From a virus, in IMG/VR virus record IMGVR_UViG_3300020160_002181, positions 1 through 32,092 of that record: a DNA stretch of 32,092 nt, one strand, 5' to 3'. Shown here in pieces: positions 1 to 32,092 of the stretch (positions within the stretch are counted from its first letter, which is position 1; every line of letters starts with the position of its first letter). The notes under the pieces were generated by a model. It was not told the DNA's origin. It worked only from the letters and a program-made list of their open reading frames with translations, and did not search any database. Position numbers and translations under genes: made by a program.

Positions 1-20
1 ACAAGCCCATCAAAATAAAT

Positions 21-3000
21 ATGAATCATTTTAATAAGAAAAATTTTAGCTTTATTCAAGGCGCTGGTGGCCCTAAAAAACCAGAGCCTCCGCCGCCGCC
101 AACATTAAAGCCGCCAGTGATGGGCGACTTGCAGGCTATCTCTTCTTACGAATATGTTGAAAACGTGGATTTAATTTCTGACGGAAGCATTGATAGCTTA
201 GTTAATCAACGCGGCGAATATGTTAATGGCGCAGGTATTTTCGAAGGCATTTACTTGGAAGATGTGCCCGTTAAACAATCTGCTACTATTTCTGGAGATA
301 ATGTTCTTCAGTCTTTTGATCTTTCTTTTATTGCTACTGGTTTTTCAGGGATAAAATCTGGATTTTCTGGTTATTATTACGACTCTAATAATAATTTTTT
401 AGACAAGCCTTTAAGCTCTGGTGTTTTTTCGTTGACTGGATATTTGAGCGGAGTAGGGTATTCTGTTTTGAACTCCAAAAAAGATATAGCGAATAGTATA
501 TATTCGTCAATTCAAGAAGTCAATACTGTTTTAAACAATTCTTCTTACGCTCCAGACGCTGATATTTATAAACAATTGCGCTCTATCGGCGCTAAATTTA
601 ATTACAAATCGTCAAAAGAAATTCAATCTTATCTGTTGCCAAACTTCCCGCAAGAATTTGACGAAGATTATCCGTTTTTCTGTTTAAAGCTAACTGTTAC
701 TGGAGACAGTATTTCGAGCTATAAATCTGATATATTCACATATCTTGACAGCGATTTAACTAATCAAACATATCTACCACTTGAGAGCACAGAGTTGCAA
801 AACAGAAGGTTTATTACTCCCCCACCGAAAATTGATTTAACTTATTGCAATAGCTACGCTTATGTTTCTGGAGGTGAGAATATTACGAGTCATCGTTTAT
901 GTGGCTCTATGTATGTTTTTGCTTATAAAGAAAACGATAAACCTTTGCAAAATTCAATTGACGCCATTATTAATGGTATTAAATCTATAAAATTAATAGA
1001 TTCATCTTCTAAATACAACATTGGTAACGCTTCAATGGAAATCCGCAATGGAGATGAATTGCAGAAACCTTTAAGTTTGTTTAATAAAACTTATTTAGAT
1101 AAAAATTATGGAACATTGTTGCGCGGACCTTTTGCAAAAGGCAGGCAAATTCCTAGTCTATACATTAACGCAACCACTTTAAATACTCAATTTAATAAAA
1201 ACTCAGAAAATGCAAGCACAGGAGTTGATCAGGCAATTTTAAATGATGTTATTACAGATAGCGAGCGTTCTCTCGCGCTATCTAATAGCAAAAATAAAGA
1301 ATTAAACTCAGAAAAAATTAAGAAAAATGCTTCGGCTGTAATAGCATATACGAGCACTATGTTTCGAATAGTTAGCTCTTCGCAGTCTTTAAGCGATGCG
1401 CAAAAAATTGATTTTATAATTGACATGAAATTAGTTTTTTCTAGAAGCTCTAGGCAAGGTGGTTCGGACATTGTAGGAAATTACAATAAAAATATACGAA
1501 TAACTTTAAATAAAAATGAAGGAAAATTCGATCCTAATATAACTCTCCTTTCTCCTGATGCTTACAATTTGACTCCAAAACCTATAATTAAAACAGACCA
1601 AAGCCCACCATATACAGGCTACGTTCAATCGCTTTCTGATATTATACTGCCACAATACAAATTGATAAAAGATTCAACGGCTTACTATTACACGATAGAT
1701 GCTGTATCTATAGGCGGATTATTACGAGCTTGTTTAGATTTTGGTTTACGAGCACAAGGCAGTGATGACTCGCGGCTCCGACCTACTCAAACTAGTTATT
1801 CTGATTGGAACAAGGAATACATTAAAAACTCTTCTGAACCATCTATCCCAGTTGTTCACGTCATTAATAATCCTAACGTAGATAGAGTCTATATAAGCAT
1901 GTCTGTAAGGGTTCTAAGAGACATGGCTCATAGAGAAACTTCTTTAAAAAGATTTGGACAAAGCGCTGTCCCAGTAGATGCTGGAACCAGTTTACCTTCA
2001 TTAATTAATTTTAGAATTGAAATTGGTTACCAAGATAAAGACGGAACAGAAACAATCATTGAGGGAGGAACAAAAGACTTTCAAATTAAAGGCACTGCCG
2101 ACTCTCCTGCGAGTATTGATATTGGCAGAGAGGAGAACAATACTGCTGCTATCATTCCTCAATACTCAAGGTTTATTATGGGTGCTCAACAAAGTTTTGC
2201 CGCTCCTTTAGTTTTGCCACCTGCTGAGCCTAATCGGACTCGTTTCGTAAGAGTTTACCGCACAACGTATGAGTCTTACTCTTCTCTTGTTAAACGAGAA
2301 ATTTCTTTAGAGAAAGTGAGCGAAATCATTAATCTTCCGTTCTCTTATCCATACTCTACTATTTGTGGGTTAAAATTAGATGCTCGCACGCTGCCTCAGA
2401 TTCCCGCTAGAAGTTATGATGCTAGATTTAAAAAAGTATTTGTTCCTAGTAATTATTTCCCGCTTAAAGCAAACGGTAAAGATAAACGTTATCTAACGTT
2501 TTCAGAGTTAGTTGAATTTCAAAAACCTACTTATCCTATTGATGACAAAACTATTTACAAAGGAAACTGGGACGGTACATTTAAATTTGCTTGGACAGAT
2601 AACCCAGCTTGGATTATTTTTGATTTATTAATCAATAGAAGATATGGTTTAGGTAACTTTATTTCTCCTACTCAAGTTAATTATTGGGAGTTGTATAAGA
2701 TTGCTCAATTCTGTGATGCTGTTGATAAAAATGGATTATTTGTTGGAGTCCCAGCAGCAGATGGTGGTTTAGAGCCTCGTTATGGTTTTAATGGAGTTAT
2801 CGCGGATAAGACTAATGTTTTTGACATGATCAAATCTATCGTTGCTTCATTTAGAGGAAACATGTTTTATACAAATTCTGAAATCAATTTCACAAATGAT
2901 CGTTTGAAGCCGATCATGTCTTCATTTAATAATAGCAATGTGAAGGATGGGTCTTTCAGTTATACAAATTCTCGTAAAGATTTGCAATATAATGTTATTG

Positions 3001-4190
3001 AAGTTTCTTATTTGGATCGTGATGATTTGTTTAAGGAAAAAATTGAATATGTTGAAGATCCTGACGATATTAAAACAAGAGGTATATTAAGAACTTCTGC
3101 TCAAACTTTTGGCGTAACAAGCCGCGCTCATGCTAAACGCATTGGCCAGCATACAATTTACTCTACAATTAATGAAGATCAAAATGTTCAGTTTGTTGGG
3201 GGATTGGAAACTCTTCTTTGCAGGCCAGGCGATTTGATTTCCATTAATGATGAGCTTCGCACTCTTAAAAAACATGTTGGACGAGTGTTAGATATAGATG
3301 CTGCTAATAGTGTTATTCATACTAATATAGATTTAAGCGCAGGAGATTTTAGCTCTACAGGATTATTTCCGCAGCTTTCTGTTTTGATTCCAACTGGCAA
3401 AAATGAATTTGCAGATTTTTATAATTTAGCGAAAAGCCCTAGCAAATTAAACATCAGCGAATTATATCAGACCGATATTCCTCAAAATGTTGTTTTTAAT
3501 GCTAGCGGAACTGGTTTCGACGGTTACGGTACGAAATTTTATCTCTATACTGGCGTCAATCAAAATTCTGGACTGCCCTTACTGGAGAATATGAAAATCG
3601 GAGTGCCTTGCTCTGTTACTCTTGCTAACACCTCTCAAGAAATATACAAGATTCAATCAATCAAAGAATTAAACTTAAACGAGTACGAGATTATTGCTTC
3701 TAAGTTTGACACTGGCAAGTTTGCTGAAATTGAGGCTGGAGAAAGTTTAAACGATTTTTATTCTTCTTTCCCAAGTGTCCGCCAAACTCAAATTAATGAA
3801 GGCAGTGGTTATTCTGTCAATAACCAAGCCAAGTATGACTTGTCTGGGGTTCCTTTGATTACATCGTTTACTACTGGTAATTTTGACGCTCAAAATGACG
3901 TGATTGATATTAATGGAGCATGGCAGTCCGTGAGTGGCGCTAATTCTTATAATGTCGAACTGATCACTCCAAAATATAGAAGCATTAAAAAACAAACGTC
4001 TCTTAATTCTGTAGTGTTTGAAGACCAATCAGAAGTGGGAACATTTAAATTAAAAGTATCTGCTGTTCAAACTGGCGTTTATCCAGTTTTGATTTCAGCC
4101 ACTCATTCTGCTGCTTTAAAAGTATTATCGTATACCGCTCCTGTTCGCAGTAACGGTGTTATAGCGGGTGTTCAATTCAATACCAATTAA
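21..4190 (+). CDS. Tail tip / host-specificity protein, lambda J-like
   Basis: This 1389-residue protein should form the distal tail tip that contacts the host and organises the fibres. Its central part follows the lambda J family: VPSNYFPL (about residue 806), then GNWDGTFKFAWTDNPAW, then INRRYGLGNFI (about 874), QFCDAV and EPRYGFN, followed by a conserved block ending in CRPGDLISINDE. The N-terminus has the proline-rich leader and the SDGSIDSLV-type motif of J proteins. The last 100 residues look like a fibronectin III fold. At 1389 residues it is longer than lambda J (1132); the extra length lies mainly in the N-terminal half. The ATG at 21 follows AAATAAAT and has no Shine-Dalgarno. A frame ending in TAA at 16-18 may be the end of the upstream gene. 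Two in-frame TAA codons end the gene. Family assignment is firm; receptor specificity cannot be told. Confidence 0.93.
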   Translation: MNHFNKKNFSFIQGAGGPKKPEPPPPPTLKPPVMGDLQAISSYEYVENVDLISDGSIDSLVNQRGEYVNGAGIFEGIYLEDVPVKQSATISGDNVLQSFDLSFIATGFSGIKSGFSGYYYDSNNNFLDKPLSSGVFSLTGYLSGVGYSVLNSKKDIANSIYSSIQEVNTVLNNSSYAPDADIYKQLRSIGAKFNYKSSKEIQSYLLPNFPQEFDEDYPFFCLKLTVTGDSISSYKSDIFTYLDSDLTNQTYLPLESTELQNRRFITPPPKIDLTYCNSYAYVSGGENITSHRLCGSMYVFAYKENDKPLQNSIDAIINGIKSIKLIDSSSKYNIGNASMEIRNGDELQKPLSLFNKTYLDKNYGTLLRGPFAKGRQIPSLYINATTLNTQFNKNSENASTGVDQAILNDVITDSERSLALSNSKNKELNSEKIKKNASAVIAYTSTMFRIVSSSQSLSDAQKIDFIIDMKLVFSRSSRQGGSDIVGNYNKNIRITLNKNEGKFDPNITLLSPDAYNLTPKPIIKTDQSPPYTGYVQSLSDIILPQYKLIKDSTAYYYTIDAVSIGGLLRACLDFGLRAQGSDDSRLRPTQTSYSDWNKEYIKNSSEPSIPVVHVINNPNVDRVYISMSVRVLRDMAHRETSLKRFGQSAVPVDAGTSLPSLINFRIEIGYQDKDGTETIIEGGTKDFQIKGTADSPASIDIGREENNTAAIIPQYSRFIMGAQQSFAAPLVLPPAEPNRTRFVRVYRTTYESYSSLVKREISLEKVSEIINLPFSYPYSTICGLKLDARTLPQIPARSYDARFKKVFVPSNYFPLKANGKDKRYLTFSELVEFQKPTYPIDDKTIYKGNWDGTFKFAWTDNPAWIIFDLLINRRYGLGNFISPTQVNYWELYKIAQFCDAVDKNGLFVGVPAADGGLEPRYGFNGVIADKTNVFDMIKSIVASFRGNMFYTNSEINFTNDRLKPIMSSFNNSNVKDGSFSYTNSRKDLQYNVIEVSYLDRDDLFKEKIEYVEDPDDIKTRGILRTSAQTFGVTSRAHAKRIGQHTIYSTINEDQNVQFVGGLETLLCRPGDLISINDELRTLKKHVGRVLDIDAANSVIHTNIDLSAGDFSSTGLFPQLSVLIPTGKNEFADFYNLAKSPSKLNISELYQTDIPQNVVFNASGTGFDGYGTKFYLYTGVNQNSGLPLLENMKIGVPCSVTLANTSQEIYKIQSIKELNLNEYEIIASKFDTGKFAEIEAGESLNDFYSSFPSVRQTQINEGSGYSVNNQAKYDLSGVPLITSFTTGNFDAQNDVIDINGAWQSVSGANSYNVELITPKYRSIKKQTSLNSVVFEDQSEVGTFKLKVSAVQTGVYPVLISATHSAALKVLSYTAPVRSNGVIAGVQFNTN

Positions 4191-4199
4191 TAATATAGT

Positions 4200-5498
4200 A
4201 TGCCCACGCCTACCCCCACGCCTACGCCTACGCCTACGCCTACGCCTACGCCCACCCCCACGCCTACGCCTACGCCGACCCCCACGCCTACGCCGACCCC
4301 AACGCCTACGCCGACCCCAACGCCTACGCCGACCCCCACGCCTACGCCGACCCCAACGCCTACGCCGACCCCCACGCCTACGCCTACGCCTACTCCCGTG
4401 CCAGCGCCCGTGCCTGCTGCGCCTGCATATCCAACAGAGGCGAATTCTTTCTCTCCTTCTGAATCTCCAGTAGGAACAGGAACAGCTTTTTTGATTTCTC
4501 AATCAAAGGATGCTTCGTTCACTTTTAATTATAAAGACGTTTATGATAACGTTATTGACAATGAGTTGCAGCTTGCTCAACAAATAGCCGATTTCTCTTA
4601 TAGAGTTTCCCTCTACACTACTGGAGCTACTGTTGACAACATGAATCCGTATTTAGTTTCAGGAAATTTCGCTGTTAATCAGCAGACTTTAAATTTCAAA
4701 TTCCCGCAAACTAAAAACGCTGAATTATTTGGCTCTTCGGGATCTCAAAGATATTATAATTTATTAATCAATGTTAAAAACGAAGGTTTAGAAAATTCGC
4801 TTCTCGCTACGATCTATCATATTCCAGCAAAAATTGACTCTGTTGATGTTCAAGATTTTTATTCTGGAGTGACTGGGCAAATTGATTTTAGCTTGACTTT
4901 TGATGATCAATCTGTCTCAAACTACATCACTAGAAGCGTCGATGTCTATACTGGCACTAATACGGGGGATGCGTATTCTACTTCTGGGTATTCTTTCTTT
5001 AAGAATGTCGCGTTTTTAAATAATGCCGCTGTTCAGAATTTTTCGTTATTTGCTGGTGAAATACCTAACAATACTAATGTTTATTATCAGTTTGTCCCTT
5101 ATGATGACTTTGGAAGCGGGTTTGTTTACTCTGGTGGAGTTTCTGGATATTTAAGACAAGAAGTAGAATTGTTAAATTACGGATACGGTATCCCTCCTGT
5201 TTTGGATTTTGAAGAAAGAACTGGATTATATTTTTCTGGTTTAGCGTCTGCTCAAAATAATGACCGCGATGGTAGTCTTGTTTATCAAACAGGAAGTTCT
5301 GGACAAGACTTGTACTTAGTACGGTCTGGTCAATGGAGCAGGATTTTTTCAGAAGATCGTCTTTGCAAATTCGTATCAGCGCCTGTTTCTAGAACAAGCA
5401 GTGGATCTATTGGAGAATTTTCAGTAAGCGGCGAACATTTTTACGCTGTTACTGGAAATAATTTATGGGGTAGGGTTTTATTAACTGGTTGGATATAA
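4200..5498 (+). CDS. Tail structural protein with long N-terminal Pro-Thr linker
   Basis: A 432-residue protein starting nine bases after the tail tip gene and in the same reading frame. After Met come 65 residues of strict Pro-Thr alternation, then a short Pro-Val-Ala stretch (about 67-80), then about 350 residues rich in Gly, Ser, Tyr and Thr with many SG and TG pairs, as expected for beta-sandwich tail modules. Pro-Thr repeats make stiff extended spacers, so this probably carries a beta-rich domain away from the tail tip. No enzyme motif is seen. The ATG at 4200 lies directly before the repeat and is the only start that includes it; the upstream context AATATAGT has no ribosome binding site. 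It could be a detached C-terminal part of protein J. The structural role is inferred from position and composition. Confidence 0.75.
4203..4397 (+). repeat. CCNACN hexamer tract encoding Pro-Thr repeat
   Basis: This 195-base G+C-rich tract inside an A+T-rich genome is built from six-base units of the form CCN-ACG or CCN-ACC and encodes 65 residues of alternating Pro and Thr. The third position of the Pro codon varies (CCT, CCC, CCG) while the Thr codon is nearly always ACG or ACC. It also creates long meaningless open frames (Val-Gly and Arg-rich) on the other strand and frames. Such tracts change length easily by slippage. Confidence 0.95.
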
Positions 5499-5504
5499 CA
5501 AATT

Positions 5505-5518
5505 AAAGTGTAATTTAA
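5505..5518 (+). promoter_or_regulatory. 14-base motif six bases before a structural gene start
   Basis: AAAGTGTAATTTAA lies here, followed by six bases and the ATG at 5525. The identical 14-mer with the identical six-base spacing precedes the minus-strand fibre gene that starts at 12583. A match this long at the same spacing is unlikely by chance. It could be a phage promoter element or a translation-enhancing leader; the sequence alone does not decide. The flanking ATTAAA and TTTAAT can also pair as a weak hairpin. Confidence 0.45.
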
Positions 5519-5524
5519 TGATAT

Positions 5525-5872
5525 ATGGGAGCTACAGTTTACAATTTAACAGGTTCAAGTGCTATTGATAGAGGGGCTTGTTATTCTTATTCTATTGATT
5601 TAAATACTTCGTCTGGTGAATATCCCTTATCGGGATATTCTGCATCTGGATATTTGCGCCGTAAATGGGATGGGTCGTTTGGCCCTAATTTTTTAACCAA
5701 TATATTAAGCACAGGCTCTGGAATTTTAAGCGTGGCTCTTACTGCTGCGCAAACAAGTTCTTTATCAAAAGACACTTACCAACAGGAAGTGTTTATTTAT
5801 CCTCCTAATGGTGGTTGTCCTGTCATGCTTCTCTATGGAGACGTTGAAATTGTTGGGGGAGGTTTTGAATAA
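5525..5872 (+). CDS. Small beta-rich virion structural protein
   Basis: A 115-residue protein of a type often found just before phage tail fibres. The family pattern is an N-terminal TVYNLT strand, a central PLSGYSASGYLRRKW strand resembling the common 'LTGYTARMQIR' segment, then ILSVALTAAQTSSL, then a 'xEVFIYPPNGG' strand and a final 'YGDVEIV' strand. Related phage proteins have 'ITLTLTAAQTAAL' and 'GTVTVSPEVT' at these places. It probably forms a single beta-sandwich acting as an adaptor or decoration in the tail. Its TAA stop overlaps the next ATG by one base (TAATG), so the fibre downstream is likely translationally coupled. The start follows TTTAATGATAT with no Shine-Dalgarno. Family likeness is from pattern memory, so the exact role is uncertain. 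Confidence 0.7.
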   Translation: MGATVYNLTGSSAIDRGACYSYSIDLNTSSGEYPLSGYSASGYLRRKWDGSFGPNFLTNILSTGSGILSVALTAAQTSSLSKDTYQQEVFIYPPNGGCPVMLLYGDVEIVGGGFE

Positions 5873-8766
5873 TGACTGATATTTCTATTGTTATTAATCC
5901 AGCAGAAACAATTTCTATTGGAACAGCGGCTAGCTATCCTCCACATGCTTCAACTCATGCTCCTGGAGCTTATGATTCTTTATCTGCTTATTATGCTTCC
6001 TCACAAGATTTAACTGGTTTTGTTAATCAAAATCAAACAGGATATTTAACTGGAATATTTTATCCATATTCCTCAAATCCTGCTGGTTATGTTCAAGGAG
6101 CAGTTGTTAGACCCTCTAATACTGGGAATTTTGTTGATAAATCTTCTGCGGTATTACTCACTGGAGATCAAAACGTTTCTGGAACTAAGAATTTTTATTC
6201 TCGTCCAACTGTTAATGGAACTGGAGTTCTTTTAGTTGGTGAAGGTGGGGCTGTGAGTACTGGCGCATTAACTGGAGCTTTTTACCCTTTAAACGCTAAT
6301 CCAAGTGGTTATATTACTGGTGTTGATTTGAGCAGTTATGTAACAAAATCCTCTACTGGAATTTTTGTTACCACTGGTCAAACAGGTAATTTTGTCACGA
6401 CTTCTCAAACTGGCCAGTTTGTTTCCACTGGTTCTACTGGTAATTTTGTAACGGGTTCTGTTGTGCGCCCGTCTGAAACTGGCGTTTTCATTACCTCGTC
6501 TCAAACGGGACAATTTGTATCTACAGGTTCAACGGGAAATTTCGTAACTGGCTCTGTTGTAAGACCGTCTGAAACTGGAATTTTTATCACGTCCACTCAA
6601 ACAGGCGCATTTTTAACTACGGGCGCGGCGGATGGTCGTTACGCATTACAGTCTGCAACAGGATCGTTTATCACTTCTAGTCAAACAGGTCAATTTGTTT
6701 CCACTGGTTCTACAGGTCAATTTGTCACAGGTAGTGTTGTAAGACCAAGCGAAACTGGAGCACTTCTTACTACTGGGGCTGCTGATGGCCGTTACGCTTT
6801 GCAGTCGGCAACAGGATCATTTATAACTGCATCTCAGACTGGGCAATTTGTTGGAACTGGTTCTACTGGTTCTTTCTTAACTTCCTCTTCTACTGGCGCA
6901 TTTTTAACTACGGGCGCTGCCGACAATCGCTACGCTTTACAGACTGCAACTGGCAACTTTGTTACCACGGGGCAGACTGGAAATTTTGTGACCACCTCAC
7001 AAACTGGCGCTCTGCTCACAACTGGCGCGGCTGATGGCCGTTATGCCTTGCAGTCAGCAACTGGTAATTTTGTCACGACTTCTCAAACTGGCCAATTTGT
7101 AAGCACTGGTTCAACGGGTAATTTTGTTATCTCTTCTCAGACTGGTGCGTTTTTAACTACTGGTGCGGCAGATAATCGCTATTATGGTTTAAGCAACGGG
7201 CAATCGGTTAGCGGCTACGCTGTTACTGGCTTCAACGATTCCATTACTGGCATTACTGTTACTGGAGTTGATACAAAAACAATCACTTTATTTCAAAGAG
7301 GCAATACAACTTTAACAGCAAATTTTACTGATAATGCTGGTGGCCCAACTGATACTGGTTATCTGACTGGTTATGTTTTAAAAACTGAAACTGGACAATT
7401 TGTCTCAGCTAATTCTACTGGAGCTTTCCTAACAACAGGCGCGGCTGATGGCCGTTATGCTTTACAAACTGCAACTGGCAATTTCATTACTACTGATCAA
7501 ACTGGACAATTTTATCCAACAAGTAATCCTTCTGGATTTTTAACTAGTGGTAGCTCAATTGACCTTATTCATTTATACGCGAAAAATGACCAAGGATCAA
7601 CAATATACAAAGGCCAACCTGTTTATATTGGTGGAGCAAACGGCGCAAATCCTTTAATTAAATTAGCTTCAAACACTAGCGAACTCACATCTTCTAAAAC
7701 AATTGGTCTTTTGGCGCAAGATTTGTCTGTTAATCAAACTGGTTATATTATAACAGAAGGAATTTTAGAGGGTTTCAACACTAGCTCTGGAAATGCTGGC
7801 GACCCAATGTGGCTTGGAACTGACGGAAATATAATTTATGGTTTAGCTAATAAACCTTATGGCAATAATCATCTTGTTTATTTGGGTGTTGTTTTGAGAT
7901 CAAACAATAGCAATGGCAAAGTTTACGTTAAACCTCAAAATGGTTTTGAGATCGAAGAACTGCATCGTGTCTACGCTAAAAATGCAAATACTAATGATAC
8001 TCTGATGTATGATTCGGGCAGTGGATCTTGGTTTGCTCGTCAAATTTCAACTGGTGATGTATCTGGTATTTCGTCTTACGCTTTAGTTTCAAATACTGGC
8101 TCATTCCTTACTACTGGCGCAGCAGATAATCGCTACGCTTTACAATCCGCAACTGGCAGTTTTGTTACCACGGCTCAAACTGGACAGTTTGTTTCTACTG
8201 GATCTACTGGCGTTTTCGTAACAACAAGTCAAACAGGAGTCTTCTTAACCAATTCTACGCAATACATTCGGGAGATTTATATTGATGCCGCTGCAATGTT
8301 AACTGGAATTTCTGGAGCGACTCCTAGCGGATCTTCTATTTTAAATTCTGGCATCGCTTATGACTGTTACGCTTTTGATGCTGCGGTTACTGAATTTACT
8401 CAATTTAAATTCGCCATAAATGATTACGATCTTGGATCAATGAAGGCTAAATTTTATTGGACCGCTCCTGGATTTGCAACAGGAAATGTTGTTTGGGGTT
8501 TACAGTCTCAAGCCGTCGGTGATGCTGAGCTTTTAAATTCTAGTTTTGTTGGAGGTATTGAAGTCACCGATACTTTCTCAACTGGTACTGGCTTATTTAT
8601 TTCTACAGCAGCAACATTTACTCCTTCTGGAAATTTAGTAACAGGAGATATGTTGTTATTTAGAGCTTATAGAAACGCGGTTAGTGCTAGCGATACTCTC
8701 GCGGTTGACGCTTGCTTATTAGGAATTTCGATACAATACACAGGAAATGCAATCTCTGCTTGGTAA
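5872..8766 (+). CDS. Repetitive tail fibre protein
   Basis: A 964-residue tail fibre. The N-terminus has the phage fibre signature PPHASTHAPGAYDSL (about residues 23-37). From about residue 160 to 793 it is made of short TG-rich repeats of the type SQTGQFVSTGSTGNFVT, interspersed with seven copies of TTGAAD(G/N)RY, the 'ADxRY' repeat seen in many phage fibres. Residues about 560-700 break the repeat with a separate domain (YKGQPVYIGGANGANPL ... GLLAQDL ... GDPMWLG) resembling phage capsid-decoration or DUF2190-like folds. The last 165 residues (from IYIDAAAM) match a beta-sandwich common at phage fibre tips, ending in LAVDACLLGISIQYT. The repeats probably form a trimeric beta-structured shaft with the C-terminal domain as receptor-binding tip. 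The start overlaps the upstream stop by one base. Confidence 0.88.
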   Translation: MTDISIVINPAETISIGTAASYPPHASTHAPGAYDSLSAYYASSQDLTGFVNQNQTGYLTGIFYPYSSNPAGYVQGAVVRPSNTGNFVDKSSAVLLTGDQNVSGTKNFYSRPTVNGTGVLLVGEGGAVSTGALTGAFYPLNANPSGYITGVDLSSYVTKSSTGIFVTTGQTGNFVTTSQTGQFVSTGSTGNFVTGSVVRPSETGVFITSSQTGQFVSTGSTGNFVTGSVVRPSETGIFITSTQTGAFLTTGAADGRYALQSATGSFITSSQTGQFVSTGSTGQFVTGSVVRPSETGALLTTGAADGRYALQSATGSFITASQTGQFVGTGSTGSFLTSSSTGAFLTTGAADNRYALQTATGNFVTTGQTGNFVTTSQTGALLTTGAADGRYALQSATGNFVTTSQTGQFVSTGSTGNFVISSQTGAFLTTGAADNRYYGLSNGQSVSGYAVTGFNDSITGITVTGVDTKTITLFQRGNTTLTANFTDNAGGPTDTGYLTGYVLKTETGQFVSANSTGAFLTTGAADGRYALQTATGNFITTDQTGQFYPTSNPSGFLTSGSSIDLIHLYAKNDQGSTIYKGQPVYIGGANGANPLIKLASNTSELTSSKTIGLLAQDLSVNQTGYIITEGILEGFNTSSGNAGDPMWLGTDGNIIYGLANKPYGNNHLVYLGVVLRSNNSNGKVYVKPQNGFEIEELHRVYAKNANTNDTLMYDSGSGSWFARQISTGDVSGISSYALVSNTGSFLTTGAADNRYALQSATGSFVTTAQTGQFVSTGSTGVFVTTSQTGVFLTNSTQYIREIYIDAAAMLTGISGATPSGSSILNSGIAYDCYAFDAAVTEFTQFKFAINDYDLGSMKAKFYWTAPGFATGNVVWGLQSQAVGDAELLNSSFVGGIEVTDTFSTGTGLFISTAATFTPSGNLVTGDMLLFRAYRNAVSASDTLAVDACLLGISIQYTGNAISAW
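6349..8250 (+). repeat. Degenerate TG-rich fibre repeats
   Basis: Within the fibre gene the peptides TGQFVSTGSTGNFVT and TTGAADGRYALQSATG recur many times, interrupted by unique sequence between about 7200 and 7560 and by a distinct domain at about 7550-7970. The encoded peptides are nearly identical but the DNA copies differ at many synonymous positions (for instance ACTGGT, ACAGGT, ACGGGA for Thr-Gly). It is therefore a protein-level repeat rather than recent DNA duplication. Confidence 0.85.
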
Positions 8767-8769
8767 TTT

Positions 8770-9486
8770 ATGATACTCTCGAATAGAAGAAAAAATTTTT
8801 CACAAACTCCTTCCACTCCTGAAGTTAGCCAATTGATAAACGAGCAATTTGAAGGCCCAGGCGCTGCTGGTTGGACATCCACAACTGGCGGGGCGCTCAT
8901 TGCATGGAGCGACACTTATACAGAGGCTCCTGCTCCGCTTACTGGAAGTTATTCTGCTAAAGTAGAATCTACTGGTCAATATAGAGTCAATGCTCTAAAA
9001 ACATTTTCTCCTACTGGAAATGTTTATTGCAGATTTCTAATTAATCACCAAAAAACAACTGTTGGGCAAGGAGTATTAGCTACTATACGAGATTCGGCTG
9101 GAAATATTTTATCGACATTTGGATTGTTAAGTTCCGTTACCATAGGAAATGCGGCGAGAATGCAGGTGGGTGGAGCGGCTGGAGTTACGGCAGCTTCATT
9201 AGGTCCGACAACTGGATCTTCAGCAATAAATTACTATGGGTGGTTTGAATATGAAAAAGGAACTCCTGGCCTCAATAACGCTATCGCTCGCGGAGGTTAC
9301 ACGCTAACAGGTAGCTCAGCAAGACCAACTTGGCCATTGAGCGGGGCGAGTGGATTATTGGCTGTTTCTACTGGTGGGACTGTTACTGGAAACGCTAGTA
9401 GAATTATGTTTGGAAGAACAGAGGCGGTTATTAACTATAACGTAATTATCGACGACATCCAAGTTCAATCCACCCCATTCGCTTAA
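8770..9486 (+). CDS. Lectin-like (concanavalin/LamG-type) tail-associated protein
   Basis: A 238-residue protein starting three bases after the fibre stop. From about residue 24 it reads as a jelly-roll, concanavalin-like carbohydrate-binding module: INEQFEGPG, a YSAKVES strand, YCRFLINHQ, a LATIRDSAGNIL strand, a W-F-E-Y-E-K segment, and the closing strand IIDDIQVQ, which is the usual end of LamG/discoidin-type modules. Such modules in phage tails bind host glycans or decorate fibres. There is no signal peptide and no enzyme motif. Its place between the fibre and a fibre-end protein supports a fibre or receptor-binding role. The fold assignment is by pattern only. Confidence 0.65.
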   Translation: MILSNRRKNFSQTPSTPEVSQLINEQFEGPGAAGWTSTTGGALIAWSDTYTEAPAPLTGSYSAKVESTGQYRVNALKTFSPTGNVYCRFLINHQKTTVGQGVLATIRDSAGNILSTFGLLSSVTIGNAARMQVGGAAGVTAASLGPTTGSSAINYYGWFEYEKGTPGLNNAIARGGYTLTGSSARPTWPLSGASGLLAVSTGGTVTGNASRIMFGRTEAVINYNVIIDDIQVQSTPFA

Positions 9487-9500
9487 TTTAAGAAATCAAT

Positions 9501-9974
9501 ATGACTTTAAAATACGAAAACCAAACAAGAATCGAAACCGATCAAAGCATCATCGACACGCTAGTTCGCAAAGGCTGGACAGTCTTGCCAGAAAAACCTC
9601 CTGCACCATCTTACGATAGTGATGCTGAAAAAATTGTATACGATGAGCAGACAAACTCTTGGACAATTGTTCCTTTAGATGAAAATGAATTGTTAAACAA
9701 ACAACAAGAATTAATATTTTCAACCATCTCTCAAGGGTACACTGTGCAGCCAGAAAATTTCACACTTGGACTGCAAGAGAGTGATCGTAACGCCTTCTCT
9801 CAAATGCTATCGCTTGTTAAAGAAGCGCTAGATTTAAATATGATTAGCAACGATACTCCGCAAACAATTGCTGACACAAGCGAAACCAAACACACAATCT
9901 CAACGCTGAGATTTAGGCAACTTATGGTTGAGTATGGTTTTTATTACAAGAGTTTGTGGGATCAACTTCTTTAA
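9501..9974 (+). CDS. DUF4376-like tail fibre accessory protein
   Basis: A 157-residue protein closing the plus-strand tail block. The N-terminal part has the 'GWTVLPEKP' and 'NSWTIVPLDENELLNKQQ' pattern of phage fibre-end or assembly proteins. The C-terminal part matches DUF4376-type sequences: FTLGLQESDRNAFSQML, then ETKHTISTLRFRQLMVEYG, then YYKSLWDQL. Such proteins usually sit directly after fibre genes and are thought to assist fibre folding or attachment. The ATG at 9501 follows AAGAAATCAAT. Its last 53 bases overlap the end of the SET-domain gene on the opposite strand, so the two transcripts converge with no spacer and no obvious terminator. Confidence 0.7.
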   Translation: MTLKYENQTRIETDQSIIDTLVRKGWTVLPEKPPAPSYDSDAEKIVYDEQTNSWTIVPLDENELLNKQQELIFSTISQGYTVQPENFTLGLQESDRNAFSQMLSLVKEALDLNMISNDTPQTIADTSETKHTISTLRFRQLMVEYGFYYKSLWDQLL

Positions 9975-10371
9975 GCCAATCTCTCTCTTCTATTGGATAG
10001 AAGCAATAAAGCTCTTCTCCTGCTTCGATGTCTCTATCAGCGTAGTAAATGTCTGCCGTTTCATCATGCCATAAATTCGGCAATTCTGAATGATTAACAT
10101 AATAACTCATATCTATTCGGTCTAGGTGACCATCAATCCAAAAGCCAATTTCATTAGAGTGACAAACGTTTCTAATGTGTTGTTTTACTAAAAAATCACA
10201 ACTTGCTACTTCCTCCCATTCAATAAAATGAGAGAATCCTTTGGGTCCAAATATTGGGTATCCTTCAGGAATATTAGTTAGAGCGAAAACGCCTACTCCA
10301 GCGTTAAGAGTTTTCGACGGTGCTAGCTTGCACTGTGGCAAGTTGAGGTTCTGGATGATGGATTGGCGCAT
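9922..10371 (-). CDS. SET-domain protein, candidate lysine methyltransferase
   Basis: A 149-residue single-domain SET protein. SET domains transfer a methyl group from S-adenosylmethionine to lysine side chains. All the core motifs are visible: GVGVFALTNIPEG (residues 25-37, the cofactor loop normally GxGVFA), the NHSELPN pseudoknot motif (93-99, normally NHSxxPN), and GEELYCFY (118-125), whose last Tyr125 matches the catalytic tyrosine. There are no pre-SET or post-SET zinc cysteines, as in minimal bacterial and viral SET proteins. It lies between tail genes, so virion or host proteins are possible substrates, but this is a guess. The ATG at 10371 overlaps the end of the preceding gene by 68 bases; no later ATG exists before the domain. 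It overlaps the plus-strand gene 9501-9974 at its 3' end. Confidence 0.82.
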   Translation of the reverse strand: MRQSIIQNLNLPQCKLAPSKTLNAGVGVFALTNIPEGYPIFGPKGFSHFIEWEEVASCDFLVKQHIRNVCHSNEIGFWIDGHLDRIDMSYYVNHSELPNLWHDETADIYYADRDIEAGEELYCFYPIEERDWLKEVDPTNSCNKNHTQP

Positions 10372-10987
10372 CTGAAAATTCGGTAAAATAACTATAATCA
10401 GTAAATTTATTTCTCTTGTTCTCTACAGAGTATACATTTAAATCAATTTTATATCCTGGATTATTTTGAATAGGTTCGTAAACCCAAGCGTCATCATGCC
10501 AGATGATTCTATTGTTTGGATAGGCATAGAAATTGCCATTATCCATTTTAAAGAAATGAGCGCATTTATGTTCTGGGGTTTCGCTGAAATTGGTATCCAG
10601 CATTGCTTTGTTCTCCCATGACCAATCCATAGTAAACATGTATTCGCCACACTCTTTAGTGTTGGATGGCGTGATTAACTTTGCTCTCAATCCTTTGAGC
10701 CTCTGGCGCACTTGAACGTCAACATAGGGACTAAAGCAGTCCCAATACATTGCGTGCTGTAAAGACACTGGATCGCAAGGCTTCCAGCAGAAGGCTGTGA
10801 TTGGGCGACGAGTCCAGTTTACCCCATTATTAAGATAAGCTTCGAATAGTGGGACTCTCTTTTCGATTGAAGCTACAGAATGCACATCGGCTGGAGTGTA
10901 GTCTCCATGACCTTTCTCATGATTAAATAAATATTCGTTGCGGATTAAGCAAGTAATTGTGGGAATATTATGGTTGAGATAAGGCAT
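10304..10987 (-). CDS. Conserved phage protein of unknown function
   Basis: A 227-residue protein I do not recognise with confidence. It is rich in Trp, Tyr, His and Asn and has distinctive stretches such as WTRRPITAFCWKPCDP (about residues 58-73), QHAMYWDCFSPYVDVQ and NGNFYAYPNNRIIWHDDAWV (about 151-170). It lacks membrane segments, a signal peptide and nucleotide-binding motifs. Cys residues are scattered and do not make a clear zinc site. The ATG follows CCTTTAACAT, three bases after the stop of the upstream fibre gene, so the two are probably co-transcribed, and its end overlaps the SET-domain gene. Location suggests a tail-associated or post-translational-modification role, possibly with the SET protein. 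Confidence 0.7.
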   Translation of the reverse strand: MPYLNHNIPTITCLIRNEYLFNHEKGHGDYTPADVHSVASIEKRVPLFEAYLNNGVNWTRRPITAFCWKPCDPVSLQHAMYWDCFSPYVDVQVRQRLKGLRAKLITPSNTKECGEYMFTMDWSWENKAMLDTNFSETPEHKCAHFFKMDNGNFYAYPNNRIIWHDDAWVYEPIQNNPGYKIDLNVYSVENKRNKFTDYSYFTEFSDAPIHHPEPQLATVQASTVENS

Positions 10988-10990
10988 ATG

Positions 10991-12583
10991 TTAAAGGGCT
11001 GACCAAGGACCATTAAATGCTGGTTGATTAATGCCAGAGCCAGTAGATAAGGTGGTGACTGTCATATCAAAATTGATTCCAGTTACATTGCCAGTAACAG
11101 TGGCGGCGTGAATAAATGGTCGAATTTTCATATTACTACCAGTTATATTAATTACTGCATTAAATTCATATTTTGTAGGAGCATTGGCTGTAACCACCAA
11201 TCCAACTCCTGAAAAAGCTAAAGATGGATTGAGCGAGTTTCCAGTAAAATTAACATTTGCAATCTCTGCTCCAACACTATTTCTTTGAGAAAATAGACCA
11301 TGGCGATAATTAAATCTTTGCACTCCATCTCCAGTTAATCCTAAACTAAAGTTTTGTGAAGGGGAAGCTCTTCTTAAAGTAAAATTATATTTTATATCAT
11401 ATACTCCAGTACTTAAATAAATCCCTGTAGTTCCTAAAAACATATAAGGAGATCCAGTCATGAACGGGAATACAAAATTATCAGGAGCAATATAAGAATA
11501 AGTTTGATTAATTAAAGCTCTAGTGGGCGCTCCAGTTAATTCATTCGTTGCAAAAAATTGACCTCTACTGTATTCAATTGCTCCACCGCTAGGGGTGGAA
11601 ACTAAATTAGGATTAATTTTAAGACTTGGGGCAATCGAATCTCCGCTAAGAGAAGCTCCAGAATTAAATTTAGGATTCGCGTTAAAAGTGACAGAAGTTC
11701 CAGTGTTGATCAATAAACTGCCCCAAAGATTAAAAGATCCTGTATTTGAGAAATTGCCTTTATTTGTAATATTGCCAGTGGAATCGCTATCTCCGTTTCT
11801 AAATAAATTCCCAGTATGGGATACGGTTCCACTTAAAAGTGTAGGGGCGAATATTTTAAAAGCATGATTCGCTCCGCCTCCAGTAAAAGTAAAGCTACTA
11901 TTATTAGAGTCAATAAAATGCTCGCCAGTATGAGTGAATTTACCAGTTATATTGTGATTACCTACGACAGACAAATTTCCTGTAACATTAATGTTGCCAG
12001 TGAAAGTGGAGTTTCCAGATACTAAAGTCTTTCCATATATGTTAACATCTCCTGATTGATTAAAAACGCCAGAAAATGTTTTATTTCCTGTGGCATATAC
12101 CGTTCCTAAAAGCGAAACATTGCTAGATAAAGTAGTTGCCCCTATTACTGATAAATTACCAGTCACTCCTAAATTGCCAGTTATATTAGCTGCGGCAATA
12201 TTAGTTGTTCCGCTCAACGTCATATCTTTTCCTGTCACATTAACCAATGACGGAACTAATGACGTAATTAAATTACCTACTTTTAAATTTTCAAAATAAC
12301 CAGTAAATCCAGTTACTCCAGAAAAGAATCCAGTCTTAAACATCTTGCTGCTTGAGCCAACATCTGTGGATGCATTAGAAAAAGGAACAAAGCTAGAAAC
12401 CCCAGTAAGGTTAATTGGAAGACCAACAAAATCCACTCCTCCTTGAAACGTCTTTTTGCCAGTAATACTCTGATCTCCAGTTGTTCGAACTAATCCTGTT
12501 CCAGCCAATACCAAACCGCTATAAGCAGCATTGATAGCTTGGTCGATTTGGCTTGCTGTTTGATCTAAAACAAAAAATGACAT
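10991..12583 (-). CDS. Second tail fibre-like structural protein
   Basis: A 530-residue protein rich in Gly, Thr, Ser and Asn, transcribed opposite to the main tail block. The N-terminus contains the common phage fibre motif TTGDQSITGKKTF (about residues 34-46). Residues about 100-330 are TG-rich repeats (ITGNLGVTGNLSVIG, VTGNLSVVGNHNITGK) resembling a beta-helical or beta-spiral shaft. The C-terminal 180 residues lose the repeat and alternate polar and hydrophobic residues, probably a beta-sandwich tip (YDIKYNFTLRR, KYEFNAVINITGSN). Its TG-rich style matches the plus-strand fibre, so both are likely parts of the same tail. The start follows the 14-base motif shared with the 5525 gene. There is no enzyme or chaperone domain. 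Confidence 0.78.
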   Translation of the reverse strand: MSFFVLDQTASQIDQAINAAYSGLVLAGTGLVRTTGDQSITGKKTFQGGVDFVGLPINLTGVSSFVPFSNASTDVGSSSKMFKTGFFSGVTGFTGYFENLKVGNLITSLVPSLVNVTGKDMTLSGTTNIAAANITGNLGVTGNLSVIGATTLSSNVSLLGTVYATGNKTFSGVFNQSGDVNIYGKTLVSGNSTFTGNINVTGNLSVVGNHNITGKFTHTGEHFIDSNNSSFTFTGGGANHAFKIFAPTLLSGTVSHTGNLFRNGDSDSTGNITNKGNFSNTGSFNLWGSLLINTGTSVTFNANPKFNSGASLSGDSIAPSLKINPNLVSTPSGGAIEYSRGQFFATNELTGAPTRALINQTYSYIAPDNFVFPFMTGSPYMFLGTTGIYLSTGVYDIKYNFTLRRASPSQNFSLGLTGDGVQRFNYRHGLFSQRNSVGAEIANVNFTGNSLNPSLAFSGVGLVVTANAPTKYEFNAVINITGSNMKIRPFIHAATVTGNVTGINFDMTVTTLSTGSGINQPAFNGPWSAL

Positions 12584-12589
12584 ACACAG

Positions 12590-12603
12590 TTAAATTACAC
12601 TTT
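12590..12603 (-). promoter_or_regulatory. Copy of the 14-base motif before the second fibre gene
   Basis: Read on the minus strand this is AAAGTGTAATTTAA, followed by six bases and the ATG at 12583, exactly as before the plus-strand gene at 5525. Here it overlaps the last codons and stop of the kinase-like gene, so it is at once coding sequence and a candidate regulatory element. A promoter or translational leader for structural genes are both possible. Confidence 0.45.
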
Positions 12604-13648
12604 CTACAAAAAATTCAGCTAATGGTTTGAGCTTTTTATCGAAATCAGGCAATAGATAAAATGAATCGTAATTCTTGCTTAGTTTAAAAGCGCAATGAAT
12701 GATTTTGTTTTCGCGAGCGCATTTGAGTATATAAACCTCTGTTAAGTAGTCTACCATTATTTTTAATAAGCTAAAATAACATGCAAGCTCTTTGGTTTTT
12801 TTAATTTTTTCAGCGGAATAAGGCTCGCCATTAATTTCTTCAATTTTAGTGATGAAATCTTTTTCTATCTTTTCTGAATAAAAAAGTTCATACCTTAAAC
12901 AGCATAGTTCGAAAAGCTTATCTCCACAATAAGAATTCTCAAAATTGATAGCGTGTAACTGCTCTCCTAACGGTAGAATTGTTGAGTAGTTTAATTCTCC
13001 GTGGCAAAAATCATCGGCAAAAAGATCGGCAATTGGTAATTTTTCTTTAATAATTTTTTGCAAATATAAGACCTGATTTTTAACAATGTCTCTAATTTGG
13101 GTATGATTTTCAATCCATTTCACATCCACTTCTGGAATCTTTAAAATATCAAAATTTAAATACTTATCAAAGTGACTTGCAAATGATTCTTGAACATTAG
13201 CTTTATCAAAACGAGCTAAATTTTCAATGAAGTAAGGAATGGCATTTTCGGATTCTAAGATTGGCGCTAGTCCAAAATCGTATAAATTAGGCATCGGCAA
13301 ATATCCAACAATACTGTATTCAATACAGTCCATGTTTTCTAATACTCCATGCGCTACTGGGAACGAAGTTATTTTTCTGTGGATATTGTCTTTTAAAATA
13401 TCGAATTCTTTTTTTATGTTAGAGTTGTTTTTATCAAGAGACAGTTTCACGCAAAATTCTCCGTCTTCATTAGATATTAAGAATAAATCGTTATTAACGT
13501 TGGCATTTAAAAATCTTAATTTTTGTGGTTTTTTCAAGCCTTCTTTTTCAAAGATGTTGGAAATAATAATCTGCTCATTTTCATAAATCTCTGGAGCAGA
13601 GCTAAATACATATAGACGATCCCTGAAAAGGTTTGTGATTCTTGCCAT
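12590..13648 (-). CDS. Aminoglycoside phosphotransferase-fold protein, probably catalytically altered
   Basis: A 352-residue protein with the layout of the APH/choline-kinase fold. The N-lobe shows a strand with a conserved lysine (EFCVKLS, Lys68) followed by a helix with Glu81 (IKKEFDIL), matching the ATP-binding Lys-Glu pair. The C-lobe has CHGELN (215-220), the counterpart of the catalytic HGD motif, and AINFENSYCGDKLFEL (233-248), the counterpart of the 'IDFExxxxGDPxxDL' metal-binding motif. The catalytic Asp is Glu218, the later motif Asn is missing, and the metal-binding Asp is Asn235, so it may be a pseudokinase or an unusual kinase. It starts just past the terminator hairpin, with TTATTATAAGT before the ATG, and is followed seven bases later by the second fibre gene. 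Substrate unknown. Confidence 0.72.
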   Translation of the reverse strand: MARITNLFRDRLYVFSSAPEIYENEQIIISNIFEKEGLKKPQKLRFLNANVNNDLFLISNEDGEFCVKLSLDKNNSNIKKEFDILKDNIHRKITSFPVAHGVLENMDCIEYSIVGYLPMPNLYDFGLAPILESENAIPYFIENLARFDKANVQESFASHFDKYLNFDILKIPEVDVKWIENHTQIRDIVKNQVLYLQKIIKEKLPIADLFADDFCHGELNYSTILPLGEQLHAINFENSYCGDKLFELCCLRYELFYSEKIEKDFITKIEEINGEPYSAEKIKKTKELACYFSLLKIMVDYLTEVYILKCARENKIIHCAFKLSKNYDSFYLLPDFDKKLKPLAEFFVESVI

Positions 13649-13660
13649 ACTTATAATAAA

Positions 13661-13690
13661 AATAAACCCGTCTAATTCGACGGGTTTATT
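13661..13690 (-). terminator. Rho-independent terminator
   Basis: A perfect 12-bp inverted repeat (AATAAACCCGTC / GACGGGTTTATT) with a six-base loop. On the minus strand the stem runs directly into the T-rich sequence TTTATTTTTATT, so it should end transcripts of the long minus-strand array just after the small SH3-like gene. The A-rich other flank could also support some termination on the plus strand. It is the only clear terminator in the window. Confidence 0.9.
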
Positions 13691-13714
13691 GTTAACTGGA
13701 ACTGTCTGACGCTA

Positions 13715-13945
13715 CTAACCAATAACTGTAGAACCAAGGCGAAGGCCAGCTAGGCTAGTCTTAGCGATCTTGCGATGTCCATTATTATGACGGTCATAAA
13801 CATTAATATAACGTGGGCTTTCGCTCACGAAACGAGCGTTAACAGACGAGCCTTGAGTGGTTGTCAATCCAAAGAAACAGCCTTTGCTGGAGCGCATTGC
13901 GTTCAGGATGCTGTCTTGACGAGTATTTTGATTTGCGGTATTCAT
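13715..13945 (-). CDS. Small SH3-like beta-barrel phage protein
   Basis: A 76-residue basic protein. Its pattern fits small phage proteins annotated as SH3-like beta-barrels: a helix (QDSILNAMRSSKG), then strands CFFGLTTTQG, SVNARFV, RYINVYDR and RKIAKTSLAGLRLG. The family is often found in phage early or replication regions, where a nucleic-acid or protein-binding role is suspected. It is the last gene before the terminator and starts 13 bases after the ClpC-like gene; the gap contains TAACGTAT, also found before two other genes here. The ATG is preceded by AAAATAA. Function not established. Confidence 0.68.
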   Translation of the reverse strand: MNTANQNTRQDSILNAMRSSKGCFFGLTTTQGSSVNARFVSESPRYINVYDRHNNGHRKIAKTSLAGLRLGSTVIG

Positions 13946-13953
13946 TTATTTTA

Positions 13954-13961
13954 ATACGTTA
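13954..13961 (-). promoter_or_regulatory. TAACGTAT element before the SH3-like gene
   Basis: On the minus strand TAACGTAT begins with the stop codon of the ClpC-like gene and ends eight bases before the ATG at 13945. The same eight bases, extended to TAACGTATCAT, occur at the starts of the PHP-domain gene and the helicase gene. It may be part of a promoter or leader signal, or chance in A+T-rich spacers. Confidence 0.25.
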
Positions 13962-16367
13962 AGCGGTTTCAAAAATTACTTCGTTTTGACTTATTTTTGC
14001 CGAAATAGTTGCCGCTTTGTTTTGGCAGAGGAATTTGGCTAAATTGATTTCAAAGTTTTTGCGATAGATTTTTTGAATAGATCTTGCGTTGCTTCCCTCT
14101 TTTGCTATGATATTAAGCAATAGATCAAAGATGCCTTCTTCGATTTGAATCGTGCGACCCTGCTCAAGCAGTAAAGCTTTTGTTTTCTCAATCATTGTTT
14201 CAAGAATTTTATGAAACTCTTTGGTGGAAATTTTCTTGAAAGAAACCACTTCATCAAGCCGACCCAAGAATTCTGGTTTAAAGAATTTTTCGACAGCCTT
14301 TTTGTCAACGTCTTCTTGTTTTTCAATTACAGAATTGAATCCCATAGAAGGCTTTATGGCAGCTTCTTCTTGACCAATATTGCCAGTGAGAATAATGATA
14401 GTGTTGGTAAAGTCAATTCTACGGCCAAGGCTATCAGTTACGCATCCATCGTCCATGATCTGCAAGAGAATGCTATTGATTTCTCTGTTTGCTTTTTCAA
14501 TTTCATCAAATAAAACAACGCAGTTCGGATGATTGCGAACAAACTCGGTTAATACTCCGCCCTCTTCGCAGCCTATATATCCAATAGCTGATCCAATAAG
14601 CTTATTGATAGAGCTTGCTTCTTGATACTCGCTCATGTCGAGTTTAAGCAGCAGCTTCTCATTACCAAAGAACTTTTCGGCTAATAGTTTCGCGGTCCAA
14701 GTTTTGCCAACTCCAGTTGGGCCAATAAACAAGAATTTAGCTAAAGGCTTTTTCTTATCCTTGAGTCCAGCCCTTGCGCAGATTAAAATATCTGAAAGTT
14801 TTTCCATGGCTTCATCTTGGCCAAAGACGTTTTCCTTCATGACTTTTGCAATCTGTTCGTCTTCAGAGTTTTGCGCGATTACTATTTTATTCTTATTGAT
14901 TTTTAATTTGTCCGCAAAGACAGTGATTAAATCATCTAACGTGATTGCCACATGCTTCTTGCTTTTTTTAGACCACTCAAAAAGCTTCTCGCTATATGAA
15001 GCTATCATGTCTTCACATCTATCGCGAACAGTTTCGCTATCCATTTTTTCTAAATCTCTTTTGATCTTTTTTTCTAAAGAGATTAAAGATTGTGGCATTT
15101 TAAAATTTTTGATTTTAACTTTTGAGCTAATAGTATCAAGAACATCAAAAGCTTTATCTGGAAATTTGCGGTAAGGCATGTATTTGTCGCAAAGATAAAT
15201 CAAATCATTAATCATCTCTTCCGAGAAGGAAACCTCATGAAACTCTTCAAAGCTCTTTTTAGCGCTCATCATGATTTGTTTGGTCTGCTCTTTGCTTGGT
15301 TCGTCAATGCTGATAGCTTCAAAACGGCGTTTTAATGCGCCATCTTTTTCAAAATACTTCTTATACTCAGCATGAGTTGTTGCTCCAATACAGCAGATTT
15401 CGCCTCTAGCTAGTGATGGTTTAATCATGTTAGCAACGTCTAACGATCCCTCTCCGCTGCCAGCACCAATCACTGTATGAATCTCATCAATAAATAAAAT
15501 ATAACGCCTGTCTTTTTTAAGCTCGTCAAGCAATCCTTGAAATCTTTGCTCAAATTGTCCGCGATATTTCGTGCCTGCTATCATTGAGGCTACATTTAGT
15601 GAGATAACAATTTTTCCGCCAAGCAAATAAGTAACTTGTTCATTAACAATTTTCGAGGCTAATCCTTCTACAATGGCCGTTTTACCAACTCCAGGATCTC
15701 CTATAAGAATAACATTGTTTTTTGTTTTCCTGAGAATGGTTTCTACTAATGCGTCAATTTCCTTGTCTCTGCCAAATACGTTATTCACGCGATCAGTCAT
15801 TGCGAGAGCGTTTAAATTTGTGCAATATTTTTCAATATATTTAGCCTTGTTATCTTCTCTGATTTCTGCTCTTTCGGAAACTGCCTTTTCTTCAACCTCT
15901 TCCCCTTCTTTCGCTTGAGGCTTTAAATGGGAAATGAGGCTTTCGGAAATCTTTTCATGAGGGACTTTCTTGTAATCTAAATATCCTCTGACTGTAGGAG
16001 ATGTAGTTAATAAAGCATATAAGAAATGCTCTATCCCAATATACTCTTGGTCTAAATCTTCGCTTACTTGATTGGCGAATTTAACAATTTCTTGAACTTC
16101 GTTGTGCCAGAGTTTTTCTCGATTCTTCTTCTTGAAGAATTCTGGATGATTTTGCTCTACAAACGGAATGATATTTTTAGCAAGAGTTCTATAGTCTATT
16201 TTATATGGTTTAAAGATAGAATCAAAAAGCGGATAATTGATTTCAAACAAAGCTTTAAATAAATGAGCGCAGTTTACGCGTTCATGTTTAGCTTGTTCAG
16301 CTTCTTTTTGTGCGTTTTCTAAAACTTTTTTGACCCTTGGAGTCAAGTTGAAATTTTTCATCCTCAT
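13959..16367 (-). CDS. ClpC-like AAA+ protein unfoldase
   Basis: An 802-residue two-ring AAA+ unfoldase of the ClpA/ClpC class, which unfolds proteins and feeds them to the ClpP protease. It has a Clp N-domain (about residues 5-145), a first AAA+ module with Walker A GDPGVGKT (223-230), pore loop KYRG (267-270) and Walker B LFIDEIH (291-297), a short coiled middle domain (about 424-470) of ClpC rather than ClpB size, and a second AAA+ module with Walker A GPTGVGKT (549-556), pore loop GYIGCEEGG and Walker B VVLFDEIE (617-624). PSMGF at 673-677 sits where ClpA/ClpC carry the ClpP-docking loop (IGL/VGF); ClpB lacks it. No clpP is in the window, so a host ClpP partner is inferred. A second ATG at 16361 is an alternative start. 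It follows the polymerase gene by 12 bases. Confidence 0.93.
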   Translation of the reverse strand: MRMKNFNLTPRVKKVLENAQKEAEQAKHERVNCAHLFKALFEINYPLFDSIFKPYKIDYRTLAKNIIPFVEQNHPEFFKKKNREKLWHNEVQEIVKFANQVSEDLDQEYIGIEHFLYALLTTSPTVRGYLDYKKVPHEKISESLISHLKPQAKEGEEVEEKAVSERAEIREDNKAKYIEKYCTNLNALAMTDRVNNVFGRDKEIDALVETILRKTKNNVILIGDPGVGKTAIVEGLASKIVNEQVTYLLGGKIVISLNVASMIAGTKYRGQFEQRFQGLLDELKKDRRYILFIDEIHTVIGAGSGEGSLDVANMIKPSLARGEICCIGATTHAEYKKYFEKDGALKRRFEAISIDEPSKEQTKQIMMSAKKSFEEFHEVSFSEEMINDLIYLCDKYMPYRKFPDKAFDVLDTISSKVKIKNFKMPQSLISLEKKIKRDLEKMDSETVRDRCEDMIASYSEKLFEWSKKSKKHVAITLDDLITVFADKLKINKNKIVIAQNSEDEQIAKVMKENVFGQDEAMEKLSDILICARAGLKDKKKPLAKFLFIGPTGVGKTWTAKLLAEKFFGNEKLLLKLDMSEYQEASSINKLIGSAIGYIGCEEGGVLTEFVRNHPNCVVLFDEIEKANREINSILLQIMDDGCVTDSLGRRIDFTNTIIILTGNIGQEEAAIKPSMGFNSVIEKQEDVDKKAVEKFFKPEFLGRLDEVVSFKKISTKEFHKILETMIEKTKALLLEQGRTIQIEEGIFDLLLNIIAKEGSNARSIQKIYRKNFEINLAKFLCQNKAATISAKISQNEVIFETA

Positions 16368-16379
16368 CTTTTTACACTC

Positions 16380-17564
16380 TTATTTGATTTCTGACAGTTT
16401 CATATAAATCTTTTCGTCTAAAATAGACATTTTATCAATAAAAAGAACGCCATCGCCCTTCTTACCGCTAATAATAACGATACTTTCTTCTTTGGGAAGT
16501 TTATTACCGTTCTCAAGATACTCTGTAAGGCGCATTTTATTGTTAGAATCAAGCAGCATTGCTTTGATTTTGCCGCTTTCATCAGACAACTCTATTTTTG
16601 CATATTTGTTTCCGTTCTGACTTTTCTTTCTGTAGCAATCCTTCACTACTCCTACCATACGAACATTCTCGTTAATGTCAAGAGAGTTGAAGGTCAAACA
16701 ATCAACGTATCTAGAAGCGCTATCTTCAGTAAAAATATCTCTAATGTTTTGCGAATAAGAGTAGCCAAGCAGTTTGGTTTCAAAATACCAATTGGCGAAT
16801 TTTGGATGGTTAATATTTTTGTCATAAATCTCTTTATAACCTGCATACTTTTGTTTGAAAGTGGAGAATCGTTTTTCGCTCATGATGACTTTTGAATCAT
16901 CTCCAACAGATTTCTGCTTCACACAATCGTGGATGGTATTTAAAATGTCATAATTATATTTCTCGCCAAGAGAGATAAAAAGTCTCTTTTCTCTGTCTGT
17001 GAGAATATTAAAAGTTTGAGCTTCTAAAACTAATCTGCACCTGTCTTGAGTGAAGCTATTGAGAACTCCCGCTTGAATCAAAGCGGAAAGGTTTCCGATA
17101 TTCAAACCAACTTGTTTCGCGACTTGAAAAACATCGTATTTATTATTCAGTTCTGTTTTGCTGAATTCGGTTAGGCTGCTCATTGTATTGTCCGAAATAC
17201 CTTTGATGCTGTTTAAACCGAATCGAATGTTTCTTCCTTCAATAGAAAAGTCTGTTTTAGACTTAATAAGATCTGGCGGCAATAGCTTGATATTGAAGAG
17301 CGCTAATTCTTGGCTGATCTTGTTAATTTCTTCGTAAGAGTCTGGCTCAAACTGAGTCATTTTCAACAAGCTCAAAAAGAAATTCTGTGGATATTTGAAT
17401 TTGAGATAAACAGTCCAAGCGGCTAAGATAGAGTAGGAAATCGAATGCGAGTTCGACGTTACAAGATTCTTTAGATAGAAATTATGATCTGAATGGTCAA
17501 CTTCTAAGTCAATGGTTTTCTTGACTCCTAATGATTTAAAAGATTTAATTCTTGTAGTTTGCAT
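16380..17564 (-). CDS. dnaE: DNA polymerase III alpha C-terminal half with split-intein C domain
   Basis: A 394-residue protein. Residues 1-38 are the C-terminal half of a split intein, ending FYLKNLVTSN; residues 39-394 begin SHSISYSILAAWTVYLKFKYP, the DnaE segment normally following 'FNK'. After that come the fingers and tandem helix-hairpin-helix region (INKISQELALFNIKLLPPD, IRFGLNSIKGIS) and an OB-fold domain (286-394; VRMVGVVKDCYRKKSQNG, KYAKIELSDESGKI). It cannot work alone; it needs trans-splicing with the 18483-20258 product to give an 851-residue polymerase core. The ATG overlaps the end of the endonuclease gene by 37 bases, so the first codons are read in two frames. There is no recognisable beta-clamp motif at the extreme C-terminus, though this is hard to judge by eye. 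Confidence 0.93.
   Translation of the reverse strand: MQTTRIKSFKSLGVKKTIDLEVDHSDHNFYLKNLVTSNSHSISYSILAAWTVYLKFKYPQNFFLSLLKMTQFEPDSYEEINKISQELALFNIKLLPPDLIKSKTDFSIEGRNIRFGLNSIKGISDNTMSSLTEFSKTELNNKYDVFQVAKQVGLNIGNLSALIQAGVLNSFTQDRCRLVLEAQTFNILTDREKRLFISLGEKYNYDILNTIHDCVKQKSVGDDSKVIMSEKRFSTFKQKYAGYKEIYDKNINHPKFANWYFETKLLGYSYSQNIRDIFTEDSASRYVDCLTFNSLDINENVRMVGVVKDCYRKKSQNGNKYAKIELSDESGKIKAMLLDSNNKMRLTEYLENGNKLPKEESIVIISGKKGDGVLFIDKMSILDEKIYMKLSEIK
17451..17564 (-). other. Split-intein C-terminal domain (38 residues)
   Basis: Encodes residues 1-38 of the polymerase C-half. IDLEVDHSDHNFYLKN is the intein F block and LVTSN the G block; the terminal Asn38 would cyclise and the next residue, Ser39, is the first C-extein nucleophile. 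The usual penultimate His is Ser, as also in the cyanobacterial split DnaE inteins (which end in ASN). No endonuclease motif is within it. Confidence 0.92.
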
Positions 17565-18481
17565 GTCAAAATATTTTTAAACTCTCCGTTATTGATTTCT
17601 GTTTCCCACAACTCTATCATAGTCCACCCCATCTTGTCTAGGAATTTCTTTTTGGATTTATCTCTGCCAAAATTTCTTCTTTGAACGCTGCTTTTCGGCC
17701 CATCTGGATAAAAACGAGGATCTATATGAAAATACGTTCCTTGGCATTCAATTGCTATTTTGAATTCTGGAAAAGCAAAGTCTAATGAAAAATAAACAAG
17801 TGGATACTCTTCTGAAAATGGTGAGATTAAATTTAATTCTGATAAAAATTCTCTCATTTTAATATGTATGGAAGTCTCTCTTTTAAAAATTCCATTGCCA
17901 TACCTTTCTGCCGTTATTTTTCTAAGTTGATTTTTTGTTTTTTCAGAATGTTTTCTTCCAGTATGTCCGTGAACTTTTCTTTCTTTTGCTGATTGAGATT
18001 GTTTAGACTTTGTTTCTTCTGTGGCTATTTTTCCCAATCTTCTGCCTCTCATTTTCTCAGCCCAATCAAGATCACCTTTATTCCAAGGCTTTTTTCCAAA
18101 CATTGGATTCCCAGAACCTTTGCGTTCTTTAGAAATTCTTTCGCAAAAATTTTTAAATTTTTCATTAATATTCTTATTCGTACCCTTACCTAATTTAAAA
18201 TTAGAGAACAATACTCCAGTCCCGTTAATTTTGAATCCAACCTCTTCTTTTGTTTCTAAGCATTTTGGATATTCAGAAATATAAAGTTTAATATAAGAAA
18301 CTAAATTAATATTATGATAACTTATTAAATAATTTTCAAACTTATTTAAGTAATAAGCTCCTCCTTCCCTTGTTGGAAAAAGTTTGATTATTTGTTTTTT
18401 GCTTACTCCATCTAATAAGCAATAGTTGAATTCTTCTATGGGTAGTAATCTATGGTTTGAATCTGTTTTAATTAGCCTCAT
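17528..18481 (-). CDS. NUMOD3 plus Vsr-like homing endonuclease
   Basis: A 317-residue endonuclease between the two polymerase halves. The middle has NUMOD3-type DNA-binding repeats: GSGNPMFGKKPWNKG (122-136), then RLGKIATEETKSK and GRKHSEKTKNQLRK further on. The C-terminal 100 residues are a Vsr/PD-(D/E)XK-type nuclease: SLDFAFPEFKIAIECQGTYF with Asp234 and Glu245, HID (252-254), the basic segment RRNFGRDKSKKKF, and GWTMIELWETE. This matches the EDxHD Vsr-related homing endonucleases. It probably makes a strand break in intein-free dnaE and so promotes copying of the cassette. I chose the ATG at 18481, one base after the TAG of the upstream half; an upstream ATG at 18499 would overlap it. 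It is visibly more A+T-rich than the polymerase genes. Its end overlaps the next gene by 37 bases. Confidence 0.9.
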   Translation of the reverse strand: MRLIKTDSNHRLLPIEEFNYCLLDGVSKKQIIKLFPTREGGAYYLNKFENYLISYHNINLVSYIKLYISEYPKCLETKEEVGFKINGTGVLFSNFKLGKGTNKNINEKFKNFCERISKERKGSGNPMFGKKPWNKGDLDWAEKMRGRRLGKIATEETKSKQSQSAKERKVHGHTGRKHSEKTKNQLRKITAERYGNGIFKRETSIHIKMREFLSELNLISPFSEEYPLVYFSLDFAFPEFKIAIECQGTYFHIDPRFYPDGPKSSVQRRNFGRDKSKKKFLDKMGWTMIELWETEINNGEFKNILTCKLQELNLLNH

Positions 18482-18482
18482 A

Positions 18483-20258
18483 CTAATTATTACACACAAT
18501 AAACCAATTATTCTCCAAGATTTCGCTCATGGGATGCATTTTCAAATCATGCTGACATAAAAATTTATGCTCCATTGAACATGTGACAGATAATCCATTC
18601 TCCATTTCAAATTCAAAAACTTCTTTTTCGCTTTTCATAATGTCTAAAACAGAAACGTAATGATCTTCTTTTTTCCCAACATCGAAAGCTTTGATTTTAT
18701 CCTCTATACAAATCTCTTTTAGCATTTTAATTTCACCGTTTTGCAATTCTACCGTCTCTTCTTCCCAAGCGCATTTATTAAAACTGTAATTCGCGGAATC
18801 TTCGGCGACTTTCCAAAGAACATCTCCAACAACAGGGTCAAGTTTGTTTTCTTCGATCTTGTCTTTAATTTTTTGTTGCCAAGCTCCCATTTGGTCAACT
18901 TTCTTTTTGCCAACAATGCGGCGAAGCTGTTCTGACTCATCTAAAGTGAATCCTACTTTAACAGCCATTTTCATAAGCTGTTCTTGGTATAAGGGAATGC
19001 CTCCAGTATATTGAAGAACCTCATCAAATAATGAATGAACGCTTTGAAACTCTCCCGTCTCCACATATCGAGTATAGCTACTAAGGAAGTCTAAAGCTCC
19101 AGGTCTTGCGATAGCTACAACAGCAGAAAGCTGTTCTAAATTTCTTGGCTTTACTTTTTGGCAAACATGAAAGTTTGTATCAGCTTCGATTTGGAAAAGA
19201 CCTTGGGGAGTAATGATGCTTTGAAGATTGTCGTAAATCTCCCTATCCTTTAAGTCAACAGAAAGAATATCTAAATTGATTTGAGAACAGACATCTTGAA
19301 TCACAGATAATGTTCTGAGTCCTAAAATATCGAATTTGACGCACAAGCTCGCCACATCGTTCATGTCATACCCTGACACTAGATCGCCCTCAGAAGTCGT
19401 CTGAAGGGGCATTATATCCTCTAGAGCGTAATGGCTAATGGCAATGCCAGATGGATGAACTCCAGTGTTTTTGATTAAGCCTTCTAGTTTTTGAGCAATC
19501 TCAAATACTCTGGGATTTTCAATAGCAAACTCTTTGAATTTTTCGCTCTCTTCTACTGCGTTTTTTAGAGAAGCTACTTTGCCAAACTTTTTTGGAATCA
19601 AATCGCTAATCTCATTAACGGTAGACTCTTGCATTTCTCCAACTAACTTGCCGCACTCTTTGATGCATAGCTTACTGCTAAGAGTATTTAATGTTAAAAT
19701 CTTACAAGTCTTACCAGAATATTTCTTCTCAATAAACGAGAGAACTTCATGGCGGCGTTCATAAGCAATGTCATTGTCAACGTCTGCGAGAAGAGAACCA
19801 TCAAGATAAACTTCATCTCCAACAATAATCTTTTTAGCTCGACTCTTAGAGACGAATCGCTCAAAATAAAGGTCGTATTCAATCGGATCAACCTTGGTCA
19901 CCTTAATGAGATAAAGAACAAGCGAACCAGCAGCGCTTCCACGCCCTGGCCCTGTTGGAATATTGTTCTCATGGCAGAAGTTCAAGATGTCCCAGTTCAA
20001 CAAAACATAATCAATAAACCCTAGCTCTTCAAAAAGCTGTAGTTCGGTTTTAATTCTGTCGTAATAGATTTGAGCATTTTCTTTTTTGTCGATACCTTTA
20101 TCTAGAACTCCTTTGTGGCAAAGCTTACGCAAGAATTGGTAATTGTTTGAAGAGCTTGGGATGCCCAAAGAATCATAATATTTTTGTTCAATAATGATTT
20201 GTGGGAGTTTAACACCAGGTAGTACTGGTTGTTCGTATTTTTGAAATTCGTTTAACAT
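18483..20258 (-). CDS. dnaE: DNA polymerase III alpha N-terminal half with split-intein N domain
   Basis: A 591-residue protein: residues 1-495 are the palm/thumb/fingers of a C-family polymerase and 496-591 an intein N-half. DnaE motifs are clear: GPGRGSAAGS (103-112), ADVDNDI (158-164), in which Asp159 and Asp161 match the first two catalytic aspartates of E. coli DnaE (PDFDVDF), VKFDILGLRTL (307-317) with the third, Asp310, then LYQEQLMKMA and GKKK. The PHP domain is absent and encoded separately at 20885-21658. About twelve extra residues (IIVGDEVYLDG) precede the catalytic aspartates. The sequence stops being DnaE at NYSFNK/CAWEE. The start ATG follows GAAATTTAAT, one base after the exonuclease gene's stop. 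Confidence 0.95.
   Translation of the reverse strand: MLNEFQKYEQPVLPGVKLPQIIIEQKYYDSLGIPSSSNNYQFLRKLCHKGVLDKGIDKKENAQIYYDRIKTELQLFEELGFIDYVLLNWDILNFCHENNIPTGPGRGSAAGSLVLYLIKVTKVDPIEYDLYFERFVSKSRAKKIIVGDEVYLDGSLLADVDNDIAYERRHEVLSFIEKKYSGKTCKILTLNTLSSKLCIKECGKLVGEMQESTVNEISDLIPKKFGKVASLKNAVEESEKFKEFAIENPRVFEIAQKLEGLIKNTGVHPSGIAISHYALEDIMPLQTTSEGDLVSGYDMNDVASLCVKFDILGLRTLSVIQDVCSQINLDILSVDLKDREIYDNLQSIITPQGLFQIEADTNFHVCQKVKPRNLEQLSAVVAIARPGALDFLSSYTRYVETGEFQSVHSLFDEVLQYTGGIPLYQEQLMKMAVKVGFTLDESEQLRRIVGKKKVDQMGAWQQKIKDKIEENKLDPVVGDVLWKVAEDSANYSFNKCAWEEETVELQNGEIKMLKEICIEDKIKAFDVGKKEDHYVSVLDIMKSEKEVFEFEMENGLSVTCSMEHKFLCQHDLKMHPMSEILENNWFIVCNN
18486..18773 (-). other. Split-intein N-terminal domain (96 residues)
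   Basis: Encodes residues 496-591 of the polymerase N-half. It begins with the nucleophile Cys in CAWEEETVELQNG (block A), continues to EVFEFEMENG and then CSMEHKFL, which aligns with block B of the Npu/Ssp DnaE inteins (ATKDHKFM), the usual Thr being Ser, and ends PMSEILENNWFIVCNN before TAG. This 96-residue length suits the N-half of a naturally split intein. Confidence 0.92.
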
Positions 20259-20259
20259 A

Positions 20260-20895
20260 TTAAATTTCGATGTCGTAAATTTGTTTTTGAAAGATTTGGA
20301 AAGTCATTTCAATATCGTAAAGTGCGTCGTGGAGTTTGGAAGGGTCATGTGGAATGTCGTACAATTTAAGCAGGTGAGCTTGGCTAGTTTTAATGCCTTT
20401 TTCTCTGTAATTCAACCACCTATATTGCCAAGAAATTAAATCATTTTTATCTGATGTCTTAACCTCTTTAGCAATGGACATTGCGATAGCTTTGGTGTCA
20501 AGGATATTTTTTACATAAGAATAATCTGTTTCTAAACCAGCGCTCTTCATCCAAGAGTTGATCATGTAAACATCAAATCCTAAAATGTTTTGTCCAATGA
20601 TTTTTGTATTTTTATCCTTGAGAAGAGGAAGAAACTCTTTCAAGATTTCTTGCGGACTCTGAGCGAGAGAACGATATTTTGCATAATCAAATCCAGTGAT
20701 TCTTGCAGCTTCATCGCTGATCTTTAAATCGTCCCACCAAATGTATCTTTCTTGACGGCTAATGATTTTCTTTCCGACAGCTTCAATCCAAGCGATTTGC
20801 CAAGGTCTAGTATGTCGAAGATTCAAACCTTCTGTCTCAGTGTCTAAGACAAGGTATTTTTGACAAAAATTAAATCGTAATAAATTATTGTTCAT
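20260..20895 (-). CDS. DEDDh 3'-5' exonuclease, DNA polymerase III epsilon-like
   Basis: A 211-residue exonuclease that probably proofreads for the phage polymerase. The catalytic set of the DEDDh class is present: LVLDTETEG with Asp18 and Glu20, GQNILGFDVYMI with Asp108, and LHDALYDIEMT with His189 and Asp194. It has no C-terminal extension for alpha binding that I can recognise. The gene lies between the separate PHP gene and the polymerase core gene, and stops one base before the core gene starts. I chose the ATG at 20895, which overlaps the PHP gene stop by 11 bases, the same overlap as four other junctions here, over a GTG at 20934. Function is well supported; direct pairing with this polymerase is inferred from gene order. 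Confidence 0.9.
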   Translation of the reverse strand: MNNNLLRFNFCQKYLVLDTETEGLNLRHTRPWQIAWIEAVGKKIISRQERYIWWDDLKISDEAARITGFDYAKYRSLAQSPQEILKEFLPLLKDKNTKIIGQNILGFDVYMINSWMKSAGLETDYSYVKNILDTKAIAMSIAKEVKTSDKNDLISWQYRWLNYREKGIKTSQAHLLKLYDIPHDPSKLHDALYDIEMTFQIFQKQIYDIEI

Positions 20896-21658
20896 ATTGT
20901 TTGTAAGATTCCCAGCAAAAAGTGTCGCTTCCACAATGTTCTAAGTTAGGATTAGAGAGCGAGCGTTCTTTCCCAAAGGTACGATTGCATAAGCATTTGT
21001 AAGTCTGCCAAGCTGAAAAATCTTTCTTATTTTTGTAGTAGATAGATTTTACTTTTTCAATATGCAAGTCATTTTCTTGAGCATACTTAGATGCTTTTTC
21101 AAGAATGAATTGATCAAACGGAAGCTCGTTATCTTCAATAAAAATAGTTGGCTTTGTGAAGCTAAAATTAGGAACGCATTTTCTTCCGATGAAATTATTC
21201 ATGTAGATGAATGAATCATAAAATGGAATACAAAGCTTCAAATCTTCTGTCCAGTGCTTTTTAAGCAGGTCGCAGTCTACGATGCCTTTTGATTCTTTAT
21301 TCGCGATGGAATAAATTTTTGTTAAAGCTTTGACGCCTTCATCATTTTTGCCCATTAAAACTATTTTATGCAGAGTATCTTTCGACTCCAAGGATTCTGG
21401 CGTTCTTTGATTTACGCATCCGATCCTTAGTCCGAAAATTAATTGGATACCAGCTTCTGCACATTTTGTATGCGCATTTAAGAAGCCAATCATGGAATCT
21501 TCAACCAGAACAATTTGTTCTAGATTCTCTTCTTTGGCGATAGCAATAATGCTATCAGATCCACCCTCTTTGACTTTAGAGGGAGATTCTAATGTTAGTA
21601 TCGACTTTCCAATACTGTATGTTGATTTGAAGATTGGTATCATATTAGACTTTAACAT
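20885..21658 (-). CDS. Stand-alone PHP domain of DNA polymerase III alpha
   Basis: A 257-residue protein matching the N-terminal PHP domain of DnaE, which in ordinary bacteria is fused to the polymerase core. The family frame is visible: PIFKSTYSIGKSILTLE where DnaE has HxHSxYSxLDG, then IIAIAKEENLEQIVLVEDSMIG for the 'ALTDHGN' region, then CAEAGIQLIFGLRI for 'KAGIKPIIGxE', and a late segment on YYKNKKDFSAWQTYKCL as in DnaE. The metal-binding His residues of HxH and TDH are replaced, so it is probably an inactive structural domain. It should dock on the polymerase core in trans. The gene precedes the exonuclease and core genes, in the order in which those domains lie in PolC proteins. The start overlaps a TAACGTATCAT element; a second ATG at 21643 is possible. 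Confidence 0.78.
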   Translation of the reverse strand: MLKSNMIPIFKSTYSIGKSILTLESPSKVKEGGSDSIIAIAKEENLEQIVLVEDSMIGFLNAHTKCAEAGIQLIFGLRIGCVNQRTPESLESKDTLHKIVLMGKNDEGVKALTKIYSIANKESKGIVDCDLLKKHWTEDLKLCIPFYDSFIYMNNFIGRKCVPNFSFTKPTIFIEDNELPFDQFILEKASKYAQENDLHIEKVKSIYYKNKKDFSAWQTYKCLCNRTFGKERSLSNPNLEHCGSDTFCWESYKQYEQ

Positions 21659-21667
21659 GATACGTTA
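21657..21667 (-). promoter_or_regulatory. TAACGTATCAT element at the PHP gene start
   Basis: The 11 bases TAACGTATCAT end within the ATG at 21658. The identical 11-mer is just before the helicase gene, and eight bases of it before the SH3-like gene. It could be a promoter -10-type signal or a leader element. Evidence is only recurrence at three gene starts. Confidence 0.3.
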
Positions 21668-21673
21668 ATCTCG

Positions 21674-22705
21674 TCAAGCTCTTTTATTGAATGCGGGACA
21701 ACCTTTATAGTGAATCATCTCATACAGAAATTTATCTTCTGGATATTTTTTTACGAATTCATCATAAGCCTCCATAGAGCAAGATGTTATCATATTGCCT
21801 TGCATGTCATTAATTTTATAATAATAAAATCCAAACTTATAAGCGCAGTGATACATCAAGCTTCCATCTTTTTTAAGCTGCCCTTTGTGTGTTGCTCTTC
21901 CGCACTGCAATGGACCGCCAAAAGAATAGTCTTTCGGGTAATCTTGTCTAGCTGCGAAATTTGAAAGTGCTGTCTTTAAATCAAAATTATCCAAGTACTT
22001 TTGGATTTCGGTTAATTCTAATTCGAATCCGTGTAGCTCTTCATCTGTTAAGATGGGCATCTTGATGACTCCTTTTTCTTCTGGAAGGAATTTTAAGAAC
22101 AGAAACTCTGATTGAGTTTGAGAGTATTCGGGATACTTTTTCTTAACTGCCAAGGCATACATCAAGTCTTGCAAATTGTTTTCTAACTCTTTGCCTTTGA
22201 AGACTTCTTTGCTGCTTTTAAAGTCGCGAATAATAGCTAAACCTTTTTTCTTATATAAGAACAGCTTATCAATAAAGCCTTTGATTTTATAGCTAACATC
22301 ACCCTCTTCGATGTTCATATCAAAGTCTTGCTCACTTAACGCTTCGGTAGGTTTACCGCGATCTAGTCCGTAGAAGTCGTGCTGCAACCCAGCGAGAGTC
22401 ATGTCGCAAATCATTTTGATATTAGCCTCGTCTGCAATACCTTCTTTCTTTGCGTGTTTTTTAACAAGCCTTTCAATGGATTTACTGGCAAAAATATCTC
22501 TCTTTTTAATGACGATATTAAAATGCTTTTTATGACGATCCTCACCAAGACACTCAAAGATCAAATGACATATACTACCTCTACGAGCGCCATCATTACT
22601 CTTGTCTGGAAGCTTTAAATGATACTTACACCAATATACCCAGCTACATGATTGTGCTGTTTTAATGCGGCTAGCAGAGAGAGTTGTTTTATTTTTAGAT
22701 GCCAA
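21674..22705 (-). CDS. RecB/Cas4-like PD-(D/E)XK nuclease
   Basis: A 343-residue nuclease of the PDDEXK_1 (RecB/AddB/Cas4-like) type. The frame is typical: SASRIKTAQSCSWVYWCKY (10-28), RRGSICHLIFECL with His47, IKGFIDKLFL with Asp146, IRDFKSSKE with Asp161 and Lys163 as catalytic residues, and LQDLMYALAV with Gln179 and Tyr183 (motif QxxxY). Cys20 near the N-terminus together with Cys residues in the last 80 residues (LQCGRATHKG, YHCAYKFG, KGCPAF) could hold an iron-sulfur cluster as in AddB and Cas4. It probably processes DNA ends in replication or recombination. The start is TTG: an in-frame TAG lies three codons upstream and no ATG occurs before residue 98. It overlaps the primase gene by 11 bases. 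Confidence 0.83.
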   Translation of the reverse strand: MASKNKTTLSASRIKTAQSCSWVYWCKYHLKLPDKSNDGARRGSICHLIFECLGEDRHKKHFNIVIKKRDIFASKSIERLVKKHAKKEGIADEANIKMICDMTLAGLQHDFYGLDRGKPTEALSEQDFDMNIEEGDVSYKIKGFIDKLFLYKKKGLAIIRDFKSSKEVFKGKELENNLQDLMYALAVKKKYPEYSQTQSEFLFLKFLPEEKGVIKMPILTDEELHGFELELTEIQKYLDNFDLKTALSNFAARQDYPKDYSFGGPLQCGRATHKGQLKKDGSLMYHCAYKFGFYYYKINDMQGNMITSCSMEAYDEFVKKYPEDKFLYEMIHYKGCPAFNKRA

Positions 22706-23741
22706 AATTGTCTATTTTCTTTAAAAATTTCTGAAGCTTTTTGTCATTAAAAGCAGTACGATTCTCTAAGCAGAAATCTTTGTAGATACTTAGTTTCGCT
22801 TCTTGAGAAACTTGAGGAACTTCATACCAATCTTTAAACGAAACTTCTTTTTGTCTCATGTCTCCAAAATCATTTGTCCAAGGTAATTGAACAGATAGTT
22901 GTTCAAAGTCAAAAAACTGCGAAAGTTTCATGTACATTTTCATTGATGAGATTTTGCCATGATTTTGATTTTTGTCATTATCATTGTTTGTCGCGATAAT
23001 GATTCTATCTAAACTCTTTGAGCAAAGATAATTAATAAGTGCTGGTGAACAGTCTAGTCCAAAAGTAACTAAATTATGACCGTAACCCTCGTCTGTAAGA
23101 GCCATGCTGTCTCCGATACTCTCTACTAAAATTACTTCTTTCTTATCTTCAATCAACTGATCAACAGTTATTTCATTCGGGACGAATGCTGGGTAAACCC
23201 ATTTTGTTTTAATGCCGATATGCTTCCATTTAGCGAAGTCATTATTCTCATTGATCTTTCTCCCGCTAAATCCAATGATCTGACCATCAGAGTTAAAAAT
23301 TGGGAAAACCATGCGTTGATACATTTGGCCATTGCTAGCCAATCCGCATTTATATTTTTTGAGAGTTTCTTCTGAGATATTCTTCTTGAGATAAAGAGAA
23401 TAATTCGGGAACAATCTTTGCAAGCATTCTTCTGGATAAACTTTTTCCATTTCTAGTATTTCTTTCTTAACGTATTCGGTAGGCTCACTGGAGTCGCGAA
23501 TATATTGTTTGATGATTTTTGGATCTTTAGTCTTTAGAGTTAATTCAATTAGCTTTCTAAGCGGTTGAGATGTCCCATCGCCGCCAACGAAGTCTCTCCA
23601 AACTCCCGTATTCTTATACACTTGTAAAGAGGTTTGGTTGTCTCCTCCACGGTAAATCGCCGCTGTTCGCCAGTGATTTCCAAAATCTTTTAAACGATAA
23701 CCTATCTGCTCAAGAGCCGATTTTATATCTTCAGAGTTCAT
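22695..23741 (-). CDS. DnaG-type TOPRIM primase
   Basis: A 348-residue primase-like protein that should lay RNA primers for the phage polymerase. The N-terminus follows the CHC2 primase layout (NSEDIKSALEQIGYRLKD, then NHWRTAAIYRGGDNQTSLQVY and GVWRDF), but the zinc-binding CPFH and CxxC residues are absent. The core has RMVFPIFNSDGQIIGFSGRKI, the basic motif before TOPRIM. The TOPRIM domain has VILVESIGDSMAL with Glu207 and Asp211 and IIIATNNDND (248-256) for the metal-binding DxD motif, with Asn replacing some acids. It is adjacent to the DnaB-type helicase, its usual partner. I prefer the ATG at 23741 (11-base overlap); ATGs at 23768, with GGAG ten bases upstream, and 23789 are alternatives. 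Confidence 0.82.
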   Translation of the reverse strand: MNSEDIKSALEQIGYRLKDFGNHWRTAAIYRGGDNQTSLQVYKNTGVWRDFVGGDGTSQPLRKLIELTLKTKDPKIIKQYIRDSSEPTEYVKKEILEMEKVYPEECLQRLFPNYSLYLKKNISEETLKKYKCGLASNGQMYQRMVFPIFNSDGQIIGFSGRKINENNDFAKWKHIGIKTKWVYPAFVPNEITVDQLIEDKKEVILVESIGDSMALTDEGYGHNLVTFGLDCSPALINYLCSKSLDRIIIATNNDNDKNQNHGKISSMKMYMKLSQFFDFEQLSVQLPWTNDFGDMRQKEVSFKDWYEVPQVSQEAKLSIYKDFCLENRTAFNDKKLQKFLKKIDNFGI

Positions 23742-25245
23742 CGAAATCTGGAGCTGTGTTTCTACCATTATGTTCCGTCTCCTCTCCAATATCGTTAAAT
23801 TCTACAATGTCTCTTAGGTCGCCTCTTTCAGTAATACAGAAGTTTTTAAATTCTAAATTACAGAAATTCTTTCGCAGCACATCTCCTACTCGCACAGGTT
23901 CAATTGCTCCTGCAATATCTTTACCCAAATGCCTCGACTTAACGTTAATAAGTTTATGAGTCCCAAATCTTACGCCTTCATTGAGGATTTCATCTGTTGT
24001 TTTATTTCTAAGAATAAACATGTGAGAACAGAATTGAGTGATTCGATCTGAGAGAGAAACAATGCTTTCATCGTCAATAACATTTTGCGAGTTGCGATTA
24101 TTAGTAATGCCAGAGCGGTTAGACTGCACAGATGTAATCATCGGAATAACTGGAAGACCATCATAAAGAATATCTTTTTGTACGCAGCGTTTAAACTTAT
24201 CGACCATCTCGCCAACAGTTTGCCATTCTGTTTTGTTTGCGCCCATATCAGAAGTGGTTTTGATATAGTCAAAGCTGAAAATCATTTTGTTTCCTCTGCC
24301 GACTTTAGAGTAATAAAACCTCTTTAAAGTATTGATCATGGAATCAACATCTAAGCCACCGACATTATAATAATAAAATTGAAGGTTCTTAACTTTAGCC
24401 CATACAGACCTTACCTTATCAACAGTTTCTTTCCCTGCGCGTAACCACTGTCCGCTTTCAATCAAATGCATCGGAACTCCGCTAAGCGCCGAGCACTGGC
24501 GCATAATAAGCTCTTCTTTGCTCATTTCTCCATTATCAAAATGAAGAACTGGAACATTATATTTTAGACTTACTTTAGTACTGTAATCCATACAGAATTG
24601 AGTCTTTCCAACACCAGATCGAGCAACAATAACAGTGATATTTCCTGGGCGCAGCAGTGAGCCATACATGTCATTGATTTTAGGATGTGGTCCCATCATA
24701 CCAAATTCGGTCAATGGGTTATTTCCACGATCTTCAATAATAGCCTCCATCCCATCATAAATGTTTTCTGGAGTATCGTTTCCAACCTCATATTGATTAA
24801 TGCGGCTGTTGTACTCTTTATCGGCTACTGATATGATTTCTCCATAGCTGCTCTCTGGAGCCATGTTTTTCATTTTACGAGCGATAGTTTGTGAAGACTC
24901 AAAAATCTCGCGTCGAATTGTATACTTCTTCAGTTCTTTAGCAGTCTTAATAATGCTGCCTTCTGAAACTTTTCTCATGCCAAGGGACTTGACATATTCA
25001 CTCACATTTAAAACATCATCGAATGAAAGCCCAAGAGACTGCACTCGTTGAGCAATAATAACATCATCAATGTCTTCATGAGCCTCTAAAGACTGACGAA
25101 CGATTGTGAAGATTGTTTTATTGATGCTATTATCTTCACTATAGAAATCTTTTTCATTAATAAATGCAGAGATTTCAAAATAGTTTTGCGGATTTTTAAT
25201 CAGCCCCGCTAGCAGTTGTTTTTCCAGTTCGTAAGAGTATATCAT
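23731..25245 (-). CDS. Replicative DNA helicase, DnaB-like
   Basis: A 504-residue hexameric helicase of the DnaB family, which unwinds DNA at the fork and loads with primase. The N-terminal domain (about 1-110) has the DnaB pattern YSYELEKQLLAGLIKNP and EKDFYSEDN. The RecA-type motor has Walker A ARSGVGKT (208-215), the LHFDNGEMSKEEL segment (DnaB 'SLEMS'), Walker B MIFSFDYIKT (321-330), VIPMITSVQSNRSG as the Gln sensor region, and LSDRITQFCSHMFILRNKT, a common phage DnaB variant. It is of normal length with no intein. It is preceded by a TAACGTATCAT element and a 94-residue acidic protein gene, and its stop overlaps the primase start by 11 bases. Confidence 0.92.
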   Translation of the reverse strand: MIYSYELEKQLLAGLIKNPQNYFEISAFINEKDFYSEDNSINKTIFTIVRQSLEAHEDIDDVIIAQRVQSLGLSFDDVLNVSEYVKSLGMRKVSEGSIIKTAKELKKYTIRREIFESSQTIARKMKNMAPESSYGEIISVADKEYNSRINQYEVGNDTPENIYDGMEAIIEDRGNNPLTEFGMMGPHPKINDMYGSLLRPGNITVIVARSGVGKTQFCMDYSTKVSLKYNVPVLHFDNGEMSKEELIMRQCSALSGVPMHLIESGQWLRAGKETVDKVRSVWAKVKNLQFYYYNVGGLDVDSMINTLKRFYYSKVGRGNKMIFSFDYIKTTSDMGANKTEWQTVGEMVDKFKRCVQKDILYDGLPVIPMITSVQSNRSGITNNRNSQNVIDDESIVSLSDRITQFCSHMFILRNKTTDEILNEGVRFGTHKLINVKSRHLGKDIAGAIEPVRVGDVLRKNFCNLEFKNFCITERGDLRDIVEFNDIGEETEHNGRNTAPDFDEL

Positions 25246-25249
25246 GCTT

Positions 25250-25260
25250 ATGATACGTTA
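25250..25260 (-). promoter_or_regulatory. TAACGTATCAT element before the helicase gene
   Basis: TAACGTATCAT on the minus strand, four bases before the ATG at 25245 and in the 18-base gap after the acidic-protein gene. Same 11-mer as at the PHP gene start. It is one of the few places in the array where a non-overlapping spacer exists, so a promoter or processing signal is plausible. Confidence 0.3.
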
Positions 25261-25263
25261 CTC

Positions 25264-25548
25264 TCAATCATCATCTTCGTCAAGTCCATCTTCTCCTATA
25301 TCTTCATTATTCGAAAGAAACTCTTCTTCATCACTATTGTTGAGATATTTCTCTAAAACTTTTCTCATGCCAAATTCTACGATTTGAGAATCATATTTTG
25401 AATAAATCAGCGGATACCCATCCTCAGATAAGTAGGCAAGAACCACTCCTTTATATTTGTCTGCGCTGCCGCTCAACTCATAGAGTTGATCAATCAAATT
25501 CGCTGGCATTTGAAACTTTGGAAGTTTAGTTAGGTCATTAATAGCCAT
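25264..25548 (-). CDS. Small protein with acidic C-terminal tail, unknown function
   Basis: A 94-residue protein I do not recognise. Residues 1-70 look folded (MPANLIDQLYELSGSADKYK, GVVLAYLSEDGYPLIYSKY, QIVEFGMRKVLEKYL), a helix-strand-strand-helix pattern. The last 23 residues are almost all Asp, Glu, Asn and Ser, ending GLDEDDD. Acidic tails like this occur on phage single-stranded-DNA-binding proteins, where they recruit partners, but there is no visible OB fold and the protein is short. It sits between a nuclease gene and the helicase gene in the replication array, so a replication accessory role is likely. The start follows TAATATAAATGT, eight bases after the upstream stop. Confidence 0.65.
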   Translation of the reverse strand: MAINDLTKLPKFQMPANLIDQLYELSGSADKYKGVVLAYLSEDGYPLIYSKYDSQIVEFGMRKVLEKYLNNSDEEEFLSNNEDIGEDGLDEDDD

Positions 25549-25557
25549 ACATTTATA

Positions 25558-25965
25558 TTACAGATATACTCCGTGAGATTCAAAAAATTCTTTATTTAAT
25601 TCTTTAACGTCGTAGATTTCAATTAATTTAATCTTATTGATTTCGCAAAACTCAAGTTTTTTAGTGTCTCTTTTTAGCTGTTGTAAGAATTTTGCTCTAC
25701 TACTATGAAAGAAAGGTACATATTCAGTATGTTGTCTACCTTGAACTTCTATAGCTACTTTTTTGTTTGCGTTAAAAAAATCAAAAGTCATACGAGTATC
25801 GACTATGCGAAACTCTTCAAACACAAAATCTTCAGACCAATAAGTCTTTAAAAAGCGCTTTACCTCATCTTGGAATTTACTACGGGTTTTAGTCTTCCAA
25901 TTAATGAGGTAATCTTTAGCGTTTTTTAAAGTCTTTTCTTTGCCGTAAAGGTTTTTAAATTTCAT
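25558..25965 (-). CDS. Small PD-(D/E)XK (Vsr/DUF559-like) nuclease
   Basis: A 135-residue nuclease. The catalytic core reads MTFDFFNANKKVAIEVQGRQH (59-79), with Asp62, Glu73 and Gln75 forming a D-ExQ version of the PD-(D/E)XK site as in Vsr and DUF559 proteins. RDTKKLEFCEINKIKLIEIYDV follows, with the 'RDxxK..' and 'GxxVixi' layout of that fold. It resembles the nuclease half of the homing endonuclease in dnaE but lacks NUMOD3 repeats. Next to the RecA-like gene, it may be a resolvase or repair nuclease, or a degenerate homing endonuclease. I chose the ATG at 25965, giving an 11-base overlap with the recombinase gene, over the ATG at 25995. Confidence 0.75.
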   Translation of the reverse strand: MKFKNLYGKEKTLKNAKDYLINWKTKTRSKFQDEVKRFLKTYWSEDFVFEEFRIVDTRMTFDFFNANKKVAIEVQGRQHTEYVPFFHSSRAKFLQQLKRDTKKLEFCEINKIKLIEIYDVKELNKEFFESHGVYL

Positions 25966-27103
25966 TTTGAACAAGCTTCTTGAAATATAACACAAGGAAT
26001 TTCAGAAGTTTTTCGTTTTCTTCGATGAATTTAAATAAATTATTCTCGCCCTGAATCTTCTCTGGGAAAGGGATTTCTGCTTCAGAGAGCAATGAAAGAA
26101 AATCTTCAGTTGGGCTGTACCAAGCTCCGCCTTTAACCACCAATTCCCAAGCAAGGAGAAGGTCAACGATTTCTTTCTCAATCCAGATTGACTTGCCGCC
26201 GCTTCGTCCATAACGAATAGGGTATGGAATGGTTAGGTTAGTTTTTTCATTTGGAGATTTTTTGACAGTGACCTTCGCCCAATGCCCAATAGGAGGATTC
26301 TTTTGAAGGTCAATAGATTTATCGTTCGGGTTTTGAAGAATAATATCACCCTTATAACGAGGCTCAAATTCTAAAATCCAGTTGGCGAAGTGCAGTAAAG
26401 CGTTTCCTCCCGTCGCTGATGTTTGACGAACGGGAGCTTTTGTATATGGATCGAGCTTAATATCTGCTCTAACCTGAGAGATAAAGATTGCCATGTGACC
26501 TCTTTTGCTCAAAGCAATAGAGAGTTTCTTCATGAATGTGGCTGCGATTACTGCTCCACCAGCTACTTTAGCGCTCTCTTCAAAAGATTTATCCATGTCA
26601 TTTTTAGCAATCAAACCGTCAACAGCGTCAAGAAGAAAGCAGAACTTAATTTTCTCGACATTATTTGACACAAGTTTTCTCATTGCATCAACTACTGTTT
26701 CATAAATATTGCTTTCAAATACAAAACATGTTCCGAGAACCCACTCTTCAGGGGTGAACACAAATTTAACTCCAGAACGCTTTTGCATTTCTGGAGACAA
26801 GCGACCTTCTGCTTTGATATAAAAGCCTTTAGAATTCTCCACATCTAATAGGAAGTTCTTCATGACCTCTAAAGCTTCGGAAGTTTTTCCGCCTTCATTC
26901 ATCCCAACGAACCTGTGAAGACCTGGGCCAAATCCGCCGCCCAATTGAGTATCTAATTGGAGAGATCCGCTCGATACCTTGTAATCAATCGTTTCTTCAA
27001 AATTATAATGGTCTTCTGAATTCTCTTTCAAAAAGCTGCTCAACACATCGCTTGAGGTGTTTTTCTTTTCTTCTGGCTCTTTTGTTTCTTTAGTCTTTCT
27101 CAT
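25955..27103 (-). CDS. RecA/UvsX-like recombinase
   Basis: A 382-residue strand-exchange protein for phage recombination and recombination-dependent replication. It keeps the RecA core: VSSGSLQLDTQLGGGFGPGL (43-62), Walker A GMNEGGKT (67-74, unusual in place of GPESSGKT), a conserved Glu in KAEGRLSPE, a Walker B-like KFCFLLDAVDGL, GHMAIFISQVR for the 'INQIR' Gln sensor, and TSATGGNALLHFA as the L2 loop 'GGxALKFYAS'. The N-terminal 38 residues are charged. It lacks the RecA C-terminal domain but has a phage-type C-terminal extension with SGGKSIWIEKEIVDLLLAW. It overlaps its upstream neighbour by 14 bases and its downstream neighbour by 11. Confidence 0.9.
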   Translation of the reverse strand: MRKTKETKEPEEKKNTSSDVLSSFLKENSEDHYNFEETIDYKVSSGSLQLDTQLGGGFGPGLHRFVGMNEGGKTSEALEVMKNFLLDVENSKGFYIKAEGRLSPEMQKRSGVKFVFTPEEWVLGTCFVFESNIYETVVDAMRKLVSNNVEKIKFCFLLDAVDGLIAKNDMDKSFEESAKVAGGAVIAATFMKKLSIALSKRGHMAIFISQVRADIKLDPYTKAPVRQTSATGGNALLHFANWILEFEPRYKGDIILQNPNDKSIDLQKNPPIGHWAKVTVKKSPNEKTNLTIPYPIRYGRSGGKSIWIEKEIVDLLLAWELVVKGGAWYSPTEDFLSLLSEAEIPFPEKIQGENNLFKFIEENEKLLKFLVLYFKKLVQNEI

Positions 27104-27443
27104 ATAAAAAATCTTTGATGTTCTTTATTTTTTTTGCCACTTCTCTTCTTTCTACAGTGGGATCATCTTTAAGTACGATCTCGCTGACGTTTAATTTTAT
27201 GTCAGAAGTATAAATCTTGAATCTATTATCAAGATCTTTGAGAATCTTATCTGCAAACAGGATAGCTAGAGAATCCCCTTTTAAAGAAAAGGAAGTGTCT
27301 CTTAAAAATTCAATGCTGTATCTTTCGATTAAACGATTCAGCAACACATACTCTCGTTGCCAAAATTCTCTCCTTGATTTAAGGGGAATTTCGACAAACT
27401 TAGATACTATGAGTTTCTTGTTTGGCTTTTTTGATTTATCCAC
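27090..27443 (-). CDS. Small basic protein of unknown function
   Basis: A 117-residue, strongly charged, largely helical protein I do not recognise. It has a Lys-rich N-terminus (KSKKPNKK), a helix around REFWQREYVLLNRLIERY and a C-terminal helix ending FLYEKD; no catalytic motif or membrane segment is visible. Its GTG start overlaps the stop of the dehydratase gene by one base (TAGTG), and an in-frame TAG two codons upstream forces that start. Its stop overlaps the RecA-like gene by 14 bases. It links the sugar genes to the recombination genes, and by position and charge may be a recombination accessory protein. Confidence 0.65.
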   Translation of the reverse strand: MDKSKKPNKKLIVSKFVEIPLKSRREFWQREYVLLNRLIERYSIEFLRDTSFSLKGDSLAILFADKILKDLDNRFKIYTSDIKLNVSEIVLKDDPTVERREVAKKIKNIKDFLYEKD

Positions 27444-28480
27444 TAACTATTATAAGGCCAACCAAGGTCTGATGCAACCATTTTTTCAACGAGTTTTGAG
27501 AAAGATGTTTTTGGGCTCCAGCCAAGCTCTTGTCTTGCTGGGGTTGAATCTCCCCAAAGTAAATCAACTTCGGCTGGACGATAAAATGCTGGATTAATAA
27601 CAACGAGTTTTCGTTTTGTTTCTTTATCAATAAACACTTCTTCAATACCATTACCAGACCATTCGCCATCAATAAAAGCTTCTTTAAACGCTAGCTCTAC
27701 AAACTCTCTTACTGAATGAGTCTCGTTGGCAGAAAGAACATAGTCTTTCGGACTATCTTGATTGAGCATGAGCCATACACCTCTCACAAAATCTTCTGCA
27801 TCACTCCAATCTCTTTTAGCATCAAGGTTGCCAAGTTCCATAGGAAGGAACGACTCGTTGTTTCTTTTTGCGTTATAGATTCTCGCTACGTTCTTGGTGA
27901 TTTTACGCGTGACAAACTCCTCTCCGCGACGGACACCCTCATGATTAAACAAGATGCCTTGAACGGCGTAAATATTGTAAGAATCGCGATAGACTTTTAC
28001 AAGGTGATGAGAAGCGCTTTTTGCAGCACCATATGGAGAACGTGGTCTAAAAGGGTGATTAATATCTTGTGGAGAATAAACTACATCTCCAAATTGCTCA
28101 CTGCTTCCAGCGTTATAGAATCGTGTAACTGGTGAGTAGTTGCGGATGGCCTCTAAACAAAAGAGAACTCCCATACAATTTGTTTGCATGTGATTAACTG
28201 GCATCTTCCAGCTATTACCGACAAAAGAATTAGCGGCAAAATTAATAAAGTAATCTGGCTTAATTTCGCGAATTACTTGATTAATATTCTCAGGATCAGT
28301 AATGTCTAAGTCAATTGTAGAGAATCGTTCGTGATTCTTTAAATGCTCTATGTTTTGATGGTTAGGAACGCTCAAACGTCGATGCGCTCCATACACAAAA
28401 AAATCTGTATTCTTTAAAAGATAATCGGCCATTAATGAACCGTCTTGGCCAGTAACTCCAGTGATAATAATTGATTTCAT
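27443..28480 (-). CDS. gmd: GDP-mannose 4,6-dehydratase
   Basis: A 345-residue short-chain dehydrogenase that converts GDP-mannose to GDP-4-keto-6-deoxymannose, the precursor of GDP-fucose, GDP-rhamnose and perosamine-type sugars. It has the NAD(P)-binding loop GVTGQDGS (about 8-15), NFAANSFVG, AGSSEQFGD, the SPYGAAKSASHHLVK Tyr-x3-Lys catalytic pair, LFNHEGVRRGEEFVTRK, LGNLDAKRDWSDAEDFV and RPAEVDLLWGD, all diagnostic of GMD. Length is normal. No GDP-fucose synthase or reductase is in the window, so the next step must come from the host or from upstream genes. Its ATG overlaps the upstream stop by four bases (ATGA). Confidence 0.96.
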   Translation of the reverse strand: MKSIIITGVTGQDGSLMADYLLKNTDFFVYGAHRRLSVPNHQNIEHLKNHERFSTIDLDITDPENINQVIREIKPDYFINFAANSFVGNSWKMPVNHMQTNCMGVLFCLEAIRNYSPVTRFYNAGSSEQFGDVVYSPQDINHPFRPRSPYGAAKSASHHLVKVYRDSYNIYAVQGILFNHEGVRRGEEFVTRKITKNVARIYNAKRNNESFLPMELGNLDAKRDWSDAEDFVRGVWLMLNQDSPKDYVLSANETHSVREFVELAFKEAFIDGEWSGNGIEEVFIDKETKRKLVVINPAFYRPAEVDLLWGDSTPARQELGWSPKTSFSKLVEKMVASDLGWPYNS

Positions 28481-28824
28481 GATTTAAATTCTGTTGCTTC
28501 TATAAGAGGGAAAAACTTATTTTGAAGAGTTATTTTACAATTATACCTTTTCATATTTAATTCATCAACTTCTTTTGCTGAGATATTGCCATATCTAGCT
28601 TTTTCTACAGCTTCAAAAGTCATTAAATTAACATCAACTAAGTTTCGAAATTCTGAAGAGTTTATAACTTCCAAATGTTTATATTCTCCGATTTGATACA
28701 GAATATGCTCATAGCATAAATCCCTAATTGCAATAGATTTTTCGTTATTAACTTTGCTATGCTTAACATTTAAAATAGCTAAGTAATCGTAAGCGTATCC
28801 TTCGTCAACTAAAAGAGTAATCAT
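28477..28824 (-). CDS. Conserved hypothetical protein in sugar cluster
   Basis: A 115-residue protein (ITLLVDEGYAYDYLAILNVK at its start, FEAVEKARYGNISAKEVDELN in the middle). It resembles short unclassified proteins that accompany sugar and methyltransferase genes, but I cannot name a family or function. The fold looks mixed alpha/beta, with no membrane segment. I chose the ATG at 28824, which follows the upstream TAA by one base (TAATATG), the same kind of junction as the homing endonuclease start; a longer form from 28911 would overlap the glycosyltransferase gene by 86 bases and add a residue run that looks like shadow coding. Confidence 0.65.
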   Translation of the reverse strand: MITLLVDEGYAYDYLAILNVKHSKVNNEKSIAIRDLCYEHILYQIGEYKHLEVINSSEFRNLVDVNLMTFEAVEKARYGNISAKEVDELNMKRYNCKITLQNKFFPLIEATEFKS

Positions 28825-28825
28825 A

Positions 28826-29512
28826 TTAAAAATATATATAATTTGAATCGGGATGTGAATAATTCCATTCAACAGGATTGAATAATGGATTATTTGACGG
28901 CTGATAAACAATAGTTTTAGCTCCGACAGATGTAGCTAAATGCTCGTCTCCAGTATTGCACCCAATATAAACTCCAACCTTTCTAAAAAGACAAATCATC
29001 TTTTTTAAATCTAAATTCTTGATCTTATTTTCGCATTCTTCCTTATATTCGTTTTCGAGATTAATCATAGTGATACAATTACAGTTAGCCTCTTTTAGGG
29101 TTTTTTGTAATTCAATACTTAAATCAACGGGAATATTCCTGATTGTCGCCCATTGTTTCGAACAATGAGGAGTAAATATTACTGGATTTTCAAATGGTTT
29201 TAAAAATGTATCAACCCATTTTTCCGAATCTTCATCTGTATATAAAACCAACGGCCTATTGTCTAGATCATTAGCATTTTTAGGAAAAAAATTTCTTAAT
29301 TTTCTGGTGGCATAATGGCCTGATCCTATATCTGGCAAATTAAAAATATTATCAGTAATTTCAATATTAGCTAAGTTTTGAAATAGTATTGAATATTTTT
29401 CTTTATTTGGGGGCAATTGAATAGTAAATTCGTTTGGAAAATATTTGCACACTGAAGTTAGCAATAATAAATCTCCCAATCCTGATGTAGACGATCCAAA
29501 TTTATTTAACAT
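28826..29512 (-). CDS. GT9-like (heptosyltransferase-type) glycosyltransferase
   Basis: A 228-residue protein with the layout of ADP-heptose:LPS heptosyltransferases (GT9, GT-B fold). The N-terminal loop SGLGDLLLLTSV (10-21) matches 'GLGDxxxxTP', and the C-terminal part VGVYIGCNTGDEHLATSVGAKTIVYQPS matches 'DSGPxHLAxAxGxPxVxLFGPT', the donor-binding region. It is shorter than usual (about 350), mainly in the first domain, so it may be a reduced form. It may transfer a sugar to a phage or host glycan. It overlaps the upstream glycosyltransferase by 11 bases. This and the genes upstream of it are visibly more A+T-rich than the replication genes, which suggests separate acquisition. Confidence 0.75.
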   Translation of the reverse strand: MLNKFGSSTSGLGDLLLLTSVCKYFPNEFTIQLPPNKEKYSILFQNLANIEITDNIFNLPDIGSGHYATRKLRNFFPKNANDLDNRPLVLYTDEDSEKWVDTFLKPFENPVIFTPHCSKQWATIRNIPVDLSIELQKTLKEANCNCITMINLENEYKEECENKIKNLDLKKMICLFRKVGVYIGCNTGDEHLATSVGAKTIVYQPSNNPLFNPVEWNYSHPDSNYIYF

Positions 29513-30308
29513 ATTGATTGATTTTATCTATGGTAGATGAAATGATTGCTTGTTTACAGAAATAATTTTTATAATTATTTTTTGACTCTTCTTCGTTAAA
29601 GTCTAAGATAATTTTTTGAATAAAGTCGTCCGATAATTCGTTCCAATCTTGGACACAATATTGATTTGCAAATTTATCAGTATTTAGAATCTCTTCGTTT
29701 TCATCTTTTTGGAAGATTACAATATTTTGAAAATACAAAGATTCAAAATATCTATACGATGTGGAGTGGAATGCTCCCTTTGGAGCTAAAACAATTTTGC
29801 TATTCTTTAAGATATTTAAATATTCGTCTGGATTTAAATTTTCATTAAAATTTTGTAAATTATTCCTATGCGTATAATGCAAGTATTTTTTACAATTAAG
29901 CTTTTCTATTTTTTCTTTAAAAGAAATTCTAGATGGATGAATGAATCCAGCGAAAAATATATCATACTCTCTTTTATCAAATGGTATTACCTCATGCGAG
30001 TATAAGTTGTCGTTAATAAATTTATTGTTACCTAACGGAAATGGAACGTATCTTTGATCGTTATAGTCTCTATAAAAATTATTAAAACATATTTTGAAGT
30101 TTTGATTTTTAAGTTGAGAATCTCTCTCGCAACCAGTTAGAAATACAATATTATTTTCCGTATTTAAGTCTACGTTAATATCATTCGTTATGTAAAAATT
30201 TAGATCATCGTGAAAGAAAAAATCAGCAACTTGAGTGACTATATTCACCAAATAATTAAATTCATCTGGTACGACATCTGTAAAATGATATTTTAAATGT
30301 ACCTTCAT
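29502..30308 (-). CDS. Exostosin-like (GT47-type) glycosyltransferase
   Basis: A 268-residue protein resembling the exostosin domain of glycosyltransferase family 47. The best evidence is YDIFFAGFIHPSRISFKEKI (about 114-133), then LNPDEYLNILKNSKIVLAPKG and the donor-site segment SYRYFESLYFQNIVIF ('RxFExxxxGxIPV'). The N-terminal half, which would bind acceptor, is more divergent. No membrane anchor or signal peptide is seen, as expected for a phage cytoplasmic enzyme. It overlaps FkbM-like gene by four bases (ATGA) and the GT9-like gene by 11. The substrate cannot be predicted. Confidence 0.72.
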   Translation of the reverse strand: MKVHLKYHFTDVVPDEFNYLVNIVTQVADFFFHDDLNFYITNDINVDLNTENNIVFLTGCERDSQLKNQNFKICFNNFYRDYNDQRYVPFPLGNNKFINDNLYSHEVIPFDKREYDIFFAGFIHPSRISFKEKIEKLNCKKYLHYTHRNNLQNFNENLNPDEYLNILKNSKIVLAPKGAFHSTSYRYFESLYFQNIVIFQKDENEEILNTDKFANQYCVQDWNELSDDFIQKIILDFNEEESKNNYKNYFCKQAIISSTIDKINQYVK

Positions 30309-30874
30309 TTATGAAAAACTACATTGAATGGCGGATGCTCAATTTTATTATACCCAAGATTTAAAAGCATATTTTGAACATCGGAACCATTTTGACCGAA
30401 TGTGTAGGAACCATCTGAATGAATGTATTCATACTCGATGTAGTCTATGGAATATTTTTGAAAATCAATCTGTTTAATGATTTTGCAATCCAATCCCTCT
30501 GTATCTATATAAAATTTATCTATTTTTGAAAGGTTGAGTGAGTCTAAAAATTTTTTAATATTCAAGCATTTCACTTTAATTTCTTTAACGTCAAGACGAT
30601 GCCTTAAAACATGATTAATATCAATGGATGAAATTTGACTATGAATTAAATCTTCTGGAAAGAAGAATGAGATTTCGTCTTTATCTTCAAAATCTACGAT
30701 AGCCAATTCAAAAAATTCGACAAATTTAAAGTCTTGGTATTTAATTTTAGCTTCTTTTATCTTCTCGTTAAGAGGTTCTACTAAAATAAGTCTATCAATA
30801 GCATGGCTATTTTCTGAGACGAATTGAAATACATGGTCATTGCCATCATGACAGCCTATTTGGATAATATTCAT
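30305..30874 (-). CDS. FkbM-family methyltransferase
   Basis: A 189-residue SAM-dependent methyltransferase of the FkbM type, enzymes that O-methylate sugars or polyketides. It shows motif I IIQIGCHDGNDHVFQF (3-18), LILVEPLNEKIKEAK for the acidic SAM-ribose contact, and KIDKFYIDTEGLDCKII, the FkbM hallmark ('xxKIDVEGxE'). Length is at the short end of the family. It is linked by four-base ATGA overlaps to both neighbours, so the three methyltransferase genes and the glycosyltransferases form one tightly coupled unit, and probably modify one glycan. Confidence 0.85.
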   Translation of the reverse strand: MNIIQIGCHDGNDHVFQFVSENSHAIDRLILVEPLNEKIKEAKIKYQDFKFVEFFELAIVDFEDKDEISFFFPEDLIHSQISSIDINHVLRHRLDVKEIKVKCLNIKKFLDSLNLSKIDKFYIDTEGLDCKIIKQIDFQKYSIDYIEYEYIHSDGSYTFGQNGSDVQNMLLNLGYNKIEHPPFNVVFHK

Positions 30875-31410
30875 AAAGTTTCTTTGTACATGATTCGGCT
30901 ATTACACTCTCCTTTAATAATGTCCGTTAAATCAATGATGGAAAAGTCCGAGTACTTATTTTTTAAAAAATCAAACGAGTGATTATAAATATCCTCCAAA
31001 ATAATAATTGATTCACTTGATTTCAATAATTGTTGATAATTTTGAAGAAAAAAATCTTGCGTCTCTAATGTATGCGGACCATCATCAATAATAATATCAA
31101 AAGATATACTGTTATCCTTAAAGTAGTCTATTGTTTTATTATTATAGGCATCTCCAATAAAAATATTTACATTTTCTCCGTATTCGTGAATGTAATATTG
31201 AGAAATATCAATAGCATATATGTTCGCATTTTGAAAAAAATGTTCCCATAATTTTAGAGAATTACCATACTGAATTCCTATTTCTAAAATATTTATTTTT
31301 TTATCTTTAAATTTTTCAAACTTTTCGCTATAAAAATTAGAGACGTATTTATGATATAATTCTTTATCAGATTGATTGTTTGTTTGACGAAAGGTATCTA
31401 TTAGATTCAT
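30871..31410 (-). CDS. Class I SAM methyltransferase (CmcI/rhamnosyl O-methyltransferase-like)
   Basis: A 179-residue methyltransferase. Motif I is INILEIGIQYGNSLKLWEHFF (39-59), followed by NANIYAIDIS, the acidic SAM-binding strand, and FDIIIDDGPHTLETQDFFLQN with a later SIIILEDIY, matching enzymes such as the cephalosporin hydroxylase/CmcI group and macrolide or rhamnosyl O-methyltransferases that use 'DDGSH' metal-binding residues. So it likely O-methylates a sugar hydroxyl. It starts and ends in ATGA overlaps with its neighbours. Confidence 0.8.
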   Translation of the reverse strand: MNLIDTFRQTNNQSDKELYHKYVSNFYSEKFEKFKDKKINILEIGIQYGNSLKLWEHFFQNANIYAIDISQYYIHEYGENVNIFIGDAYNNKTIDYFKDNSISFDIIIDDGPHTLETQDFFLQNYQQLLKSSESIIILEDIYNHSFDFLKNKYSDFSIIDLTDIIKGECNSRIMYKETL

Positions 31411-31922
31411 ATTTTTTGAGCTATGATTTTAATATTTAAATTATGACTGCGTGGATTCCTAAGAAGAGATTCATCTATCTGATCGAACTCAACATTTTTA
31501 ATAGTAAATTGATTCTGAGATAAAATATTATTCAATAGATCTAAAGAATATGCGGACTTATGAAAGTCTTCGTTTCTAGAAATTCCATCAACCCAATTTT
31601 TGCCAGCAAACAACATATAAATAACTGTCTCTAAATCCCAAACATTTGCATAATAAGCTTTAATGATCGAATCCCAGCATATTGTTTGTATAAATAATTG
31701 AGCGCCAGATTTGCAAATGTTACTCCAATTTTTGATTGAGATTTTGAAATCATCTATAGACATGTGTTCTATAACATCTTTCGCAAAGATTTCATCAATA
31801 GATTCATTATCAAAATTTAAATTCCTTATATCTTGTACTACGACTCTAGAATCTAGGGCGCAAGTATCTATATTAATATAACCATCTTTAATATCTGGAC
31901 CGCATCCTAAATTTAATTTCAT
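31407..31922 (-). CDS. Class I SAM methyltransferase
   Basis: A 171-residue methyltransferase. Motif I is KLNLGCGPDIKDGYINIDT (2-20), typical of the 'predicted SAM-dependent methyltransferase' group found in sugar clusters; next VVQDIRNLNFDNESIDEIFAKDVIEHM (28-54) holds the acidic, post-I and 'EH' motifs, and CKSGAQLFIQT is motif III. The substrate may be a sugar, protein or lipid. Its ATG overlaps the upstream partial gene by four bases and its stop the next gene by four. Confidence 0.82.
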   Translation of the reverse strand: MKLNLGCGPDIKDGYINIDTCALDSRVVVQDIRNLNFDNESIDEIFAKDVIEHMSIDDFKISIKNWSNICKSGAQLFIQTICWDSIIKAYYANVWDLETVIYMLFAGKNWVDGISRNEDFHKSAYSLDLLNNILSQNQFTIKNVEFDQIDESLLRNPRSHNLNIKIIAQKI

Positions 31923-32092
31923 AATTTTAATTTATGTTCAATATAAGGATATTCGAAATCATTATGTTTCATGTGAATTTTATGCGCTGGATCTTGACCA
32001 CCACCTTCAACATACCAATGTTCATGCCAGAATTCATGGTTCCTTTTTAAGCGAGCATCTAAATCCACATATCCAAAATGAACAACAAATGG
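31919..32092 (-). CDS. Partial gene, C-terminal end of a probable glycosyltransferase
   Basis: The last 57 residues of a gene that enters from beyond the window, ending in TGA and overlapping the next ATG by four bases. The residues FVVHFGYVDLDARLKRNHEF and then YVEGGGQDPAHKIH resemble the end of GT2-type glycosyltransferases ('HxGYxDxxxRxxR'). It is open to the window edge with no stop, so it is a truncated view and not a complete gene. Family assignment is tentative. Confidence 0.5.
   Translation of the reverse strand, partial: PFVVHFGYVDLDARLKRNHEFWHEHWYVEGGGQDPAHKIHMKHNDFEYPYIEHKLKL

What the first reader, a model, noticed from the sequence alone, without database searches (positions are those of the whole stretch)
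16380..20258. Replicative DNA polymerase broken by a split intein with a homing endonuclease gene in the gap
The DnaE sequence stops at NYSFNK and resumes at SHSISYS in another gene. Between them lie a 96-residue intein N-half starting with Cys, a 317-residue NUMOD3/Vsr-like endonuclease gene, and a 38-residue intein C-half ending in Asn before Ser. Joining the exteins restores an uninterrupted DnaE of 851 residues containing all three catalytic aspartates. The cassette type (fractured gene with Vsr-like endonuclease) is known from Dassa et al. 2009; a phage DnaE carrying it in this composite layout is worth a close look. Both halves must be made and spliced for the phage to replicate by this enzyme, so splicing could act as a control point.
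Basis: partly seen in the sequence, partly recalled or inferred. Interest (0 to 1): 0.9.

Follow-up and report, generated by a model that had tools for sequence, protein, structure and literature searches.

The report
Phage replication polymerase broken by split intein
A phage's main DNA-copying enzyme is encoded in two genes that must be stitched together as proteins after a mobile DNA-cutting gene broke it apart, and relatives show the same spot empty, unbroken, broken by other cutting genes or left with a decayed one, so the birth of split inteins can be followed and tested.

Summary
On the minus strand dnaE stops after ...NYSFNK and resumes at SHSISYS in another gene. Between them lie a 96-aa intein N-half (Cys1), a 317-aa endonuclease gene and a 38-aa intein C-half (Asn38, +1 Ser). 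The joined exteins (851 aa) align to solved DnaE without a gap at the join. This is a member of the known 'fractured gene' class. A 94%-identical relative has an intact dnaE with nothing at the site. The 1323-nt cassette recurs at 90.5% DNA identity in a phage whose DnaE is saturated at synonymous sites, so the cassette moves. The endonuclease belongs to the Vsr/EDxHD (I-Bth0305I-like) homing family and is under purifying selection. At the same DnaE site I found 38 distinct phage inteins: 9 cis and 29 split, with Vsr-like, LAGLIDADG, inverted GIY-YIG, IntN-fused HNH or decayed endonucleases. One cis/split pair is 96.7% identical, differing by an 896-nt insert that starts with a stop codon and ends with a start codon. 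The 'control point' idea has no support: 77 of 80 close relatives lack the intein.

The parts
18774..20258 (-). N-extein of DnaE: palm and finger part, 495 aa, ends NYSFNK; has the catalytic aspartates
   Evidence: Pfam DNA_pol3_alpha 7e-61, DNA_pol3_finger 1e-30; alignment to Taq and E. coli DnaE
18486..18773 (-). Intein N-half, 96 aa, Cys1, block B SMEH
   Evidence: Pfam Hint 0.0018, below cut-off; joined halves match Npu DnaE intein 2keq 8.6e-9 and gp41-1 6e-6; colinear with cis intein L144
17528..18481 (-). Free-standing homing endonuclease gene, 317 aa, NUMOD3 plus Vsr/EDxHD catalytic domain (D234, E245, H252, D274 invariant)
   Evidence: NUMOD3; 17-member profile hits I-Bth0305I 3r3p 2.3e-6 and Vsr 0.0025; fold match Vsr 1cw0 8.5e-4, 3r3p 2.4e-3; dN/dS 0.05
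17451..17564 (-). Intein C-half, 38 aa, ends TSN before +1 Ser; start codon lies inside the endonuclease gene
17528..17564 (-). 37-nt overlap: endonuclease 3' end carries the IntC start region in another frame; overlap conserved in relatives
16380..17450 (-). C-extein of DnaE (HHH and OB domains), starts SHSISYS, 356 aa plus stop
   Evidence: Pfam HHH_6 1e-15, tRNA_anti-codon 2e-5, just below cut-off; phrog_405 from profile position 793, where the N part ends
20260..20895 (-). DnaQ-like 3'-5' exonuclease gene between the PHP and polymerase genes
   Evidence: RNase_T 4e-13; match in 80 of 80 relatives' loci
20885..21658 (-). Separate gene for the DnaE PHP domain, 257 aa
   Evidence: PHP 5e-8, phrog_405 N-terminus; match in 76 of 80 loci

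Best explanation
The phage dnaE is a fractured gene. An intein sits at FNK|SHS; an EDxHD/Vsr-like homing endonuclease gene lies in the intein's linker and brings a stop codon for the N-half and a translation start for the C-half, so the gene is expressed as two proteins. The intein halves associate and trans-splice, joining DnaE-N to DnaE-C and freeing the intein (inferred from intact class-1 catalytic residues and homology to Npu DnaE and gp41-1 inteins, not assayed). The endonuclease, made on its own, cuts intein-free dnaE alleles in mixed infection, and repair copies the whole cassette into the cut site (movement shown by sequence; the cutting inferred). The element is a selfish passenger that splicing makes tolerable.
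For: Exact empty site at 94% protein identity (L003, L002). Same 1323-nt cassette in L008: 90.5% DNA identity; where the amino acid is shared the codon is identical in 77-83% of cases in the cassette against 45% in the exteins. dS 0.53 for the endonuclease, 0.57 IntN, 0.38 IntC; exteins saturated. The cassette dS is below the extein dS of 0.82 between the window and its empty sister L003, so the cassette spread after those lineages split, or was lost in L003. Endonuclease dN/dS 0.05. Endonuclease family by profile and fold. Splicing residues kept: C1, SxxH, N38, +1 S. Unsplit relative colinear with the joined halves. Inverted GIY-YIG gene in the same gap in L010/L011 rules out read-through there.
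Against: No splicing or cleavage assay. Penultimate intein residue is Ser, not His (as in Npu DnaE). No endonuclease target site was determined. Relatives are uncultured viral contigs; the window-like cassette nearest in sequence (L008) lies on a 4.2-kb contig.
Confidence: 0.88

Rival explanations
1. The intervening stretch is removed from RNA (a group I or II intron with an endonuclease gene), so no protein splicing is needed.
For: Endonucleases of this family also occur in introns (3r3p is named a mobile intron protein).
Against: No Rfam intron family in the region or window. The coding sequence either side of the endonuclease gene is a recognisable intein in frame with both exteins, with catalytic residues kept over wide divergence. 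Unsplit inteins occupy the same site in relatives.
Confidence: 0.02
2. The split is kept because trans-splicing controls when active polymerase appears (regulatory role).
For: Both halves must be made for an intact DnaE; halves retained after endonuclease decay in L083/L084 and L149.
Against: 77 of 80 close relatives have no intein. The cassette moves between lineages. Retention after decay also follows from the difficulty of restoring the frame, and the decayed copies keep just the end that carries the IntC start.
Confidence: 0.06
3. dnaE is simply broken and dead; another polymerase replicates the phage.
For: Two or more breaks in the gene; no tau-binding region recognised.
Against: All fragments are open and conserved; dN/dS 0.04 between window and L003 N-exteins; catalytic Asp present; the replication genes helicase, primase and nuclease lie alongside.
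Confidence: 0.04

Closest known systems
Fractured genes (Dassa et al. 2009, 10.1093/nar/gkp095; title seen through the reference lists, text not held, content from own knowledge)
   Same: Conserved replication enzyme gene cut in two by a split intein with a free-standing, often Vsr-like, endonuclease gene in between; mainly phages
   Different: I could not check whether dnaE was among their eight enzyme types. Beyond the class definition: here one dnaE site shows empty, cis, split, swapped-endonuclease, inverted and decayed forms
Cyanobacterial split DnaE intein (Npu, Ssp)
   Same: Best PDB match (2keq, 8.6e-9); split DnaE; similar split position (96+38 vs 102+36 aa); penultimate Ser; same FNKSHS motif of DnaE
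   Different: Inserted 3 residues upstream (Y|CFNKSHS), halves encoded apart in the genome, no endonuclease gene; common origin not settled by the tree
PolB split intein with HNH gene of Pseudomonas jumbo phage MIJ3 (PMC6892783)
   Different: B-family polymerase, HNH endonuclease
I-Bth0305I and Vsr (EDxHD homing endonucleases, PMC3943268)
   Same: Catalytic domain by profile and fold; NUMOD-type DNA-binding modules
   Different: Resides in a split intein rather than a group I intron; N-terminal region not in those structures

Membership tests
Fractured gene | Conserved enzyme gene broken into two ORFs that complete each other | tested here: met
Fractured gene | Split intein halves flank the break | tested here: met
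Fractured gene | Free-standing endonuclease gene in the gap | tested here: met
Fractured gene | Halves trans-splice | not testable with these tools
   needs co-expression; residues C1, H69, N38, +1 S present
EDxHD/Vsr-like homing endonuclease | Vsr-like catalytic fold and residues | tested here: met
   3r3p 2.3e-6 and 1cw0 0.0025 by profile; Foldseek 1cw0 8.5e-4, 3r3p probability 1.00; D234, E245, H252, D274 invariant in 17. With 5 sequences alone it was not significant
EDxHD/Vsr-like homing endonuclease | Cuts the intron- or intein-free allele | not testable with these tools
   no activity data; empty alleles exist
Cyanobacterial DnaE split intein | Insertion at Y|CFN of DnaE | tested here: not met
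   site is FNK|SHS, 3 residues downstream
Cyanobacterial DnaE split intein | Sequence kinship to that intein clade | tested here: inconclusive
   best PDB hit, but the tree neither shows nor rejects one clade (AU p 0.48)
Group I intron | Intron RNA core around the endonuclease gene | tested here: not met

The most novel reading that the evidence does not exclude
At one phage dnaE site a single intein lineage cycles reversibly between cis and split states: an endonuclease gene enters the linker as a ready-made stop...start insert and splits the intein, endonucleases of unrelated families replace each other, and loss of the insert re-fuses the intein (L157, nested among split inteins, would be a healed one). 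Split inteins would then be a recurrent, reversible state of endonuclease occupancy rather than a one-way outcome of genome rearrangement; the cyanobacterial split DnaE intein could be a relic of such a phage element.
Probability: 0.42. Interest if true: 0.78.

Novelty: new member of a known kind. Interest (0 to 1): 0.6.

Why it matters
Split inteins are workhorses of protein engineering and their origin has been argued about for years. This site gives nearly isogenic cis and split forms of the same intein, exact boundaries of the breaking insert, and intermediates (endonuclease fused to IntN; decayed endonuclease), so the steps can be tested at the bench. It also yields some 29 distinct natural split DnaE inteins as new trans-splicing candidates.

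Tried and rejected
Endonuclease model from 5 sequences: pLDDT 51, not used; rebuilt with 17 (pLDDT 76). Rfam for an intron: nothing at gathering, only chance hits. Isolated phages: no DnaE split intein of this kind found; weak matches in ribonucleotide reductase of a Campylobacter phage and in unannotated Lak phage records. Bacillus phage KLEB27-3 and Rossellomorea phage phiT1 have dnaE broken at other places. Common origin with the cyanobacterial intein: unresolved; long branches meet, and the genome scan was biased because Npu was in the query alignment. Repeats flanking the cassette: only chance-level pairs. The texts of Dassa 2009, Caspi 2003, Taylor 2011 and Carvajal-Vallejos 2012 are not held.

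Full report
OBSERVATION. The N part of DnaE (20258-18774, 495 aa) ends NYSFNK and runs straight into a 96-aa intein N-half (18773-18486). A 317-aa endonuclease gene follows (18481-17528), then an ORF starting at 17564 whose first 38 aa are the intein C-half, ending TSN at 17451, followed by SHSISYS... of DnaE (17450-16383). The joined exteins (851 aa) align with Taq DnaE residues 380-956 (E 7e-86) with no gap at the join, and the three catalytic aspartates are aligned. In PHROG family 405 the N part ends and the C part begins at the same profile position, 793.

EMPTY SITE. A scan of viral contigs with the N-extein gave 403 relatives, of which the best 80 were kept. 77 of the 80 have extN and extC directly joined with nothing between; 3 are occupied. 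L003 and L002 are 94% identical in protein and have intact dnaE across FNK|SHS.

MOBILITY. L008 carries the same cassette of exactly 1323 nt at 90.5% DNA identity, although its DnaE is only 76-80% identical. Where the amino acid is the same, the codon is the same in 77-83% of cases inside the cassette but 45% in the exteins. dS is 0.53 (endonuclease), 0.57 (IntN) and 0.38 (IntC), with saturation in the exteins; between the window and its empty sister L003 the extein dS is 0.82. So the cassette's common ancestor is younger than the split of the window from its empty sister: it entered by transfer, or was lost in L003. The endonuclease is under purifying selection (dN/dS 0.05).

THE ENDONUCLEASE. 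One sequence gives NUMOD3 and only weak nuclease matches. With 17 relatives from the same gap, the profile hits I-Bth0305I (3r3p, E 2.3e-6) and Vsr (1cw0, 0.0025). The model from these 17 (mean pLDDT 76; catalytic domain about 78-93) matches Vsr and I-Bth0305I by fold. D234, E245, H252 and D274 are invariant. It therefore belongs to the EDxHD/Vsr-like homing endonucleases.

THE INTEIN. The joined halves match the Npu DnaE intein (8.6e-9) and gp41-1. A natural unsplit intein at the same site, L144, aligns with the joined halves over their whole length with two single-residue gaps, none at the junction (47% identity): nothing is missing. Trans-splicing is inferred, not shown.

THE WIDER FAMILY. 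A scan with the IntC/extein junction found 45 contigs with inteins at DnaE FNx|SH. With earlier hits and after removing identical inteins there are 38 distinct phage inteins (counted). 29 are split: 17 with an intact Vsr-like gene (window included), 2 with a decayed one (L083/L139, L149), 7 with LAGLIDADG genes (one truncated), 1 with a GIY-YIG gene in the opposite orientation (L010/L011), and 2 in which IntN is fused in frame to NUMOD4-HNH and IntC starts 11 nt later or overlaps in TGATG (L143, L150). 9 are unsplit, 3 of them with HNH-like insertions (L170, L179, L180; the HNH match of L179 is weak). L097, counted here, is unsplit and inserted one residue upstream. On the intein tree the fewest changes are 7 between cis and split and 3 between endonuclease families; many nodes are weak, so these are minimum counts on one tree, and well supported branches alone force only 3 changes of the cis label.

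HOW THE BREAK IS MADE. L148 (split, Vsr-like gene) and L157 (cis) have inteins 96.7% identical over 393 nt while their exteins are 79% and 72% identical. They differ by one insert of 896 nt, which begins with the stop codon TAG and ends with the start codon ATG...GAA|TAG...ATG|CAAGCT.... Through the Vsr-like group the IntN stop is followed within a few bases by the endonuclease start (TAGTATG type), and the endonuclease 3' end overlaps the IntC start, by 37 nt in most. The insert thus carries both signals that turn one gene into two. All three truncated endonucleases (L139, L149, L178) lost the 5' side and kept the 3' end that carries the IntC start, as expected if that end is needed to express DnaE-C; with three cases this is suggestive only. 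A similar cis/split pair exists in a clamp-loader gene (L113/L105, intein DNA 86%, exteins 72% and 67%).

DIRECTION. L157 is nested among split inteins (supports 96/93 and 99/97), which favours re-fusion of a split intein. Repeated entry of the endonuclease into cis inteins at the same point is not excluded.

COMPARISON. The arrangement meets the definition of fractured genes (Dassa et al. 2009, known to me; the text is not held here, and whether dnaE was among their enzymes could not be checked). A comparable PolB case is in phage MIJ3 (PMC6892783). The cyanobacterial split DnaE intein lies 3 residues upstream in the same motif; kinship is possible but unresolved. Hence: new member of a known kind, with an unusually complete set of states at one site.

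dnaE is broken a second time without an intein: PHP gene, DnaQ-like exonuclease gene and polymerase gene in that order. The PHP gene matches in 76 and the exonuclease gene in all 80 relatives' loci; the four without PHP are short loci cut off upstream. A control role of splicing has no support.

Noticed in passing
window 20260-21658 and L002-L081: In this phage group the DnaE PHP domain and a DnaQ-like exonuclease are separate genes upstream of the polymerase part, an intein-free break of dnaE; a distant relative (L094) has PHP and polymerase in one ORF.
   Followed up: partly
L004 5189-5974 (-), L006 5205-5996, L008 286-1104: Further LAGLIDADG_3 endonuclease genes between the exonuclease and polymerase genes, one inverted; the dnaE locus attracts several endonuclease genes.
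   Followed up: partly
L113 and L104-L112, L115: Phage clamp-loader gene with the same intein in cis form (L113) and split by a nuclease-like gene (L105 and others); the split insert begins with TAG after ...ILSP.
   Followed up: partly
L120: Oscillatoriales cyanobacterium CG2_30_40_61: an unsplit DnaE intein at the cyanobacterial split-intein site, 74% identical to joined Npu halves.
   Followed up: partly
L143 4171-4986, L150 4177-4998: IntN fused to NUMOD4-HNH, with IntC starting at once behind (11 nt gap; TGATG overlap): a split intein whose endonuclease stayed on the N-half.
   Followed up: partly
L093 1844-5000: DnaE broken again upstream of the intein, with several small genes including a DnaQ-like exonuclease inside the break.
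   Followed up: no
window 13959-16367 (-): ClpA/ClpB-like AAA+ ATPase gene directly downstream of DnaE-C; in relatives too (L082, L083).
   Followed up: no
window 27443-31410 (-): GDP-mannose 4,6-dehydratase and FkbM-type and other methyltransferase genes in the phage.
   Followed up: no
window 10304-10987 (-): Gene matching a phage ferredoxin-annotated family (phrog_3704, 1.5e-50).
   Followed up: no
L136, L137: Isolated phages KLEB27-3 and phiT1 have dnaE broken at other sites, one with an HNH gene in a ~1-kb gap and no Rfam intron hit.
   Followed up: partly
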